From positions 124,232 to 188,231 of the forward strand of contig NZ_POSO01000002.1 of NCBI RefSeq assembly GCF_002993975.1: a stretch of 64,000 nt of DNA. The letters run 5' to 3'. The stretch is from Apilactobacillus micheneri (GTDB lineage: Bacteria > Bacillota > Bacilli > Lactobacillales > Lactobacillaceae). A program made the translations under genes and the position numbers. A model generated the notes under the pieces. The model was not told where the DNA came from. It saw only the letters and a list, made by a program, of their open reading frames with translations, and searched no databases. Below, piece after piece: positions 1-64,000 of the stretch (positions are counted from its first letter, which is position 1; every line of letters begins with the position of its first letter).

Positions 1-41
1 TAAGTTATCATGGAGATAAATATTTATAAGGAAGGGTTATT

Positions 42-1322
42 ATGAATTTTAAGAAAAATGTTGCAGCAATTCTAACTGGAATTACATTAGCATCAATGCC
101 AGCAATGGCTGTTAGTGCTAACGGAATGCCTAAAAATAGTTCTAATTATTGGAATAAAGTTAGGTACATAAAAGTAAATAAAAATATTTCAGCTGTTCAA
201 AGAAAAGTTAAAAATAATTCTATTCAACCTAAAATTAATAAAAAAATGACCGTTAAAAAAGGTACTGTCTTAGTCGTCGATAGATTAAAAAGCAGTCATA
301 ATGAATGGCTTTTATTAGATGGTTTAAAAAACAGTAAAAATTCTGTTTGGTCAACTAATCAAAAGAATACTAATTGGATGAGTAAATATACACCAAAGAA
401 GATTGATAATACAACTAAATTAGTAACCTTAACTAAAAAGATAAACATTACTGAAAAGGCTACTAAGAATCATCAAATTCAAAATAAAACATTGAAAAAA
501 TCTAGTCTTAAAAAAGGTTCAGTTGTTTATGTAAGAAGTTTTGGTGGTAATGAATGGCTAGTTTTCGGTAATAATATGCCTAAGACTAGTAAAAATGGTG
601 CTTGGGTAACTAATAACAAAGGTACTAACTGGATGAAAAAGTACACTCCAAAACCAATTAGTAATAAGTATATTGATTTAAATCAAGACGTTTCAATAAC
701 TGAAAAAGCGGTCAAAAATAATGTCATTCAAAATAAAAACATTAAAAAAGACACTTTAAAAAGTGGTACAACTATTTTAGTAAAACCATTAAGTAAAAAT
801 GAATTCTTAATATTAAGTAGTAATGTACCTAATACTAGCAAAAATGGTGCTTGGATCATTCAAGGACAAAATAACAAATTTAGCGATTCACAAATTCTAA
901 AATCACAATATAATACCACTCCTACAAGTGATATTGGTAGTGATTATACTGATGCATATTTCCAAAGTAATATTGGAAACAAAGATAAAACAATTGCAAC
1001 GGCTGGACAAAAAGTACAAGCCAAAAAAGTTGATGACAATAATGCATTAATTAAAGTTGATGGTAATGAATATCCAATGCCAATTAGCAAAGATATACAA
1101 TTACCAACTAGAAACAACGTTTATGCTTCTCAAAAAAGTAATATTGTATTTTCATTATATGCACCAAATGACTCAAATGCGGTAGCATTAAGTAGTTACA
1201 CACCACAAAATGGTGATCAATGGCGTCAAATGTCCAACGATGGAAAACTAAAAGTATTTGAATACTTAGCCAAAGATAATGGTTGGCTACATGTTGGCGA
1301 TATTAATACAAATAATAAATAA
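42..1322 (+). CDS. Secreted surface protein with three tandem modules
   Basis: An exported 426-residue protein of unknown function. Residues 1-26 look like a Sec signal peptide (MNFKKN, hydrophobic core, cut near VSA-NG). Three diverged copies of a module of about 80 residues follow (roughly 35-118, 128-208, 212-290). Each has a KKGT/S-x-V-x-V segment, and the first two end in an aromatic block such as NTNWM followed by KYTPK. The last 130 residues are unlike the modules. The arrangement resembles SH3-like or SLAP-type wall-binding repeats, which is inference. Single modules that look related occur in the secreted proteins at 8761-9111 and 21685-22650. AAGGAAGGG sits just before the ATG. The gene stands alone and ends in a bidirectional terminator. 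Confidence 0.75.
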   Translation: MNFKKNVAAILTGITLASMPAMAVSANGMPKNSSNYWNKVRYIKVNKNISAVQRKVKNNSIQPKINKKMTVKKGTVLVVDRLKSSHNEWLLLDGLKNSKNSVWSTNQKNTNWMSKYTPKKIDNTTKLVTLTKKINITEKATKNHQIQNKTLKKSSLKKGSVVYVRSFGGNEWLVFGNNMPKTSKNGAWVTNNKGTNWMKKYTPKPISNKYIDLNQDVSITEKAVKNNVIQNKNIKKDTLKSGTTILVKPLSKNEFLILSSNVPNTSKNGAWIIQGQNNKFSDSQILKSQYNTTPTSDIGSDYTDAYFQSNIGNKDKTIATAGQKVQAKKVDDNNALIKVDGNEYPMPISKDIQLPTRNNVYASQKSNIVFSLYAPNDSNAVALSSYTPQNGDQWRQMSNDGKLKVFEYLAKDNGWLHVGDINTNNK

Positions 1323-1329
1323 AATAAAA

Positions 1330-1352
1330 AAGCTTAGGAATAACCTAAGCTT
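1330..1352. terminator. Bidirectional terminator
   Basis: AAGCTTAGG pairs with CCTAAGCTT across a 5-base loop, with A and T runs on the two sides. It ends the surface-protein gene on the plus strand and the acetolactate decarboxylase gene on the minus strand. Confidence 0.85.
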
Positions 1353-1359
1353 TTTTATT

Positions 1360-2073
1360 TTATTCAGCTTCACCAATTGCTCCAGCAATGTCATCTTTTG
1401 AAAAATCATGTTTCATAAACTCTTCATCGTTAACTGGTAATTGTTGTTCTAAATGATCTAATACTTGAGCTGAAACTTCGCCATTATTAGTTGAAAAGTC
1501 TAACAAATGACCACCCATTGATAAATCATCAGCAATAAAATGTAGATGAAAGCCACCTACCGCCGAACCATTAAATAATTGTGGAGAATAATATCCCATA
1601 ACAGTTCCAGTTACATTTTCACCATTAAATTCATGTTGCTTATGAGCACAATCCACTAAAGTTGGATATGGTTTTTCTTGTTTGTAAACTGATCTAGTTT
1701 TAATTTTATCAAAAGTGCCATGCAGTTTAATTGAGAAGAAAGTATTTTGCCAATCTTTCATCCCCATAACTTTTTCTTCTAACTTATCAGGAGTCATTGT
1801 GGATTCAATATCAAATAATTTTTTATAATCAGCAAAGTGAACGTCAGCAAATGGAACCGTAAAATTACCATCTAATTTATTCACACTACCATGACCATCA
1901 ATTTGATATGGAGTACCATCTTTAATGACTAATTCACCATCAAGGCCATCACCAGTGCCAATTCCAGTATCACCATGTTTTAATAAGTCACTTAATTTTA
2001 GGGTTCCTTTAAATAATCCTGGAACTAGTAATGCTAAAGTCCCATATTGATACAAATTATTTGTTTTAACCAT
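1360..2073 (-). CDS. budA: Alpha-acetolactate decarboxylase
   Basis: Converts alpha-acetolactate to acetoin and CO2 in the cytoplasm, the second step of the acetoin branch from pyruvate. The 237-residue length is normal for the family. The N-terminal signature GIGTGDGLDGE is at residues 37-47. The three zinc-binding histidines are at 176, 178 (HLH) and 189 (GGH), with the spacing known for this family. No acetolactate synthase gene is next to it, so the substrate must come from elsewhere in the genome. In lactic acid bacteria the enzyme diverts pyruvate away from lactate and limits acidification, and also keeps acetolactate from building up. The gene is monocistronic, with the DJ-1-like gene upstream on the same strand behind its own terminator. 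Confidence 0.95.
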   Translation of the reverse strand: MVKTNNLYQYGTLALLVPGLFKGTLKLSDLLKHGDTGIGTGDGLDGELVIKDGTPYQIDGHGSVNKLDGNFTVPFADVHFADYKKLFDIESTMTPDKLEEKVMGMKDWQNTFFSIKLHGTFDKIKTRSVYKQEKPYPTLVDCAHKQHEFNGENVTGTVMGYYSPQLFNGSAVGGFHLHFIADDLSMGGHLLDFSTNNGEVSAQVLDHLEQQLPVNDEEFMKHDFSKDDIAGAIGEAE

Positions 2074-2144
2074 TTTAGAAAACTTCTTTCTATCTTAAGT
2101 TATTAATATATTATAGTACATATAATCCATATGGCAGTAAAAAA

Positions 2145-2169
2145 AGCTCCACCCATAATGGATAGAACC
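2145..2169 (-). terminator. Terminator of the DJ-1/PfpI gene
   Basis: On the minus strand GGTTCTATCC pairs, with four G-U pairs, with GGGTGGAGCT, followed by a run of seven T. Confidence 0.7.
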
Positions 2170-2183
2170 CTTTTGTCTAAATA

Positions 2184-2696
2184 TTATTTTAGTAATTGCA
2201 AGCTTTCACGATTGAAGTCTTCCAAATCATCAGGAGTACGACTTGTAACTAATTTGTGTTTACTATCAACCACAACTGGTGCATTTAATACTTCAGCTCC
2301 AGCATAGAACAAGTCATATCTGATGGTTGTGTAAGCTGTTAATTTCAATTCATTAGTTAATCCAGTTTGAATAAAGAATTGAGGACCATGGCAAATAGCA
2401 AATACAGGCTTATTAGCCATTAAGAATTCTTTAACAAAGTTAACGTAACGAGCATCAACACGTAAAGCATCAGGAGAGCCACCACCTGGTAGCAATAGAG
2501 CATCATAACTATCAAAATCAGCATCATCAATTGAAACATCAACTTTTTGAACATCACCATGTTCACCGTGAATTTCATTACCAGCTTTTGCTTCAATAAT
2601 GTATACACTGTGACCAGCATCTTCCAAAGCCTTTTTAGGTGAAGTTAATTCTGAATCTTCATATCCGCTTGTAACAACAGCAGCAATCTTACTCAT
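2184..2696 (-). CDS. DJ-1/PfpI family protein
   Basis: A cytoplasmic class I glutamine-amidotransferase-fold protein of the PfpI/YhbO group, 170 residues, normal for the family. The nucleophile elbow AICHGPQ places Cys102 next to His103, and an acidic residue in GYEDSE (residues 11-16) supplies the partner carboxylate. Members are annotated variously as intracellular proteases, chaperones or deglycases acting on methylglyoxal-damaged molecules; sequence alone cannot choose between these. GGAGG lies 9 bases before the ATG. It is a single-gene unit with its own terminator. Confidence 0.9.
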   Translation of the reverse strand: MSKIAAVVTSGYEDSELTSPKKALEDAGHSVYIIEAKAGNEIHGEHGDVQKVDVSIDDADFDSYDALLLPGGGSPDALRVDARYVNFVKEFLMANKPVFAICHGPQFFIQTGLTNELKLTAYTTIRYDLFYAGAEVLNAPVVVDSKHKLVTSRTPDDLEDFNRESLQLLK

Positions 2697-2849
2697 ATTA
2701 AAATTCCTCCTCTATTCATGTGATCATTTACATGCTACATAAGAATTAATCATGATACAAGTAAAAGAACTTATTCAAAGTAAATAATTGATATCGGCTT
2801 GGAAAGTCTATTATAATAAGGTTATACAATATACGGAGGAATTAAAATA

Positions 2850-3443
2850 ATGAAAAAATTATTAAAAATTACATTGGCAACATTTGCTTGTCTATTTATT
2901 TTAAGTGCATGTGGTAAACAACAATCAAATGAAAATAAGAAGCCACTTCAAGTACCATCATTATCTAGTGCTTTTGATACAAGTGGTATTTCACTCCAAA
3001 AATATGACAACATTAAGGTTTCTAGCAATCAATTAAAAGGTGGCAGTTCTAAAGAGAGTCTTATGAAAACTTTAGGTAAGCCATATCATACTTCAGACAC
3101 TAAATTAACTAATAATCAAAATGCTAAAGAATATACTTGGCAATTAGGTAATGATGCCAAAATTAAATACATTTTTGCAATCGTTTATAAAGATAAAATT
3201 CTAAGTAAAGGATATCAACAAAATACATCATCTAAATTAGTTAAAAAGGAAACCATTAAGGACTTAAAAAATGGTACTTCTTATAATGAAGTAATAAATA
3301 AGTTAGGCAGTCCACTTGCAGAACAAATATCGGACGGTGTACAGTTCTTAACTTATCAAAATGATAAAAATGGCAATGCTGTGAACTTAACATTCAAAAA
3401 TAGTAATTTAGATAATAAGAAATTTACCACATTAAATGGATAA
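2850..3443 (+). CDS. Lipoprotein with two BamE/SmpA-like repeats
   Basis: A predicted membrane-anchored lipoprotein of 197 residues. The signal peptide ends in the lipobox LSAC, with Cys21 as the lipidated residue. After a short linker come two similar segments, GSSKESLMKTLGKP (about residues 65-78) and NGTSYNEVINKLGSP (about 137-151). This is the helix pattern of SmpA/BamE-type folds and of the DUF3862 lipoproteins common in Lactobacillales. The function of that group is unknown. It has a clear GGAGG site and its own bidirectional terminator. Confidence 0.8.
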   Translation: MKKLLKITLATFACLFILSACGKQQSNENKKPLQVPSLSSAFDTSGISLQKYDNIKVSSNQLKGGSSKESLMKTLGKPYHTSDTKLTNNQNAKEYTWQLGNDAKIKYIFAIVYKDKILSKGYQQNTSSKLVKKETIKDLKNGTSYNEVINKLGSPLAEQISDGVQFLTYQNDKNGNAVNLTFKNSNLDNKKFTTLNG

Positions 3444-3446
3444 TCA

Positions 3447-3476
3447 AAAAAGCCACTTTTCATAAAGTGGCTTTTT
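3447..3476. terminator. Bidirectional terminator
   Basis: AAAAAGCCACTTT pairs with AAAGTGGCTTTTT around the loop TCAT. It serves the lipoprotein gene and overlaps the end of the convergent small gene. Confidence 0.9.
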
Positions 3477-3753
3477 AAATATCAATATATTTATCAAGTT
3501 GTAATGATTGAAGTTCTTCAAATAATTCATCAGTACTCATTTTATTCAAGGTAGTCATAAATTCATCATCATAATTATCCATTAAATCGTCAAAATATTT
3601 TTTGACCTGTTTAGGATCCATATTACGATAAAGTCTAACCTTATCTTTAGGGTTTCTTAAATCATAATGATAATTAGCATAAAACTTCTTTATGTACCAT
3701 GCACCTTTGATTTTAGCTTGATATGTTTTAATTCTTTCATCTGTCCAATACAT
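3475..3753 (-). CDS. Small acidic protein of unknown function
   Basis: A 92-residue soluble protein that I do not recognise. It is rich in aromatic and charged residues: tyrosine/lysine-rich in the first 35 residues (YQAKIKGAWYIKKFYANY), acidic and predicted helical from about residue 50. There is no signal peptide or membrane segment. GGGTG and AAAGGA lie just before the ATG, so it is likely translated. It is a single-gene unit, with no functional hint from its neighbours. Confidence 0.6.
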   Translation of the reverse strand: MYWTDERIKTYQAKIKGAWYIKKFYANYHYDLRNPKDKVRLYRNMDPKQVKKYFDDLMDNYDDEFMTTLNKMSTDELFEELQSLQLDKYIDI

Positions 3754-3817
3754 GTCCTTTCACCCTCTTTAAATCTATTATATATAAAAAGCTTCATAAA
3801 GTGAAAGATAAGACAAA

Positions 3818-3852
3818 AAAGACACCTAAAATAGTAAATTTTAGGTGTCTTT
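3818..3852 (-). terminator. Terminator of namA
   Basis: A 15-base-pair stem, AAAGACACCTAAAAT with ATTTTAGGTGTCTTT, around a 5-base loop, with T runs on both strands. Confidence 0.9.
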
Positions 3853-3854
3853 TA

Positions 3855-4889
3855 TTAGTCTTGGCCACGACTATATGAATCATTAAATTCCTTAAAGTTT
3901 TTATCATGTAAATATTTAGCAGCATCAGATAACCAATTAGTATTACGTAAAAGTGCACGTCCTTCCATAATCAAATCAGCTTGGTTGTTTTGCAAAATAT
4001 ATTCACATAATCCAGGATTATCTAAAAGCCCAACCGTTGAAACTGGAATGTTAACCGCCTGTTTCATTGCAGTTGCGAATTTAGTTTGATAACCATCATG
4101 TACTGGAAAATCAGGACTGGCATCAGTTAAGCCACCAGTTGAAGCATCGATTAAATCAATTCCTGATGCTTCTAGCCAGCGACCAATTTGTTGCCAATCA
4201 GACATTGTATTTTGTGTGCCGGTTGTATCATAATCACTCAATGACAATCTAATCCAAATTGGGCCATTATAATTAGCCTTAACAGCTTCAATAACTTCAC
4301 GAACAATACGGTAACGTTTTTCTAAACTACCACCATATTCATCATCACGTTTATTTGCAACTGCTGATAAAAATTGATGTAATAAATATCCATGTGCTCC
4401 ATGAATTTCCACCATATCGACGCCTGCATTAGCTGCTCTTTTAGCTGCTGTACCAAAATTTTGCACAATTTGTTTAATTTGACTAATTGTTAATTCATTG
4501 GGAGTACGATAATGACTACTAAATTCAAATGAACTAGGTGCAACTGGATAATTAGCGTCACTAGCTTTACGTCCAGCATGGTTTAATTGAATTCCAATTT
4601 TACTACCTAAATAGTGAATCGAACTAACTAACGATTTCAATTTGTCTGCTTGTTGATCATTCCACAATCCCAAATCATTTTTAGTAATACGTCCATCCGG
4701 TTCAACGGCTGTTGATTCAGTAATAATCAATCCGACTTGACTAATGGCACGCATTCCATAATGTGCAAAATGAAATGGCGTTAAGATACCATCTTCATTC
4801 TTCACTTCGTACATACACATTGGTGACATAACCACTCGATTTTTTAAATTTAATCCACCAACATTAGCTTTAGATAATAATAAAGACAT
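3855..4889 (-). CDS. namA: NADPH dehydrogenase, Old Yellow Enzyme family
   Basis: An FMN-dependent ene-reductase of the YqjM/NamA type, 344 residues, which reduces activated C=C bonds of unsaturated aldehydes, quinones and nitro compounds with NADPH. The thermophilic-like OYE signature is present: Cys25 in MSPMCMYE, the substrate-binding pair His163/His166 in HGAHGYLLHQF, and the RDDEYGGS loop. The barrel ends with the phosphate-binding EGRALLRN segment. A palindrome-like element (TTACT...AGTAA) lies in the leader at 4913-4929 and resembles one before the NAD(P)H-binding protein gene at 11985. That suggests joint control by an electrophile or quinone sensor, which is inference. Confidence 0.93.
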   Translation of the reverse strand: MSLLLSKANVGGLNLKNRVVMSPMCMYEVKNEDGILTPFHFAHYGMRAISQVGLIITESTAVEPDGRITKNDLGLWNDQQADKLKSLVSSIHYLGSKIGIQLNHAGRKASDANYPVAPSSFEFSSHYRTPNELTISQIKQIVQNFGTAAKRAANAGVDMVEIHGAHGYLLHQFLSAVANKRDDEYGGSLEKRYRIVREVIEAVKANYNGPIWIRLSLSDYDTTGTQNTMSDWQQIGRWLEASGIDLIDASTGGLTDASPDFPVHDGYQTKFATAMKQAVNIPVSTVGLLDNPGLCEYILQNNQADLIMEGRALLRNTNWLSDAAKYLHDKNFKEFNDSYSRGQD

Positions 4890-4912
4890 ATTATTTTATC
4901 CCTCCGTTTAGC

Positions 4913-4929
4913 TTACTTAATGTTAGTAA
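4913..4929. promoter_or_regulatory. Candidate operator before namA
   Basis: TTACTTAATGTTAGTAA is an imperfect palindrome (5-base outer arms TTACT/AGTAA) lying between the likely promoter and the ribosome site of namA. It resembles the GTTACTT-TAT-AAGTAAC palindrome at 11946-11962 upstream of another oxidoreductase gene. Confidence 0.35.
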
Positions 4930-4962
4930 CACTAGCACGCTAATTTTTAAATGTAAAATAAA

Positions 4963-4983
4963 AACACTCGATTAACGAGTGTT
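4963..4983 (-). terminator. Terminator of the small gene after the MFS gene
   Basis: AACACTCG pairs with CGAGTGTT around a 5-base loop, overlapping the stop codon of the minus-strand gene and followed by a T-rich tail on that strand. Confidence 0.75.
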
Positions 4984-5227
4984 AAGATAGTGATTTCATA
5001 GCATTCATAAAACAATGCATTGAGCAATCAATCTCACCTTTAATAATTTTGATCTTATTATCAACATGGGTTTGATTAATATTATCACTTTGCTTTAAAT
5101 AGCTAACCAAATTATCAATGTCTGAAATCACATTACTTTTTTCATTAGTGTTATCAAAAGCATTTATTAAATGTGAACGGGTTCTTTTTAAATTTAATAA
5201 TGTTTGATCAATACTGTCCTTTTCCAT
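4982..5227 (-). CDS. Small helical protein of unknown function
   Basis: An 81-residue predicted all-helical cytoplasmic protein that I do not recognise. I place the start at MEKDSIDQT because GAGGGG lies 8 bases before this ATG; the open frame extends nine codons further but has no such site. The C-terminus carries two cysteines and a histidine in IDCSMHCFMNAM, which could bind metal or be redox active (inference). The gene begins 13 bases after the stop of the frameshifted MFS gene and is probably co-transcribed with it. Confidence 0.55.
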   Translation of the reverse strand: MEKDSIDQTLLNLKRTRSHLINAFDNTNEKSNVISDIDNLVSYLKQSDNINQTHVDNKIKIIKGEIDCSMHCFMNAMKSLS

Positions 5228-5240
5228 ATAAACACCCCTC

Positions 5241-6460
5241 TTAATCTCCATCATTTTTAATTGATCGCAAATTCTTTCTAACTAAGAATAAATTAATTGC
5301 TGCCAAAATAGTTGTCGCAATAAATACACCACGATAGCCACCAATTAATACAACTGCTGATCCAATCATTGGTCCTGAAACATTGCCGGCAGCTTGAAAA
5401 CTTTGATTCCAACTAAATACCTGACTAATTCTTTTTTTAGGACTATATTTAGCTAACATTGCTTGAACAGTTGGCAATAAAGCGGCATCTGAAATACCAA
5501 TTAAGAAACGAGTTGCTCCTAGTTGCCAAACATTTGTACAAAACTAGTTAAAAAGAAAATTAAAATAGAAAATAATATGCCAAATTTTAAAATTTGATGC
5601 GACCCAATTCGATCACCTAATTTACCAAAAAATGGTGCAATTGAAATCATTGCCACTCCATTTAAAGCTTGAATAATTCCTGCGACTAACGCAATGTTCG
5701 TTGAATTAGGATCCAGTTGTTTTACATATAAACTAAGAATTGGTGAAATCGAATTATTGGTAGCTTGAATAAACAATGTAGTTAAAAACATTCCAAATAA
5801 AATTTGTGCCGTTGGAATCCCACTTAAGAAATGTGGTTGCTTTTCGCCCTTTTCATGAACAACTGGCGTAAAATTCTCATGAACAAAAAAGACACTAAGG
5901 AAGAATGCAATCAACATCGCAACTCCAGTAATTAAAAAGGTATACCGATATCCAAATACATCGGCTATTAAACCACCAATCATTGGACCTATCAATGTTC
6001 CCGATACATTACCAGTCGATAATTTACCAGATGCATGCCCAATTTTGTTTTTAGGAGTTTCGGCAGCTACTAATGCATTGGCATTACTAATAAAACCAGA
6101 AAAGACTCCTTGTAGTAAACGCAAAATAATCAGTTGCCAAGCACTTGTTACTAAACTCATACAACCAATCACAACTGCCATTCCAAATGAAGCCCTTAGT
6201 AACATCGGCTTACGTCCGTATTTATCGGCTAAATATCCCCAAAGTGGCGATACAATCATCTTAACAATAAATGGTGCAGCAAAGGCTAATCCACTATAGA
6301 TTGAAGTTTCAGTCGCATTATAATGACCCAGTTGTCCGATAAATAATGCAATGAATGGACTAATACAGCTAAAGCCAATCCCCGCTACGAAGGTTCCAAA
6401 CCATAAAACGTTTAAGTTTTGTTTCCAATTAACAGTTTTCGAACCCAATGTAACATTCAT
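5241..6460 (-). pseudogene. MFS multidrug-type exporter, frameshifted
   Basis: A 12-helix major facilitator of the drug:H+ antiporter type, broken in two. The upstream part (5519-6460, 313 residues) carries TM1-10 and the loop motif WGYLADKYGRKP. The downstream part (5241-5477) carries the end, TVQAMLAKYSPKKR to RKNLRS. Near 5525-5540 the first frame ends in SFVQMFGN-stop, while the other frame reads NVWQLGATRFLIGISDAALL straight into the second part, so a single-base indel separates them. Joined, the protein would be about 400 residues, normal for the family. Either the exporter is inactivated or this is a sequencing error in a T-rich stretch. The small gene at 4982-5227 follows at once. Confidence 0.85.
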
Positions 6461-6571
6461 CTCCTTTATTTTTATGATACTTATAAATAAAGAATTATAA
6501 CACCAATAAATTGAATGAAAAAGTTATTGGTATCAAATAATATAGGTTAAAATTATATTAGGAGGATACAT

Positions 6572-7597
6572 ATGATTTATATATTATTGTTAACTTTATT
6601 ATTATCAATTGTTTTATCCATAATTTCATATAAATTAAATAAAACTAGTATCATGAATGGATTGTTTATTCTATCATCTATTTTTGCCATTGTAGCTAAC
6701 TTAGGTTACTTAACATTTAATATACATATCCAATTGATCCATATTCCAGCAATGATTGTTTTTGCAATCATAAGTTCGTTACTTTTATTAGTCTACCTAG
6801 TTTATACAATGATACTAATATTTGATGGAATTGTAGTTTGGTATTATGAAACTCATCATTTGGCAAATATCTTTAGCTTAATATTGGGATTAATAATGAT
6901 AGTGTACCCAATTGTTAATCACTTTATTATTCAAATTTTTCCTAATCCTTTTGATATAATCATCGAAAGAATCATTGAATTTGGTTTATTTTATATTGTT
7001 AGTTCATTTATTGCTTTTTGCATTGCAGTCATTCTATGCAATTTAAATCGACCAACATTAAATCAAGATTATATAATCATTTTAGGTGCTGGTTTAGTGC
7101 ATGGTGATGAGGTTGGTCCCATTTTAGCTGCCAGAATTAATAAAGCAATTAATATTTATTGGCAACAAATCGAAAAAACCAATAAACATCCCTTCATAAT
7201 TTGTTCGGGTGGTCAAGGTCATGATGAAACTGTTTCTGAAGGTTTTGCAATGTGTGAATATGCAAATCAACACGGTATAAATGAAGCTGATGTAACTGCA
7301 GAAGAACATTCAATTAATACAATGACCAATTTTAAAAAATCAAAAGAAATAATTGAACGTAAACATTTAAAAATTGATAGAGGCATTTTTGTATCAAGTA
7401 ATTATCATGTTTATCGCGCTAATCGATATGCTAAAATAGTTGGTCTACCAATTAATGGTATCGGATCAAAAACTAAAATTACATCCTTATCGCATAGTAT
7501 TTTACGTGAATATTTTGCAATTATCTTGAATCACAAACGCTTAAATTTATTAATTGGATTATTAATTGTGGTAATAACAATTATTTTATATATGTAA
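6572..7597 (+). CDS. YdcF/ElyC/SanA-type membrane protein (DUF218)
   Basis: A 341-residue integral membrane protein. About five hydrophobic segments occupy the first 165 residues. A cytoplasmic-looking DUF218 domain follows (about 168-320), starting with DYIIILGAGLVHGDEVGP and including SGGQGHDETVSEG and the conserved SSNYHVYRA segment. A last TM helix closes the protein. DUF218 proteins are linked to envelope integrity and vancomycin sensitivity in enterobacteria; the biochemical activity is not settled. AGGAGG lies just before the ATG. Single-gene unit. Confidence 0.85.
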   Translation: MIYILLLTLLLSIVLSIISYKLNKTSIMNGLFILSSIFAIVANLGYLTFNIHIQLIHIPAMIVFAIISSLLLLVYLVYTMILIFDGIVVWYYETHHLANIFSLILGLIMIVYPIVNHFIIQIFPNPFDIIIERIIEFGLFYIVSSFIAFCIAVILCNLNRPTLNQDYIIILGAGLVHGDEVGPILAARINKAINIYWQQIEKTNKHPFIICSGGQGHDETVSEGFAMCEYANQHGINEADVTAEEHSINTMTNFKKSKEIIERKHLKIDRGIFVSSNYHVYRANRYAKIVGLPINGIGSKTKITSLSHSILREYFAIILNHKRLNLLIGLLIVVITIILYM

Positions 7598-7627
7598 AAA
7601 GGTTCTATCATTCAAGATAGAACCTTT
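7598..7627. terminator. Bidirectional terminator
   Basis: AAAGGTTCTATC pairs with GATAGAACCTTT around a 6-base loop, flanked by A and T runs, between two convergent genes. Confidence 0.9.
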
Positions 7628-7631
7628 TTTA

Positions 7632-8297
7632 TTATTGATTTATATAATCTAATAGTTGATACATAATCTTTTTATTTTCTTTAGGCACTGGATAGTTAAT
7701 AATATCAGCAGCACTTTGATTTAAAGCATTATCACAAGCATACTCGCCATCATTAACGACAATTTCTCTTAAATCTGTTTGCATAGGTTCAAAATGAAAT
7801 TGTAAGCCCATAATATGATGGTTAATTACAAAGCCTTGATTTTTCAATAAATCACTAGAAAATAATAATTTAGCTTGGTTAGGAACTTCAAACATTTCAC
7901 CATGCCAATGTAACGCCATTAATTTTTTAGGAAAATTATCTATTATGTTAGCTTTCAAATATACAGGTGCCCAGCCCACTTCTTTCACTGGCGAAGGAGC
8001 AATCCGATAACCTAATGCTTTAGCTATTTGTTGTGACCCAAAACAAGCCCCATAAATTGGGATATCTTTATCAATTGCTTCATGAATTAATTTACGTTCT
8101 GCCTTAATCCAGTCGTCATCATCATTAGCACTCATTGGACCACCTAATATCACTAACATGTCGGTTTCATTGATATTAGGTAATTTATAAAATTCATTAG
8201 GATGATAAATATACATATCATGTCCATGATCTTCCGCCCATGAACGAATAGTGCCAGGTCCTTCATTAGATGCATGTTGTAAAACATTAATGCGCAT
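7632..8297 (-). CDS. Class I glutamine amidotransferase-like protein
   Basis: A 221-residue stand-alone GATase-1 domain protein of the group often labelled GMP-synthase-like. The oxyanion strand LGGPMSAND, the nucleophile elbow YGACFGSQ with its cysteine, and the His/Glu pair in LQFHFEP are all present, so the catalytic triad is intact. No ammonia-accepting synthase domain is fused or adjacent, so the substrate is unknown; relatives act on gamma-glutamyl compounds. The start is set at MRINVLQHASNEGPG, which has GGTGA 5 bases upstream; an open frame reaches 23 codons further without a site. Confidence 0.85.
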   Translation of the reverse strand: MRINVLQHASNEGPGTIRSWAEDHGHDMYIYHPNEFYKLPNINETDMLVILGGPMSANDDDDWIKAERKLIHEAIDKDIPIYGACFGSQQIAKALGYRIAPSPVKEVGWAPVYLKANIIDNFPKKLMALHWHGEMFEVPNQAKLLFSSDLLKNQGFVINHHIMGLQFHFEPMQTDLREIVVNDGEYACDNALNQSAADIINYPVPKENKKIMYQLLDYINQ

Positions 8298-8335
8298 AAT
8301 TTCACCGTCTTTCAAATTTAATATTATAAAGCTAG

Positions 8336-8593
8336 TTAATAAAATTCTATAAGAAGTAAATAACAAACTATGGCTATTGCATAAATAATAGCATAGACTT
8401 TCTGCTCATTATGAGATAAGCATACATAACAATTTGATGATTGAAAATTTAACTGTATTAAACACAATCTAAATACTAAAAAAGCAACTAACGCATTTAG
8501 CAATAAACCTTTATCGTGAAGTAAGGCCATTATTGTGATTAATAAAAGTGTAAAAGCATTTATTAAAATAACTTTTAATATTGTATGTTTCAT
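8336..8593 (-). CDS. Small membrane protein of unknown function
   Basis: An 85-residue protein with three probable membrane helices (about 5-27, 30-48 and 62-83). A short polar loop between the last two holds CYVCLSHNEQ, with two cysteines. I do not recognise the family. The start at MKHTILK is preceded by AAAGGA; nine upstream codons in frame have no ribosome site. It lies just upstream of the amidotransferase gene on the same strand and may share its transcript. Confidence 0.5.
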   Translation of the reverse strand: MKHTILKVILINAFTLLLITIMALLHDKGLLLNALVAFLVFRLCLIQLNFQSSNCYVCLSHNEQKVYAIIYAIAIVCYLLLIEFY

Positions 8594-8638
8594 ATTTAGA
8601 ATTCCTTTGTTTAACGTCACAGTGAGTGACCATTTATA

Positions 8639-8731
8639 TTAAATTACAAAATTGATTGTCGGAATTCCATTAAAATGAACAGAAAAATAAAGAAGATAAT
8701 TGAAAACAAACTTTTTTAATTTATTTAGCAT
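8639..8731 (-). CDS. 30-residue cationic peptide ORF
   Basis: A very short ORF with an excellent ribosome site: AAAGGAGAT 6 bases before ATG. It reads MLNKLKKFVFNYLLYFSVHF then NGIPTINFVI. The first 20 residues could form a basic amphipathic helix. It lies between two co-directional genes (31 bases after the stop of the small secreted protein gene). It could be a leaderless peptide, a small membrane protein or a chance ORF. The site and position make translation plausible, but no homologue is known to me. Confidence 0.4.
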   Translation of the reverse strand: MLNKLKKFVFNYLLYFSVHFNGIPTINFVI

Positions 8732-8760
8732 TCAAATATCTCCTTTATAAAATTAATTTA

Positions 8761-9111
8761 TTATTTAATAATCTTCAACCAACGGGTATTATCTGGTTTG
8801 AACATAACCCATAGTTGCTTAGCAGTTTTGTGATTTAGTTTTAAAACCCAAGTAAAATTACTACCAGCACTGGTTAATTTAACAATTTGTCCTTTATGTA
8901 AAGTAATCTTTTTGTCTACTTTAATATGATTACATTCAGGGATTCCGGTAATTTTAACACGATCAACTGTTACTGGTTTAGTAACTTTAACCGTTCTAAA
9001 ATGATACCAATACTTGGACATTTGACTAGGGTTAGATTTTGCTGAGGTAGTCGTTCCAACGAAAATTAACAAAGATAATGATAATAAAAATGATAACAAT
9101 AACTTTTTCAT
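8761..9111 (-). CDS. Small secreted protein with one surface module
   Basis: A 116-residue exported protein. The start at MKKLLLSFLL follows GAGGAGG by 9 bases and opens a clear signal peptide (hydrophobic to about residue 20, cut near TSA-KS). The mature part is one domain beginning YWYHFRTVKVTKPVTVDRVK and ending in MFKPDNTRWLK. It has the same layout as the modules of the 42-1322 protein (tyrosine/tryptophan block, HKGQIVKLTS segment, final NTxW). Probably a wall-associated protein; function unknown. Confidence 0.65.
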   Translation of the reverse strand: MKKLLLSFLLSLSLLIFVGTTTSAKSNPSQMSKYWYHFRTVKVTKPVTVDRVKITGIPECNHIKVDKKITLHKGQIVKLTSAGSNFTWVLKLNHKTAKQLWVMFKPDNTRWLKIIK

Positions 9112-9210
9112 TGCAAATATCCTCCTCAAAAATATTTAACATACTTTTATTTTAGCACGATTTTAAAATGGTATATAATAAAGGAAACTCTTTTCAAAGA
9201 AGGTTTATGT

Positions 9211-9939
9211 ATGAAGAAAAAACTAACACTATTTTTAATATTAGTACCTGCATTCATAATATTTTTTCAAAATAATAATATAATTAAGGCTGATTCAAAC
9301 CCCAACATTTATAAAATTACAGATACTAATAAAAACTCTATTGCCAATATAAATACTTCTGAAAAGATTAATATTTATACTAAAGATTTTAAAAATAAGA
9401 ATAAAACTGACACCTTAAAAAAAGTAATGACAGGTAAACAATATCACGTAAAAATTAACGGTGTTAACAAAGTATATCAAGCGGTTTATCGAAGAAGAAA
9501 ATTATTGGGGTATGTTTGGCATGGATTTTTAAATATTGATTCTGATCGAACATTTTCTTATCAAGCTTCTAAAAATTTTAGAAAATTAATTAATACTTAT
9601 CGTAATGAAAATGGCATTAACAAATTAAAAGTCAGCCATAAATTGAATCATAAGGCCAATATAATTGCCAAAAACATTGATAAAGATTTTTTACCCAAGA
9701 ATACTAATAATCAAATAGTGTATTATACAAATTACCAAGAAACATATATGCCAACTTCATTTAGCTATTTAGCATTTAAAAAATTAGTCTACTTTGATCA
9801 GAATGAAAATAATCAAAGTTATAATACTCTAAAAAATATTGATAATGAACATATTGGTGTATCAGCAATTAAAAGTCCATTACGTTTAGGAAATCATAAT
9901 CAACTTAATAACTATTATTTAGTTATTTTATTACAATAG
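9211..9939 (+). CDS. Secreted CAP/SCP-like protein
   Basis: A 242-residue exported protein. The signal peptide is at residues 1-27 (cut near IKA-DS). The C-terminal half starts like bacterial CAP (SCP/PR1-like) domains: FRKLINTYRNENGINKLKVS then HKLNHKANIIAKNI, the N-R-x-x-x-G-x-x-x-L helix common to them. The usual CAP histidine and glutamate motifs are not obvious, so the domain may be degenerate or structural only. The N-terminal half (30-100) is lysine and asparagine rich. The acetyltransferase gene follows 22 bases later and may be co-transcribed. Confidence 0.6.
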   Translation: MKKKLTLFLILVPAFIIFFQNNNIIKADSNPNIYKITDTNKNSIANINTSEKINIYTKDFKNKNKTDTLKKVMTGKQYHVKINGVNKVYQAVYRRRKLLGYVWHGFLNIDSDRTFSYQASKNFRKLINTYRNENGINKLKVSHKLNHKANIIAKNIDKDFLPKNTNNQIVYYTNYQETYMPTSFSYLAFKKLVYFDQNENNQSYNTLKNIDNEHIGVSAIKSPLRLGNHNQLNNYYLVILLQ

Positions 9940-9961
9940 TAAAAAATAGGAGGAATTTGAG

Positions 9962-10486
9962 ATGTCATTCAAACTACGGGCCTTAGAAAAAAGTGATTTA
10001 ACAAGCATCCATCAATTGTTTAATGATCCTTTTAACATGCAATTTTGGTTTGAAGAACCATACTTACCAATGGAAAAATTAGAAGACCGTTTTAATCATA
10101 GTCTAAATGATAATTCCATTCGTAGTTTTGCGGTTAGTTATAATGAAAATTTTGCGGGAATTGTTGAATTAATCGACATTGATTTAAGACATCGTCATGC
10201 TGAAATTCAAATTATTATTGATAGTGAATTTAGAGGCTTGAAATTAGCCCAAAAAGCCTTTGCAGAATGCCTTAAATATGCATTTGAAACTCTTAACTTA
10301 CACAAAGTTTACTTATATGTAGATGTAGATAATGCTCCGGCAGTAAAAGTTTATCAAAAATTGGGCTTTAAAACTGAAGGTACTCTAAAAGAACAATATT
10401 TTGCTAATGGCAGTTATCATGATTGTGCCATCATGTCAGTATTTAAAAAAGATTACAAAAAAGATGAGTTAAAAAACTCATCTTAA
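9962..10486 (+). CDS. speG: Spermidine N-acetyltransferase (GNAT)
   Basis: A 174-residue GNAT enzyme that transfers acetyl from acetyl-CoA to polyamines. It closely follows known SpeG: LRALEKSDL at the start, QFWFEEPY (residues about 22-30), the conserved HAEIQIIID strand, the acetyl-CoA loop in FRGLKLAQKAF, and KVYQKLGFKTEG near the end. The function would be removal of excess spermidine or spermine. AGGAGG lies just upstream. The last codons lie in a perfect hairpin (10461-10483) just before the main terminator. Confidence 0.88.
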   Translation: MSFKLRALEKSDLTSIHQLFNDPFNMQFWFEEPYLPMEKLEDRFNHSLNDNSIRSFAVSYNENFAGIVELIDIDLRHRHAEIQIIIDSEFRGLKLAQKAFAECLKYAFETLNLHKVYLYVDVDNAPAVKVYQKLGFKTEGTLKEQYFANGSYHDCAIMSVFKKDYKKDELKNSS

Positions 10487-10493
10487 ACATATT

Positions 10494-10512
10494 AGCTGAC
10501 ATTTAATTGTCA
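10494..10512. terminator. Bidirectional terminator
   Basis: AGCTGACA pairs with TGTCAGCT, followed by a T7 run. A second hairpin, AAGATGAGTT with AACTCATCTT (10461-10483), lies just upstream inside the end of speG. Confidence 0.75.
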
Positions 10513-10901
10513 GCTTTTTTTGTTGATTTAAATAAGAAATATAAATTAAATAGATGTGCTATTTTACCAACATAAGAAATAATTTTTACATCTTTAAGTA
10601 ATATATTTCCAATTAACATCAATACCAGAATTATTAAAAAATAATAAACTGGTGTTCCACTGTCACGATAACGGCGCACCATTAATGATATTTCTGGGAT
10701 TAAAGAAATAATTATAAATCCTATAATTAATTTAACAAAAGTTAAAATTATAATATTATTTATATTATTTACCATATTAGCTAAAAGCATAAATAAAATA
10801 ATTAAACCAATATTGATAATTTGTGGAATAAAAAAGTCTTTTATATTAGTTTTATCCTTATAATTGAAAATATTTTTCCAAAATTTAAAATATGCATTCA
10901 A
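10503..10901 (-). CDS. DUF805 membrane protein, diverged copy
   Basis: A 132-residue protein with four predicted membrane helices and the DUF805 signature RRYRDSG followed by a short loop. Start is TTG at 10901, ten bases after AGGAG; the nearby ATG is out of frame. It is the downstream member of a tandem pair with the DUF805 gene at 10915-11370, only 13 bases apart, and is probably co-transcribed and derived by duplication. DUF805 proteins (YhaH type) are inner-membrane proteins of unknown function. This copy has lost much of the usual N-terminal signature. Confidence 0.75.
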   Translation of the reverse strand: MNAYFKFWKNIFNYKDKTNIKDFFIPQIINIGLIILFMLLANMVNNINNIIILTFVKLIIGFIIISLIPEISLMVRRYRDSGTPVYYFLIILVLMLIGNILLKDVKIISYVGKIAHLFNLYFLFKSTKKADN

Positions 10902-10914
10902 TATTTATTATCTC

Positions 10915-11370
10915 CTATAGTTCTTTTTTACTAGGTAAAATTGTGATAACAAAGTTAGCAATAGTCAATAAGGCAAAAATAATGTATGCAATAACGACAA
11001 ATAAATTATTGTTAATATTAAATTGTATTAGTACAAGCATAAAATATGGTAATACAACTGTAAGTAATAACCACCATGGTGAAATTCCTGTATCACGATA
11101 ACGTCTTATTAATAAACTGATACCAGGAATAAGAATAACCAAACCATAAAAGGATGGAAACATAAATAAAATTATACCGTACCATAGCATTGCAAAATTA
11201 CTAGTATTAGCAACATATCCTAAAATTAGACCAATTCCAATAATTACAAAAATAAATTCAATAATAAAATTAATTAATCTTACCCACCAATATTCAGCAC
11301 GAGAACTCTTCCCACTGAAATTAACATAATTCATAAAAAATAATTTATAAGCTTCCCACATTCCGACCAT
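10915..11370 (-). CDS. DUF805 membrane protein
   Basis: A 151-residue integral membrane protein with a complete DUF805 pattern. The N-terminus reads YKLFFMNYVNFSGKSSRAEY with WW after it, the segment that marks the family. Four helices and the loop RRYRDTGISPWW follow. AGGAGG lies 7 bases before the ATG. Function is unknown for the whole family. It leads the two-gene unit with the diverged copy downstream. Confidence 0.88.
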   Translation of the reverse strand: MVGMWEAYKLFFMNYVNFSGKSSRAEYWWVRLINFIIEFIFVIIGIGLILGYVANTSNFAMLWYGIILFMFPSFYGLVILIPGISLLIRRYRDTGISPWWLLLTVVLPYFMLVLIQFNINNNLFVVIAYIIFALLTIANFVITILPSKKEL

Positions 11371-11490
11371 AAAAGGTCCTCCTTTAAAATAAGTATGTAT
11401 TGTTTTTTATATTAATAGATTAAATTAGTAAAATCAAACATATAAAAGAATTGTGGTATAATTTTTGTAATATTACCTAGGAGGTTTATT

Positions 11491-11892
11491 ATGAACGATT
11501 TAGATCAACTAGAAGCGGAAATTTTAAAAGAAGAACAACGTCTTTCACCTGAACAACAAAATATGGTAGACAATAGTGCTGATGCAAATAAAGCAAATCC
11601 AATTATTGCATGGGTGCTATGGTGGTTTTTAGGAGAATTTGGTGCTCACAGATTTTACTTACATCGCAATAACGCATTAGCTATGTTGATAATTGATGTT
11701 ACTGGATGGATTTTATCAATTATCTTAATTGGTCTCCCTATTATATTATTCATCAGAATTTGGTGGATAATTGATGCCTTTTCTATCCAAGCATGGTTAC
11801 GCGAAGATTATTTATTAAAAAAGAAACAAGCTATTGATATGATTAATAGTAATGATAATTCCACTTTTGACGGACAGTTCACTGCTAAATAA
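11491..11892 (+). CDS. TM2 domain membrane protein
   Basis: A 133-residue protein with an acidic N-terminal region (LDQLEAEILKEEQRL) followed by a TM2 domain at about residues 35-95. The first helix starts IIAWVLWWFLGEFGAHRFYL, the typical G-x-H-R-F-Y pattern, and the second helix ends in RIWWIIDAF. TM2 proteins are small two-helix membrane proteins without a settled function in bacteria. AGGAGG precedes the ATG; a simple terminator follows. Confidence 0.88.
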   Translation: MNDLDQLEAEILKEEQRLSPEQQNMVDNSADANKANPIIAWVLWWFLGEFGAHRFYLHRNNALAMLIIDVTGWILSIILIGLPIILFIRIWWIIDAFSIQAWLREDYLLKKKQAIDMINSNDNSTFDGQFTAK

Positions 11893-11894
11893 CT

Positions 11895-11918
11895 AGAATG
11901 CAATTAATGTTGCATTCT
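11895..11918 (+). terminator. Terminator of the TM2 gene
   Basis: AGAATGCAA pairs with TTGCATTCT around a 6-base loop, followed by a T-rich tail. Confidence 0.8.
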
Positions 11919-11945
11919 TTTTTATTGAAATCATTTATGCAACCT

Positions 11946-11962
11946 GTTACTTTATAAGTAAC
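11946..11962. promoter_or_regulatory. Palindromic operator before the NAD(P)H-binding gene
   Basis: GTTACTTTATAAGTAAC is a palindrome with two 7-base arms around a 3-base centre, 22 bases before the start codon and overlapping the likely promoter. The Rrf2-type regulator encoded just downstream is the obvious candidate ligand. Confidence 0.6.
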
Positions 11963-11984
11963 ATATCAAAAGGAGTCTTTAATT

Positions 11985-12839
11985 ATGAAATACGCAATTA
12001 CAATGGTTACTGGAAAATTCGGCAAAGCCGCTATTAATTATTTAATGAACTTAGTAGATCACAAAGATATTATTGCTTTGGCTAGAAATGTAGATAAAGC
12101 TAAAAAAGAACTACCTGAAGATATTAAAGTCCGTCCTGGAGATTATACTAATAAAGATCAACTAGTTGAATCACTAAAAGATGTGGATAAATTATTATTT
12201 ATTTCATCACAACCTGGTGGAGAAGTTTCTCGTTTACAACAACACAAAAATGTTGTCAATGCCGCTAAAAAAGCTGATGTAAAATATATCGCATACACTA
12301 GTTTTCCTCATGCTGATAAAGCTGATAACTTCCTATCAAAAGACCATACTGCAACAGAACTATATATCAAAGAAATGGGCATTGATCGTTCATTCTTAAG
12401 AAACAATTGGTACTTAGAAAACGAATTAGCTACTTTAAAAGCTGCTAATAATGGTGGTACTTTTGTATATGCTGCAGGTAATGGCAAAGTTGGTTGGGCA
12501 TTAGAAAAAGAATATGCTGAAAGTGCCGTTAAAGTACTAACTATGGATAAGCCTAAGGAAATATATGAATTTGCTGGTCAAAGTAGAAGTTACGCTGAAT
12601 TATCCAATGCTTTAAAGAAAGTTGCCGCTAATGATTTTGTAGTTAAAGAAGTAAGTCTAGATGAATATGAAGAAGGCATGCAAAAAGCAGATTTACCTGC
12701 AGCAGTAGCTAAAGTGGTTACTGATATTCAAGCACTAATTAAAGATGGCGAATTACAAGAAAATACTAATGATTTGCCAGATGTGCTTGGGCATCCCCTA
12801 ACATCAATTGAAGATGCTTTAAGAGAAGCATTGCAATAA
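11985..12839 (+). CDS. NAD(P)H-binding quinone-reductase-like protein
   Basis: A 284-residue atypical short-chain dehydrogenase of the NmrA/QOR2 (YtfG) group. The dinucleotide fold begins AITMVTGKFGKAAINYL with the loop G-K-F-G, slightly changed from the usual GxTGxxG. Then come LARNVDKAK (NADP phosphate contact), the strand DKLLFISSQPGG, and the characteristic KYIAYTSFPHAD and FLRNNWYLEN segments. Relatives reduce quinones or sense the NADPH/NADP ratio. It is followed after 19 bases by an Rrf2 regulator gene and preceded by a palindrome, so a self-controlled redox or electrophile-response unit is likely. Confidence 0.85.
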   Translation: MKYAITMVTGKFGKAAINYLMNLVDHKDIIALARNVDKAKKELPEDIKVRPGDYTNKDQLVESLKDVDKLLFISSQPGGEVSRLQQHKNVVNAAKKADVKYIAYTSFPHADKADNFLSKDHTATELYIKEMGIDRSFLRNNWYLENELATLKAANNGGTFVYAAGNGKVGWALEKEYAESAVKVLTMDKPKEIYEFAGQSRSYAELSNALKKVAANDFVVKEVSLDEYEEGMQKADLPAAVAKVVTDIQALIKDGELQENTNDLPDVLGHPLTSIEDALREALQ

Positions 12840-12858
12840 AAATGGATGGTGATATTGC

Positions 12859-13284
12859 ATGAAATACTCACATAAATTGAGCGATGCTATCCATGTTCTA
12901 ACTTATATTGGAATATCGAATAGTAGTACTGACCTTTCTAGTCGTGCGATTGCCAGCAGTATTGATTCTAATCCCAGTTTAGTCAGACGTTTAATGGCTA
13001 CTTTAAGTAATGCTGGTTTAATAAATAGTACTCCTGGAAAAATAAGCTTAGAACTTAGTCGTCCAGCTAAAGACATTAGTTTACTAGATGTTTATAATGC
13101 TATTGAAGAACCTAAATTATTACATGTAGATCCTAAAACTAATTTAAATTGTATCGTAGGTGCTAATATTCAAAAAACGTTGACTCATGCTTACGACAAA
13201 GTACAACAAACAGCTGAACAAGAAATGAATAATATTAACATTCAGGAAATTGTTGATGGTATTTTAGAAGAAAATAAAAAATAG
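12859..13284 (+). CDS. Rrf2 family transcription regulator
   Basis: A 141-residue winged-helix repressor of the Rrf2 family. The helix-turn-helix region covers about residues 20-55 (SSRAIASSIDSNPSLVRRLM), and the dimer helix is at the C-terminus. The iron-sulfur members have three clustered cysteines; here only one (in LNCIVGAN) is present. It therefore belongs with the cluster-free YwnA-type regulators, which probably sense by a thiol or by ligand. It lies 19 bases after the NAD(P)H-binding gene and most likely binds the palindrome in front of that gene. Confidence 0.88.
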   Translation: MKYSHKLSDAIHVLTYIGISNSSTDLSSRAIASSIDSNPSLVRRLMATLSNAGLINSTPGKISLELSRPAKDISLLDVYNAIEEPKLLHVDPKTNLNCIVGANIQKTLTHAYDKVQQTAEQEMNNINIQEIVDGILEENKK

Positions 13285-13296
13285 TTTGTATAAAAA

Positions 13297-13330
13297 AAGA
13301 TTCCTGTACTCAAAAGTACAAGAATCTTTT
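13297..13330. terminator. Bidirectional terminator
   Basis: AAAGATTCCTGTACT pairs (one mismatch) with AGTACAAGAATCTTT, with A and T runs on the two sides. Confidence 0.9.
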
Positions 13331-13334
13331 TTAT

Positions 13335-14783
13335 TTAAGCATTGATACCAATATTAGATAATTTATTTACAGATACATTATCTAAATTGTTAAATTTAAG
13401 ATTTAAGTGTTTACCATCATGGAAGAATGTTCCAGTCATTGTTCTTTGACCATCGTTAATATAAATTTCAAAGACTGTGTTATCAAAATAAATTGCACAA
13501 TCTTGTAATCTAGATGAGCCAAGTAAAACATTGCGGCTTTCTGCATCTTCACCGATATTTTTACGAGTTAAGTTTAATTTATGTGAATCCTTATCAAAAG
13601 ATAGTTTTAGATAACTGTCATCAGAATTAATCAACATTTCATTATCTTTGCCATCTTCGACATCAAATTTAATTAGACTTTGTTTATCTAATTGCATACC
13701 ATTTTCAACATTATCTTTTTCACCAATTAATGAATCATTTTCTTTAACTGGGGTTTGAATTAATCGGCCATCTTTAATGTGTAGTTCACGTACCATTGTT
13801 AATGCACCTTCCCAGCCCTCATTATCTGAAAGGTATTTCGTATCTGGTAAACCAATCCATGCTGATTCTAGTAGTCTACCATCTGGTGCATTAAATAATT
13901 GAGTAGCATAGAAATCAAAGCCTTCATCAACTTGATGCATTGCTGATGGATTAATTAATTTCATATTTTCCCAATCAAAATCATCAGCAGTGATATAAGC
14001 ATTAGGATGAACATTATCATAACTAAATTTAGTATCATCAGCACCTTGTGGACAGAAAATTAAGACAACTTTTCCATCAACAAAACCTAAATTAGGACAT
14101 TCAGCCATATAGCCTAAATTATCATGACCTAAATCCATCACTTTATAAAATTCCCAACCTTTATCAACATGCTTAGAACGATAAGTTAGGATTTCACCTT
14201 CATTGTCAATATTTTGTGCACCCAAAATAGCATAGTAATAATCACCATGTTTTAAAATTTGTGGGTCTCTAAAGTGACCAGTAATCGCAGCTGGTGCATT
14301 ATCAATTAATGGTTCTGATAATTTTTCAATATTATTATCTTTATCCATCCAGGCACCATCTTGATATGGATGACGACGATATTCATCATCATCTTCAAAG
14401 ACGTTTCCTGTATACATTAAGAATAACTTGTCATCAACATTAATTGCACTACCGGAATAGCAACCATGACGATCATAATAACGATCTGGAACCATTGGTT
14501 TATTAGTATTTTCCCAATTAACTAAATCGTCAGAAACCATATGAGTCCAACTCTTTAATCCATGCACTCCACCATATGGAAATGCTTGGAAAAATAAATG
14601 CCATTGATTATTAAAATATGAAAAACCATTAGGATCATTTAACAAACCAGTTTCGGTTTGAATATGGTAACCTAAACGCCAATTTGATTTTGCAATTTTA
14701 GCTTTCAAATCGGTTAGTACTTTAGGATCCCAATCTTTGTATAATCGATCTAATCTTTCCATTGTCCAATATTTTTTGTCCAT
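13335..14783 (-). CDS. sacA: GH32 sucrose-6-phosphate hydrolase / fructosidase
   Basis: A cytoplasmic glycoside hydrolase family 32 enzyme of 482 residues, cleaving beta-fructosides such as sucrose or sucrose-6-phosphate. Catalytic residues are visible: nucleophile Asp50 in LLNDPNG, transition-state stabiliser Asp173 in FRDP, and acid/base Glu228 in MAECPN. A C-terminal beta-sandwich follows from about residue 340. There is no signal peptide, so the substrate enters by a transporter that is not in this window. Fructokinase and Pgi, which would take the products, are about 11 kb away. The ribosome site lies in one arm of a perfect 12-base inverted repeat (14789-14853). Confidence 0.92.
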   Translation of the reverse strand: MDKKYWTMERLDRLYKDWDPKVLTDLKAKIAKSNWRLGYHIQTETGLLNDPNGFSYFNNQWHLFFQAFPYGGVHGLKSWTHMVSDDLVNWENTNKPMVPDRYYDRHGCYSGSAINVDDKLFLMYTGNVFEDDDEYRRHPYQDGAWMDKDNNIEKLSEPLIDNAPAAITGHFRDPQILKHGDYYYAILGAQNIDNEGEILTYRSKHVDKGWEFYKVMDLGHDNLGYMAECPNLGFVDGKVVLIFCPQGADDTKFSYDNVHPNAYITADDFDWENMKLINPSAMHQVDEGFDFYATQLFNAPDGRLLESAWIGLPDTKYLSDNEGWEGALTMVRELHIKDGRLIQTPVKENDSLIGEKDNVENGMQLDKQSLIKFDVEDGKDNEMLINSDDSYLKLSFDKDSHKLNLTRKNIGEDAESRNVLLGSSRLQDCAIYFDNTVFEIYINDGQRTMTGTFFHDGKHLNLKFNNLDNVSVNKLSNIGINA

Positions 14784-14788
14784 AATAA

Positions 14789-14853
14789 TGACCTCACTTT
14801 ATTAAAAATGAATCTAAAATATTCACTAACTAAATTCTAACAAAGTGAGGTCA
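14789..14853 (-). promoter_or_regulatory. Inverted repeat covering the sacA ribosome site
   Basis: TGACCTCACTTT (14789-14800) and AAAGTGAGGTCA (14842-14853) are a perfect 12-base inverted repeat with a 41-base centre. In the sacA direction the second arm contains the AGTGAGGT ribosome site. A possible promoter (TTGTAT, 16 bases, TAATAT at 14858-14853) would start transcription inside the first arm. The repeat may therefore act as an RNA hairpin only for longer transcripts, or as a DNA operator pair. Confidence 0.5.
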
Positions 14854-14883
14854 TATTAGCTTTTATTTTGACTGATACAAGAA

Positions 14884-15876
14884 TTAATTAATTGTGATAT
14901 CACCATCGGAACTGGTAAAGTTATAAACCTTATTAGATTGTGGATGATTTAAACTAGAATCGATATTGTTATCACCATCCGAAGTATTAGAAACAATTCT
15001 AGCATTATCATTACTGTAAACATCCCCATCAATATCACCGTCAGAAGAATCCGCTCTTAAGCTATGTTTGATATCTTGATGGTCAAAACTAATATCACCA
15101 TCGGAACTAGATAAGCTTAAAGCATGCCAACTGTTATGCCCTAAGTTCAAGTCACCATCGGAACTTTCTAATTTGCTAAAGCCATTGTGAATTATATTAT
15201 CACTCATTGAAACATCTCCGTCATTACTAGAAGCATTTAATGAATCAAATTCATTTCCATGAAGAGAAACGTCTCCATCAGCACTAGACAAGTCACTATG
15301 ACCTTTATCAAATTTACTGTTAGCAATATAAACATCATCATCACCGGATTCTGCTTTAATGCTACCAGCATGAATATTTTTAGCATTAACACCACCATCT
15401 ATATTAATGCCATTAGTAATATTCAAGCCATCAATACTAAAATCACTTAAATCATTTTTAGCCAAAAGTGATGACAATTGAGTGCCTTTTTTAACATAAA
15501 TAGTAATTGAAGAATTATTATGATCTAAATATCCAATTCTTAATAACTTAGATAAAACAGATGTATTTTTATTTTTAATATTTAACTGACCATTGGCAAT
15601 TGAATAATCTAAATTTTGCTTTTTGGATAATTTTGCTTCAATTTTAGATTCATTGCCACTCTTAATGGTAACCGGCATCCCCATTGAACCAGCATTGGAG
15701 ATATCCATATTGATTGAATTAAAATTACCTAATTTTTTGGAAACTGTATGCGTTATTTTATTATTAGGATTATTTTGTCCATTAGGCAATTGAAAATCAT
15801 TTTTGGCAAAACCAATTATAAATAATATAAATCCTATGATTATAACTACACCTGATATTTGCATAATTCTCTTCAT
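14884..15876 (-). CDS. DUF4097 beta-helix repeat membrane protein
   Basis: A 330-residue envelope protein with one N-terminal membrane helix (about residues 5-25) and an extracytoplasmic DUF4097 beta-repeat domain. The last 150 residues hold at least seven short repeats ending in SSDGD, or close variants (SSADGD, SSNDGD, TSDGD), about 20 residues apart. These form the rungs of a parallel beta structure. It is the third gene of the PadR-DUF1700-DUF4097 unit. Its ATG shares one base with the upstream stop codon, so translation is probably coupled. Homologous units are involved in envelope-stress responses in Gram-positives, but this protein's role is unknown. Confidence 0.88.
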   Translation of the reverse strand: MKRIMQISGVVIIIGFILFIIGFAKNDFQLPNGQNNPNNKITHTVSKKLGNFNSINMDISNAGSMGMPVTIKSGNESKIEAKLSKKQNLDYSIANGQLNIKNKNTSVLSKLLRIGYLDHNNSSITIYVKKGTQLSSLLAKNDLSDFSIDGLNITNGINIDGGVNAKNIHAGSIKAESGDDDVYIANSKFDKGHSDLSSADGDVSLHGNEFDSLNASSNDGDVSMSDNIIHNGFSKLESSDGDLNLGHNSWHALSLSSSDGDISFDHQDIKHSLRADSSDGDIDGDVYSNDNARIVSNTSDGDNNIDSSLNHPQSNKVYNFTSSDGDITIN

Positions 15877-16445
15877 TATTTATCACCCTTTCTTTTGCCA
15901 ATTTTTCCATAAGCCCATATAAATAATTTCTTAATTCCGGTAATTGTTTTGGCAGAAATCCAGAACAAACCACAAAATAGAATAGTTGAAACAGAGATTG
16001 CTACTAGACCAGCACCTATAAACATTAAGATAGTTTGTAAATCAAATCTCAAACCACCAATAATAAAGGCAATTCCTGAAAGAAATACTGATAACAACAC
16101 TGCAAATATTGAGATAAAAATAACTAGTGGCATGATAACAAAGAAAACAAAGAACATAACTGCTAATGGAATCGTAATTGGCGTCGAACATATGCCTAAT
16201 ATTACTAACCAAATCGTTTTCATATTTTCACGTGACTTTTTACTATCTTTATTCCTTTTAATTGATTGTTCAGCCATAATCTTTCTCGTTAAAAATTTAG
16301 GCGTACCCAAATCATTAACACAATCTTCATAAGTACTAAATGGACCATCAGTTAAGTAATCAGTATAGAATTCTAATGCACTTTCAGCATCTTCACTGTT
16401 ATATTTTGACAAATATTTACGCAATTCTTCTAAATATTGATCCAT
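15876..16445 (-). CDS. DUF1700 (HAAS domain) membrane protein
   Basis: A 189-residue protein with an N-terminal helical HAAS/DUF1700 domain (MDQYLEELRKYLSKYNSED through the DLGTPKFLTRKI segment) and three or four membrane helices in the C-terminal 110 residues. The HAAS domain is thought to link PadR-type regulators to membrane partners. It lies 2 bases after the PadR gene and overlaps the DUF4097 gene by one base, so the three genes form one translational unit. Confidence 0.88.
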   Translation of the reverse strand: MDQYLEELRKYLSKYNSEDAESALEFYTDYLTDGPFSTYEDCVNDLGTPKFLTRKIMAEQSIKRNKDSKKSRENMKTIWLVILGICSTPITIPLAVMFFVFFVIMPLVIFISIFAVLLSVFLSGIAFIIGGLRFDLQTILMFIGAGLVAISVSTILFCGLFWISAKTITGIKKLFIWAYGKIGKRKGDK

Positions 16446-16447
16446 TT

Positions 16448-16756
16448 CTATTCATCCCCCATTAATTTATTAATATTATTTTGAAATTCTTTCCAGTTAA
16501 AGATGATTTGCTTTAGTTCATTCTTACCATCATCAGTGATTTTATAGTATCTACGGTTTCGACCTTGATAAGGAGAATCATAAACAGTAACTAATCCTTG
16601 TTTTTTTAGTCTACGCATAACTGGATAAATAGTAGAACTGGATACAGAAATACTTTCTTGAATTTTTTGTGTTAAAGCATATCCATAATAATCATCATTG
16701 CTCAAAACACCTAGTACACACCCATCTAATAACTCAGTTGTTACTTTAAGTGCCAT
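16448..16756 (-). CDS. PadR family transcription regulator
   Basis: A 102-residue PadR-type winged-helix repressor, normal for the short PadR-s2 group. Features are LLDGCVLGVLSNDDYYGYAL at the start, the recognition helix SSSTIYPVMRRLKKQGLV, and the wing YQGRNRRYYKITDDGK. It heads the operon with the DUF1700 and DUF4097 genes and probably represses it through the ATGTAT...ATACAT palindrome directly upstream. Confidence 0.92.
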   Translation of the reverse strand: MALKVTTELLDGCVLGVLSNDDYYGYALTQKIQESISVSSSTIYPVMRRLKKQGLVTVYDSPYQGRNRRYYKITDDGKNELKQIIFNWKEFQNNINKLMGDE

Positions 16757-16775
16757 TAATTAACACCTTCTTTTT

Positions 16776-16817
16776 ATGTATTATTTAATATTATATTCAA
16801 TATAATATATTATACAT
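16776..16817. promoter_or_regulatory. Probable PadR operator and promoter
   Basis: An extended AT-rich palindrome upstream of the padR-like gene has outer ATGTAT (16776-16781) and ATACAT (16812-16817) and an inner near-perfect repeat ATATTATATT/AATATAATAT (16788-16808). PadR proteins typically bind ATGT...ACAT. Confidence 0.6.
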
Positions 16818-16857
16818 AACGATATGATTTTTTCAATAATTACGTTTATAACAATTA

Positions 16858-16895
16858 AAAAAGGTGTCGCTCGTATATCACGAACGACACCTTTC
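16858..16895 (-). terminator. Strong terminator of the microprotein operon
   Basis: AAAGGTGTCG-C-TCGT pairs with ACGA-A-CGACACCTTT (14 pairs, one mismatch). On the minus strand it is followed by a run of six T. It begins 3 bases after the stop of the last small ORF. Confidence 0.9.
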
Positions 16896-16897
16896 AT

Positions 16898-17038
16898 TTA
16901 AGTTGGGGGTAATTCTACTTTAATAGAATCAGTAATGTAATTATTCAATGAGTTGATAAATACATTACCCTTACCATCCTTGTAAACTCCCAGCGGTAGA
17001 GCATGTTTATTTGAATTTAAGTTTAAATTTTTAATCAT
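16898..17038 (-). CDS. Microprotein 6 of the array (46 aa)
   Basis: The last ORF of the array. It reads MIKNLNLNSNKHALPLGVYK followed by DGKGNVFINSLNNYITDSIK and VELPPT. It lacks the basic tail of the others but shares LP-x-G-(V/I)-YK...NVF with microprotein 1, so it seems to be a diverged relative with a changed C-terminus. The ribosome site AGGGG is about 10 bases before this ATG. It ends only 3 bases before the strong terminator, which confirms that this is the 3' end of the operon. No signal peptide or membrane helix. Confidence 0.55.
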   Translation of the reverse strand: MIKNLNLNSNKHALPLGVYKDGKGNVFINSLNNYITDSIKVELPPT

Positions 17039-17078
17039 ATTAATCATCCCCTAATAACGTAACCCATCAACAATTAGG

Positions 17079-17174
17079 TTAACGCTTTAGACGATCACGT
17101 CTTTTCATCATCACTTTTGAAAAGATTGATACACTTTTAATTTCAGAATTAAAATATAGATTTATTGTAACCAT
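17079..17174 (-). CDS. Microprotein 5 of the array (31 aa)
   Basis: A 31-residue ORF: MVTINLYFNSEIKSVSIFSK then VMMKRRDRLKR. GGAGATG lies 6 bases before the ATG. The C-terminal KRRDRLKR matches the N-(K/R)-R-L-D-K-(L/R)-K-R tail of microproteins 1 and 3. Strongly basic, with no cysteine and no signal peptide. Unknown function. Confidence 0.6.
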   Translation of the reverse strand: MVTINLYFNSEIKSVSIFSKVMMKRRDRLKR

Positions 17175-17195
17175 TTTAATCATCTCCATAAATAA

Positions 17196-17306
17196 TTATC
17201 TAATGCAAGATGGCTTTCGTTTATCTAAACACCCATTTGCAGTTTTAGCATTATTGAAGATATTATATTTAAATTTTTTAAAAGAGGTTAATTTGCTAGC
17301 AATCAT
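17196..17306 (-). CDS. Microprotein 4 of the array (36 aa)
   Basis: A 36-residue ORF: MIASKLTSFKKFKYNIFNNA then KTANGCLDKRKPSCIR. AGGAGATG lies 6 bases before the ATG. The tail NGCLDKRK is the family motif with a cysteine in place of an arginine, and a second cysteine follows at residue 34, so a disulfide or a modification site is possible (inference). Confidence 0.6.
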   Translation of the reverse strand: MIASKLTSFKKFKYNIFNNAKTANGCLDKRKPSCIR

Positions 17307-17345
17307 GTTAAACATCTCCTAATTTAAGCAATTTAATAAAATTAA

Positions 17346-17432
17346 TTAACGCTTTCGTTTATCCAAACGTTTATTAGTATCTTGAATAACAGTTAGAGCA
17401 CTACCTTTTAAATTAAATTTATTCATTTTCAT
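17346..17432 (-). CDS. Microprotein 3 of the array (28 aa)
   Basis: The shortest member, 28 residues: MKMNKFNLKGSALTVIQDTN then KRLDKRKR. CGGAGATGG lies about 9 bases before the ATG. The last nine residues NKRLDKRKR are the clearest form of the shared basic tail, giving a strongly positive peptide. It reduces the family to a core strand (SALTVIQDT) plus the tail. Confidence 0.6.
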   Translation of the reverse strand: MKMNKFNLKGSALTVIQDTNKRLDKRKR

Positions 17433-17462
17433 GATTACCATCTCCGAAACTAAATTATTATT

Positions 17463-17588
17463 TTATTGCTTTAGTCGGTTTAATCGACGATTAGAGATAT
17501 TAATATAAAACACGCTACCTTTCTCGTCTTTGACTGAGAAATTCTTATAATTTAAAATTGAAAACTCACTTACTGAACCTGTTGTCAT
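17463..17588 (-). CDS. Microprotein 2 of the array (41 aa)
   Basis: A 41-residue ORF: MTTGSVSEFSILNYKNFSVK, DEKGSVFYIN, ISNRRLNRLKQ. AGGAGATG lies 7 bases before the ATG. SVKDEKGSVF aligns with GVYKDGKGNVF of microprotein 6 and IYKQDMRNVF of microprotein 1. SNRRLNRLKQ is the tail motif with Asn in place of Asp. It therefore links the two halves of the family pattern. Confidence 0.6.
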   Translation of the reverse strand: MTTGSVSEFSILNYKNFSVKDEKGSVFYINISNRRLNRLKQ

Positions 17589-17614
17589 ATTAAACATCTC
17601 CTTTAATTAAATAA

Positions 17615-17773
17615 TTAGTTTGCGGAACGCTTCAACTTATCCAATCGATTGGTAGAGACAATAATATAATTAAAAACATTCCTCATATCTTGTTTGTAAA
17701 TACCAGTAGGCAATTTAAATTTGTCAGATACTAAGTGCAATAAGTCTAAATGATTTTTCTTATTCTTAATCAT
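17615..17773 (-). CDS. Microprotein 1 of the array (52 aa)
   Basis: The first and longest ORF of the array: MIKNKKNHLDLLHLVSDKFK, LPTGIYKQDM, RNVFNYIIVS, TNRLDKLKRSAN. AGGAGGAGAT lies 6 bases before the ATG, and a good promoter (TTGCAT, 16 bases, TATTAT) is 34 bases further upstream. It carries both shared features: the LP-x-GIYK...NVF segment (residues 21-34) and the tail NRLDKLKR (42-49). No signal peptide, no membrane helix, no cysteine. I know no described family with this pattern. Confidence 0.65.
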   Translation of the reverse strand: MIKNKKNHLDLLHLVSDKFKLPTGIYKQDMRNVFNYIIVSTNRLDKLKRSAN

Positions 17774-17806
17774 ATTTATCTCCTCCTAACGATTAAGATT
17801 ATCCTC

Positions 17807-17834
17807 ATAATACTATCATTATTTTTTAATGCAA
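17807..17834 (-). promoter_or_regulatory. Promoter of the microprotein operon
   Basis: On the minus strand TTGCAT (17834-17829) is followed after 16 bases by TATTAT (17812-17807). The first ORF starts at 17773 with a strong ribosome site between. Confidence 0.65.
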
Positions 17835-17861
17835 TAGTTATGCTTAATTTTTTTATAAAAA

Positions 17862-17886
17862 AAGAGCTGATTTATTATCAGCTCTT
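17862..17886 (-). terminator. Terminator of the dacA-like gene
   Basis: AAGAGCTGAT pairs with ATCAGCTCTT around a 5-base loop, followed on the minus strand by a run of T. It separates dacA from the microprotein operon, which starts afresh from its own promoter. Confidence 0.85.
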
Positions 17887-17897
17887 AATCATAAATT

Positions 17898-18884
17898 TTA
17901 TTGGGCCATCGCAGGCGTTCTATTACTAGTTCTTTGTCTATTGGTATCAGTTTGATTGAAGTATGGTGAGTACTTATAAATAGCCTTATACATCTTGGAT
18001 TGACTGTAAGCACTGAAGCGATCATTTAAGGTAACAATAATTACTCGATCTTTTCCAGGTAATTGGCTAGTGCTTACTAAAGTATTACCAGCTAGTGGTG
18101 TGTAACCAGTTTTTAATCCATCAACGTGTAATTCTGGATAGTATCTCAAACCACCCTTCAATAATTCGTTAGTATTATGCATCAATTGACCGTTTTGTTT
18201 AGCTCGATAAAGTTTGGATGTATTTACAACATCTGGATATATTTTCAAAACATTTGAGGCAATGATACCTAATGCTTTAGCACTAACTTTGTTATAAGCA
18301 TAGTATCCACCATATCTAACTCCATAGCCATATAGATCTGAATTTTCTAGACCCGATGCTGACACGAAAGTAGCTTGACGACCTAGTCCCCAGTCTCTAG
18401 CTTGATGGTTCATTTTTTTAATAAAATTAGTATTAGAACCGGCAACCCATTGACCTAAAGCAATTGCCGAACTATTAGAAGAAGCAATTACCGTTGCACG
18501 ATACAAATTATAAACCGTATATTTCTTACCAGCGGTTAATTTATAACTACCTAAAGAACGATTTTGACTCATTCTAGCAAGATTATTAGGCATGGTAATC
18601 TTTTGATTCCAACCATTTCTTGTACTTTGTGCCTTTTGAATTGCTAAATATAAAGTCATTAATTTAGCAGTTGAAGCTACTGGCATACGCTTATAAGCAT
18701 TTTTACGATAAAAAACATGTCCATCGTTCATGTCAAATGCATATGCAGCCTTTGCCGTTTTCGCATTATCATTCATTTGAGCATTATAAGAACTAGCACT
18801 GGCAGTAACACCATTAGCAGTAGCTCCTAAAGTTACCAAACTCAATGTAACTAATACTGTTTTTTTCATCCATTTAAACTTCAT
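17898..18884 (-). CDS. dacA: D-alanyl-D-alanine carboxypeptidase
   Basis: A secreted penicillin-binding protein 5-type serine peptidase that trims the terminal D-Ala from peptidoglycan stem peptides. The signal peptide is at residues 1-31. The three active-site motifs are SxxK at 71-74 (STAK), SxN at 135-137 (SSN) and KTG at 258-260. At 328 residues it is shorter than typical DacA (around 400) and ends soon after the catalytic domain. The usual C-terminal beta domain and amphipathic membrane anchor are missing, so the enzyme may be released or held in another way. Single-gene unit with its own terminator. Confidence 0.93.
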   Translation of the reverse strand: MKFKWMKKTVLVTLSLVTLGATANGVTASASSYNAQMNDNAKTAKAAYAFDMNDGHVFYRKNAYKRMPVASTAKLMTLYLAIQKAQSTRNGWNQKITMPNNLARMSQNRSLGSYKLTAGKKYTVYNLYRATVIASSNSSAIALGQWVAGSNTNFIKKMNHQARDWGLGRQATFVSASGLENSDLYGYGVRYGGYYAYNKVSAKALGIIASNVLKIYPDVVNTSKLYRAKQNGQLMHNTNELLKGGLRYYPELHVDGLKTGYTPLAGNTLVSTSQLPGKDRVIIVTLNDRFSAYSQSKMYKAIYKYSPYFNQTDTNRQRTSNRTPAMAQ

Positions 18885-18988
18885 TAATATTACACCTCTC
18901 CAAAATCAATACTAACTACATAGTACTATTTTTAAAGGGGGAATGCGTTTACAAATTGTTACATTTAGATTATGAGATGATTAACAAA

Positions 18989-19018
18989 AAAAGCACTGAT
19001 ATATTACCAGTACTTTTG
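18989..19018 (-). terminator. Terminator of pepN
   Basis: On the minus strand AAAGTACTG pairs with CAGTGCTTT (one G-U pair), followed by T7. Confidence 0.75.
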
Positions 19019-19023
19019 AAATA

Positions 19024-21549
19024 TTATTCAGCTAATTTATCGTTAACTGCTTGTTTTTCAGCTTCAACTAAATCAACACGAGTATCAATGGCTTTGGTAT
19101 CCATCTTAATTTCACGAGTCAATCCTGGATTATCCACCTTAGGGCCAAAGAATTCAGTAAATTCGTCAAAACGAGTACGAGTATGGAAAATACCTGCAGT
19201 AACAGTAATAAATGATGCAAATTCCATGTCACCACCAACAGTATCTTCTAACCATTGCCATTCATTACGAATCCAATCCCAGGCAAATTGTTGGCCATCA
19301 TTATTAGCAAGAACTCCTCTAAACCATGAACGTAAGTCTTGAGGCTTAATTGTATTGCTATCTTCAAAGTTAGCAACAATGATTGCCAATAATTTGGGAT
19401 CTTTGGTTGAAGTTAGTGCTGCCGCAATATCAGACTTGTAACTTGGATCAGCTGTATGACGATAGTCATCTAATAAATCTTCAAACAAGTCCATATCATT
19501 AAAGTTTCTAATCTCATTAGATAATATCAATACACGAGTATCAGCTGGTAAACCAATTAGATTATCTTTATTATCTTCAAAGATTGCATGGGCTTTATCC
19601 ATGGTATCTTCATTCTCAGAATATAGTGATGCATGCAAAATCAATGGACGAGTTAATTGATCATCATTAGATTCGCCATCTTTACTATCCCATCCTAAAC
19701 GTTGAACTTGATCAACACTTAATTGGTTCATAAAGTGTTTTAAGTTCTTTTCTTCTTTGGATGCTGGTTTAACAAATTTTCTTAAGTTAAATGCTAAACG
19801 ATATAATGCATCGTTTACTACATTAGAATGACTATCAGCAAATTTAGATAGTACTGGAATAACTGATGCATATGAAATTTGACGACTTTCAGCTAATAAA
19901 CGTAAGTCTTGTAAAATTTGCATCTTATCAATTGAACTTAATTCATCAGAGTGATCTAAAATATCGTTCAATAATGATTCGTCATATTTGACGATGAAAT
20001 GAGAATTATTGCCGACATTAATACGGAAAGGTTTACCATTCTTTTGACGTAATTCATCATAATCACCTAAATCTACATGATTATCTTTGAAGATTTCAGG
20101 ATCTTCATCATAATTACCATTTAATGGAATTTGCCAGATACGGCCTTTATCTTCACCTTCACCAATGAAGAATTGTTTTTGCGTTAATTTCAAATGACCA
20201 TCATCAACCATTGCTGAAACAACTGGATAGCCAGGTTGTTCTAACCATGAGTTCATAATATTTGCTAAATCAATGCCTGATGCAGCACCTAATGCATCCC
20301 ACAAATCATTACCAGTAGCATTATTATATTTATGTGCAGCAAAGTAATTCTTTAATCCAGTTCTTAATGCATCATCACCGATTAAAGCTCTAACCATAAC
20401 AAGCATCCGAGCACCTTTAGCATAAACAATAGCTGGATCAAATAATGCATCGATTTCTGCAGGATGGTTAACTTGAACGTGAACTGATTGAACACCATCA
20501 ATCGCATCACGTTGTAAAGCAGCGGGTGCTTCTGAGGTTTGGAAAGTTTCCCAAATGTGCCAATCAGGTTCCAATGCATCAACTGATACATATTCCATCA
20601 TGTTGGCAAAACTTTCATTTAACCATAGGTCATCCCACCATCTCATTGTTACTAAATCACCAAACCATTGATGAGCTAGTTCATGAGTAATAACAGTAGC
20701 AACTAATTGCTTAGTTGATAATGAAGTATTATCTGGATCAATTAGTAACAAAGCTTCACGATAGGTTACTAAGCCCCAGTTTTCCATTGCACCAGCTGAA
20801 AAGTCAGGTAGTGCTAATTGCCATGAATGTGGTAGTGGATATGGAGTTTGATAGAAATCTTCATAAAATTCAATTGCACGTTTAGCAATGTTTAATGCGA
20901 AGTCTAATTCATTTGATTTATGAGCTTTAGTTGCAAAAACACCAACTTTAACCCCACTCTTAGTTTCAGTCATTTTACTTTGCATGTCACCAAAGGCAAA
21001 TGCAACCAAGTAAGTTGACATACGAACAGTTTCATCAAAGTAGTGAACACCATCTTCAACTCTGTTTTCAGGCATGTTAGCAATGGCCATTTCACCTGGT
21101 TTTTCATCAAATTTAATGGCTAAATTAAATTTAGCTTTAGCTTCAGGTTCATCAACACATGGAAATGCTTGACGGGCAAAATTAGTTTCAAATTGAGTGC
21201 CTACTAATTCTTTTCTTTCACCATTAACCTCATAGTATGAAGGATAAATTCCCATCATTGAGTCAGTTAAAGCAGCAGTATATTCGATTGAAAATTCAAC
21301 TGCTCCAGCTCCTGGTAATTCAATGTTAATCATTTCATTATCATCATCAACATCATAAGCTAAGTCATCAGCATCTGCTTTTACAGCATTTACCTTTAAG
21401 CCTTTTTGATGAACCGAAATATTTTTATCAGAAGCGTTCCCTTGAATCGTTGTTTTACCAGAAATAGTCTTTTCTTCACGATTAATATCTAAATAGATAT
21501 CGTAATGTTCTGGTTGGAATCGACTATATAATCTTTTAATTTGTTCCAT
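19024..21549 (-). CDS. pepN: Aminopeptidase N (M1 family)
   Basis: A cytoplasmic zinc metallopeptidase of 841 residues, the usual length of lactobacillar PepN (lysyl/broad N-terminal aminopeptidase). The exopeptidase motif GAMEN is at 253-257. The zinc site is HELAHQ (289-294) with Glu312 in NESFA. It releases N-terminal residues from peptides taken up during growth on protein-rich substrates. The C-terminal 400 residues are the typical helical ERAP1-like domain. Monocistronic. Confidence 0.97.
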   Translation of the reverse strand: MEQIKRLYSRFQPEHYDIYLDINREEKTISGKTTIQGNASDKNISVHQKGLKVNAVKADADDLAYDVDDDNEMINIELPGAGAVEFSIEYTAALTDSMMGIYPSYYEVNGERKELVGTQFETNFARQAFPCVDEPEAKAKFNLAIKFDEKPGEMAIANMPENRVEDGVHYFDETVRMSTYLVAFAFGDMQSKMTETKSGVKVGVFATKAHKSNELDFALNIAKRAIEFYEDFYQTPYPLPHSWQLALPDFSAGAMENWGLVTYREALLLIDPDNTSLSTKQLVATVITHELAHQWFGDLVTMRWWDDLWLNESFANMMEYVSVDALEPDWHIWETFQTSEAPAALQRDAIDGVQSVHVQVNHPAEIDALFDPAIVYAKGARMLVMVRALIGDDALRTGLKNYFAAHKYNNATGNDLWDALGAASGIDLANIMNSWLEQPGYPVVSAMVDDGHLKLTQKQFFIGEGEDKGRIWQIPLNGNYDEDPEIFKDNHVDLGDYDELRQKNGKPFRINVGNNSHFIVKYDESLLNDILDHSDELSSIDKMQILQDLRLLAESRQISYASVIPVLSKFADSHSNVVNDALYRLAFNLRKFVKPASKEEKNLKHFMNQLSVDQVQRLGWDSKDGESNDDQLTRPLILHASLYSENEDTMDKAHAIFEDNKDNLIGLPADTRVLILSNEIRNFNDMDLFEDLLDDYRHTADPSYKSDIAAALTSTKDPKLLAIIVANFEDSNTIKPQDLRSWFRGVLANNDGQQFAWDWIRNEWQWLEDTVGGDMEFASFITVTAGIFHTRTRFDEFTEFFGPKVDNPGLTREIKMDTKAIDTRVDLVEAEKQAVNDKLAE

Positions 21550-21684
21550 AGTGCCCTCCTAATTTGATTTTTTAATCTTATTTTAATGTTATTTTAATTA
21601 TATACTATTTCATAGCTCTAAGCTATTAATTGTATTGTATAAGATGTATTTATGGAATGCTATTAATTTGAATACAATATATTT

Positions 21685-22650
21685 TTAATATAATATCTTG
21701 TTGTTCTTGATCCAGCGATTACCATTATAATAGAATTTATTTTTTGACCCTATCCACTTCATCCCCTTATATAGAAATAAACGTGAACCTTTTGGTGTCA
21801 ATATTTTATTATATTCTGTAGGATCAAAGTTGGACTGAATTGTTTTACCTCCTAGCATAGTATTATAAGTACCGATCTCGTTGCTGGAATCTAAATAATA
21901 TATTTTATTACTATGATTGAGTTTAGCCAGATAATTTCCCTTATTTTTTTTAATATAAACAATTCTTTTTGTCTTACTAGGAATTTCTAATGCGGGCTTT
22001 TTGGCTTCTTTAAGATCATTGGTAAGTTGAGCCAGCTCTTTAGCTTCTGGATCACCATCTTCATAGTCACCCAAAGTTTCATCTTCATTATCATATTTTT
22101 TCATAGATTTTAATGTAGGAAACAATAAGATAGAACTACCAAAATTACCACTGACTGCACTATTATTAAATTGACCACGATACCAAATTTTATCATTAAA
22201 ATCGCTTATTTTGGCTTGCTTATAATGTACTTCTTTAACCGGTAAATTATATTTGTGATCATTAAGTAATTGGATTCTAGGCACTCCATGAATTTTTGCA
22301 TACATTTCAGTTTGATGATGCATATCAGTGCTATTACTATCAGGTTTGTGAGTTAAAACCGTAAAGGTGTTAAATAGTGCAGTTACATAAACTTTACTGC
22401 CAGACTTTAAAGTTTGTTTTTTAATAACTTTTCTTTGCCAAGCATTATCGGCATCTTTGTAGTCTTTAATCCAGTCAACTTTCATTGGAGCAGTTAGTTG
22501 AACATGACGCCAATTTTCCCAATAAAAATTCATCATAGTTGGAATGTCACTTTTCATAATCTTACTTTTATGATTGGCTGACACTGACATTGTGGGTAAT
22601 ATCAACAATATTAATGTAAACATACTGATTAATAATTTCTTATTTCTCAT
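21685..22650 (-). CDS. Secreted protein of unknown function
   Basis: A 321-residue exported protein with a signal peptide at residues 1-25 (cut VSA-NH). The N-terminal part, FYWENWRHVQLTAPMKVDWI, matches the start of the module in the proteins at 42-1322 and 8761-9111. An acidic lysine-rich linker lies near residues 190-215. The C-terminus repeats an aromatic-basic pattern (KGMKWIGSKNKFYYNGNRWI) reminiscent of wall-binding repeats. Probably envelope-associated. No enzymatic motif seen. Confidence 0.6.
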   Translation of the reverse strand: MRNKKLLISMFTLILLILPTMSVSANHKSKIMKSDIPTMMNFYWENWRHVQLTAPMKVDWIKDYKDADNAWQRKVIKKQTLKSGSKVYVTALFNTFTVLTHKPDSNSTDMHHQTEMYAKIHGVPRIQLLNDHKYNLPVKEVHYKQAKISDFNDKIWYRGQFNNSAVSGNFGSSILLFPTLKSMKKYDNEDETLGDYEDGDPEAKELAQLTNDLKEAKKPALEIPSKTKRIVYIKKNKGNYLAKLNHSNKIYYLDSSNEIGTYNTMLGGKTIQSNFDPTEYNKILTPKGSRLFLYKGMKWIGSKNKFYYNGNRWIKNNKILY

Positions 22651-22672
22651 AATTTTCCTTCTTTATTTAAAT

Positions 22673-22978
22673 TTACATACAACCTGGAGATCCTACCATT
22701 GCCATAAGAACTAGGTAAAAAAATAGCATCGCAATTCCCTGCCCTGCTAAAAATTTACGATAAAAGGGAGTCTCTACATTTTTATTTAAAGCATCATGTA
22801 TAATATAGGAACCAATTAAATACATATTTGCGATTAACCAAATAATAGACATCGTCGTTCCAATAAATTCACTAGTATCGTATAAGAAACCTAGTTGGAT
22901 TAATAATTCAACAATAATTGACCATGATATTAATGTTCCAATAATGGTTTCCAAATTTTCATTATTAATTCTATACAT
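22673..22978 (-). CDS. Small integral membrane protein
   Basis: A 101-residue protein with three predicted membrane helices (about 12-32, 40-62, 78-95). I do not recognise the family. It lies 12 bases after another small membrane-anchored protein gene and 22 bases before the secreted protein gene at 21685-22650. The three genes probably form one transcript for envelope proteins. Confidence 0.5.
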   Translation of the reverse strand: MYRINNENLETIIGTLISWSIIVELLIQLGFLYDTSEFIGTTMSIIWLIANMYLIGSYIIHDALNKNVETPFYRKFLAGQGIAMLFFYLVLMAMVGSPGCM

Positions 22979-22990
22979 AAATTTTCATCT

Positions 22991-23425
22991 CTAAGTCTTT
23001 TTATAAATTTTTAAATCCTGAACTTTAAACTTTCCATTGACTGACTTAACTTTAATATCAGCATCTTTATTATTTACACTAAATGCTCCAATAACAGCCT
23101 TATTATAATATTCTATTTCGCCATTTATTTTGGCTTTAAAAATTTTATGACTAGCTAAATATTTTTTAGTATATGTATCTTTTACTGCAGATCTATCTAC
23201 ATTGCTAGAATTAAGTTCTTGATTAACAGTTGATTCAGCTTGATATTGAACAATTTGAAATGACCCAACAACGTAAATTACACAAGATGCAAACAAAGTA
23301 CAAATAAGTAATAAAGTTCCTAACGCAACATGATGGCCTTTATATAAAAAGCCAACCATTAAAAATAGAAACAATAATACAATTGTTACACATGAAACAA
23401 ATATAATATAACTAATACTTACCAC
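22991..23425 (-). CDS. Membrane-anchored protein of unknown function
   Basis: A protein of up to 144 residues with two membrane helices at the N-terminus (about 5-28 and 33-58) and a soluble, probably external domain rich in lysine (about 65-144). The start is uncertain. GTG at 23425 is part of the AAGGTGG ribosome site itself. The codon correctly spaced after that site is ATT at 23416, giving 141 residues. See the finding on unusual start codons. Confidence 0.5.
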   Translation of the reverse strand: MVSISYIIFVSCVTIVLLFLFLMVGFLYKGHHVALGTLLLICTLFASCVIYVVGSFQIVQYQAESTVNQELNSSNVDRSAVKDTYTKKYLASHKIFKAKINGEIEYYNKAVIGAFSVNNKDADIKVKSVNGKFKVQDLKIYKKT

Positions 23426-23506
23426 CTTCTTTTAGTATTATATTAGTTTACCTGGAAATGTTGGTCAAAATTTTATATGTTAAATTATGTATATATTAAT
23501 TGAACA

Positions 23507-23911
23507 TTGGAGGATAAATTTATTCATAAAATAACTGGAATTCTTGATATCATTATTGCAGTAGCAATGATATTTGCAGCCCCTTTTACACTGATGTTAG
23601 GCATGTCATTTTATAATGTACAAATTGTTAATATTATATTTATTGTAGGTTGCATTATATTTTATATAGTTACGTTAATACTATTAATAATGAATATCAT
23701 CTTATTTATCAAAGCTAAGAAATATAACATAAATATGTTAAGCATTTTATTAGGCATATGTGGTAGTTTTATACCAAGTATTATTTTAATTATGTATTTG
23801 AACTTACCTGATAATGATGATGGAATCTTTTTATATAAAGTATTAGTTTTAGGTGTAATATCAGCAATTGGTTTATCAATCGCTGCTTCTTCCATTCTTG
23901 CCAAAAAATAA
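23507..23911 (+). CDS. Four-helix membrane protein of unknown function
   Basis: A protein of about 130 residues with four predicted membrane helices (about 10-32, 40-62, 75-95, 110-130). I do not recognise the family. The first canonical start in frame is TTG at 23507, but this lies on top of GGAGG (23509-23513). The codon at ideal spacing is ATT at 23522, which would give a protein starting with HKITGILD after the initiator. It faces away from the genes on its left. Confidence 0.5.
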   Translation: MEDKFIHKITGILDIIIAVAMIFAAPFTLMLGMSFYNVQIVNIIFIVGCIIFYIVTLILLIMNIILFIKAKKYNINMLSILLGICGSFIPSIILIMYLNLPDNDDGIFLYKVLVLGVISAIGLSIAASSILAKK

Positions 23912-23985
23912 ATAATCCTTAAGTTTCATTTAAGGTACTACTGATATATTAATAACAATCCAAACAAGGAAGAAGGTAGTACAAT

Positions 23986-24105
23986 ATGACTAAAACTTTA
24001 ATTAAGAATGAACAGTTTAATATCAATAAAAATCATAAATACAAAATAGACTTAAAGGTTAATCAGAATTGGAACGCCGCTTCTTTAAATTGGATTTATA
24101 AATAA
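23986..24105 (+). CDS. 39-residue peptide ORF
   Basis: A short ORF, MTKTLIKNEQFNINKNHKYK then IDLKVNQNWNAASLNWIYK. AAGGAAGAAGG lies about 8 bases before the ATG and a strong terminator follows 38 bases later, so it sits where a real short gene would. It is basic, with two Trp near the C-terminus, and has no signal peptide. It does not carry the NRLDKLKR tail of the array at 16898-17773. Function unknown. Confidence 0.4.
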   Translation: MTKTLIKNEQFNINKNHKYKIDLKVNQNWNAASLNWIYK

Positions 24106-24143
24106 CCTCAAATGGTCAAAATATTCCCCTAAAATAAATATAC

Positions 24144-24192
24144 TATACAAAAAAGGCACTTAGAACAGAGATTCTAAGTGCCTTTTTGTATA
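24144..24192. terminator. Long bidirectional terminator
   Basis: TATACAAAAAAGGCACTTAGAA pairs almost fully with TTCTAAGTGCCTTTTTGTATA. It ends the 39-residue ORF transcript on one side and pgi on the other. Confidence 0.9.
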
Positions 24193-24194
24193 AA

Positions 24195-25535
24195 TTACAT
24201 GTCTTTTTCAATTTTATTTTTTAAATCTTCATAACCAGGTTTACCTAGTAATGCGAACATATTACTCTTATAATCTTCTACTCCTGGTTGGTTAAATGGA
24301 TTAATCCCATTCAAATATCCAGAAACAGCAATCGCAAATTCAAAGAAGTAAATTAGTTCACCTAAACTATATTCACTTTGATCTTTTAAGTTCACAACCA
24401 TGTTAGGAACGCCACCATTAGTATGGGCAATGATAACACTTTGAAAGGCTTTATCATTAACGTAGTTCATGGATTTTCCTTCAAGATATTGAATTCCATC
24501 ATTATTGTTACCAGTAACTGGAATCTTAATATCTGATTGAGGTTCCTCAATTCTAACCACTGTTTCCATTAAGTTACGCATCCCTTGTTGAATGTATTGA
24601 CCTAATGAATGCAAATCAGTTGAAAAGTTAGCTGAACTTGGATAAATTCCCTTATTACTCTTACCTTCAGTTTCACCAGCCAATTGTTTCCACCATTCAG
24701 CTAAGAAACGTAAGTTAGGTTCATAGTTTTCCAAAATTTCATTAGTATAACCTTTGCGATAAAGGATATTACGATAAGCGGCATATTGTAATGCTCCATT
24801 ATCTTCTAATGAAGTATCCATATAATGCTTTTGTGCATCTGCTGCACCTTTCATCAATTGATCAATGTCAGCACCGGAAGCGGCAATTGGTAATAAACCA
24901 ACCGCTGAAAGAACTGAATAACGACCACCAATTCCATTTGGAATTACAAATGATTCATAGTTATTTTCATTAACTTCTTGTCTTAATGCCCCATTTTTAG
25001 CATCAGTAGTTACATAAATACGTTGATTAGCTTCATCTTTACCATATTTATTAATCAATAGTTGTCTAAAAATTCTAAAAGCAATAGATGGTTCAGTCGT
25101 AGTTCCTGATTTAGAAATAACATTAACTGAGAAATCTTTATCCCCAATTAATTTAATTAAATCATTAACATAGGATCCACTAATTGAATTTCCCGCAAAA
25201 ACCACTTTTGGATATTTATTACTATCTGCTGATTCATAGAAATTGTCATGAAGAAAATCAAGCGCCATTTTGGCACCTAAGTATGAACCGCCAATTCCAA
25301 TCACAACTAAAATTTTAGAATCTGATTGAATCTTGTTAGCCGCCTGCTTAATTCGACTAAACTCTTCTTTATCATAATCAATGGGTAAAGTCATCCATTG
25401 ACGCATTTCACTTTCGACACCAGTACCATTTAATAACTCATCACGAGCGGTATTAAGCATTGGTTTAATTTCTTTTAATTCGTTTTCATCTACAAATTGT
25501 TTTAGTGCGGATGTATCAAATTTAATATTCGTCAT
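24195..25535 (-). CDS. pgi: Glucose-6-phosphate isomerase
   Basis: Interconverts glucose-6-phosphate and fructose-6-phosphate in the cytoplasm. The 446-residue length fits Gram-positive Pgi. Visible signatures are the sugar-phosphate loop [18 protein letters not shown] (near 80), [14 protein letters not shown], and [15 protein letters not shown] start it at MTNIKFDT (25535), 8 bases after GAGG. It lies 14 bases downstream of the fructokinase gene on the same strand, so the pair converts fructose to glucose-6-phosphate. This is a sensible unit for a fructose-using organism that feeds the phosphoketolase pathway. Confidence 0.96.
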
Positions 25536-25549
25536 CATATTCACCTCAA

Positions 25550-26443
25550 TTAGATTTTAACAATATTTTCCTTATAATACTGTTTTAATGCAAGTGAAAA
25601 GTTCCCGACGGTTGCAGAACCATTATGTGGAACTTGAGGCATTTGAATATATTCCTTCAAATCACCTACTGAAAGGTAATTATTAAATATTGCTTTAAAA
25701 TGTTTTCTAACCATATCTAAGAATGGCTCACTTACAACTCCACCACCAAAAATAATTCTTTCTGGTCTTACAAATAAAGTGGCTTGAACGGCTGCTTGAG
25801 CGACATAATAAGCAACATAATCCCATGAAGGATCAGTTAATGGAACATCCTTACCATTTTTACCAGTTCTAGCGTTGAAAGTAGGTCCTGAGGCCATCCC
25901 TTCAAGACAATCACCATGATATGGGCAAATGCCATTGAAATGTTCATCGCCTTTAGCACGTTTCAATCTGACATGTCCTGCTTCTGGATGTCCTAGATAA
26001 CCTAAAAAATGTCCATTATCAACAATTCCAGCACCCACTCCAGTTCCAATAGTGTAATAAACGAGTGAATGGATGGGTTTGTGATTATTAATCGAGGTAA
26101 TGTATTCACCATAAGCAGATCCATTCACGTCGGTTGTCCAATACATTGGAATATCAAAATATTTTTTCATCGTACCTAAGAAATTAGTATTAGACCAATG
26201 CTTCTTAGGTGTGTCAGTAATATATCCATATTTAGGATTATCAATTCTGACTTCAATTGGCCCAAATGATGCAATCCCAATTGCTTTAATGTCATCAAAC
26301 TTTTTAAAATATTCTACACATTTTCCAATTGTTTCTTCTGGAGTAGTAGTAGGAATATGAATACTATCTTTAATGTTGTAATTTTCATCACCAATCGCAC
26401 ACACAAATTTAGTGCCACCAGCTTCAATACTACCGAATAACAT
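25550..26443 (-). CDS. scrK: Fructokinase (ROK family)
   Basis: A 297-residue ROK-family kinase phosphorylating fructose to fructose-6-phosphate with ATP. The ATP loop [13 protein letters not shown] is at the N-terminus. The catalytic Asp lies in [11 protein letters not shown]. The second phosphate loop is [11 protein letters not shown], and the zinc site is GH...CPYHGDC (His, Cys, His, Cys). The start is at MLFGSIE, 6 bases after GAGGTG. It is co-transcribed with pgi. The divergent upstream region holds two cre-like sites, so catabolite or sucrose-type repression is likely. Confidence 0.93.
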
Positions 26444-26526
26444 TAAAATCACCTCGTTAATCACAATTAATTATTCAAATTTATTTTTAGTCCATAGCGA
26501 TTGCTACAAGTTAAAGATAGCACTTT

Positions 26527-26542
26527 TTGTAATCGCTTACAA
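26527..26542. promoter_or_regulatory. cre-like operator 1
   Basis: TTGTAATCGCTTACAA, a near-perfect palindrome matching the CcpA/LacI-family pattern TGTAA-NCGN-TTACA, between the two divergent ROK genes. Confidence 0.65.
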
Positions 26543-26561
26543 TAAAAATCAACTAAAATGT

Positions 26562-26575
26562 TGTAAACGGTTTCA
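26562..26575. promoter_or_regulatory. cre-like operator 2
   Basis: TGTAAACGGTTTCA, one position from the cre consensus, centred 34 bases from the first site in the same intergenic region. Confidence 0.65.
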
Positions 26576-26634
26576 TAAAGTGGTATTTTTTAGTTGTTCA
26601 TAGTATTTATGTAAATATGAAAAGAGGGATTCCT

Positions 26635-27531
26635 ATGTTGCTAGGAAGCATTGAATTACGTGATCATAACGTTACTTGTGCGGTTAGTGATAACCAAATC
26701 AATATTAAAGATAAAGTCGAATTTCCATTGTCTACTCCTAATGAGACCTTCAAAAATATTATTAATTATTTTAAAAAAATTCCAGATGTTAAAGCGATCG
26801 GCATATCATCTTTTGGGCCATTAGAATTAAGGTCATATTCTGCTAAATATGGTTATATTACCGATTCTTCTAGACCTAATTGGTCGAATGTTAATCTTTT
26901 AGGGACTTTAAAGCATTACTTAAAAGTGCCAATGGCATTTACTACCGATGTTAATAGTACTGCTTATGGTGAATATATCGCATCTATTTTAAATAACAAA
27001 CCAGTAATGTCTTTAGTTTACATTACGATTAGTAAAGGTGTTGGTGCTGGAATTGTAAATGATGGTGAATTAGTTGGCTACAAAGGCAGCCCTGAAATTG
27101 GTCATATTTACCCTAAACGTCATCCTAAAGATCAAACGTTTAAAGGAACTTGTCCTTATCAAGGTGACTGTTTAGAGGGCTTAGTTGCTGAACCTGCTTT
27201 TCAAGCTCGTTTTAATAAAAGTTATCAAGAGGTTTCAATGTTTAATCCTATTTGGGACATTGTCGCTTATTACATTGCTCAAGCAGCTATTCAATCTACC
27301 CTCTTAATTCGTCCACAAAAAATCATTATTGGTGGCGATATTGTTAATAAAATTGAAATTGAAAAAATTAGAAATGAATTTAAAAAGCTCATGAATGACT
27401 ATATTAAAGTTGATGGAAATCTTGATGATTATATTACTTTACCATCCAACTCTAGTAAAAAATTATCAATCGTTGGAAATACTTCATTGGCTAAAAAAGC
27501 TTATTATGCAAATGATGATGTGTATGCATAG
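26635..27531 (+). CDS. Degenerate ROK fructokinase paralogue
   Basis: A 298-residue protein clearly homologous along its whole length to the fructokinase at 25550-26443 and facing it head to head. Key ATP-binding parts are lost: AGGTKF has become LRDHNVTC, and the second loop IGTGVGAG has become ISKGVGAG. The zinc motif CPYHGDC has become CPYQGDC. The putative catalytic Asp in TTDVNSTAYGE remains. The frame is intact and the start (MLLGSIE, 6 bases after AGAGGG) is good, so it is not simply a decaying pseudogene. It may be a non-catalytic sugar-binding or regulatory protein. It has no helix-turn-helix, so direct DNA binding is unlikely. Confidence 0.8.
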   Translation: MLLGSIELRDHNVTCAVSDNQINIKDKVEFPLSTPNETFKNIINYFKKIPDVKAIGISSFGPLELRSYSAKYGYITDSSRPNWSNVNLLGTLKHYLKVPMAFTTDVNSTAYGEYIASILNNKPVMSLVYITISKGVGAGIVNDGELVGYKGSPEIGHIYPKRHPKDQTFKGTCPYQGDCLEGLVAEPAFQARFNKSYQEVSMFNPIWDIVAYYIAQAAIQSTLLIRPQKIIIGGDIVNKIEIEKIRNEFKKLMNDYIKVDGNLDDYITLPSNSSKKLSIVGNTSLAKKAYYANDDVYA

Positions 27532-27547
27532 AAAAATTTAGATAATA

Positions 27548-27576
27548 AAAATGCTCTGAATGAATCAGAGCATTTT
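27548..27576. terminator. Bidirectional terminator
   Basis: AAAATGCTCTGA pairs with TCAGAGCATTTT around a 5-base loop, with T runs on both sides. Confidence 0.9.
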
Positions 27577-27590
27577 TTGTAAACTATTAT

Positions 27591-28595
27591 CTAAAATAAT
27601 AGCTCACTTTGTAAATTATTATTAAATAATAATTCTTCTTGTATAATATCTTTTGGTATTTTTATTTTTTTTAACATCCAAATTCTAATAATAAATTGAG
27701 AGATAATTAATATCATATATCTATCTTCAAGTGAAACATAATCAGATTTATATTCTAAAGAACTATGAGAACTCCCATTTCTTGCTTTCCATAATAAATT
27801 ACATAAAGAATATTTATCATTAAATCTAGACCTATTCAATATTTGTTGAACAATTTCATCATCAAAACTGTTTAGTATTACTAAGACTTTCATATCAAAT
27901 GTTTTATTTTTCTTTTTAGATTTTTCTAATTTTGAATTTTCTGTTTTTAAAAGAACATTTAATTTATCATCTAAAAAATGCTTAGCTATCATATCTAGAC
28001 CAGAAAAAGCGCCAGAAAGTTGTTGATCAATAGTTCCAATTTCAGGAGATACTATTGAAATATCATATATAGGTTTTAGCTCATCTACATTATTAATCCA
28101 TTCAAATAGTGAATTTATTATAATATCAATAAATTCGCTATTTCTTATATTTCTTTTAAGCTCAAAAAAGAAATCTTGTTTTTTAACTTTCTTTATAGGT
28201 GTTCTAGAAAGTTTCAAAACATTATAATTATCATTAAAATATAAAAAAGATTTGAGTACTTGCTGCATATAAGAAGATATTAATGAAAAATAAGTAGATA
28301 AAATATTTTCATATTTATTAACATCAGACAAGTTAATGTTATCTTTTTTTAAATTAATATAGCTTGATAGTTGATAACCAATTATATTATTTAATAAACT
28401 ATGCTTATTAACATAAATACATTTATTGTTTAAAGAAATATTTATATTATCTTCATTTTTACGTGATGAATTTAAATCCTTGATATTATTAATTTGATTT
28501 ATGTTCAAATCGCCATTAATAAATTGACTAAAATTTGATAAATAAATTGAACAAGAATTAAAATTTATATCATTGTTTATAAACATATTACCCAT
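27591..28595 (-). CDS. ApeA-like HEPN protein, C-terminal part
   Basis: A 334-residue frame carrying the larger part of what looks like one ApeA-type protein. The start (FINNDINFNSCSIYLSNFSQF) continues the N-terminal ApeA domain of the frame at 28588-28926. A long helical region follows. Near the C-terminus ARNGSSH (residues 271-277) gives the R-x4-H motif of HEPN ribonucleases, at Arg272 and His277. ApeA proteins are anti-phage proteins thought to act through RNA cleavage. The ATG at 28595 overlaps the previous stop, so a separate product by coupled translation is possible. Base composition is strikingly AT-rich, which suggests transfer. I rely on domain pattern, not a database match. Confidence 0.6.
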   Translation of the reverse strand: MGNMFINNDINFNSCSIYLSNFSQFINGDLNINQINNIKDLNSSRKNEDNINISLNNKCIYVNKHSLLNNIIGYQLSSYINLKKDNINLSDVNKYENILSTYFSLISSYMQQVLKSFLYFNDNYNVLKLSRTPIKKVKKQDFFFELKRNIRNSEFIDIIINSLFEWINNVDELKPIYDISIVSPEIGTIDQQLSGAFSGLDMIAKHFLDDKLNVLLKTENSKLEKSKKKNKTFDMKVLVILNSFDDEIVQQILNRSRFNDKYSLCNLLWKARNGSSHSSLEYKSDYVSLEDRYMILIISQFIIRIWMLKKIKIPKDIIQEELLFNNNLQSELLF

Positions 28596-28926
28596 ATATA
28601 TATTTCGATTTGCAATTATATACTTTACTTAAACCAGCTATCCCGTCAATACTAAAATAGTTCTTATAAAGAGATATGTGGCTTACATAAAATTTATTGT
28701 TATTAATATGTATAAAGCCTTTACCATAAATAAAATCAATACGTTCAGAATTTATTAGAAAATCATCGGTAATTGAATCATTAGTTATTAAATTTATACC
28801 ATTATTATCGTAATTCAAAAAACCATCAATGTTTAAATTATTTTTATCTATTCCCCATTTACCAACAATTTTAAAGTTGTCATATGAATTTATACAATTT
28901 AAATCCAATTGAATCATCTCTTTCAT
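28588..28926 (-). CDS. ApeA-like protein, N-terminal part
   Basis: A 112-residue frame with the opening pattern of the ApeA N-terminal domain: IVGKWGIDKNNLNIDGFLNY then NNGINLIT, a beta-rich start with G-x-W and G-x-L-x-x. It runs into YNCKSKYIYG and stops because of a 2-base phase difference at an (AT)5 tract (28594-28603). One more AT unit would join it in frame to the HEPN-bearing frame, giving a protein of about 446 residues. The start codon is not certain: ATG at 28926 and another three codons later both lie near GAAAGAG. Confidence 0.55.
   Translation of the reverse strand: MKEMIQLDLNCINSYDNFKIVGKWGIDKNNLNIDGFLNYDNNGINLITNDSITDDFLINSERIDFIYGKGFIHINNNKFYVSHISLYKNYFSIDGIAGLSKVYNCKSKYIYG
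28594..28603. repeat. (AT)5 tract at the ApeA frame junction
   Basis: Five AT units lie exactly where the two ApeA-like frames meet. On the minus strand the sequence is AAATATATATATGGGTAATATG; gain of one AT unit restores a single frame. Confidence 0.6.
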
Positions 28927-29034
28927 AAATATTAAAATATTTTATAATATATTAAATTATATTTAAGCATTATCTAAACTAGCAGATTCTTTAAGGAATT
29001 TAATACACATTCATTTTTAAAGTTTTAATAATTT

Positions 29035-29045
29035 AATCACTTATG
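29035..29045 (-). repeat. Candidate att-like repeat matching the rlmH 3' end
   Basis: On the minus strand TATCATAAGTGATT here matches TACCATAAGTGATT at the 3' end of rlmH (13 of 14 bases, same orientation). The rlmH 3' end is the attachment site used by SCC elements in staphylococci. Confidence 0.3.
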
Positions 29046-29115
29046 ATAAGGACTATCTTAACCTTTTTAGATGAGGTTTTATGTAAAAATTATCCCATTA
29101 ATGTTTACACATAAT

Positions 29116-29153
29116 AAAATAGTTGATCATTTATATAAATGATCAACTATTTT
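29116..29153 (-). terminator. Terminator of the WxL surface operon
   Basis: A perfect 17-base-pair stem (AAAATAGTTGATCATTT with its complement) around ATAT, with a T-rich tail in both directions. Confidence 0.85.
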
Positions 29154-29166
29154 TATTATAACGTTT

Positions 29167-31701
29167 CTAAGGAGTTCCATTATCTTTAATGCTCCAATTT
29201 AATTCTGCATTATAACTAGTTGTTCCTTTTTGTATACTATAATTATGTTCATTAAAATTAGTATTATTACCTAATTTTAATTCATTTTGATTATCCCAAT
29301 TTATATTAGAAACAGTATCATTATCATCATCATTAGTTATATTATTATTAAATATGTCTATAGGTTCACTATTTGGATTCAAAATATTATCATTATTATT
29401 TTTAAAATAATGTAAAATAAATGGAGATTCTTTAGAGCCAATTTCATTTACCGAGTTATTACTTATCGGTATCTGGGATAAATACACGCTATAGGGAATT
29501 TTATATCTCCGTGAATCGTAAATTTGAGCCATATTATAAACTTTATTTTTATTAACGCTATAATAATTATTTTGTCTTTCTATTTTTGAAGGAGAAAGTA
29601 ATGTATTTATATAAAAACTATCCTTTATCCCATAATCAATATCGTTTATATAATTAAAGGATAAATTTCCGTTATCAAAATTATAGTTTTCTTTTTGACC
29701 AATATAGTAATCGCTTCCATCCATAAACGTAGGAGTAGATGAAAATGATGTTGGATTTTTATTATCTAATTTTATTGTGGCTGTAATATTAACATCATTA
29801 TTCACACTAATAGATGGTAAGTTGTAAATAGTAACAAGTTTTCTTTTACTATCATTAGAATTTTTATTCAAATAATTTCCTATAGAATTGCTATATTCAT
29901 AATTATCACTAATTTTGTAGTAAGGTGAACTATTAGTAGCATTAGATGATATTTGTTTATTATTAACTGATATATCAGCTTGATTTCCATTTAAACTAGG
30001 AACCCAAAAACTATAAGTGCCACTATTACTTGTTTTAGAACCATCAACAATATTTTTTAAATTTGTACTATACTTAATAGAATTATAACTAGATACATCG
30101 GACAGATTATCCGATTTCAATGAATCATTTTTATTAACATTAGTCATCTTATTATCCACTAATATTCTATTATTAATTGGCGGGAGTGTTTTATTAACAT
30201 ATACATTAGCTACACTTGAGCGACTAGCATTATTTCCCTCAATACTATTTCCATAAAAATTACTTCCACTAGCAACAACTATGTTACTTCTTGGATTAGA
30301 AATATTTTTATTAGAATTAATTATTGTTCTTATTCCAACAGATGATGGTTGCACATCACTATTGGAATTAATATCAATAGGTGGAATATCTTCATAAGTA
30401 GCATCAATATTATTCCGATTATCTAATGAAGTCATTCCTTTATCAGATAAATTATCATCAACCACCTTAACATTAGTCCAATCATTTCCAATTCCATCAA
30501 TAGTCTTATAATTATAAATACTTACTTTATAGAGTATAACATCACCAACATTAGTGTTTTTAACAGATGCTGAAAAATATTCTGAGGGAACTAAAGATAC
30601 AAGCATGTTTGATAAATCTGCATCAGAGGATGATGAATTAGGATTATATATACAATCTATTAATTCCTTTTTTGTTAATTCTGATTGATTAGAATTGTCT
30701 ATATTGTATTTTATTTGTTTCTTCTTATCATCTGATAAATTTGATATATCCAAAGCCAGTTTAGTTATACCAGGGTCTCCCGTAACTGCGGTATCAGCAA
30801 TAGCAGAAATCATCGTATACAATCCCGTTGAACCTGTAAATCCCCACCATACATATGGGTTATTATTGTTAGCCCCTAATATCTGGTTGATATCAATCAC
30901 ATGAGATTGATGAATACTACTGTCATCAATCTGAACATCAGCTTTTGCTGTCCCATCACTATTTGGTGTCCAATTATAAATAAATTTATGCCATTTAGGA
31001 AGTAAAATTCCAGGCCAGTCTGATAAAGGATGTGCATCGTAATGATTTTGACTAAATCCATAATTACCATATAAACTACCTCGAGTTAGACCATTAATAC
31101 CAGTAGAATCTGTTGTAGTAAATGCAGTATGTTGACCTGTTATTGAATTGCCAAATTTATCTTGTAATCCGTTATCACTATAGTCCCCATTGTAATAGGG
31201 ATCAAACTCATATGAAAAATCATTTTTTATATAATCACCATCATAATAGTTATTACTTCTCACATCACCGTAAGCACCCATGGACTCCCCATTAGTACCA
31301 ATCGCATTACTTTTAATAGGATTACCATTACTATCAGTAATCTGTTTCCTATCATCATTTTGCAATGAGAATGTTATACCATCAGCAACATTACTTAAAT
31401 CTGGCGCTGTAATGTAAGCATAGAACTTAATTGTAAAAGGTTTAGTAACATTAACCTTATTCTTCCACCACATTGCCTGTTTAGTTCTTTGTGATCCATC
31501 AGTGATAATTTGAACATTATTATATTTATCGTATATTTGTTTAGGAACATTGGATCCAATGACATTAAAATTACCTTGCATTGATGGACCACCCGAAGGT
31601 GGTGCTGGAATTTGTGTATCTGCGTGAATACTAATATTGCATTTTAAACAAAGGATTATCAACAACATAAAAAATAATAATAGTTTCTTAAAACATCTCA
31701 A
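29167..31701 (-). CDS. Large secreted adhesin with L-type lectin domain
   Basis: An exported protein of 844 residues, last gene of the WxL locus. The start I prefer is TTG at 31701, 8 bases after GGAG. After a signal peptide a legume-lectin-like domain occupies about residues 30-290, with FNVIGSNV, MWWKNKVNVTKPFTIKFYAY, ADGITFSLQND and WPGILLPKWHKFIYNW typical of the bacterial lectin family found with WxL proteins. The rest is asparagine- and serine-rich beta repeats without obvious catalytic motifs. There is no LPxTG and no C-terminal membrane helix, and no clear WxL domain at the end apart from a final ELNWSIKDN segment. Probably a surface glycan-binding adhesin. Confidence 0.8.
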   Translation of the reverse strand: MRCFKKLLLFFMLLIILCLKCNISIHADTQIPAPPSGGPSMQGNFNVIGSNVPKQIYDKYNNVQIITDGSQRTKQAMWWKNKVNVTKPFTIKFYAYITAPDLSNVADGITFSLQNDDRKQITDSNGNPIKSNAIGTNGESMGAYGDVRSNNYYDGDYIKNDFSYEFDPYYNGDYSDNGLQDKFGNSITGQHTAFTTTDSTGINGLTRGSLYGNYGFSQNHYDAHPLSDWPGILLPKWHKFIYNWTPNSDGTAKADVQIDDSSIHQSHVIDINQILGANNNNPYVWWGFTGSTGLYTMISAIADTAVTGDPGITKLALDISNLSDDKKKQIKYNIDNSNQSELTKKELIDCIYNPNSSSSDADLSNMLVSLVPSEYFSASVKNTNVGDVILYKVSIYNYKTIDGIGNDWTNVKVVDDNLSDKGMTSLDNRNNIDATYEDIPPIDINSNSDVQPSSVGIRTIINSNKNISNPRSNIVVASGSNFYGNSIEGNNASRSSVANVYVNKTLPPINNRILVDNKMTNVNKNDSLKSDNLSDVSSYNSIKYSTNLKNIVDGSKTSNSGTYSFWVPSLNGNQADISVNNKQISSNATNSSPYYKISDNYEYSNSIGNYLNKNSNDSKRKLVTIYNLPSISVNNDVNITATIKLDNKNPTSFSSTPTFMDGSDYYIGQKENYNFDNGNLSFNYINDIDYGIKDSFYINTLLSPSKIERQNNYYSVNKNKVYNMAQIYDSRRYKIPYSVYLSQIPISNNSVNEIGSKESPFILHYFKNNNDNILNPNSEPIDIFNNNITNDDDNDTVSNINWDNQNELKLGNNTNFNEHNYSIQKGTTSYNAELNWSIKDNGTP

Positions 31702-31705
31702 AATA

Positions 31706-32611
31706 TCATCTCCGAACAATAATCATCAATATAAGCAGTATAGCAGTAGATATAAAAAAGATTAAAAACTTATAATGAATAAAAGAATTCCCATTAAATT
31801 CTTTATTTAAATTTAATTTATGATTCACAGTTACGGAAATATTTTTTAATAGTACATTTTTATTATTACTTTGTAAAATTAGGTAAAAACTACTTTTAGG
31901 CGCAATATTAATATCTGAAAAGGATTTCTTTAATATATCATTATTAGTTTTTAAATCAATCTGCAAGTGTCTATACAAAATACTATTTGGATTTTTAATT
32001 TGTATCATGTATCCATGATTTTGGTCAGAGTAGAAATAATTTCCAATAGATAATTTTTGTAAATTAGACTCTAAATTAATTTCATTGAAAGAAATTCCAT
32101 TAATATAACTAACCTCATTCTTTATTGATTTTTTATTGCCAACATCATAAAAGGTTGTAATCACACCTCCAAGCTTAGATCCATAAAATAAATTGCTTTT
32201 GGTGTAAAAATTATACCTTATAACTTTTTGAGTAAAGGGTTTTAATGTATTAAATTTTAAATTCTTACCTATTAAACCTGACAATAACATGTCATTATTA
32301 TGACTTAGATTATTATAAACTATATTACCATTATCAGCTGTACTTGCATTTTTTATAATAGATCTAAAAAACAATTGTTTATTGGTATTATTTGTCACCA
32401 ATAGTGAAATATTATAATGCTTATTGGGTTCAACAGATAAATTAAAATAACGGCTATTTTTTATAATCGGAAGTCCACTTAACATTGGTCTAACTGATAC
32501 ATTATTTTTTTGTTTAGCATAGATACCAATACTAAAATAAAGTATACAAAAAAATATTATAAAAAAGATGATAATATTAATTTTTATAAACCATGACTTC
32601 GTCATTATCAT
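31706..32611 (-). CDS. Diverged WxL-interacting (DUF916/DUF3324-like) protein
   Basis: A 301-residue exported protein with an N-terminal signal/anchor helix (about 10-30) and a C-terminal TM helix ending in RR. The middle matches the WxLIP layout: the SVRPMLSGLPIIKNSRYFNL opening, an NISLLVTNNTNKQ beta-strand region, and a DUF3324-like second half. It is a second, strongly diverged member next to the standard DUF916 gene at 32903. It overlaps the preceding small gene by four bases, so translation is coupled. Confidence 0.65.
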   Translation of the reverse strand: MIMTKSWFIKINIIIFFIIFFCILYFSIGIYAKQKNNVSVRPMLSGLPIIKNSRYFNLSVEPNKHYNISLLVTNNTNKQLFFRSIIKNASTADNGNIVYNNLSHNNDMLLSGLIGKNLKFNTLKPFTQKVIRYNFYTKSNLFYGSKLGGVITTFYDVGNKKSIKNEVSYINGISFNEINLESNLQKLSIGNYFYSDQNHGYMIQIKNPNSILYRHLQIDLKTNNDILKKSFSDINIAPKSSFYLILQSNNKNVLLKNISVTVNHKLNLNKEFNGNSFIHYKFLIFFISTAILLILMIIVRR

Positions 32612-32886
32612 AGCCCCCTATTTTTTACCTTATTAATAAGTATTTTTAACAGTAAAATTAAAATAATTATCAACAAAATAATTATTATTGTTTTACAAAT
32701 AACTATTATTGGAGGAAAAAAGTCATTTAAATTAGGTTCAATCCTAACCATTGGTTGAGGCTTATTTGTCTTAATAATAATTCTAGACTTTCTACCATCA
32801 TAATAATCTGCAAAAACATTAATTGATAAATTATCAAAAATTAAAATGATTGTTAATAAAATAATCGAAAATTTCAATTTAAACAT
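32608..32886 (-). CDS. Small anchored protein of the WxL locus
   Basis: A 92-residue protein with a signal peptide (1-26), a short external part (YYDGRKSRIIIKTNKPQPMV) and a C-terminal membrane helix followed by KNRGL. Small cell-wall-anchor proteins are regular members of WxL clusters; this one lacks a recognisable LPxTG, so it would be membrane-anchored. It overlaps the next gene by four bases. Confidence 0.6.
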   Translation of the reverse strand: MFKLKFSIILLTIILIFDNLSINVFADYYDGRKSRIIIKTNKPQPMVRIEPNLNDFFPPIIVICKTIIIILLIIILILLLKILINKVKNRGL

Positions 32887-32902
32887 TTATATCATCTTAA
32901 AA

Positions 32903-33940
32903 TTAATCCTTATCTTCCAAAGTTTTATGTTTTTTATGTTGTCTATATATGATGTACACCAATAAAAGTATCAAAATTAATAATATTATTATTATTATTA
33001 ACCACCACCATATTTTTTTAGCATTATATTCAAGTGCCTGTTCAAAACTTACATTAAAATCTTTATCTATCTTCCAATGATTATTATTACCATCTTTTGC
33101 ATCAATATGAATATGATAAGTTCCGGGAATCATTAAATTACTATTTACATAATTATCATAAGTAAAATTAGAATTAGGTGCTAAACTCATACCGGTCTCT
33201 TTTGCACTACTTAAAATGTGAGAAGAATCACCTTTTCTATAAATCTTATTACTCATAGTCATATTAGTAGATGTTGTTGGTTGCTCATTGTAAAGATGAC
33301 TATAGATAATACCATTCCTATTTTGTTGCTTAAAACCAACTTTACCCAAAGTTAGTTTAGGTACAACTTTTATATTCCGATCTCTTAAATATACTGGCAT
33401 TGCAACAGCAAATTTATTGGTAATACTTGCACCATTTTGTTTATAATATGCCTCGTCTAATTTAGGCTTAACATATAAAGATCCAAGTATAATACCTTCA
33501 TAATGTTTTTTAGGTATACGAACTTGAACTTTCACAGTAGTGGCTTTATTTGGTTGTAAAGTAACACGATATTTCTTTTTGATGCTTAAGTCAGAAAACT
33601 TATATTTAAGACTATGGTCTTTAGGAAATCTCTTTGTATTATCAAAACTAATCGCCCCACCATTAGTGGTATATGCAGTAGTTGGATAAACAATCATGTC
33701 TTGTTTTTCATTGGATAAATTTATCAAACTTAAATCCAAATCCTGCACATCTCCAGGCTTAGTGTCTACAAAAAAAATTCCATTTTTCATTATTTGGTTA
33801 TTAGGATATATAGGTTTCAATGCTAGCGCAGGCGCATTGGTAGCATAAACATTTGATTGATTAAAAAATAAAGTTAGTGAAGAAAACAATAGCAATGAGA
33901 AAATTAAAAATAAAAAATTTTTCTTTGATAACTTGTTCAT
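32903..33940 (-). CDS. WxL-interacting protein, DUF916 + DUF3324
   Basis: A 345-residue membrane-anchored surface protein. It has a signal peptide (1-33), a DUF916 domain (about 35-155, including FFVDTKPGDVQDLDLSLIN), a DUF3324 domain (about 165-300), a C-terminal TM helix (about 308-332) and a basic tail. In characterised WxL clusters this protein binds both the WxL protein and peptidoglycan and so holds the surface complex. Second gene of the operon, downstream of the WxL protein gene. Confidence 0.92.
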   Translation of the reverse strand: MNKLSKKNFLFLIFSLLLFSSLTLFFNQSNVYATNAPALALKPIYPNNQIMKNGIFFVDTKPGDVQDLDLSLINLSNEKQDMIVYPTTAYTTNGGAISFDNTKRFPKDHSLKYKFSDLSIKKKYRVTLQPNKATTVKVQVRIPKKHYEGIILGSLYVKPKLDEAYYKQNGASITNKFAVAMPVYLRDRNIKVVPKLTLGKVGFKQQNRNGIIYSHLYNEQPTTSTNMTMSNKIYRKGDSSHILSSAKETGMSLAPNSNFTYDNYVNSNLMIPGTYHIHIDAKDGNNNHWKIDKDFNVSFEQALEYNAKKIWWWLIIIIILLILILLLVYIIYRQHKKHKTLEDKD

Positions 33941-34056
33941 AAAAATAGCTCTCCATTGAATATGTATTAAAACGGATATAAATTATATCCATTTTGAGAT
34001 AATAAAAAGTCTAACATCTAGACTGTAAGACTATCTAATAGCCACCCAGTTGGAGT

Positions 34057-34851
34057 TTATTGACCTGGAGTTTGTTGACCTGAAGTTTGTTGAGCTTTAC
34101 TAGTATCAGTTGGTGTTCCAGGTGTTGGATCTGGTGTTGATCCAGCTCCTAGTGACCAATAAACTGGGGCATTGTAAGTACCTACTTTTAGATTGCCTGG
34201 CATATCAAGAGTGGCTTGACTACTATTGCTTGCATAATCTAATGTTGTTTCACCCTTATTTTTTCCGGGACTTGATTGCATTACAGTCTTCGCATTAGAA
34301 TTACCATCATCGCTTCCCTTTAAACTTACGGGGTTTGTTTGAATAATGTTATTTTGGTTATTCTTAGAATTTGTATTATTTAAGTTTAAAGTCCAGTCAC
34401 TAGCATTTGCTTTATTGTCAGTATATCCTGCGTCAGGCGAAGTAAATTTACCAAGAGAAGCATTCAAAGTCCAATTGTTATTATTACCATTTCTACTATC
34501 GGAAACTGCAATCTGACCATTACTTGCACCATTACCAAATAAGTTAGCTCTCATTGCACTACTATTATCAGTTTGAATACCAAAGTCAAAATCAGGTACT
34601 GCTTCTAAAACTAAATAACCATTTACAACTTTAACAGTTGCCTTAGAAGTCTTTTTAGCGTAATCAGTTGAACTATTTTTACTATTACTAGGATCAATAG
34701 GACTTCCGTTATTATAAACACTAGTATCTGGAACTGAACCATTAGTACTGTGAGAATCGGCATGAGCCATCACATTACTTGTTGATAAACCTAATCCCAA
34801 TAAAGTAGAAAACAAGACACCGCATGAAACTATTTTTCTTTTCTTCAACAT
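34057..34851 (-). CDS. WxL domain surface protein
   Basis: A 264-residue exported protein, first gene of the locus. The signal peptide is at residues 1-31 (cut near AHA-DS). The WxL domain has a first motif, NNWTLNASLG, and a second, APVYWSLGAGS, which bind non-covalently to peptidoglycan. WxL proteins normally end right after the second motif. Here a tail of 27 residues rich in Pro, Thr and Gln follows (TPDPTPGTPTDTSKAQQTSG), which could be a spacer or glycosylation region. A promoter (TTGTTT, 17 bases, TATAAT) lies upstream. Confidence 0.9.
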   Translation of the reverse strand: MLKKRKIVSCGVLFSTLLGLGLSTSNVMAHADSHSTNGSVPDTSVYNNGSPIDPSNSKNSSTDYAKKTSKATVKVVNGYLVLEAVPDFDFGIQTDNSSAMRANLFGNGASNGQIAVSDSRNGNNNNWTLNASLGKFTSPDAGYTDNKANASDWTLNLNNTNSKNNQNNIIQTNPVSLKGSDDGNSNAKTVMQSSPGKNKGETTLDYASNSSQATLDMPGNLKVGTYNAPVYWSLGAGSTPDPTPGTPTDTSKAQQTSGQQTPGQ

Positions 34852-34886
34852 ATAAATACACTCCTTATATAATTAATCTAGATTAT

Positions 34887-34915
34887 ATTATAATAATTTT
34901 TTCATAAAAAAACAA
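34887..34915 (-). promoter_or_regulatory. Promoter of the WxL operon
   Basis: On the minus strand TTGTTT (34915-34910), 17 bases, TATAAT (34892-34887), 36 bases before the ATG of the WxL gene. Confidence 0.6.
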
Positions 34916-35566
34916 TTAAGATATATTAAAAATCATATCCTTTTTAAGTAAAATGTTCAACTACTCTTTTTATTTATAAGAATACAATGCTAATTATTTC
35001 TACTAGAGAGAAAATAAAAGTTATAGCATATTAAAATTTATAATTTACCTGTATATATTTATTTAAAGTGGGATTAATCTAAACAGTATCTATAATAATT
35101 TTTGTACATTAAAAGATAATTTTTTCTTTTGCAATAATAATTATAGAAAATAATATCATAGATATTATTAATTACAAAAGGACAAATTTAATAGATTATT
35201 AACTAGAACGTTTTCCCTTTTTACTCCCGAAGTATATTATTAATATATTTTAAAAACATTAGAACCAGAGGAAACTTATACTAAAAAAATTAAGATAAAC
35301 ATAAAATGCGCCATTTAATAAACATACTCTCCTTAACTTTGATATTTTATTTTAAGAGGGTATGATTCTCAACCATATATTATTTACACAATTTTATATA
35401 CTTTAGTATTCTAGGTTATAGACAATTTAGCTAATACAGAAAATAAGTTGCAAAATACAAAATATTCTAATTATATATAGATATAGACTATTTTGTATTT
35501 GTTTAATATAACAAATCATTTACAAAAAATAACAATAACAAAATTCAGTTATTAACAATATAAAAA
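34916..35566. other. 650-base noncoding AT-rich region
   Basis: No ORF here has both a start and a ribosome site. It contains two inverted repeats near its right end: CAAAATACAAAATA (35451-35464) with TATTTTGTATTTG (35489-35501), and ATTTGTT with AACAAAT (35497-35516). The second overlaps the first. These may form the rlmH terminator region or belong to an element boundary. Otherwise I see only promoter-like AT-rich DNA. Confidence 0.5.
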
Positions 35567-36046
35567 TCACTTATGGTATATTCTACCCTCATTAATCATA
35601 AATGCACGATATACCTGTTCAGTTAAAACTAGACGCATTAATTGATGGGGCAAAGTAAATTTACCAAATGAGATTTGTGTATCTGCCCTTTTTAAGACTT
35701 TAGGTGATAACCCTAATGATCCACCAATAACAAAAGTAATATCTGAATTACCATATGTAGTTAGTTTGTCTAATTCTTTCGCAAATTCTTCCGAAGTTCT
35801 TTCTTTACCTAAGATGGCTAAAGCATATACATATTCACGATCCGAAATCTTAGATAAAATTCTCTGGCCTTCTTTTTCCATCACATTGTCCATTTGAGCT
35901 TGGCTAAGCGACTCTGGAGCTTTCTCATCTGGAACTTCAATAATCCGAAATTTACAAAAACGAGATAAACGCTTGGCATATTCGGAAATTCCCGCTTTAA
36001 AGTACTTTTCTTTTAATTTTCCTACTACAACTAACTTAATATTCAT
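35567..36046 (-). CDS. rlmH: 23S rRNA pseudouridine-1915 N3-methyltransferase
   Basis: A 159-residue SPOUT methyltransferase acting on the 70S ribosome. The knot region is visible as [18 protein letters not shown], and the C-terminus [26 protein letters not shown] is typical. Length and termini are normal. The last codons (ATA TAC CAT AAG TGA) correspond to the place where staphylococcal SCC elements integrate. A DnaA-box cluster lies directly upstream. Confidence 0.97.
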
Positions 36047-36139
36047 TTGTGAAATTATCCTTTCTAAAATAATAAATACTATATTTTGTGTTTAATTTTG
36101 AAAGCAAACACTACCAATATGATTTTGAAAATGTCAATG

Positions 36140-36176
36140 TTTTCCACAAAGTTATCCACAAGCAGTGGATACTTTG
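36140..36176. repeat. DnaA-box element, copy 1
   Basis: TTTTCCACA (36140-36148) and TTATCCACA (36152-36160), followed by a partial inverted box AGTGGATAC. The same arrangement recurs about 108 bases to the right. Confidence 0.7.
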
Positions 36177-36246
36177 TTTTTTGTGTAACAGCTATAAAAC
36201 GCCTACAAATAAGCAATTATATCACCAATATTTTACGTGTAACTTT

Positions 36247-36285
36247 TTTATCCACAGAGTTATCCACAGGCTAGTGGATAAAATA
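36247..36285. repeat. DnaA-box element, copy 2
   Basis: TTATCCACA twice (36248-36256 and 36260-36268), then an inverted near-box AGTGGATAA (36273-36281). With copy 1 this makes at least four good DnaA boxes in 130 bases, followed by very AT-rich DNA. Confidence 0.7.
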
Positions 36286-36289
36286 ACAT

Positions 36290-36578
36290 TTTAATTTTCA
36301 ATATCTATAAATCGCTTTTAAATCAATGTTTATAAGCATATATGTATAAAAATCAACAAATAATGATTTTCGTGAAACAATTACAAATTATATTGTGAAA
36401 AATAGCAATTTAAGATTTCACAAATTTTATATCAATAAATAAATTTAATGTTCGTTAATATTATTCAACTAATATTTATTATATCAATTTTAATAATAAT
36501 TTTTAAGGCCATTTATTTGTGCCTAAGCAAAATTTATACAATAATATATTTGATGTTTGTAATTAAGGAGGAACATTT
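36290..36578. other. AT-rich noncoding region before katA
   Basis: Almost pure A/T DNA between the DnaA boxes and catalase. It could be an unwinding region if the boxes form an origin, and must also hold the katA promoter; TACAAT near 36537 is a possible -10. No gene seen. Confidence 0.4.
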
Positions 36579-38024
36579 ATGACTGATAAATTAACTACTG
36601 ATGAAGGTCAACCATGGGCAGACAACAATCATTCTTTGACTGCTGGTAACCGTGGCCCTGTTTTATTACAAGACTATCAACTAATTGAAAAATTAGCTCA
36701 CTTTAACCGCGAACGTATTCCTGAACGTGTTGTCCACGCCAAGGGTGCTGGTGCTAAAGGAGTCTTCAAATTAACTCGTGATATGAGTGAATACACGAAA
36801 GCCGACTTGTTCAATGGCAAAGGTAAGGAAACTCCAATGACAATTAGATTTTCTGAAGTTGCCGGTGAATTAGGTTATCCTGACACCCTTCGTGATGTTC
36901 GTGGATTCTCAATGAAATTCTATACTAAAGATGGTAACTACGATATTGTAGGTAATAATACACCTGTCTTTTTCGTAAATGATCCATTAAAGTTCCCAGA
37001 TTTCATTCATTCGCAAAAACGTGATCCTGCTACTCATCTAAGATCACAAGATATGCAATGGGATTTCTGGGCACACTCCCCTGAATCACTTCATCAAGTA
37101 ACATACTTAATGGGTGATCGTGGTAATCCAGCTAGCTATGCTAATATGAATGGTTATGGTTCTCATACATTCAAATGGGTCAATGCTGATGGCAAACCTT
37201 GCTGGGTCAAATATCATTTCATCTCAGAACAAGGTGTTAAAAACATGACTGATGCACAAGCGCAAAAAGTGGCATCAGAAAATACTGATTACTTAATTCA
37301 AGATTTGTATGATCGAATTAAAAAAGGTGACTATCCAAAATGGAAAGTTTGTGTTCAAATTATCCCTTATGAAGAAGGTTTGAACTACAAATATGATATT
37401 TTTGATGTCACTAAGACCGTTTCACATAAGGATTATCCATTACAAGAAATTGGTGAATTTACTTTAAACAAAAATCCTGCTAATTACTTTGATGATGTTG
37501 AAGAAGCAGCCTTTTCACCTGCTAACCTGGTTCCTGGAATTGAACCATCAATGGATAAATTACTACAAGGTCGTTTATTCGCATACAAAGATGCTGAAAG
37601 ATATCGTTTAGGTGCTAACTATGAAAAGTTACCTATCAACCGTCCTAAGAATGAAGTTCATAACTATGCTCGTGATGGCTTCATGGCACAAGGACAAAAC
37701 GGTGACGTTAATTATGAACCTAATGGTGAAAACGGTCCTACAGAAGATCCACATGCAAAAATTCATTCATATAAGGTCGATGGTGAAGCTGGTCATTACA
37801 AGACTTATGACGCTGATCCATATTCACAAGTTGGGGCTTTATACAATGTATATTCCGATGATGAAAAAGATCGTCTAATCGAAACTCTTAAGAACACCTT
37901 AGGTACTATTAAGAGCCATGAAAATAAAGTGCTAGAAACTCGCATGTTCTACAAAGCTGACCATGATTATGGAACTCGTGTTGCTAAGGCTTTAGGTTTA
38001 GATATGGATGAAATCACTAAATAA
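36579..38024 (+). CDS. katA: Haem catalase
   Basis: A monofunctional small-subunit catalase, 481 residues, converting H2O2 to water and oxygen. Distal His53 in RVVHAKGAGAKG, the catalytic Asn in VGNNTPVFF (126-127), and the proximal haem ligand Tyr336 with Arg332 in GRLFAYKDAERYRLG are all present, so the enzyme should be active when haem is available. Most lactobacilli cannot make haem and use it only if supplied. Codon use is noticeably more GC-rich and regular than in the neighbours, consistent with high expression. AGGAGG lies just upstream of the ATG. Confidence 0.97.
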   Translation: MTDKLTTDEGQPWADNNHSLTAGNRGPVLLQDYQLIEKLAHFNRERIPERVVHAKGAGAKGVFKLTRDMSEYTKADLFNGKGKETPMTIRFSEVAGELGYPDTLRDVRGFSMKFYTKDGNYDIVGNNTPVFFVNDPLKFPDFIHSQKRDPATHLRSQDMQWDFWAHSPESLHQVTYLMGDRGNPASYANMNGYGSHTFKWVNADGKPCWVKYHFISEQGVKNMTDAQAQKVASENTDYLIQDLYDRIKKGDYPKWKVCVQIIPYEEGLNYKYDIFDVTKTVSHKDYPLQEIGEFTLNKNPANYFDDVEEAAFSPANLVPGIEPSMDKLLQGRLFAYKDAERYRLGANYEKLPINRPKNEVHNYARDGFMAQGQNGDVNYEPNGENGPTEDPHAKIHSYKVDGEAGHYKTYDADPYSQVGALYNVYSDDEKDRLIETLKNTLGTIKSHENKVLETRMFYKADHDYGTRVAKALGLDMDEITK

Positions 38025-38036
38025 ATAAAGTTTTTT

Positions 38037-38059
38037 AAGATTGCCCTATTGGCAATCTT
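38037..38059 (+). terminator. Terminator of katA
   Basis: AAGATTGCC pairs with GGCAATCTT around CTATT, followed by a T run. Confidence 0.9.
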
Positions 38060-38238
38060 TTTTTATACATATATAGGATAATATTGTACACAATATGTCA
38101 GGCTTGTAATATTAAATAATATAAATGTAATTATCTAATAACGTTGCTGATACATTCTCCATGTATAGTTATAAATATAAATTAAACGAACGAACTCAAT
38201 AAAACGAATTAATTTAATACAAGGAGAAATGTTATATT

Positions 38239-38613
38239 TTGAATAGTCTTAAAAAATCAATCATTAAATACACAGTAATCGCGTTAGGTACATTTGCTTT
38301 ATTATTTGCATTTAACCTATCAACTAACAATCAAAACAATGCTCAAGCTGCTACCAACTGGCAAACAGTTGCTGAAAGAGGTTTATCAAAATCACAAGTT
38401 GCTGCTAGACGTTGGGTTTCATTCCACGAATCCACTAACAGATACTATGCAAGAAATGGTAGTTGTTATGGTAAGTTCCAATTAAGTATTGGTTACTTAC
38501 ATGGTGATTATTCACATAAAAACCAAGAATTAACTGCTAACCGTTACGTTAAGAACCGTTATGGTACATGGACAAATGCTAAGCACTTCTGGCAAACACA
38601 CCATTGGTACTAA
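38239..38613 (+). CDS. Apf-like secreted protein, short form
   Basis: A 124-residue exported protein whose C-terminal 70 residues match the aggregation-promoting factor family, a lysozyme-like fold: ARRWVSFHESTNRYYARNG, YGKFQLSIGYLHGDYS, NRYVKNRYGTWTNAKHFW. The glutamate in FHES is the likely catalytic residue. Apf proteins are abundant surface proteins affecting cell shape and aggregation. This one lacks the usual wall-binding N-terminal domain. The start is unusual: TTG at 38239 lies 12 bases after AAGGAG, and the codon just before it, ATT, is better spaced. An out-of-frame ATG (38229) lies between. Confidence 0.85.
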   Translation: MNSLKKSIIKYTVIALGTFALLFAFNLSTNNQNNAQAATNWQTVAERGLSKSQVAARRWVSFHESTNRYYARNGSCYGKFQLSIGYLHGDYSHKNQELTANRYVKNRYGTWTNAKHFWQTHHWY

Positions 38614-38627
38614 AATAAAATATTACT

Positions 38628-38662
38628 AAAAAGCTCACCATCTGTTTAGATGATGAGCTTTT
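38628..38662 (+). terminator. Terminator of the apf-like gene
   Basis: AAAAGCTCACCATCT pairs with AGATGATGAGCTTTT (one mismatch) around GTTT, followed by T8. The ATG codons inside this hairpin open the next reading frame but are unlikely starts. Confidence 0.85.
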
Positions 38663-38706
38663 TTTTAAATAGTGATAAAATAGTTTTAACAAATAAAGAA
38701 TTTGAG

Positions 38707-39147
38707 GTGTTCAATATCAACAATTATTATGTAGTTGATAAATCACTACTACCAGAAGCTTTTAGTCGTGTTATTGAGGCACGAAAATTACTAAATAATG
38801 GTGAAGTAAAAAATGTTAGTGATGCCGTCAAAAAAGTAGGCATTAGTCGTGCCAGTTATTATAAATATAAAGATTTCGTATATGAAGCGGAAAATAATAG
38901 ACAGCGTAAAGCAGTCATTTCCTTTTTGTTAAATCACAAAAGTGGCATCTTATCTGAAGTTTTAAACGGAATTTCCAAAACAGATGCTAATATCTTAACC
39001 ATTAATCAAAACATTCCAATCAATAATATGGCTAATGTTGTTATTTCACTAGACATTAATCATATGAATATTTCAGTAGAAGCAATGATGGATAAAATAA
39101 GACAGATTAAAGATACCAGTAAAGTTAGACTGATTACTATAGAATAA
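38707..39147 (+). CDS. pheB: ACT-domain protein, PheB/UPF0735 type
   Basis: A protein of about 143-146 residues with the PheB layout: YYVVDKSLLPEAFSRVIEAR near the start, a helix-turn-helix-like segment SDAVKKVGISRASYYKYKD, and a C-terminal ACT domain (about 70-140). ACT domains bind small ligands such as amino acids; the name comes from linkage to pheA elsewhere, and the function is unproven. The start is unclear: GTG at 38707 lies inside the GAGGTG ribosome site. By spacing and by comparison with the usual N-terminus, ATC at 38716 is the best start. The upstream ATG at 38650 is inside the previous terminator. Confidence 0.8.
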   Translation: MFNINNYYVVDKSLLPEAFSRVIEARKLLNNGEVKNVSDAVKKVGISRASYYKYKDFVYEAENNRQRKAVISFLLNHKSGILSEVLNGISKTDANILTINQNIPINNMANVVISLDINHMNISVEAMMDKIRQIKDTSKVRLITIE

Positions 39148-39180
39148 AAAAGAGAACTCCAAAAATGGACTTCTCTTTTT
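39146..39180. terminator. Bidirectional terminator
   Basis: AAAAAGAGAACTCCA pairs (with a mismatch) with TGGACTTCTCTTTTT, flanked by A and T runs. Confidence 0.85.
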
Positions 39181-39183
39181 TAT

Positions 39184-39876
39184 TTAGATAATTGTTTGTG
39201 ACTTAGTATTATATGAAGCTGGTGATTCCTTAGCAACTAAATTGGAAACTTTTTGCATATGATCACCAAAATCACGAATTAATTCCTGAATTTGTAAATA
39301 TTCATCGTGTGCTTCTAAACGATTCATTCTTTTGATAATTGCACGACGTTCACGATTACGAAAACATAATTTCAGTTGACGACTTACATTCAATATTTCA
39401 GTTAAACAAAAAACATTAACTGACATGGGTGCAGTTCCTAACATCTGACTAGAAATATGATCGATAATTTCTTGATTAGTTTGATGTTTAGGTACAAAAG
39501 TTCTTACTTTGTGTAGTAATCCTTTTTTCTTTTCAACTACGTGTCCATATTCAGCAAATTGTTCGCCTAATGCCATATAGGTATGTTTCATAACATCTAT
39601 ATTCTGCAATAGTTTAGCGATAACTGTATCAACATCAGAATCCTTATTTCTTTCAATTAAATCCATAAATGAATTTAAAAAGTACAATTGATGTGGCAAA
39701 TTATTAGAAATCTTTATTTTATTATCCGCACCGATACTAATAACATCTGCAGCTGCTAAATCTATTAAACAGCTATCGACTAGGTATGCACGTGAGCGAA
39801 TATTTTTTAACATTACTCTACTATCTTTTGATTTACTAGTAATCAAAAAATACATTTCAGCAGTTGTAAGTGCCAT
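39184..39876 (-). CDS. GPP34 (Golgi phosphoprotein 3)-like protein
   Basis: A 230-residue soluble protein. The N-terminus, ALTTAEMYFLITSKSKDSRV to AYLVDSCLIDLAAADVISIG, follows the helix pattern of the GPP34 family (L-S-x-A-E-x-x-x-L ... A-x-L-x-D-L). That family binds phosphoinositide or acidic lipids in eukaryotes and is of unknown role in bacteria. The start at MALTTAEM follows GGAGG by 7 bases; the open frame extends 13 codons further. It lies downstream of the GDPD gene on the same strand. Confidence 0.6.
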   Translation of the reverse strand: MALTTAEMYFLITSKSKDSRVMLKNIRSRAYLVDSCLIDLAAADVISIGADNKIKISNNLPHQLYFLNSFMDLIERNKDSDVDTVIAKLLQNIDVMKHTYMALGEQFAEYGHVVEKKKGLLHKVRTFVPKHQTNQEIIDHISSQMLGTAPMSVNVFCLTEILNVSRQLKLCFRNRERRAIIKRMNRLEAHDEYLQIQELIRDFGDHMQKVSNLVAKESPASYNTKSQTII

Positions 39877-39943
39877 GATGTAGCCTCCGTGAAAAGAATA
39901 GCAATATTTTACCACTTAAACATAAGTTTTGCAGTAATATTTG

Positions 39944-40630
39944 CTAACTTTGTATTTCATTTTTTATTTTATTAGCACGCTCAAAATCGTTGGTAAATAT
40001 TCCCTTTATCTTTTTATTAAATAAGAATCGCAAACGTAGTCTATGATTAACGGTAAATATTGATTCTTGATTTTCAATATTTTCCTGAAAGAATTTTAAA
40101 TGCAGTGCATCTAGATGATACTTTTGCATAAACATTTGTGGATTTTTAATTTTTCTTACTGATAAAAAGCAATATTTCTGATTACTATCAATTTTTTGGG
40201 CAATTTTTATAGAATCCATATTAAAGGATGAATAAATGACTGGATGACATAAATGATATTCATTCATCATTTTAATCACGATATTTTCAATTCCACGATA
40301 ATGAATTTTATTAGTTTTGAATTCTAAATTTAAATAAATGTCTTTATTTTCAACTAAATCTAATAGTTCACTTAAAGTCGGAATAGGTTCATAGTTATCT
40401 AAAGAAAATTGGCGAAGCTCATCTAAAGTGTAATCTTTAACAAAGCCACGACCATCGGTTGTTCGGTTAATTTTTTCATCGTGAATAATCACTGGAACAT
40501 TATCCTTCGTTAGATGTACATCAAACTCAATGCCATCAATATGGTGATTAATGGCATAACGAAATCCTTGTATTGAATTTTCTGGATATTCAGCCGGAAA
40601 ACCACGATGTCCGAATATTAAAGTCTTCAA
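39944..40630 (-). CDS. Glycerophosphodiester phosphodiesterase
   Basis: A 228-residue GDPD/UgpQ-type enzyme hydrolysing glycerophosphodiesters to glycerol-3-phosphate and an alcohol. The catalytic and calcium-binding set is present: GHRGFPAEYPENS at the start, EFDVHLTKDNVPVIIHD, and the FKTNK strand later. No signal peptide, so cytoplasmic. The start is TTG at 40630, 8 bases after GGGAGG; an upstream GTG in frame overlaps the ribosome site. Confidence 0.92.
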   Translation of the reverse strand: MKTLIFGHRGFPAEYPENSIQGFRYAINHHIDGIEFDVHLTKDNVPVIIHDEKINRTTDGRGFVKDYTLDELRQFSLDNYEPIPTLSELLDLVENKDIYLNLEFKTNKIHYRGIENIVIKMMNEYHLCHPVIYSSFNMDSIKIAQKIDSNQKYCFLSVRKIKNPQMFMQKYHLDALHLKFFQENIENQESIFTVNHRLRLRFLFNKKIKGIFTNDFERANKIKNEIQS

Positions 40631-40755
40631 GATAACCACCTCCCCTATAAAAATTCATTTACTGTTAATGATAAATCTATTTGAGAATTTTGCAAATAAT
40701 CAATTTATTAAAATGTTATAATATTGTTAATAATAAGTTTATTAGGAGGATGCCT

Positions 40756-41247
40756 ATGATTTATGCAATTATCAGTTTTATCGCTGGATACATAATGTTT
40801 GTTTTTTGTTTGTTCCAAGGCGTTTTAGATATGTCCGCCCAAATAAATGAAATTCATAAAGCTGAAAATTCATCTAAAAAATTTAAAGCTATTAGAACCG
40901 GACTATGGATGATTCCACCATTAAAAATTATGCTTGAAAGAAATCGCTTAAGAAATATTCTTAAAAGTAGTGGTAATTCAAAAGAAGATGCCGAACGTTT
41001 TAAAAGATTCTATAATATTTCTAACCAATCTACTGCCTGGGCATACATTTCATTTGCTTGTATGTTAGAAGCAATTGTTTCTATTAAAACTGTGTTTGAT
41101 GCTTTTGGATGGCATTTAACTTTACCATTGTTCAGTGTATTATCTTTAATAGTAATAATCGCCGGTTATGCACAAGTTATGTATCGTGCTTCAGATGATC
41201 GCGAAGAAAAATTAAGTGCTAAAATTAACCGACTAGGTAAGCAATAA
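40756..41247 (+). CDS. Membrane protein of unknown function
   Basis: A 163-residue protein with an N-terminal membrane helix (about 1-22), a basic cytoplasmic-looking stretch (about 30-90, KAENSSKKFKAIRTGLW) and two helices near the C-terminus. I do not recognise the family. The start at MIYAIISF follows AGGAGG by 6 bases; an open frame extends 25 codons upstream without a site. The ArsR gene begins 17 bases after its stop, so the two are probably co-transcribed. Confidence 0.6.
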   Translation: MIYAIISFIAGYIMFVFCLFQGVLDMSAQINEIHKAENSSKKFKAIRTGLWMIPPLKIMLERNRLRNILKSSGNSKEDAERFKRFYNISNQSTAWAYISFACMLEAIVSIKTVFDAFGWHLTLPLFSVLSLIVIIAGYAQVMYRASDDREEKLSAKINRLGKQ

Positions 41248-41264
41248 TTCAATTGGAGGCCATA

Positions 41265-41546
41265 ATGAATATTAATGAACAAAAACTACATATGATTACT
41301 AAGGCTCTAGATAATTCAACAAGAATTAAAATGTTATATTATCTAGCTGAAAATAATAGTAGTAATGTTTCAAATCTTATTAATGTTTTTAATATCTCTC
41401 AACCTAATATTTCTCGACATTTGAAAATATTAGCGGATGCTAACTTAGTTTTTAGTACTAAAGATGGTAAAGAAAGAATCTATCAATTAAGTGATAAGCA
41501 TGTTTACCAATTATTATTAACTTTAAAAACGCATATTAATGATTAA
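41265..41546 (+). CDS. ArsR/SmtB family metal-responsive repressor
   Basis: A 93-residue winged-helix regulator. The recognition helix is ISQPNISRHLKIL. The last helix carries Asp77, His79, His90 and Asp93, which reproduces the D-x-H...H-x-x-(H/D) spacing of the alpha-5 zinc site known in CzrA/SmtB-type sensors. This predicts a zinc (or cobalt) sensor and not an arsenic or cadmium sensor; there are no cysteines. The start at MNINEQK follows GGAGG by 5 bases. The metal-binding lipoprotein gene follows, with a palindrome over its promoter. Confidence 0.85.
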   Translation: MNINEQKLHMITKALDNSTRIKMLYYLAENNSSNVSNLINVFNISQPNISRHLKILADANLVFSTKDGKERIYQLSDKHVYQLLLTLKTHIND

Positions 41547-41556
41547 ATCTTATTAA

Positions 41557-41612
41557 TTGACATATATCTCTTTTTGTTATATAAATGTATTTAATATATA
41601 ACAAAGAGATAT
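41557..41612 (+). promoter_or_regulatory. Promoter with overlapping long inverted repeat
   Basis: TTGACA (41557-41562), 17 bases, TATAAA (41580-41585) is a near-ideal promoter. An inverted repeat, ATATCTCTTTTTGTTATATA with TATATAACAAAGAGATAT (41564-41612), covers the spacer, the -10 and the likely start site. It is a good operator for the ArsR protein; as RNA it could also form a weak terminator. Confidence 0.65.
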
Positions 41613-41633
41613 TTGTATTTTATGGAGGAATTT

Positions 41634-42533
41634 ATGAATAAATTCAAAAAGATGAGTATATTTTTAATTATTAGTAGTGTTTTATTAATTCTTACTGGAT
41701 GCTCAGGCAAAACCAATAACCCTAAAAAAAGTATTAATGTAACTACTTCATTAAACTTTTATGGTGAGGTTGCCAAAGATGTATTAGGCAACCATGGCTC
41801 AGTTACATCAATCATCAATAGTCCTAATGTTGATCCTCACGATTTTGAACCTAAGAGTAGTGATGCCAGAAATGTATCTAAAACTAACATAATGGTATCA
41901 AATGGTTTAGGTTATGATAGCTGGGCTGAAAATCTAACTAGCAACAATAAGAACATTAAAAATATTAACGTTGGCCAATTAATGGATAAAGCAAGTGGTG
42001 ATAACCCGCATATCTGGTATAACATTGATACTATGAAAAAATTAGCATATGAATTGGCTGATCAATTTGGTAAATTACAGCCACAAAATAAAAAAGCATT
42101 TGAACAAAACGCTAAAAATTATGTTAGCAAATTACAACCAGTTGAAAATAAAATCAATAGTATCAAGAAGCATAAGATTAATAAACCAGTTGCTGTTTCA
42201 GAACCTGTCTTTGATTACTCATTAGACAAATTAGGTTACTCCATCGCAAATAAAAACTTTGAAGAAGCCATCGAAAAAGGTAATGATCCTGCTCCTGCCG
42301 ACATTCGTCAATTGCAAAATGATATTAAAAATCATAAGCTAGCCTTCTTTGTAGTAAATAAACAAGTTAATAGTAAAATTGTCACTAACTTAGCTAATTT
42401 AGCTAAAGAAAATAACCTACCTATTGTCTATGTTACTGAAACTAAACCAGAAAATATGGATAATTATATTAAATGGATGGATAGCCAATACGACCAAGTA
42501 TTGAAAATTCAAAAAAATAACGGTTTGAAGTAA
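41634..42533 (+). CDS. Metal ABC transporter substrate-binding lipoprotein
   Basis: A 299-residue cluster A-I (ZnuA/MntC-type) binding protein. The lipobox is LTGC with Cys23. Likely metal ligands are His69 (VDPHDFEP), His126 (NPHIWYN) and Glu190 (SEPVFDY). The His-His-Glu set is seen in manganese- and zinc-binding members, so the metal is not certain. No permease or ATPase gene is nearby, so it must work with a transporter encoded elsewhere. The start follows GGAGG by 5 bases. Control by the adjacent zinc-type ArsR is likely. Confidence 0.9.
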   Translation: MNKFKKMSIFLIISSVLLILTGCSGKTNNPKKSINVTTSLNFYGEVAKDVLGNHGSVTSIINSPNVDPHDFEPKSSDARNVSKTNIMVSNGLGYDSWAENLTSNNKNIKNINVGQLMDKASGDNPHIWYNIDTMKKLAYELADQFGKLQPQNKKAFEQNAKNYVSKLQPVENKINSIKKHKINKPVAVSEPVFDYSLDKLGYSIANKNFEEAIEKGNDPAPADIRQLQNDIKNHKLAFFVVNKQVNSKIVTNLANLAKENNLPIVYVTETKPENMDNYIKWMDSQYDQVLKIQKNNGLK

Positions 42534-42605
42534 ACAGCTTAAAATATTAGTATATAATATAGGTATATTAATATAAGATATTTTAAGTTAAGAGGTTCGA
42601 ACAAT

Positions 42606-43061
42606 ATGGCAATTGCGTTAGTTAAAGAAATGTTCAATGAATTTAATGATCCCGACTTAACCTATATTGAATCCAGAGATGGTAATACAGAGTGGTTTAA
42701 GTTATCTTTTCTAGCTGATGATAAATATCACACATATAAAGATGGAAAAAGACAATTTATTGAAAAATATAATGATGAACTAAATGATGTTATGAGCAAT
42801 TTCCTAAATAAATATCAAAAAGAATTTGAATCATCATTTATTGATGAAAACGAATTTGAAGTATTAGATCGCACTAAAGAAATTGCAAAGGATTTAAAAG
42901 AAACCCTTGATAAAGAATTCTTAATTCCAGATGGGATTGTGCTATTTAGTATTGATTTAGTAGGTAGCTGGCAAGCATTTAAGAGTTCTGGTAAATCTGA
43001 TTTGGAAAAACGTTTTTACCAAAACATTTCTGAACATGTTAAAGAACAGCATGAAAAATAA
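42606..43061 (+). CDS. Conserved-looking cytoplasmic protein, unknown
   Basis: A 151-residue acidic soluble protein that I do not recognise. It starts with MAIALVKEMFNEFNDPDLTY, has a predicted mixed alpha/beta N-terminal part, a charged helical centre (KYQKEFESSFIDENEFEVLD) and a C-terminal DGIVLFSIDLVGSWQAFKSS segment. AGAGGT is just before the ATG. Single-gene unit with a strong terminator shared with ppx. Confidence 0.55.
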   Translation: MAIALVKEMFNEFNDPDLTYIESRDGNTEWFKLSFLADDKYHTYKDGKRQFIEKYNDELNDVMSNFLNKYQKEFESSFIDENEFEVLDRTKEIAKDLKETLDKEFLIPDGIVLFSIDLVGSWQAFKSSGKSDLEKRFYQNISEHVKEQHEK

Positions 43062-43063
43062 AA

Positions 43064-43094
43064 AAAAGAAGCAACTTTAAAAGTTGCTTCTTTT
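43064..43094. terminator. Bidirectional terminator
   Basis: AAAAGAAGCAACTT pairs with AAGTTGCTTCTTTT around a 3-base loop, with A and T runs. Confidence 0.92.
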
Positions 43095-43101
43095 TTGTTT
43101 A

Positions 43102-44052
43102 CTATTTTTGTTGAATTTTGCCAGAACTTCTCAAGTTATCTAAATGTTCATAAAGAACTCCATATCTCAAGCCTTGTTTGCCAAAAATCATTCGATCAGA
43201 ATTTAATCTTCTCATCATTTCCATAGCTGGACAAAGACCACCAACAATAATGTCAGCACGTTCTTTAGAAACTCCTGGAACCAACTTGCGTTCTTCCAAA
43301 TTATCATTTAATAGCATTAAGAAAATATCTTTGGCTTCACGATTAGATAAATGAAAACCATGAATATCATCCCAATGTTTACGATCTTTATCACGACGAC
43401 GTTTGATCTTAGCTAAAGTACGATTGGAACCACCTAAACCAATAATTGGTAAATTAGTTCCACGTGATAACCACCAGATATCATTAAAAATCTCATTTAA
43501 ATAATCTAATGTTTTGAACATTTGCCCAGCAGTTGGAATGTCGGGATCAATATTGCCTTCTGATAGTGTTACAGACCCAAATGGCAAACTAATCATATTC
43601 ACAGCTTGTCTATTTTGAATTAATACTAATTCAGTACTAGCACCACCAGTATCCATGATGATTCCATTTACCACTGGCAAGGAGTTAATCACACCTAAAT
43701 AATCATAGTATGCTTCTGTTGTTCCTGGAATTACCTCCAAATCAATATCAGTTTTAGATTTTACTTCTTCTAAAAACTCTTTTTGATTTTTTGCCATTCT
43801 AGTAGCAGCAGTCGCCATTGCTCTTAAATGGACATTTTCTAAATTTTCAAAATCTTCTTTAAATGATTTCAAAGTTTTAATGGTTCGATCAATTGCTGGT
43901 TGTTTTAAAATCATTTCAGAGCCCATGTTTTCAGAAAGTCTGACTGGTTCTTTTCTTTCGATAACGTTCTTAAATGAACCATCTTCTTTGATTTCTGTAA
44001 CAGCTAAACGGACTGAATTAGAGCCTAAATCAATTACTGCTAAATGTTGCAA
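43102..44052 (-). CDS. ppx: Exopolyphosphatase (Ppx/GppA)
   Basis: A 316-residue exopolyphosphatase of the short, single ASKHA-fold type, removing terminal phosphate from polyphosphate. The actin-like phosphate loops are clear: AVIDLGSNSVRLAV at the N-terminus, GIIMDTGGASTELVLI, and IGLGGSNRTLAK. It lacks the HD domain present in its larger relative at 46187-47725. It begins 2 bases after the ppk stop codon, so translation is coupled. Confidence 0.93.
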   Translation of the reverse strand: MQHLAVIDLGSNSVRLAVTEIKEDGSFKNVIERKEPVRLSENMGSEMILKQPAIDRTIKTLKSFKEDFENLENVHLRAMATAATRMAKNQKEFLEEVKSKTDIDLEVIPGTTEAYYDYLGVINSLPVVNGIIMDTGGASTELVLIQNRQAVNMISLPFGSVTLSEGNIDPDIPTAGQMFKTLDYLNEIFNDIWWLSRGTNLPIIGLGGSNRTLAKIKRRRDKDRKHWDDIHGFHLSNREAKDIFLMLLNDNLEERKLVPGVSKERADIIVGGLCPAMEMMRRLNSDRMIFGKQGLRYGVLYEHLDNLRSSGKIQQK

Positions 44053-44054
44053 AA

Positions 44055-46190
44055 TTAACGCTTCCTTTCGTTAGGCTTACGCATTGGGGTAAACTTTGTT
44101 TTTTGTTGATTAGTATGTTTCTTAGGGAATAATTGCTTAAACAAATTATCTGATATTTTTTTACGATTATCAATCATATACTTTTGCGAATTCAAAGGTT
44201 TCTTATCATTTCTAACGTGGGTCCAAGTATCATCAGAATGTAACTGTCTAGCTTTAACGTTATCATTCCATAGAATTTTATAAATATTGATCAAATGTTT
44301 TCTAATATCATCATTTAAAACCGGGAACATTAATTCTACTCGACGACTTAAATTGCGATTCATTAAATCGGCACTTGATAGGAATACTTTTTCATCCCCA
44401 TCAGCATAGAAATAATAGAAACGGCGATGTTCTAATAATTGTCCAACGATTGAATGGACCGTAATATTGTCAGAGACTCCTGGAATACCCACTCGTAAAT
44501 TACAAATCCCTCTTACAATTAAGTGGATTTCAACTCCAGCAGCACTAGCCTCGTACAACTTTTCAATCATTTGCGTATCAGATAAGGAATTCATTTGCAT
44601 TTGAATTAATCCTTTTTTACCCATTTTAACGTTTTCAATTTCCTTATCAGTCATATGCATTAAGTAATTACGAATCCCATCAGGTGAAATCGATAAATCA
44701 TTGAAATATGGTGGTTGAGAAAAACCAGATAGCATATTAAAGATGTTGGTAGCATCAACACCAATTTGTTGGTTACAAGTTAATACTCCCATATCAGTAT
44801 AAAGCTTAGCAGTAACATCATTATAGTTACCGGTTCCCATATGCATGTAACGTTTAATCCCATTTTCTTCTTGTCTAACGACCATGGCCAACTTACAATG
44901 TACCTTCAAACCAACTAATCCGTAAATTACATGACAACCTACTCGTTCTAGTTCATCAGCCCAATGTAGGTTGTTAGCTTCGTCAAAACGTGCTTTCAAT
45001 TCCACTAACACGGTAACTTGTTTACCATTTTGGGCGGCTTCTTTAAGTGCTTTAATAATTGGTGATTTAGCAGAAACACGGTAAATAGTCATCTTAATAG
45101 CCAATGTTTGCTTATCATGGGCTGCTTGACTAATAAAATCCATAACTGGTTGAAAAGAATCATAAGGATGACTAACAAAAATATCATTCTTAGATATAGC
45201 TTCAAACATAGTTTGATTGCGTAAGACTTTAGGCATATATGGTGTGAATTTTTCAAATAATAAATCTTTATGACCGTTAACTTGTTTGATTAATTTGTTA
45301 ACACAATTTAAATCAATTGGCCCATCAACTACATATAAACCTTCCTTATCGATATTATATTCACTTAGTAATAAATCTAAAATTTGATGACTCATACCAG
45401 CTTCAACTTCCAAACGCATTACTGGTCCAAATTCACGTTTTCTTAGATCATGCTTAATTTCTTTCATTAAATCAGATGTATCTTCATCGGCTTCAACATC
45501 CATATCACGAGTAATTCTAAAACAAGCCATATCATGAGCTCGATAGCCAACAAAAAGTTCATTGATAAAGTATTTAATAACTTCTTCTAATAAAATAAAA
45601 TCATTTTCTGCTCCTGGAAGTTTAATAACTCTTGGACAAGCATCTGGAACTTGGACGGTCGCAAATGATTCATCTTTTGCATCATCGTTTTTAGTAATCA
45701 TTAATCCAATATTCAAAGTATTATTCGCTAAGAAAGGAAATGGCCTGGATGAATCAACAGCCAATGGCGTTAAAACTGGATAAAGATTCTGATGAAAGTA
45801 TTCATCTAAAAAGTTTCTCTGACGTTGAGTAACCTGACTCATTTTTACAATATTAATATTTTCACGTGATAACTTAGGCAATAGCTCATTGAAAAGAATG
45901 GAATATTGATTTCTAACTAATTCATGCACTTTATGTGAAATGCCACTTAATTGTTCGGCAGCAGTAAGGCCTGCCGAATCAGTCCCCTCATAACCTACAG
46001 AAATTAGTTTATGCAAAGAAGCAACTCTAATATTAAAGAATTCATCAAGGTTACTTTGGGTTATCCCAAGAAATCTCAATCTTTCCAATAATGGATTAGT
46101 AGGATCATTAGCTTCTTCAAGAACTCGTTTATCAAAATCAACCCAACTTAATTCACGACTATTAAAGTATTCTGGTTTGTTGAAACTCAT
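44055..46190 (-). CDS. ppk: Polyphosphate kinase 1
   Basis: Makes polyphosphate reversibly from ATP; 711 residues, normal length. The N-terminal helical domain starts YFNSRELSWVDFDKRVLEEA. The two C-terminal phospholipase-D-like domains include VGLKVHCKLAMVVRQE with the phosphorylated-histidine region, MGTGNYNDVTAKLYTD, and LLEHRRFYYF. The C-terminal tail is basic (PKKHTNQQKTKFTPMRKPNE). It overlaps the upstream ppx2 gene by four bases and is followed at once by ppx, so synthesis and degradation enzymes are made from one message. Confidence 0.96.
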   Translation of the reverse strand: MSFNKPEYFNSRELSWVDFDKRVLEEANDPTNPLLERLRFLGITQSNLDEFFNIRVASLHKLISVGYEGTDSAGLTAAEQLSGISHKVHELVRNQYSILFNELLPKLSRENINIVKMSQVTQRQRNFLDEYFHQNLYPVLTPLAVDSSRPFPFLANNTLNIGLMITKNDDAKDESFATVQVPDACPRVIKLPGAENDFILLEEVIKYFINELFVGYRAHDMACFRITRDMDVEADEDTSDLMKEIKHDLRKREFGPVMRLEVEAGMSHQILDLLLSEYNIDKEGLYVVDGPIDLNCVNKLIKQVNGHKDLLFEKFTPYMPKVLRNQTMFEAISKNDIFVSHPYDSFQPVMDFISQAAHDKQTLAIKMTIYRVSAKSPIIKALKEAAQNGKQVTVLVELKARFDEANNLHWADELERVGCHVIYGLVGLKVHCKLAMVVRQEENGIKRYMHMGTGNYNDVTAKLYTDMGVLTCNQQIGVDATNIFNMLSGFSQPPYFNDLSISPDGIRNYLMHMTDKEIENVKMGKKGLIQMQMNSLSDTQMIEKLYEASAAGVEIHLIVRGICNLRVGIPGVSDNITVHSIVGQLLEHRRFYYFYADGDEKVFLSSADLMNRNLSRRVELMFPVLNDDIRKHLINIYKILWNDNVKARQLHSDDTWTHVRNDKKPLNSQKYMIDNRKKISDNLFKQLFPKKHTNQQKTKFTPMRKPNERKR

Positions 46191-47725
46191 TGTCTAATCT
46201 CTCCTTTTAAAATAGGTTTGATGCCAAATACAGATTCAAAGAAAGCCCCTTTTCGTTTTAAGTTAAGGTTTTCTAACGTTAATTCATCATCAGTAGTTAC
46301 ATAAATAATTAATTTAGTTGGATCATCTAAATTAATATCAATTGTTCTAATTTTTTGTAATCGACTAGCATCTAGTGAATCGGCAATTCTTAAAATGGCT
46401 GCTAGCTTAATAACGACCATTCGATCTGAAATGCTGAGCTTATCTAACATTTTAAATATCGATGAAGTTGCTGAATGACTGTGATATCTGGAAATCATTG
46501 CAACCATTATTAATTCAATGTTAGATAAACCTAGTATTTCTGAATTTTTAATTACATATTCAGAATGTGCATAATGATTATAACTATTTACAAAGTTTCC
46601 TACATCATCAACAATTGTTGAAACTTGCAATAATAGTCTTTGACGATCATCTAAGCCATGAATATCTTCCAAACTATCAAAAAGTTTTAATGCAAATTTT
46701 TCAACCATTGCTTGATGCGTAGGTTCAACGTTATATTGTTTGGCCATATTTCTAGCAGAAACTAAAGTTTGATTATTCAACATTTGTTGAATATTATTTT
46801 CCTGTTTATCTTCAATCAATTCACAGGTTAAACCATCAATAAACTTCAAGCTCGATAACCATATTTTCTTAACTGATAATCGATCTAATAATTCATGAAT
46901 AATCGTAACTAATGGAACAACTTGTGATAGATCATTTTCATCTATCTTATAACGACGTGTTAATTCTTGATTATTTACTCGACGCATCTTGTGATATAAG
47001 ACATCAAAATCATTCATTGTTAATTTATCAGTATCTTTATGAGTTCCGAAAAGTAATTTTAGAATCGTTACTGATGAACCTAATAAAATAACATTTTTGG
47101 TTGATGCAATATTGGGTAGTAATCTAACGAATTCTAGTAATTGACTATCAATATAATCATGAAGAACTTCATTAAAGTTAGCAATATCTGGTTTAACATC
47201 ACTCATTGCCTCATAAACTCTTAAAGGTCCTAAGTTTAATGTTTTTGAGTACATAAATTCACCATTTTTATAACCCATTAGTTCAATATTTCCTGAACTA
47301 ATATCAATCAATAATGTATTATCTTTAACGATTTTCTTAAAATCTTTTAGATAAAAATTAGTGGCTAAATTACGATATAAAGATTCTTGGCTTTGACTAA
47401 TCCAATTAATTTCAAATTTGGTTCGCTTTTGTAATTGATCACGAACAAATTCAGAATTACGTGCTTCATGGAATGCATTAGTTGCAAAGAATTGATAATC
47501 GGATACTCGATAATCAAGTAATAAATTTTTTACAACTTCTAATGAAGAAACAATTTCATTAACTGTGTCTCCAGCAATAAATCGGTCAGAGAAAACATCT
47601 TCTCCTAAGTCGATGTCATAGTGAGCGTTCTCAATTAATGATGCATGATTGATATCAACAATTTGCACATAAATATTTTGCGATCCCATCACAATTACTG
47701 CTGAAAAATTATATTCATTTGGCAT
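46187..47725 (-). CDS. Ppx/GppA-type phosphatase with HD domain
   Basis: A 512-residue two-domain protein: an ASKHA phosphatase half (about 1-300; LLIDISSGNIELMGYKNGE and ILLGSSVTILK for the phosphate loops) and an HD-type helical half (about 320-512; VSTIVDDVGNFVNSYNHYAH). The N-terminal loop VIVMGSQNIYVQIV is diverged from the usual D-x-G-S-N-S, so the activity may be altered. It is the first gene of the ppx2-ppk-ppx operon; this arrangement is common in lactobacilli. Its substrate may be polyphosphate or pppGpp. Confidence 0.88.
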   Translation of the reverse strand: MPNEYNFSAVIVMGSQNIYVQIVDINHASLIENAHYDIDLGEDVFSDRFIAGDTVNEIVSSLEVVKNLLLDYRVSDYQFFATNAFHEARNSEFVRDQLQKRTKFEINWISQSQESLYRNLATNFYLKDFKKIVKDNTLLIDISSGNIELMGYKNGEFMYSKTLNLGPLRVYEAMSDVKPDIANFNEVLHDYIDSQLLEFVRLLPNIASTKNVILLGSSVTILKLLFGTHKDTDKLTMNDFDVLYHKMRRVNNQELTRRYKIDENDLSQVVPLVTIIHELLDRLSVKKIWLSSLKFIDGLTCELIEDKQENNIQQMLNNQTLVSARNMAKQYNVEPTHQAMVEKFALKLFDSLEDIHGLDDRQRLLLQVSTIVDDVGNFVNSYNHYAHSEYVIKNSEILGLSNIELIMVAMISRYHSHSATSSIFKMLDKLSISDRMVVIKLAAILRIADSLDASRLQKIRTIDINLDDPTKLIIYVTTDDELTLENLNLKRKGAFFESVFGIKPILKGEIRQ

Positions 47726-47795
47726 CTATAAGCCTCCTGTTATTATAAAATGTACAATACATTTTATCATATTATTTTTATAAATATATAAAAAA

Positions 47796-47825
47796 TAGAT
47801 TAGGCTCACTTAAAAGCCTAATCTA
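47796..47825 (-). terminator. Terminator of the NTF2-like gene
   Basis: TAGATTAGGCT pairs with AGCCTAATCTA, followed on the minus strand by T6. Confidence 0.85.
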
Positions 47826-47836
47826 TCAATAATTAA

Positions 47837-48202
47837 TTAAAATAATGGATTCCTACTAGCTGTTTTTACAGCTTCAACATTTTTTTCAATAATATCCCAA
47901 TGTTCAGCTAATTTATTGTTTTCTAAACGGTAAACGTCACAAACTTTATTAATATGACCATTATTTAATGTACATTTGAAAAATACATAAACATAATCAT
48001 GATCAGCGCTAATATTAATAATATCAATCTTAGGATCCAACTTTAAAAAGAACTTAATAAATTCCATAAATCCAGATTTACCATTTTTCACTTCAGGACT
48101 ATGTTGAATGTAATTATCTTGCATTAAGTTATCTAAATTAGATAAATCTCCATTCATAAAAACTTCATCATAAAATTTTTGTACTACTTGTTTGTTATTC
48201 AT
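47837..48202 (-). CDS. NTF2/SnoaL-like protein
   Basis: A 121-residue cone-shaped NTF2-fold protein of the SnoaL-like/ester-cyclase type. Typical features are VVQKFYDEVFMNGDLSNLD, NYIQHSPEVKNGKSGFMEFI, and the final DVYRLENNKLAEHWDIIE. The fold serves many functions; the substrate is unknown. The start at MNNKQVV follows AAAGGAGAG; the open frame extends 27 codons upstream through promoter-like AT-rich DNA. Confidence 0.85.
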   Translation of the reverse strand: MNNKQVVQKFYDEVFMNGDLSNLDNLMQDNYIQHSPEVKNGKSGFMEFIKFFLKLDPKIDIINISADHDYVYVFFKCTLNNGHINKVCDVYRLENNKLAEHWDIIEKNVEAVKTASRNPLF

Positions 48203-48381
48203 TAAAAAGCTCTCCTTTACATTAGTATTACTTAAATAACATAACTGAAAAAAATAATTTATGTAAGTAAAAATATTTTTCATTATTATTAAGGTTCTGT
48301 TACAGCAATTGCTATTGGTTAATAATGCCGTTATGATAAATCTAATTATTAAGACATCGAGTATTAGTAAAGGAGTTAAAT

Positions 48382-49131
48382 ATGAAAAACGGATTCATTA
48401 AAACAGCTATTTTTACATTTGCTAGTGCAATATTATATAAACTTTCCAAAAAAAGTATGCAACTAAGAAAAGCTAACAAAGAAATCTATATGCCATCAAA
48501 AGAATTCTTTGTTGATAGTAATATTAATGGCAAAAAGATGGTTTTTCTGGGATCATCAATAACTCATGGACTAGCTTCTAAAGGAAAATCATTCGTTGAT
48601 TTCTTAAATGTTGAACACGGCGTTAATACTATCAAAGAAGCCGTTAGTGGTACTACTTTAGCTGGTGAAGAAGAATCATCATATGTTTCAAGAATGAAAA
48701 ATAATCTAAACACTGATGAAAATATTGATTTATTTGCTTGTCAATTATCTACTAATGATCAACGCAAGAAAAAACCAATTGGAAAAATTAGTGATTCATA
48801 TGATTTAGAAGACTTCGATATTAATACAACAATTGGTGCAATTGAATACATCATCGAATATGTTCAAAAGAATTGGGATTGCCCTACTGTATTTTATACT
48901 TGCTTAAGAAAACCTGATCCTGGTTATGAATTACTACGTAATAAACTATTCGAATTACAAAAGAAATGGCATTTCGCAATCATTGATGTTTGGAACAATA
49001 AAGAAATTAAAAAGATGAATCATAATAATCCATACTTCATGGCTGATGATGCACATCCTACATGTGCTGGATATCGCTATGGGTGGACTCCACTTTTTGT
49101 GAAAAATCTAGATCAAATGTTTGCACTATAA
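48382..49131 (+). CDS. SGNH/GDSL-type hydrolase, membrane-anchored
   Basis: A 249-residue esterase-like protein. An N-terminal hydrophobic segment (about 5-20) probably anchors it. Block I is MVFLGSSITHGLAS with the nucleophile serine, block III is CQLSTNDQ with the oxyanion Asn, and block V is DDAHPTCAGY with the catalytic Asp/His pair, so the enzyme is complete. Likely substrates are acyl or acetyl esters at the cell surface. Single-gene unit. Confidence 0.9.
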   Translation: MKNGFIKTAIFTFASAILYKLSKKSMQLRKANKEIYMPSKEFFVDSNINGKKMVFLGSSITHGLASKGKSFVDFLNVEHGVNTIKEAVSGTTLAGEEESSYVSRMKNNLNTDENIDLFACQLSTNDQRKKKPIGKISDSYDLEDFDINTTIGAIEYIIEYVQKNWDCPTVFYTCLRKPDPGYELLRNKLFELQKKWHFAIIDVWNNKEIKKMNHNNPYFMADDAHPTCAGYRYGWTPLFVKNLDQMFAL

Positions 49132-49162
49132 AAAGGAAATGATAATATATCGTTTCCTTTTT
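49131..49162 (+). terminator. Terminator of the SGNH hydrolase gene
   Basis: AAAAGGAAATGA pairs (one G-U) with TCGTTTCCTTTT, followed by a T-rich tail. Confidence 0.85.
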
Positions 49163-49192
49163 ATTTTTTATTAAAAAATAATTAAAAAACGC

Positions 49193-49220
49193 TTGCATTT
49201 AAATTAAAATATAGTAATAT
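49193..49220 (+). promoter_or_regulatory. Promoter of the tRNA-Asn pair
   Basis: TTGCAT, 16 bases, TAATAT, about 40 bases before the first tRNA. Confidence 0.55.
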
Positions 49221-49259
49221 ATTATCCAAGGAGATAAATAACCATCTCCTAAAAATAAT

Positions 49260-49330
49260 TGCTCCATGGTTCAATGGTAGAACGGCGCACTGTTAATGCG
49301 AAGGTTGCTGGTTCGAGTCCAGCTGGAGCA
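49260..49330 (+). tRNA. tRNA-Asn (GTT)
   Basis: A 71-base cloverleaf. The acceptor TGCTCCA pairs with TGGAGCA, the D-stem is GTTC/GAAC, the anticodon loop is CTGTTAA (anticodon GTT), and the T-arm is GCTGG-TTCGAGT-CCAGC. CCA is not encoded. The anticodon stem has one G-A mismatch at its outer end. Confidence 0.95.
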
Positions 49331-49372
49331 GTTGGAGATATTATTTCTCTATTTTTCATAAATCTAATTTAT

Positions 49373-49443
49373 TGCTCCATGGTTCAATGGTAGAACAGCG
49401 CACTGTTAATGCGAAGGTTGCTGGTTCGAGTCCAGCTGGAGCA
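49373..49443 (+). tRNA. tRNA-Asn (GTT), second copy
   Basis: Differs from the first copy by a single base (A for G after the D-stem, AACAGCGC against AACGGCGC). It lies 42 bases downstream in the same transcript, ending at a strong terminator. Confidence 0.95.
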
Positions 49444-49450
49444 GTTATAA

Positions 49451-49490
49451 AAAAAGAAAGGCTAGTCATTTTAGACTAGCCTTTCTTTTT
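49451..49490. terminator. Bidirectional terminator
   Basis: AAAAAGAAAGGCTAGTC pairs fully with GACTAGCCTTTCTTTTT around ATTTTA. It ends the tRNA transcript and the lysozyme gene. Confidence 0.92.
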
Positions 49491-49493
49491 ATT

Positions 49494-50765
49494 TTATTCA
49501 AACACGGATTGATAAGTCCATCCCATTGTTTTACCTTCATATTGAACAAGGTAATAATGAGTATTCCAACCAACTTTCTTAGCTTCTCCAATGATCTTAA
49601 CTTTCTTACCAGCCAAGTCTTGGACATTACCTAATGATTTATTATCAGCAAAATGACTACCTTTGACGTGTTCATTAAATTCGCCAGTAACATCTGCTTT
49701 AATTGTTTTTTCTTCGTTAGCACTCTTATAATCAATGTAATTTTCTACAGAATTAGATTTAATCCAACCCATGCTCTTACCATGACGAGTTACACGATAA
49801 TAAACATCACCATTTTTAGTAACTCCCTTTTTGTTAGCAAAAAGAGTAGCTGCTTTATAATCTTTAACTAAATGTAGTCGTTTTCTAGACTTATAAGTTG
49901 TATCTTCACCTAAATGATTATAAAAGTTAAAGTTAGCATTATCTTTAACCGTAAGTTTTAAATTACTATTATAATATTTAACGCTACCTTGAGTTTTTAC
50001 AGGTCTACTTTTTTTTTGGCTATCTGGAACTAATGTGTTTGTTGATTTGCTACTCGCACTATTATCTTTATTAGAAACTGGTAGTTCAACATTTCCAATG
50101 AACCAATCCTTACCTTTACCTAGTAAACTTGCATCAATCTTTTTACCTAATGCACTTGAATAGTGACGATCAGTATATTGCCACATTACACTTTTTAGTG
50201 AAGGTTTCTTACTTTGATATGCAGCAACCCAGTATCCATCATAATATTTCAATGCCTTAGCTGCATGTTGCAACATAAAGTGTTGATAGGAATAGAACAG
50301 AATCTTTTTACTACCAACTAATGGACGTAATGCTTGTACCCAAGCCTTAGTAGCATTATTAGAACTACCATGTTTTACTGAAGCCATTTCATAATCATTA
50401 ACATAAAATTTAGCATTAGGTGCTAATTTATATAGGTGCTTAGCTTCACTTTTAGCAGCGCCTGCACTTGAATATCTACTAAATGAGTAAACACCATAAG
50501 GTAATCCGTACTTTTCTAATAGCTTACGATTGTTGTTAAAAGTTTTATCTCGGTATGAACTACCATATTGAACTCTTAAAATCACAAATGGAACTTCATG
50601 TTTTAATTTTTTCACTTTTTTAGCAGTGAAATTACCTTGCCATTCGGATAGATCATAAACTCGATTACTACTTGCATTTGCTTTATGTGTATTAGCAAAA
50701 CCTACACAAAATAACAATGCAAATAAAGTTGCCAACATTAGAAATATTGACCTCTTTTTAATCAA
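49494..50765 (-). CDS. Secreted GH25 lysozyme with SH3-like tail
   Basis: A 423-residue exported muramidase-type protein. The signal peptide is at 1-31. The GH25 barrel (about 36-225) has Asp38 in VYDLSEWQG and the catalytic acid region FYVNDYE with Asp124 and Glu126; SVMWQYTD closes the barrel. The C-terminal half carries GW/SH3-like wall-binding modules, e.g. TKNGDVYYRVTRHGKSMGWI and the final YEGKTMGWTYQS. Probably an autolysin or peptidoglycan-remodelling enzyme. Single-gene unit. Confidence 0.9.
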   Translation of the reverse strand: MIKKRSIFLMLATLFALLFCVGFANTHKANASSNRVYDLSEWQGNFTAKKVKKLKHEVPFVILRVQYGSSYRDKTFNNNRKLLEKYGLPYGVYSFSRYSSAGAAKSEAKHLYKLAPNAKFYVNDYEMASVKHGSSNNATKAWVQALRPLVGSKKILFYSYQHFMLQHAAKALKYYDGYWVAAYQSKKPSLKSVMWQYTDRHYSSALGKKIDASLLGKGKDWFIGNVELPVSNKDNSASSKSTNTLVPDSQKKSRPVKTQGSVKYYNSNLKLTVKDNANFNFYNHLGEDTTYKSRKRLHLVKDYKAATLFANKKGVTKNGDVYYRVTRHGKSMGWIKSNSVENYIDYKSANEEKTIKADVTGEFNEHVKGSHFADNKSLGNVQDLAGKKVKIIGEAKKVGWNTHYYLVQYEGKTMGWTYQSVFE

Positions 50766-50887
50766 TATAATTCACCCCTATTTATTCTTCTCTAATATCA
50801 ATACTAACTAGTAGTATAACGGGTAAATATTGCAAGAATGATATGACAACATTACAAAATATAACAATTTTGTTATTTAAAAATGAG

Positions 50888-52678
50888 TTAAATCCCTAGA
50901 ATAGCATCAAAAATCCTTTGTGGCAGTATTATATTAGCGCTTGAAATTTTACGTTTATTGATATTTTGTCGACGTAATAATGCTTGCTTTTTTGAGATAC
51001 TTTTTTTCTCACCACTAACAGCAGCATTTTTCCTAAGTGGTGGAATATCTACTCTAGCAATTACACGTCCTTCTACATATGCTTGTACTGGAATTGGATA
51101 TAGTTTTTTAGGCATAACGTATTTTAATTTATGCACAATTGATTGTGCCAATTGACTGGCATTATTTCTATGAACAATAAATGTTAATGCATCAACTGGC
51201 GAATAATTAACATCAATAGAAATTTTAACAATATCAGAAACTTTATATTCTAAAAATTTGGTATCAAAAGTAGCATAACCATGTGATATTGATTTCAATT
51301 TATTGAAAAAATTATAAGCAATTTCTGCAACCGGTAATTCATAAGTTAATTCTACTAGATTTGAATCATTATCCATAGTTATTAAAATTCCTCGACTTTG
51401 ATTAGCCAAATCCATAACTTTACTCATTGAGCTTGAGGGTACTTTCATTTTTACTTCATCATATGGTTCTTCAATTGAATTAATTTTAGAAAAGTTAGGC
51501 ATTTTCGCCGGATTATCAATATTATTAATTGCCTCATTTCCATTTAAAATAACACGATAATTTACATTAGGATTAGTAACAATTACAGATATATCAAAAT
51601 CATTAATTAATCTTTCACGCACAATTTGCAAATGAAACATTCCTAAAAATCCACAACGAAATCCTTGTCCAAGGGAATCAGAATTATCTTCTGTGTAATA
51701 TAATGAAGAATCATTAAGTGATAATTTTTCAATTGCCATCTTCAAATCATCATAATTAGAATTTTTTGGATAAATTCCAGCATAAACAACCGAACGAACT
51801 GGTTTATAACCAGGAACAGCATGAATGGTTGGTTCTAATTTGCTAGTGATCGTATCTCCTACACGAACTCCTTTAGGATCTTTGATTCCAGTAACTATAT
51901 ATCCAATATCACCAGAATGTAATTCTTTAACTGGCTTTAAAGAAGGTGTAAATATTCCTATTTCATTGTTTTCAAATGATTGATTATTAGACATAAATTT
52001 TAATTTTTGGTTTGCTCTTAACTTACCATCATAAATTCTTACATAAGCAATAATTCCTTTATAAGAATCATAAATAGAATCAAATATTAAGCTTTTTAAT
52101 GGAGCATCTATATCTCCATTTGGTTGTGGAATTTCTTCAACTATAGATTCTAAGACTTGATCAACATTTAGCCCCGTTTTTGCAGAAATATGCAAAATAT
52201 TCTTTTCAATTAAGCTATCATCTAAATCATAAATTTGTTGTTCACACATATCTATTTGTGCATTTTTATTATCAACTTTATTAATGACCGGAATAACTGG
52301 TAAATGATTAGCTTTAGCAATTTTATAGTTAGCAACCGTTTGGGCTTGTACACCCTTAGTAGCATCAACCAATAATATAACTCCATCACTAGCTGATAAA
52401 CTCTTCGATACTTCATATGAAAAGTCTACATGTCCAGGAGTATCAATTAAATTCAATTCATAAGTCTGACCATTTCTATCATGGTATAAATTTCTTACGG
52501 TTCTTGATCTAACAGTCACTCCATGACTTTTTTCAACATCCATATCATCCAAAATTTGGCTTTCATGATTTCTAAAACTTACAGTATCAGTTATTTGCAT
52601 AATCTTATCTGATAAAGTGGATTTACCATGATCAATATGTGCAATAATCGAGAAATTTCTAATATTTCTTTGTTCCAT
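50888..52678 (-). CDS. Divergent LepA (elongation factor 4) paralogue
   Basis: A 596-residue translational GTPase with the LepA domain order. G1 is AHIDHGKST, G3 is DTPGHVDF, G4 is NKVD. The C-terminal LepA-specific domain is shortened and changed, ending LRRQNINKRKISSANIIL and FDAILGI. Where standard LepA has an RGIT-type switch I, this one has SHGVTVRSRTVR, and the C-terminal GGDISRK-type segment reads SGEKKSISKK. It is therefore more likely a second copy than the housekeeping factor. It starts 5 bases after a TetR-type regulator gene, an unexpected partner for a translation factor. Confidence 0.85.
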   Translation of the reverse strand: MEQRNIRNFSIIAHIDHGKSTLSDKIMQITDTVSFRNHESQILDDMDVEKSHGVTVRSRTVRNLYHDRNGQTYELNLIDTPGHVDFSYEVSKSLSASDGVILLVDATKGVQAQTVANYKIAKANHLPVIPVINKVDNKNAQIDMCEQQIYDLDDSLIEKNILHISAKTGLNVDQVLESIVEEIPQPNGDIDAPLKSLIFDSIYDSYKGIIAYVRIYDGKLRANQKLKFMSNNQSFENNEIGIFTPSLKPVKELHSGDIGYIVTGIKDPKGVRVGDTITSKLEPTIHAVPGYKPVRSVVYAGIYPKNSNYDDLKMAIEKLSLNDSSLYYTEDNSDSLGQGFRCGFLGMFHLQIVRERLINDFDISVIVTNPNVNYRVILNGNEAINNIDNPAKMPNFSKINSIEEPYDEVKMKVPSSSMSKVMDLANQSRGILITMDNDSNLVELTYELPVAEIAYNFFNKLKSISHGYATFDTKFLEYKVSDIVKISIDVNYSPVDALTFIVHRNNASQLAQSIVHKLKYVMPKKLYPIPVQAYVEGRVIARVDIPPLRKNAAVSGEKKSISKKQALLRRQNINKRKISSANIILPQRIFDAILGI

Positions 52679-52683
52679 TTTTA

Positions 52684-53334
52684 TTACCCCTTATCTTTTA
52701 ATAATCCATCAAGATAAAAACTAAAAGTTTCAATAGAATCATCAAAAACATTAACTTTAAAATTAACAAAATCATCTTTTATGGGTTCTTGATTAAATGC
52801 ATCCAGCCCTGACAAATTAATCAGTCCACTAATAATGCTGCTTTGAATAATAAAAATTTTATTGGCTTGACTAATACTAATTTTAGGAAATAAATCATGA
52901 ATTCTTTTAGATAATTGTTCATGAATAAAATAAAGATCTTTTCGTCCATCAATGGTTTGATCACGAGAAGCTTTATTTTCCAAAATTGGCCCCCTTAAAG
53001 CATTTAATTTAATTAAAGTAAAATGTTTTTGAATCAAATCTTCTGTTGAATTTAATAAAAAATTTTTTAGTTCTTTGATAGTATTAATTTGCTTTTCATT
53101 TAATTGGCTTAATAATCGATTAAAAAAATTTGCATACCCAACTAGTAATAAATGCATAAAAATATTTTCTTTAGTTTTGTAGTAATTAAATAATGTACCT
53201 TTTGCAACGTTAGATTTTTTGGCAATTTCATTCATAGAAATTTCTGCAAATGGCTTTTCTTGAAATAAATTTAATGCAACATTAGAAATCAATGTTGCTT
53301 TTTGTTTTTTTTGATCATTAGTTCTAGCGTTCAT
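52684..53334 (-). CDS. TetR family regulator
   Basis: A 216-residue TetR-type repressor. The helix-turn-helix covers about residues 25-60 (ISMNEIAKKSNVAKGTLFNY, then YKTKENIF). The C-terminal ligand domain is not informative. The start at MNARTNDQ follows GGAG by 8 bases. A palindrome, TGACC-ATC-GGTCA (53368-53380), lies between -35 and -10 of its own promoter, so autoregulation is very likely. It is co-transcribed with the LepA paralogue and faces the ABC exporter gene, which it may also control. Confidence 0.9.
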   Translation of the reverse strand: MNARTNDQKKQKATLISNVALNLFQEKPFAEISMNEIAKKSNVAKGTLFNYYKTKENIFMHLLLVGYANFFNRLLSQLNEKQINTIKELKNFLLNSTEDLIQKHFTLIKLNALRGPILENKASRDQTIDGRKDLYFIHEQLSKRIHDLFPKISISQANKIFIIQSSIISGLINLSGLDAFNQEPIKDDFVNFKVNVFDDSIETFSFYLDGLLKDKG

Positions 53335-53362
53335 TTTATTTTCTCCTATTTTATTTTTATAT

Positions 53363-53391
53363 ATTATTGACCATCGGTCATTATTTGTCAA
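53363..53391 (-). promoter_or_regulatory. Promoter and TetR operator
   Basis: On the minus strand TTGACA (53391-53386), 17 bases, AATAAT (53368-53363). The spacer holds the perfect palindrome TGACCATCGGTCA reading outward, a TetR-like site. Confidence 0.7.
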
Positions 53392-53437
53392 ATGAAAAAT
53401 TAATACGAAAATGCAACACTTTTATGCATTTTGATGA

Positions 53438-53465
53438 TTGTATATTTTTGTATCGTCAATATAAT
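53438..53465 (+). promoter_or_regulatory. Promoter of the ABC exporter gene
   Basis: TTGTAT, 16 bases, TATAAT, 45 bases before the ATG. Confidence 0.65.
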
Positions 53466-53509
53466 GGTTGTTACAATCTTATATATAGGGAATTGAAAGG
53501 AGTGTTCAG

Positions 53510-55423
53510 ATGTCCTTCTTAGAATTAAAGAACATCCAAAAGTCCTACTATTTAGGAAAAGATGAATTCAAAGTCTTAAAAGGTATTGATGTAGCGTTTA
53601 ACAAAGGTGAAATGATTTCCATCTTAGGTGAATCTGGTGGTGGTAAATCAACCTTAATGAATATTATTGGTGGCTTAGATAGTAAATATTCTGGTGATGT
53701 TTTACTAAACGGTAAATCTTTAAAACATGAAACTGATAAACAATTAGACGAATATCGTCGCAATACAATTGGTTTTATTTTTCAAAGTTTTAATCTAATT
53801 AGTCATTTAACACTTCTAGATAATGTAATGGTGCCATTAGAAATGACCACATTATCAAAGAGTGACCAACGTAAAAGAGCTGAAGAATTACTAACCAAGG
53901 TTGGTTTAAAGGAACATATGCATAAACATCCCAACCAATTATCTGGTGGACAAAAGCAACGTGTTTCAATTGCTCGTGCGCTAGCTGGTGATCCAGAAAT
54001 GTTAATTGCTGATGAGCCAACAGGAGCTTTAGACCCACAAAATACTGAAGAAATTCTTCAAATCCTAGAAGATATCGCCAAAGAAGGTAAACTAGTCTTA
54101 ACTGTTACCCACTCAGATAAAGTTGCCGCATATGGAACTCGGATTGTACACATGACTGACGGTAAGATTGATCAAGATAAAAATCTGCGTGATAAATTCC
54201 CAGAACAACAAGATGAAACTTTAGAATCCAAATCTTTATCATTTGGTTCTACCCTAAAAATGACTTGGGACAATTTAAAATATAATTTAAAACGTAATTT
54301 ATTAATTATCTTCGGTGGAATGATTGGAATTTTCTCCGTTATTTTCATGCTTGGTTTAGGAAATGGAGTTCGTGGTTATATTAATCATGAAATCTACTCA
54401 CAAGTAAATCCTAATAGTGTGCAAATTGAACATAAAAATTCAAATGATCATTCATCATTTAAAGAATCTGATATTAATCGAATTAAAAATGTTAAAGATA
54501 TTTCTTCTGCTGAAAAGGGATATGATTCGAGTGGTATTCAATTTAAATATGGTAAAAAGAACGCGCAAAGTCAAATGTTAACAACCAGTGCTTCTACCAT
54601 TAATAGTAGTAATATCAAAAAAGGTACTACTCCTAAAGATAATGAAGTACTAATTAATAAAACAACTGCACAAAGTTTAAATAAAAATGATTATAAATCA
54701 TTAGTTGGTAAAAAAGTTCAAACTACTTTTACTGCTCAAAAAGATGGTCGTCCATTCCCAGTAACCAAGAATTTTAAGATTGCTGGAATCTATGATTCAC
54801 AATCTCCTCTTGTAGTAACTACTTACAATACTGTTAAACAAGCATTAGCTGATAACAAGATTAAGATGACCACTACCTTTATTGATGCCAAAATTAAAGG
54901 TGGCGTTGGTAATGTTACTCCCGTACAAAACAAGATTAATGCTATGAAAGTTAATAATAAAAAAGCATACAGTGTTTCTGGTGCTGGATCAATTGTCTCC
55001 ACTCTAAACACTTATATCAACTTAGCTATTTATGTATTAGCTGCAATTGCTGGAATTTCATTATTAGTATCAGCAATTATGATTATTGTTGTCCTTTACA
55101 TCAGTGTTGCTGAACGTACTAAAGAAATCGGGATTCTTCGTGCACTCGGTGCAACCAAGAGTAGCATTAGAATGTTATTCGTATCTCAAGCAGTACTATT
55201 AGGAATCTTCTCATCAGTCATATCCGTTATAGTTGGTTACTTATTACAATTTGGTATTAATTCTGCTGTTGATGGAGCAATCGGATACTCAATCATTCAA
55301 ATTACTCCTGGCAATGCAATTTTTGGAATTGTAATCTCAATCATTATTAACTTATTGGCTTCAATTTTACCTGCAAATAAAGGTGCTAAATTAGATCCAA
55401 TTGAAAGTTTAAGTGCTGAATAA
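53510..55423 (+). CDS. MacB-type ABC exporter, ATPase-permease fusion
   Basis: A 637-residue fusion of an ABC ATPase (1-225: Walker A GESGGGKST, signature LSGGQKQR, Walker B MLIADEP, H-loop THSDK) and a MacB/FtsX-type permease. The permease has TM1 at about 265-285, an extracytoplasmic domain to about 500, and three more helices ending in the conserved FtsX segment ERTKEIGILRALGATKSSIR. Such proteins act in mechanotransmission or peptide and antimicrobial export. It is divergent from the TetR-LepA unit. GAAAGGAG precedes the ATG. Confidence 0.93.
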   Translation: MSFLELKNIQKSYYLGKDEFKVLKGIDVAFNKGEMISILGESGGGKSTLMNIIGGLDSKYSGDVLLNGKSLKHETDKQLDEYRRNTIGFIFQSFNLISHLTLLDNVMVPLEMTTLSKSDQRKRAEELLTKVGLKEHMHKHPNQLSGGQKQRVSIARALAGDPEMLIADEPTGALDPQNTEEILQILEDIAKEGKLVLTVTHSDKVAAYGTRIVHMTDGKIDQDKNLRDKFPEQQDETLESKSLSFGSTLKMTWDNLKYNLKRNLLIIFGGMIGIFSVIFMLGLGNGVRGYINHEIYSQVNPNSVQIEHKNSNDHSSFKESDINRIKNVKDISSAEKGYDSSGIQFKYGKKNAQSQMLTTSASTINSSNIKKGTTPKDNEVLINKTTAQSLNKNDYKSLVGKKVQTTFTAQKDGRPFPVTKNFKIAGIYDSQSPLVVTTYNTVKQALADNKIKMTTTFIDAKIKGGVGNVTPVQNKINAMKVNNKKAYSVSGAGSIVSTLNTYINLAIYVLAAIAGISLLVSAIMIIVVLYISVAERTKEIGILRALGATKSSIRMLFVSQAVLLGIFSSVISVIVGYLLQFGINSAVDGAIGYSIIQITPGNAIFGIVISIIINLLASILPANKGAKLDPIESLSAE

Positions 55424-55428
55424 AAAAT

Positions 55429-55455
55429 AAAGGATGCTCATTCGAGCATCCTTTT
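55429..55455. terminator. Bidirectional terminator
   Basis: AAAGGATGCTC pairs with GAGCATCCTTT around ATTC, with A and T runs. Confidence 0.92.
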
Positions 55456-56027
55456 TATATTACATACCACATATCTTTATTTATGAAATTATATATATAA
55501 TCTTTAGAATAGTCTTCAAAATTGTGAACCCAAAATGAAATCAGTCCAATTGCTTCGACTGCACAATAAAAAGCAAATATTTTCTTTCTTTTGTCATCAA
55601 AATTATCTGGATTCTTATCCAAAGATTTTCTAATAATGGATTCAAAAAAATGAACTAATTGAAAATTAAATTCAAAATCACCCTTTTCACTTAATAAAAA
55701 TGACAATAATTTATGATTATTTTCAATAACATTTAAAAATGAACGGATAAATATATCTTGAGGTTTACCTCGTTTTAATTCTTCATTACTACAATTATTG
55801 AAAATATTATATTTAATTTTAATTGCATTTAAAATATTAGATTCAATGAAATTAATCAGAGCAAACTTATCTTCAAAATAACGATAAAAAGTACTACGAT
55901 TAATGTTAGCATTTTTAATAATATCACTAACTGTTACTTTTTCTAACCCCTTAGCTTCTGCAATCATAATCATACTATTGATAATGATTTGCCTTGTTTG
56001 CTGTCTTTTAGCTTCATAATTAGACAT
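55455..56027 (-). CDS. TetR family regulator, downstream of ECF genes
   Basis: A 190-residue TetR-type protein. The DNA-binding part is at about 15-50 (VTVSDIIKNANINRSTFYRY then FEDKFALI), and the C-terminal part matches the TetR_C_8-like group of Firmicutes regulators. It begins 14 bases after the ecfT gene on the same strand, so it is probably the last gene of the ECF operon. Its target is unknown; it may answer to the transported compound. Confidence 0.88.
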   Translation of the reverse strand: MSNYEAKRQQTRQIIINSMIMIAEAKGLEKVTVSDIIKNANINRSTFYRYFEDKFALINFIESNILNAIKIKYNIFNNCSNEELKRGKPQDIFIRSFLNVIENNHKLLSFLLSEKGDFEFNFQLVHFFESIIRKSLDKNPDNFDDKRKKIFAFYCAVEAIGLISFWVHNFEDYSKDYIYNFINKDMWYVI

Positions 56028-56041
56028 TATAAATCACTACC

Positions 56042-56869
56042 TTAAACAAATGGATTATAAAATCTACCGCCATCCATTTTCATAAATAAAATTCCTATAA
56101 CCACGATGAATAATGATAATAAAATTGTTCCATAATCTTTTTTAGTAAATTTACGATTCATATACCAAGTACGATGTTTATTTTTACCAAATCTACGCAA
56201 TTCCATTGCCTGACTAATTGTTTGGATTTTATCTAAACTAGATAAAATTAACGGAATTAAAATCTGTGTAGTTCCCTTTAAACGACTAAATAATTTTCCC
56301 TTTTTAGAAATCTCATAGCCACGTGCTTGTTGCGCTAGACTGATTTCTTTAAAGTCATTTTGTACATCAGGGATATATCTTAATGATAATGAAAGTGAAT
56401 AACTTAAACGATAAGAAACCCCAATTTTGTTTAAACTTGAAGAAAATTCACTTGGATTAGTTGTAATTAAAAAGATTAATGAAATTGGTACCGTTACTAA
56501 ATATTTTAAACCTAAGTTCAATTCATAAAATAATTGCTCCTTAGTAATAGTAAAATAGCCTAAATTGATTAATACATGTCTAGTTCCATATAATGCCGCA
56601 CCATGATTAGGTGAAAATACAAAGACCATTACTAAATTTAATACTGCAAAAACAACAATTAATTTCACTACGAATTTAATTTGTGACCATTTAATTTGTG
56701 ATTGTTTAAATGCAAAGATAGATAATAATAATACTAAGAAAATAAAGCGATAATCATAACTAATCATCGCAATAATTGAAACTAAAATAAAAAAGATTAA
56801 TTTACTAGTCCCAGTTAATCGATGCACCCAAGTATCATTATGATCATATCCGAATAAATTACTATTCAT
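56042..56869 (-). CDS. ECF transporter T component
   Basis: A 275-residue EcfT-type membrane protein with about six helices. The coupling-helix motifs are visible as SLAQQARGYE and QAMELRRFGKN, which match the A-R-G signatures contacting the ATPases. It overlaps the ATPase gene by eight bases. Together with the S component and the duplicated ATPase it forms a dedicated energy-coupling-factor importer. Confidence 0.93.
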   Translation of the reverse strand: MNSNLFGYDHNDTWVHRLTGTSKLIFFILVSIIAMISYDYRFIFLVLLLSIFAFKQSQIKWSQIKFVVKLIVVFAVLNLVMVFVFSPNHGAALYGTRHVLINLGYFTITKEQLFYELNLGLKYLVTVPISLIFLITTNPSEFSSSLNKIGVSYRLSYSLSLSLRYIPDVQNDFKEISLAQQARGYEISKKGKLFSRLKGTTQILIPLILSSLDKIQTISQAMELRRFGKNKHRTWYMNRKFTKKDYGTILLSLFIVVIGILFMKMDGGRFYNPFV

Positions 56870-58565
56870 GTTGGTTATCTCGCTCCTTGCTAATTAGGTA
56901 ATTTGAAAAATCATTATAATTAACATTAAAGCGTTTAGCTAAAATGCTTAAACTGGTTCTTTTTAAGTTGGCCTTAGCAAGTAGTGCTTCATCATCTAAA
57001 ACTTTTTCAGGTGTATTATCACGCAAAATAGTTTGATCACCGATAACTAAGGTTCTAGTTGAATATTCAGCCATCAAATGCATATCATGGGTAATAAATA
57101 TCATGGTTAAGCCTTGTTCTTGGTTTAATTGACTTAAGAAATTCATGATTTCAGTATAATGATAGTAATCTTGTCCCGCAGTAGGTTCATCCAAAATTAA
57201 TAATTTAGGTGATAAAACTAACATACTAGCAATTGTTAATCGTTTCTTTTGTCCATAACTTAATGCTGAAATTGGCCAATGTCTAAATGGATATAAATTA
57301 CATACTTTTAGCGCATGATCAACTTTTTCTTTAATTTGTTCTTTAGGATAATGTCTTAATTTTAGCCCCAATGCTACTTCATCATAAATCATTACTTTAC
57401 TAATCATTTTGTCTGGATCTTGCATAATATACCCAATATCATCAGCACGTTCTTTAATGGATTTATTCAAAAGATTGTCACCATTAAAAGTAATTTCTCC
57501 AGCATCAGGTTGTAAAAAGCCAACGATTAATTTACTTAATGTGGTTTTTCCAACCCCATTTTTACCAACTAAAGAAATCATATCACCTTTTTGAATATCA
57601 ACATTCAAATTATTAAAAATCACTTTTTTGTCATAAGCAAAATTCAATTTTTTAATTGATAGAATATCAGCTGAAGCATTGTATTTACTAATTGATTTAG
57701 CCTTTGCACTAACTTGTTCAATTCGATCTGCAACACCTGGTCCATCAACAGCTTCAACTGAATCAATATCATGTAATTTATTTAGATCAATTCCAATACT
57801 TTTAAGCGCTTCAATATATAAGGGCTCTCTAATCCCATATTGATTTAAGATATTCTGCTTTAAAAGTTCTGCCGGATTATAAATTCCAACAATCTCGCCA
57901 TCATTCATTAAAATAATTTTATCAACATCTTTAGTCAATGATTCTTCTAGACGATGTTCAATAATAATAATGGTATTTTTCAATTCATTATGTAACTCTT
58001 GCAATAGTTGAATTGATTCACTACCTGCCATAGGATCCAAAGCAGCCAGCGGTTCATCCAATAATAAAATTGGTGCATCATCGACTAATAATCCGGCTAA
58101 ACCAGTACGTTGCTTTTGTCCACCTGATAAACTATTAGGTGCTTGTTTTAATAAATTATTGATTGATAATTTTTTAGACCATTGATTTACCTTGGTTTGC
58201 ATTGTTTGATTATCAAAGCAATCGTTTTCCATCCCAAAAGCAATATCTTCAGCAACCGTTAAACCTACAAACTGATCATTAGAATTTTGTAGTAGAGTTC
58301 CCACTTTTAATGAAGTGTCAAATATTGACATATCTTTGGCATTTTCACCATCAATATATATTTCACCAGATAAATCGCCACGAAAATTTTCTGGAATGAC
58401 ACCATTAATCAAATTGCCAAGTGTTGATTTCCCAGAACCTGATGGACCCACTACTAAAACTTTTTCGCCCTCATTAATTTGCAGATTAATATTTTTTAAA
58501 GTAGGCTCTGCTTGGGCATTATAACGAAAAGTAACGTTCTTAAATTCAATCATTGTTTTTGTCAT
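56862..58565 (-). CDS. ECF transporter duplicated ATPase
   Basis: A 567-residue protein made of two ABC ATPase halves joined by a linker (about 230-290). The first half has Walker A GPSGSGKST, signature LSGGQKQR and Walker B ILLLDEP. The second has Walker A GKNGVGKTT, signature ALSYGQKKR and Walker B LLILDEP. The second signature is changed from SGGQ to SYGQ. It is the YkoD-like arrangement in which one gene replaces EcfA1 and EcfA2. It lies 3 bases after the S component gene. Confidence 0.93.
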   Translation of the reverse strand: MTKTMIEFKNVTFRYNAQAEPTLKNINLQINEGEKVLVVGPSGSGKSTLGNLINGVIPENFRGDLSGEIYIDGENAKDMSIFDTSLKVGTLLQNSNDQFVGLTVAEDIAFGMENDCFDNQTMQTKVNQWSKKLSINNLLKQAPNSLSGGQKQRTGLAGLLVDDAPILLLDEPLAALDPMAGSESIQLLQELHNELKNTIIIIEHRLEESLTKDVDKIILMNDGEIVGIYNPAELLKQNILNQYGIREPLYIEALKSIGIDLNKLHDIDSVEAVDGPGVADRIEQVSAKAKSISKYNASADILSIKKLNFAYDKKVIFNNLNVDIQKGDMISLVGKNGVGKTTLSKLIVGFLQPDAGEITFNGDNLLNKSIKERADDIGYIMQDPDKMISKVMIYDEVALGLKLRHYPKEQIKEKVDHALKVCNLYPFRHWPISALSYGQKKRLTIASMLVLSPKLLILDEPTAGQDYYHYTEIMNFLSQLNQEQGLTMIFITHDMHLMAEYSTRTLVIGDQTILRDNTPEKVLDDEALLAKANLKRTSLSILAKRFNVNYNDFSNYLISKERDNQHE

Positions 58566-58568
58566 AAT

Positions 58569-59123
58569 CTATTCCTTTTTTAAACTACCTTTTTCGACTT
58601 TAGTTGAAGCATACATAACTAATAAAATCGTTCCAATTACTCCAGTGGAAATACTGTTAGTAATTGAAGAAATAATTCCTTGTAAATAAACTTTATTGCT
58701 AGGTTCTGAATAAATTAATACATCCCCTGTAGGTGCAAGCAAAGACCAACCAATAATATTAATTAAAATTTGATAAATATTATAAATAACTAACTTCTTA
58801 AAACCAATTTTACCGTCAGCTAATACGATATATTTTTTTAGTAATCCAATCGCAAAACCAATAAATCCAGTTGTAAATACCCAAGTCCACCATGGGGCAC
58901 CAAACTGGGTAAAATCAGATAAAGAATGGCCAAAGAATCCAACAAATAATCCAACAATGGGACCAAACATAATGGATATAAAACCTAAGAAACCATAGGA
59001 AGTATCAATATTAGTGTTAGGAATTCCTGAAGGAATTGAAACATATCTTTTTAATAAAAATAAAATTGCGGTTCCGATACCAATCGCAACCACACTTTGA
59101 ACACTTAATTTTTTTCTGTGCAT
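58569..59123 (-). CDS. ECF transporter S component (UPF0397 family)
   Basis: A 184-residue membrane protein with five or six helices, which binds the vitamin-like substrate. It follows the UPF0397 pattern closely: KLSVQSVVAIGIGTAI, VSIPSGIPNTNIDTSYGFLG, FGPIVGLFVGFFGHSLSDF, FGAPWWTWVF. The family is often labelled riboflavin-type, but the ligand of UPF0397 proteins is not established, and no riboswitch is visible in the leader. First gene of the four-gene unit S-A-T-TetR. Confidence 0.9.
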   Translation of the reverse strand: MHRKKLSVQSVVAIGIGTAILFLLKRYVSIPSGIPNTNIDTSYGFLGFISIMFGPIVGLFVGFFGHSLSDFTQFGAPWWTWVFTTGFIGFAIGLLKKYIVLADGKIGFKKLVIYNIYQILINIIGWSLLAPTGDVLIYSEPSNKVYLQGIISSITNSISTGVIGTILLVMYASTKVEKGSLKKE

Positions 59124-59301
59124 ATTTTAAACCTCATTTTATATGTAATTATGTAATTATTATAACAGCTCTACTTGTAAAAAATAATTAATTTTTTAAT
59201 TATCATGTTTATAAGTCTTTAATAACAGCCTCTTTACTATCATTGTTCATTGTAGAAATGTTATTATTATATGTAAATAAAATATTTAGGGAGTGAATCA
59301 A

Positions 59302-60174
59302 ATGCTTGCACAAGCTGACAATCCTAGCGTATTTACTAAATACCTTGAAGGATTTAAGTGGGATGAAATTCTACGCAACATCACTGACATTTTGATTGAC
59401 TTAGTTTTAATTTCTATTTTCTTTTTAATTATAAGAGTAATTGGTAAAGCTATTATTAATCGTTTATTTAGTAACTATGCGAATAAGGAACATAGTAATA
59501 TTTCATCTAATCGAATGAAAACCTTACATTCATTATCCATGAATGCTTATATTTATATGTTAGTATTCTTTTGGATTTATTCTGCATTAACTATTATTGG
59601 AATTCCAATTGGTACTCTATTAGCTGGTGCTGGATTATTCTCAGTGGCTATTGGTCTTGGTGCTCAAGGTCTTGCTAGTGATATCATTAATGGATTCTTT
59701 ATTCTTTTTGAAAAACAAATTAATATTGGTGATTACGTAACCATTGGGGATGTAACTGGTACTGTTTCTGAATTAGGCTTAAGAACTACTAAAATTAGAA
59801 GTAATAATGATGCTTTGAATTTTATTCCTAATCGTAATATCACAAGTATCAGTAACATGTCTAAGGAACGCATGAAAGCTGAAATTAATATTCGTGTTAA
59901 CCCTGATACACCAATTACCAAAGTTATTAATGTTATGAAGGATATCAACAAGGAATATGTTCCAAAAACTAAGGGTATCATTGATGATCCTCAATTATTA
60001 GGAACCGTTGATATGGGTGATGGTACCATCGCAGTTAAGGAATACATTCCAACAACTGATGAAACTAGATTCGATGTTCAATTCGAATTCTTACAATTAT
60101 ACCTAGAAGCAATTAAAGCTGCTGGGATTACATTACCCAATAATAAAGTTATTTCTGATATTTCAAAAGGATAA
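59302..60174 (+). CDS. Small-conductance mechanosensitive channel (MscS family)
   Basis: A 290-residue MscS/YkuT-type channel opening on membrane tension. There are three N-terminal helices; the pore helix region reads GAGLFSVAIGLGAQGLASDI, with the glycine-alanine packing typical of TM3. The beta domain follows with NIGDYVTIGDVTGTVSELGL, the strongest family signature, and a C-terminal alpha/beta domain. The start is set at MLAQADN, 6 bases after GGGAGTG; an upstream GTG in frame is part of that site. Single-gene unit. Confidence 0.95.
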   Translation: MLAQADNPSVFTKYLEGFKWDEILRNITDILIDLVLISIFFLIIRVIGKAIINRLFSNYANKEHSNISSNRMKTLHSLSMNAYIYMLVFFWIYSALTIIGIPIGTLLAGAGLFSVAIGLGAQGLASDIINGFFILFEKQINIGDYVTIGDVTGTVSELGLRTTKIRSNNDALNFIPNRNITSISNMSKERMKAEINIRVNPDTPITKVINVMKDINKEYVPKTKGIIDDPQLLGTVDMGDGTIAVKEYIPTTDETRFDVQFEFLQLYLEAIKAAGITLPNNKVISDISKG

Positions 60175-60181
60175 TATAAAC

Positions 60182-60214
60182 AAAAAGAATGCCTATCATA
60201 AGGCATTCTTTTTT
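60182..60214. terminator. Bidirectional terminator
   Basis: AAAAAGAATGCCT pairs with AGGCATTCTTTTT around a 6-base loop, with A and T runs. Confidence 0.92.
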
Positions 60215-61090
60215 ATTTAATGGAATGACGAATATTATCTAAAACCTTTTGTTGTAACTCATTAAAATAATGTGATTTTAAATAGACTAAATTAGTCACG
60301 AACTTAGGCATATTATCATCTTCTAATTTCAATCTGACCACACTATCAGGATAATTAACGAACGAGTTAAAGAAACCAATTCCCACATCATTAGATATTA
60401 AATTCATAATATTATTGGTTTCATTAGATCGTAAAATAATATTGGATGCATCCCATTCTTCTTAGTCAATTGGCGAAATGATTCATTTTGGACAAATCCT
60501 TGCTTAAATAAAATAAAATCTTCATGTTTTAAATCACTGAATTTAATTGATGATTGTTTTGCCAAATGATTATCTTTGGATACATAGACATAAAAAGGAA
60601 TTTGGTCAATTTCTTCAGTTTCAATCCGAGCATCTTCCATCGGATTAATTGAGCCAATTAATGCTATATCTAATTCACCACTCTTTAATGCATCTAAAGT
60701 CGTTTCAGATCCATATTCAAAAGTATTAATGTTACCCAATAATTTTTCTTCCTTTAAATGTTGTGCAATTTTAGGGAAATATCTTGTTTCAATAATTGGT
60801 GGTAATCCAATTGAGATTTTATTTGATTTTAAGTTTTCAATATTTTGCTTAGCTACTTCAAAATGACGAATAATTGCTCGTGCATGTTTTAATAATTGTT
60901 TTCCACTATCAGTAACAATTAATTCCCCATGCGTACGATGTCTGATAATGAGCTTAGCATCCATTTCTTTTTCTAATCGTTTTAGCGCAAAAGTAATAGT
61001 TGGTTGACTAACATTAAATTCTTCTGCAACTTTTGAAAAAATTTTTATTTCTGTTAAGCTTATAAAATATTCGAGGTCTCTAGTATTCAT
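60213..61090 (-). pseudogene. mleR: LysR family regulator (MleR-like), frameshifted
   Basis: A LysR-type regulator broken by a one-base loss. The upstream frame (60404-61090) has the helix-turn-helix FSKVAEEFNVSQPTITFALK, then KRLEKEMDAKL, and most of the ligand domain. It derails after KKNGMHP and stops. The next frame reads IILRSNETNNIMNLISNDVG into the C-terminal 64 residues (60213-60407). One extra base near 60450 would restore a normal protein of about 290 residues. It faces the malolactic enzyme gene, the usual place of mleR, the activator induced by L-malate. The start at MNTRDLEYF follows GGTGG by 5 bases. If the frameshift is real, malate induction may be lost. Confidence 0.85.
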
Positions 61091-61165
61091 TTTAACCACC
61101 TTTAATTATTGATATAACGGTATTCATTTTTTACATATAAATTATTTTTATTATAACACTAAGTT

Positions 61166-61194
61166 TTGACTATCAAAAAACTATGTATTATTAT
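61166..61194 (+). promoter_or_regulatory. Promoter of the malolactic enzyme gene
   Basis: TTGACT, 17 bases, TATTAT, in the 136-base divergent region shared with the LysR gene. Confidence 0.6.
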
Positions 61195-61226
61195 CAATGT
61201 ATTAATTAAGAAAAGAGGTATGTACT

Positions 61227-62855
61227 ATGACTATGGGATACAATATTTTAAATGACCCATTCAAGAATAAGGGTACTGCATTTACTAAAGAAGAACGTAA
61301 ATCTTTAGGATTAGAAGGATTACTTCCTCCATATGTACAAACTTTACAAGAACAAGTAGATCAAACATACGCACAATTTCAATCAAAACCATCTGATTTA
61401 GAAAAACGTGTTTTCTTAATGCAAATTTTCAATGAAAACAGAGTTCTATTCTACAAACTATTTTCACAACACGTTGTAGAATTCATGCCAATTGTTTATG
61501 ATCCAACAATTGCTGAAACTATTGAAAATTACAGTGAACTATTCGTTCAACCACAAAACGCAACTTTCTTATCAATTGATGATGATTTAGATACTATTAA
61601 AACTTCATTGAAAAATGCTTCAGCTGGTCGTGACATTCGTTTAATCGTTGTTACTGATGCTGAAGGTATTTTAGGAATTGGTGACTGGGCTACTAATGGT
61701 GTTGATATCGCTGTTGGTAAACTAATGGTTTACACTGCCGCTGCTGGCATTGATCCTAGCCAAGTACTTCCAGTTGTTTTAGATGCTGGTACTAATAACA
61801 AAGAACTATTAGACGACCCTATGTATCTAGGTAATCGTCATGAAAGAGTTTATGGCGAAAAATACCATAAATTTGTTGATACTTTTGTTGAAGATGCTGA
61901 AGAATTATTCCCAGAAATGTACTTACATTTTGAAGACTTTGGTCGTGGTAACGCTGCTGAAATTTTAGATCGTTACAAAGATAAATACACTGTTTTCAAC
62001 GATGATATTCAAGGAACTGGAATCATTGTCTTAGCAGGTATTTTAGGTGCTCTAAATATTTCTGGTGAAAAAATGACCGACCAAGTTTACCTTTCATTTG
62101 GTGCTGGTACTGCTGGAACTGGAATTGTTTCTCGTGTTTATGATGAATTCATCCAACAAGGGATGGATCCAAAAGAAGCTAAAAAACACTTCTACTTAAT
62201 AGATAAGCAAGGTCTACTATTTGATGATGACGAAACATTAACTCCTCAACAAAAACCATTCGCTCACAAACGTGATGAATTTGAAAATCCTGATGAATTA
62301 ACAAATCTTGAAGCAGTTGTTAAAGCTGTTCACCCTACTATTTTGGTTGGTACATCCACTCAACCTGGTAGCTTTACTCAAGATATTATTAAAGAAATGG
62401 CTGCTCACACTGAACGTCCAATTATCTTCCCAATTTCTAACCCAACTAAGTTGGCAGAAGCTAAAGCTGAAGATTTACTAAAATGGACTGATGGAAAAGC
62501 ATTAATCGGTACTGGTATTCCAGTTAAAGATGTTGAATACAATGGCACCACCTATCAAATTGGTCAAGCTAATAATGCATTAGTTTACCCAGGTCTAGGT
62601 TTAGGTGCAATTGCATCCACTGCAACTGTACTAGACGATGAAATGATTTCTGCAGCTGCCCACTCACTTGGTGGTATTGTTGACACTGACAAACCAGGTG
62701 CTGCTGTCTTACCTCCAGTATCTAAGTTGGATCAATTCTCAACTACTGTAGCTAAGGCTGTTGCCGATAGTGCTGTAAAACGTGATTTAACTCGTGAAAA
62801 GATTGATGACGTTGATAAAGCCATCGAAAATACTAAGTGGGATCCTGAATACTAG
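61227..62855 (+). CDS. mleA: Malolactic enzyme
   Basis: Decarboxylates L-malate to L-lactate with NAD and Mn2+ bound, giving pH relief and a proton gradient in lactic acid bacteria. The length is 542 residues as in known malolactic enzymes. Signatures are [18 protein letters not shown] at the start, [19 protein letters not shown], the metal site [16 protein letters not shown] then FNDDIQGTG, and the NAD fold [13 protein letters not shown]. Codon use is regular, as in highly expressed genes. AAGAGG lies 8 bases before the ATG. No malate permease gene follows; a terminator comes at once. Confidence 0.95.
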
Positions 62856-62881
62856 TAAGTATTAATTCTAAGATTATATTT

Positions 62882-62919
62882 AAAAATCCGCTGATTATTA
62901 ATTAATCAGCGGATTTTTT
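62882..62919. terminator. Bidirectional terminator
   Basis: AAAAATCCGCTGATTA pairs fully with TAATCAGCGGATTTTT, with T runs on both strands. Confidence 0.92.
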
Positions 62920-63312
62920 ATTGATTAATTTTAAAACTGGATAGCGATATTTATATCCTAAATTAGTTTTTAAAATTTTATATTTTTCAATCTTACAAAA
63001 TAAAGAAGTTGTCCCATTAGGTAATCTATTATGATTTAAAATGATAAAATACAATTGATTATGATTATCAGAAACAGTTGCCTGTTTTGTGTTATCCTTA
63101 GTGAACTGTTGATTTACATAAACATTCTTTAAATTATAAGTTTGATTAATATATTTATTATTAGTTAAATCTTTATATGTAATATTCTTAGTGGGATTAA
63201 TATCATGCGAATTTTTAAATTTTGCATGAAATAATAATCCAGCAAAATAAAATAATATAATTAATACTATTAACAACGTTAAAGTTATTTTTTTAAGTTT
63301 TATAAATATCAT
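62902..63312 (-). CDS. Membrane-anchored protein of unknown function
   Basis: A 136-residue protein with one N-terminal membrane helix (about 8-28) and a lysine- and asparagine-rich external domain predicted to be beta-rich (about 45-130). I do not recognise it. The ATG at 63312 has weak upstream purines; MIFIKLKK is the only reasonable start. The stop codon lies inside the terminator shared with mleA. Confidence 0.5.
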   Translation of the reverse strand: MIFIKLKKITLTLLIVLIILFYFAGLLFHAKFKNSHDINPTKNITYKDLTNNKYINQTYNLKNVYVNQQFTKDNTKQATVSDNHNQLYFIILNHNRLPNGTTSLFCKIEKYKILKTNLGYKYRYPVLKLINKKSAD

Positions 63313-63358
63313 CCCTAGGTTAATTAAAATAAAAAAATATTTTTGAAAGGAGTTAAAT

Positions 63359-63613
63359 ATCCTTAATTTAATCCATACTCATATTAGAGCAACGCTTGCT
63401 AAACATTTTACTGTAAATCATAGCATAAATCATGGATCTGGCAGCAATTTCAATAATCATCATGATCAACAAGCTAATATTATTGAAGCTATTATATTAA
63501 TTATAATATTATTTTACTACTTAATTAAATTAAAAATGTATAGAACATTAGTAATAATGATACTATTAGTTTTATTAAGCCTATCTATGCTTCATTATTA
63601 CGGGATATTATAA
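63359..63613 (+). CDS. 84-residue membrane protein, AUC start
   Basis: An ORF with no ATG, GTG or TTG near its beginning. AAAGGAG (63346-63352) is followed after 6 bases by ATC, and the frame then stays open for 84 codons. The product begins LNLIHTHIRATLAKHFTVNH and has a His/Asn-rich segment (NHGSGSNFNNHHDQQ), then two membrane helices (about 43-57 and 60-80). Length, ribosome site and hydrophobic pattern suggest a real gene with a rare start codon. Function unknown; the histidines could bind metal (inference). It ends 54 bases before mprF. Confidence 0.45.
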   Translation: MLNLIHTHIRATLAKHFTVNHSINHGSGSNFNNHHDQQANIIEAIILIIILFYYLIKLKMYRTLVIMILLVLLSLSMLHYYGIL

Positions 63614-63667
63614 ATGAATTATTATACAATATTAGTATATAAAATTATGAAAAGAGATGATTAATTC

Positions 63668-64000
63668 ATGAAAATCAGTCAAAAAATAACCAACTTTTTT
63701 AATAAACATAGTCGGGTTCTAAAGGGTATATATATAATAGCAATTGTGATTTTAGTTGCTGTTGCTTTTAACTCAATTAGAAAACAAGTTGAATGGAACC
63801 AAATACTACACTCATTTGGTAGTTTAACAACTACCAAAATCGTTATGCTAATTACATTGGGATTATTATCGGTTGTTCCCATGGCAATCTATGACTACGA
63901 ATATGTTAAACAAAGTCATAAACAATTTAAAGTATCAACTATTTTAGTCAACAGTTATGTAATCAACACAGTTACCAATTTAGCTGGTGGTGGTGGCCTA
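63668..64000 (+). CDS. mprF: MprF-like lysylphosphatidylglycerol synthase, 5' part
   Basis: The first 111 residues of a protein running off the window. They match the N-terminal flippase domain of MprF: the HSRVLKGIYIIAIVILVAVA helix, then NSIRKQVEWNQILHSFGSLT, LGLLSVVPMAIYDYEYVK, and NSYVINTVTNLAGGGGL. MprF adds lysine to phosphatidylglycerol and moves it outward, protecting against cationic peptides. The catalytic domain would lie beyond the window. ATG at 63668 follows a GAGATG-type site. Confidence 0.85.
   Translation, partial: MKISQKITNFFNKHSRVLKGIYIIAIVILVAVAFNSIRKQVEWNQILHSFGSLTTTKIVMLITLGLLSVVPMAIYDYEYVKQSHKQFKVSTILVNSYVINTVTNLAGGGGL

What the first reader, a model, noticed from the sequence alone, without database searches (positions are those of the whole stretch)
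16895..17834. Operon of six tandem microproteins in a region that looks empty
Between padR and dacA about 1.1 kb holds no long ORF. Reading the minus strand shows six ORFs of 52, 41, 28, 36, 31 and 46 codons, head to tail with 21-40 base gaps. Each is preceded by a good site (AGGAGGAGAT, AGGAGATG, CGGAGATGG, AGGAGATG, GGAGATG, AGGGG). A promoter (TTGCAT-16-TATTAT) starts the unit and a strong hairpin ends it 3 bases after the last stop. Chance cannot easily give six sites, correct spacing, promoter and terminator together. I know of no described family like this.
Basis: seen in the sequence. Interest (0 to 1): 0.88.

Follow-up and report, generated by a model that had tools for sequence, protein, structure and literature searches.

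The report
Tandem array of related bacterial microproteins
A bee- and flower-associated lactobacillus carries, in a stretch that looks empty, six tiny related genes in a row; relatives keep the first and last gene but swap and reshape the middle ones, which points to a real, undescribed family of microproteins whose function is still unknown.

Summary
Six short ORFs with ribosome-binding sites lie head to tail on the minus strand (17773-16898) between dacA and padR; 20,000 shuffles gave at most three. Seven arrays (29 ORFs, 1-6 each) occur in 6 of 16 Apilactobacillus genomes, at three kinds of site, with one shared promoter and leader. Beyond the genus, 397 family and 395 order genomes (genus members included) and the curated, phage, plasmid and structure libraries searched gave nothing convincing. 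First and last genes are under purifying selection. Middle genes keep frames and a conserved tail but have dN/dS near 1, differ between sister species, and were exchanged between species (G000/G007 synonymous change 6.5/62.5 inside against 36/55.8 outside). Function is not shown. Best reading: soluble, mostly basic peptides acting in the cell, with middle members diversifying in some conflict, possibly with phages. Rivals: drifting duplicates, or secreted leaderless peptides; tryptophan, hydrophobicity and a constant partner gene expected of leaderless bacteriocins were not found.

The parts
17807..17834 (-). promoter TTGCAT-16-TATTAT
   Evidence: read in sequence; TTGCAT-like and TATAAT-like boxes at constant spacing head the 7 arrays; not reported by the consensus scan
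17774..17806 (-). conserved 5' leader with ribosome-binding site (ATAATCTTAATYGWTRGGAGGAGATWA)
   Evidence: pattern made from the seven sites: it matches those 7 and no other place in 16 genus genomes at up to 3 mismatches, and a shorter form no other place in 397 family genomes at up to 2
17615..17773 (-). ORF1, head microprotein, 52 aa (LPTGIYK..NVF and RLDKLKR)
   Evidence: dN/dS 0.18-0.52 over 6 species pairs, 4 of 6 with p below 0.01
17463..17588 (-). ORF2, middle cassette, 41 aa (DEKGSVF, RLNRLKQ)
   Evidence: orthologue in G007 with 0 of 25.8 synonymous and 5 of 97 nonsynonymous changes
17346..17432 (-). ORF3, middle cassette, 28 aa (RLDKRKR)
   Evidence: orthologue in G007
17196..17306 (-). 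ORF4, middle cassette, 36 aa (CLDKRKP)
   Evidence: orthologue in G007
17079..17174 (-). ORF5, middle cassette, 31 aa (KRRDRLKR)
   Evidence: orthologues in G010 and G009
16898..17038 (-). ORF6, tail microprotein, 46 aa (LPLGVYKDGKGNVF, ends KVELPPT)
   Evidence: dN/dS 0.11-0.27 over 6 species pairs, p 0.011 to 1.4e-6
16859..16895 (-). intrinsic terminator of the unit
   Evidence: inverted repeats of differing sequence can be read at the same place in G010, G009 and G007 (sequences, not folded)

Best explanation
This is one operon of small paralogous proteins built as a cassette array: a promoter and leader shared by the seven known arrays, a conserved head gene, a conserved tail gene, and a changeable set of middle genes, each with its own ribosome-binding site. 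Shown by sequence comparison: paralogy, intact frames, purifying selection on head and tail, gain/loss and between-species exchange of middle genes, no constant neighbour. Inferred: the peptides are translated, soluble, stay in the cytoplasm and use the basic tail to bind an acidic partner (nucleic acid or nucleoprotein); the middle members vary because their target is an opponent that changes, most simply a phage or other mobile element. Confidence: about 0.9 that these are real, translated, related microproteins in one operon; about 0.3 for the conflict role.
For: Chance test. Paralogy: a profile of the 5 head proteins only scores 20 of the 23 other tabulated peptides above their own shuffles at p <= 0.034, and all 5 other window members. 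Tail motif, written after seeing the tails, in 13 of 16 middle genes against 0.09 expected in shuffles. Arrays in G000, G010 (two), G009, G007, G012, G014. Shared head sequence. Head and tail genes dN/dS 0.18-0.52 and 0.11-0.27. Frames: neutral substitution would leave all six compared middle pairs open with probability about 1e-4 (one ORF used twice, simple model). Last 8 residues of middle genes change less: 6 of 48 against 47 of 134, p 0.003. Exchange: G000/G007 synonymous change 36/55.8 in ORF1+6 against 6.5/62.5 in ORF2-4, p 5e-10; G010/G009 4/33.2 in two middle genes against 86.5/208.3 in dacA, p 0.0009. Sisters G000 and G010 share only ORF5 among middle genes. Composition: 26 of 28 tabulated peptides have charge above +1 at pH 7; highest 15-residue mean hydrophobicity 0.37.
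Against: Middle genes: nonsynonymous and synonymous rates do not differ (0.129 v 0.104; 0.129 v 0.121; 0.204 v 0.205), so positive selection is not shown and relaxation fits as well. Three middle peptides (G010 and G009 relatives of ORF5, and G009_4) do not exceed shuffles in the head-profile test (p 0.14, 0.22, 0.68). ORF1 between close species is not significantly constrained (p 0.19, 0.092). No link to defence genes, phages or plasmids was found in what was searched. No structure prediction. No expression data. Cytoplasmic location rests on composition alone. G012/G014 members lack the basic tail, and G014_1 is slightly acidic. In G007 genes that look like an ABC transporter set lie just downstream (by eye), though not at the other arrays.
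Confidence: 0.4

Rival explanations
1. Head and tail microproteins do the work (a regulator or ribosome/RNA-associated peptide); the middle genes are tandem duplicates drifting with little selection and shuffled by recombination through their similar spacers and tails.
For: dN/dS of middle genes about 1 with head and tail constrained; G012 has one gene and G014 two near-identical copies, so the middle set is dispensable; the second G010 array holds 19- and 22-codon members.
Against: Frames, ribosome-binding sites and tails of middle genes persist across species; between-species exchange of drifting duplicates needs a separate reason.
Confidence: 0.35
2. A multi-peptide leaderless bacteriocin or other secreted antagonistic peptide set.
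For: Several short, mostly cationic peptides without leader in one operon; fast turnover suits antagonism.
Against: No Trp in 28 of 28 tabulated peptides and GRAVY negative in 27 of 28 (the 19-codon ORF of the second G010 array is not in this table and, read by eye, has one Trp). No neighbouring gene is constant across the sites (ORF lists; neighbours were not scanned for transporter, PH-domain or immunity domains).
Confidence: 0.17
3. Leader peptides or a structured RNA that regulates a neighbour.
For: Short ORFs; a leader that can fold over the ribosome-binding site.
Against: A strong terminator closes the unit; the downstream neighbour differs between sites and in G007; amino-acid level constraint on ORF1 and ORF6; no Rfam match; the window's leader fold is no better than shuffles (z -0.86).
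Confidence: 0.05
4. Chance ORFs in an AT-rich spacer.
For: AT-rich region without long ORFs.
Confidence: 0.01

Closest known systems
Multi-peptide leaderless bacteriocin operons (aureocin A70, garvicin KS recalled; class described in PMC11580447, passages seen)
   Same: several short cationic peptides without leader, in tandem in one operon
   Different: no Trp in 28 tabulated peptides, hydrophilic, no constant neighbour; no bacteriocin sequence was compared here
Phenol-soluble modulin alpha operon (recalled)
   Same: run of very short leaderless genes under one promoter
   Different: modulins are amphipathic membrane-active helices (recalled); these are hydrophilic with a basic tail; not compared by sequence
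RRNPP and similar signalling propeptides (recalled; one paper seen only in a search listing, PMC10075063)
   Same: small genes in Firmicutes
   Different: several different peptides in one operon, no export signal seen, no constant neighbour that could be the receptor

Membership tests
leaderless bacteriocin | short cationic peptide without leader | tested here: met
   22-55 aa in the 28 tabulated peptides, 26 of 28 with charge above +1
leaderless bacteriocin | Trp-containing, hydrophobic, membrane-active sequence | tested here: not met
   no Trp in 28 of 28; highest 15-residue mean hydrophobicity 0.37. Passages of PMC11580447 say that non-aureocin types have fewer Trp, so the feature is not absolute; membrane activity itself was not testable
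leaderless bacteriocin | membrane-associated export/immunity gene in the cluster | tested here: inconclusive
   no neighbour is constant in the ORF lists, but neighbours were not scanned for domains and unlinked genes are not excluded; transporter-like genes lie beside the G007 array only
leaderless bacteriocin | antimicrobial activity | not testable with these tools
   needs peptide assays
leader peptide / attenuator | regulated gene downstream in the same transcript | tested here: not met
   terminator after ORF6 and differing downstream genes
type I toxin | hydrophobic membrane-spanning peptide | tested here: not met
type I toxin | antisense RNA | not tested
   no transcript data
phage or plasmid gene family | members in phage or plasmid records | tested here: not met
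   partial tests: phages with ORF1 only (2 chance-level matches, E 1 and 3), plasmids with ORF6 and the array DNA, viral contigs with the first G014 protein and the leader pattern, PHROGs with 16 members (best E 0.092)
known anti-phage defence family | match to a PADLOC model | tested here: not met
   16 members scanned; one weak match of one member, E 0.023
curated protein family | Pfam or NCBIfam match | tested here: not met
   six window proteins: none; 16 members: best E 0.064 in Pfam, 0.017 in NCBIfam, each for one member

The most novel reading that the evidence does not exclude
A dedicated diversification locus for microproteins: fixed head and tail genes frame a store of exchangeable cassettes of about 22-46 residues with a fairly constant basic tail and a variable front, traded between bee-associated species and used against phages or competitors.
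Probability: 0.25. Interest if true: 0.85.

Novelty: categorically new. Interest (0 to 1): 0.66.

Why it matters
Genes this short are easily passed over by annotation. Here comparison across species shows a whole family of them, organised as an array with conserved ends and a changing middle. If the middle peptides are conflict weapons or shields, this is a compact natural library of short functional peptides and a simple model for how new microproteins arise, duplicate and spread. If they are drifting duplicates, it is a clean case of gene birth and decay at microprotein scale. 'Categorically new' means that none of the known kinds I considered fits; the function remains open, and a distant tie to a known kind is not excluded.

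Tried and rejected
Rfam, Pfam, NCBIfam, PHROGs, PADLOC and PDB sequence searches gave no convincing match. Weak profile matches outside the genus were looked at: four family genomes (E 0.0016-0.0032) show no small-ORF array at the match; three order genomes of one genus match inside an ORF of 318-320 aa that reads as a XerC-like recombinase in the one copy that my script listed whole (name recalled); the fourth order match crosses stops. I take all eight as chance. Three genus genomes have matches at E 0.14-0.57, also taken as chance. The XerC resemblance (LPxxxYxDxM..IF) was considered as an origin and left aside as too weak.

Profile A1 was built from 16 members by hand choice; 16 of the 17 strong matches are its own rows, so that search proves little about paralogy. 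The head-only test with shuffles was made for that reason; 3 of 23 peptides fail it.

Positive selection on the middle genes was tested and not shown. A tail-motif pattern scan gave 15 matches: 5 array tails (G007 two, G000, G009, G010 one each) and 10 elsewhere; the three of those ten that I checked lie inside longer ORFs. The reversed control gave 2, in G007.

A neighbouring tandem family of 71-83 aa proteins in G012/G014 was tested as a partner; it also occurs in genomes without arrays and away from the arrays in G007, G009, G010, so it is not a constant partner.

In one search my coordinates for the third ORF of the second G010 array were out of frame; it was dropped from the peptide counts (28 of 29 remain) and read by eye (19 codons). 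Searches failed on script errors; one search is the run that worked.

Full report
What is there. Six ORFs of 52, 41, 28, 36, 31 and 46 codons run head to tail on the minus strand from 17773 to 16898. Of 20,000 dinucleotide shuffles of the 940-nt stretch, one gave 3 non-overlapping ORFs of this kind and none gave more. A 17-bp terminator hairpin follows the last stop, and another hairpin follows dacA upstream. In many members an ATG also lies inside the GGAGATG site; in some relatives it is out of frame with the ORF (second ORF of G010 and G009, last ORF of G009 and G007; sequences), which supports the downstream ATG as the start.

Who carries it. The window belongs to Apilactobacillus: its dacA product is 98% identical to that of A. 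timberlakei HV_12 and 92% to A. quenuiae HV_6. Arrays were found in 6 of 16 genus genomes: the window (6 ORFs), G010 (4 beside dacA, and a second array of 5 beside rlmH), G009 (5), G007 (6), G012 (1) and G014 (2 near-identical), 29 ORFs in all. In 9 genomes without an array dacA is followed by a purE-like gene (9 of 9 loci read; gene names recalled). On a LepA tree of the 16 genomes, having the array needs one change, with branch support 91/92: one origin followed by one loss, or one gain, is possible since the root is not fixed.

They are one family. A profile of the five head proteins alone scores 20 of the 23 other tabulated peptides above their own 1,000 shuffles at p <= 0.034, including all five other window members (ORF2 0.001, ORF3 0.034, ORF4 0.002, ORF5 0.019, ORF6 0.001); the three that fail are the G010 and G009 relatives of ORF5 and one G009 cassette. 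The common features are LPxG(I/V)YKDxxGxVF and a tail like RLDRLKR. A motif written from the tails is present in 13 of 16 middle genes, 0.09 expected in shuffles. Tail codons differ between paralogues while residues agree. The larger profile A1 finds all this at E 8e-25 to 2e-7, but 16 of its 17 strong matches are its own rows.

Shared head. From the -35 box to the start codon the seven arrays, at three kinds of site, are alike, with spacing constant to one base. The leader pattern, made from these seven, has no other match in 16 genus genomes at up to 3 mismatches, nor a shorter form of it in 397 family genomes at up to 2; reversed controls gave 0. The leader can fold over the ribosome-binding site: -1.5 to -5.7 kcal/mol in six arrays, -8.3 in G012; the window's fold is no better than shuffles (z -0.86).

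Selection. Tail gene: dN/dS 0.11-0.27 in six species pairs, p 0.011 to 1.4e-6. Head gene: 0.18-0.52 in six pairs, p below 0.01 in four and not significant in two close pairs. dacA beside them has 0.04-0.11. Middle genes have nonsynonymous rates equal to synonymous ones in three comparisons, so they change much faster at protein level than their neighbours, but positive selection is not shown. They are not plain junk: frames stay open, with a neutral survival probability of about 1e-4 over six pairs (one ORF counted twice, simple model), and the last eight residues change less than the rest (6 of 48 against 47 of 134, p 0.003).

Exchange. Between G000 and G007, synonymous change is 36 of 55.8 sites in ORF1 and ORF6 but 6.5 of 62.5 in ORF2-4 (p 5e-10); dacA and padR of the same pair have dS about 1.0. 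The middle block has therefore most likely moved between these lineages after they split. G000 and its sister G010 share only ORF5 among middle genes, while G010 shares its other one with G009. At the rlmH site G010 has its second array where the window has a block of surface-protein-like genes (descriptions by eye).

How it may work. No member shows a membrane-like stretch; 26 of 28 tabulated peptides have charge above +1 and none contains Trp; the 19-codon ORF left out of the table has one. No neighbour is constant (ORF lists; not scanned for domains); in G007 transporter-like genes lie just downstream. This suits peptides that act in the cell without a dedicated exporter or immunity gene, with the basic tail as a binding element. 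A changing opponent would explain turnover and exchange; drift of duplicates would too. I give the conflict reading about 0.3 and drift about 0.35 for the middle genes, with head and tail functional in either case. Location, binding and opponent are inference.

Known or not. Searches of curated families, phage families, defence models, solved structures, phages, plasmids and viral contigs gave nothing convincing, each with the queries named in the membership table. The family and order samples (397 and 395 genomes, drawn from larger groups, genus members included) gave weak matches in 4 genomes each outside the genus, which look like chance. Paper searches on small proteins in Apilactobacillus, tandem microproteins, leaderless multi-peptide systems, A. 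kunkeei bacteriocins and hypervariable small proteins listed nothing that by title and abstract start describes it (lists were capped). The comparative genomics paper on this clade, PMC6685495, does not hold the words bacteriocin, small protein or hypothetical in its main text (passages seen). That library holds open-licence papers only, so a description elsewhere is possible.

Limits. One genome per species; the window's assembly is 93% complete; dN/dS on ORFs of 24-55 codons is rough and the species pairs are not independent; no structure prediction, no expression data.

Noticed in passing
L028 7348-8303 (+), L029 95-1017 (-), L139, L140, L141, L142: A second tandem family of diverged 71-83 aa paralogues (MK....YxFxY), 3-4 copies, in 10 of 16 genus genomes; in those read, at differing sites, and beside the microprotein genes in G012 and G014 only.
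   Followed up: partly
window 27591-34851 and L025 6794-7483: At the site beside rlmH the window has a block of surface-protein-like genes, while the sister species G010 has a second microprotein array.
   Followed up: partly
window 50888-52678: A GTPase that looks like a LepA paralogue (name recalled); copies at 64-100% identity in 10 of 16 genus genomes, against 43-44% for the second, ubiquitous copy. G000 has it, its close relatives G009 and G010 do not.
   Followed up: no
window 17774-17806: The array leader can pair ATCTT with GGAGAT over the ribosome-binding site; strongest in G012. Possible translational control, untested; window fold not better than shuffles.
   Followed up: partly
window 15876-16445 against L026 5216-5788 and L027 14061-14627: The gene after padR is much more diverged (dN about 0.64-0.68) between G000/G010 and G009/G007 than padR and dacA, which may mean that this gene was replaced.
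   Followed up: no
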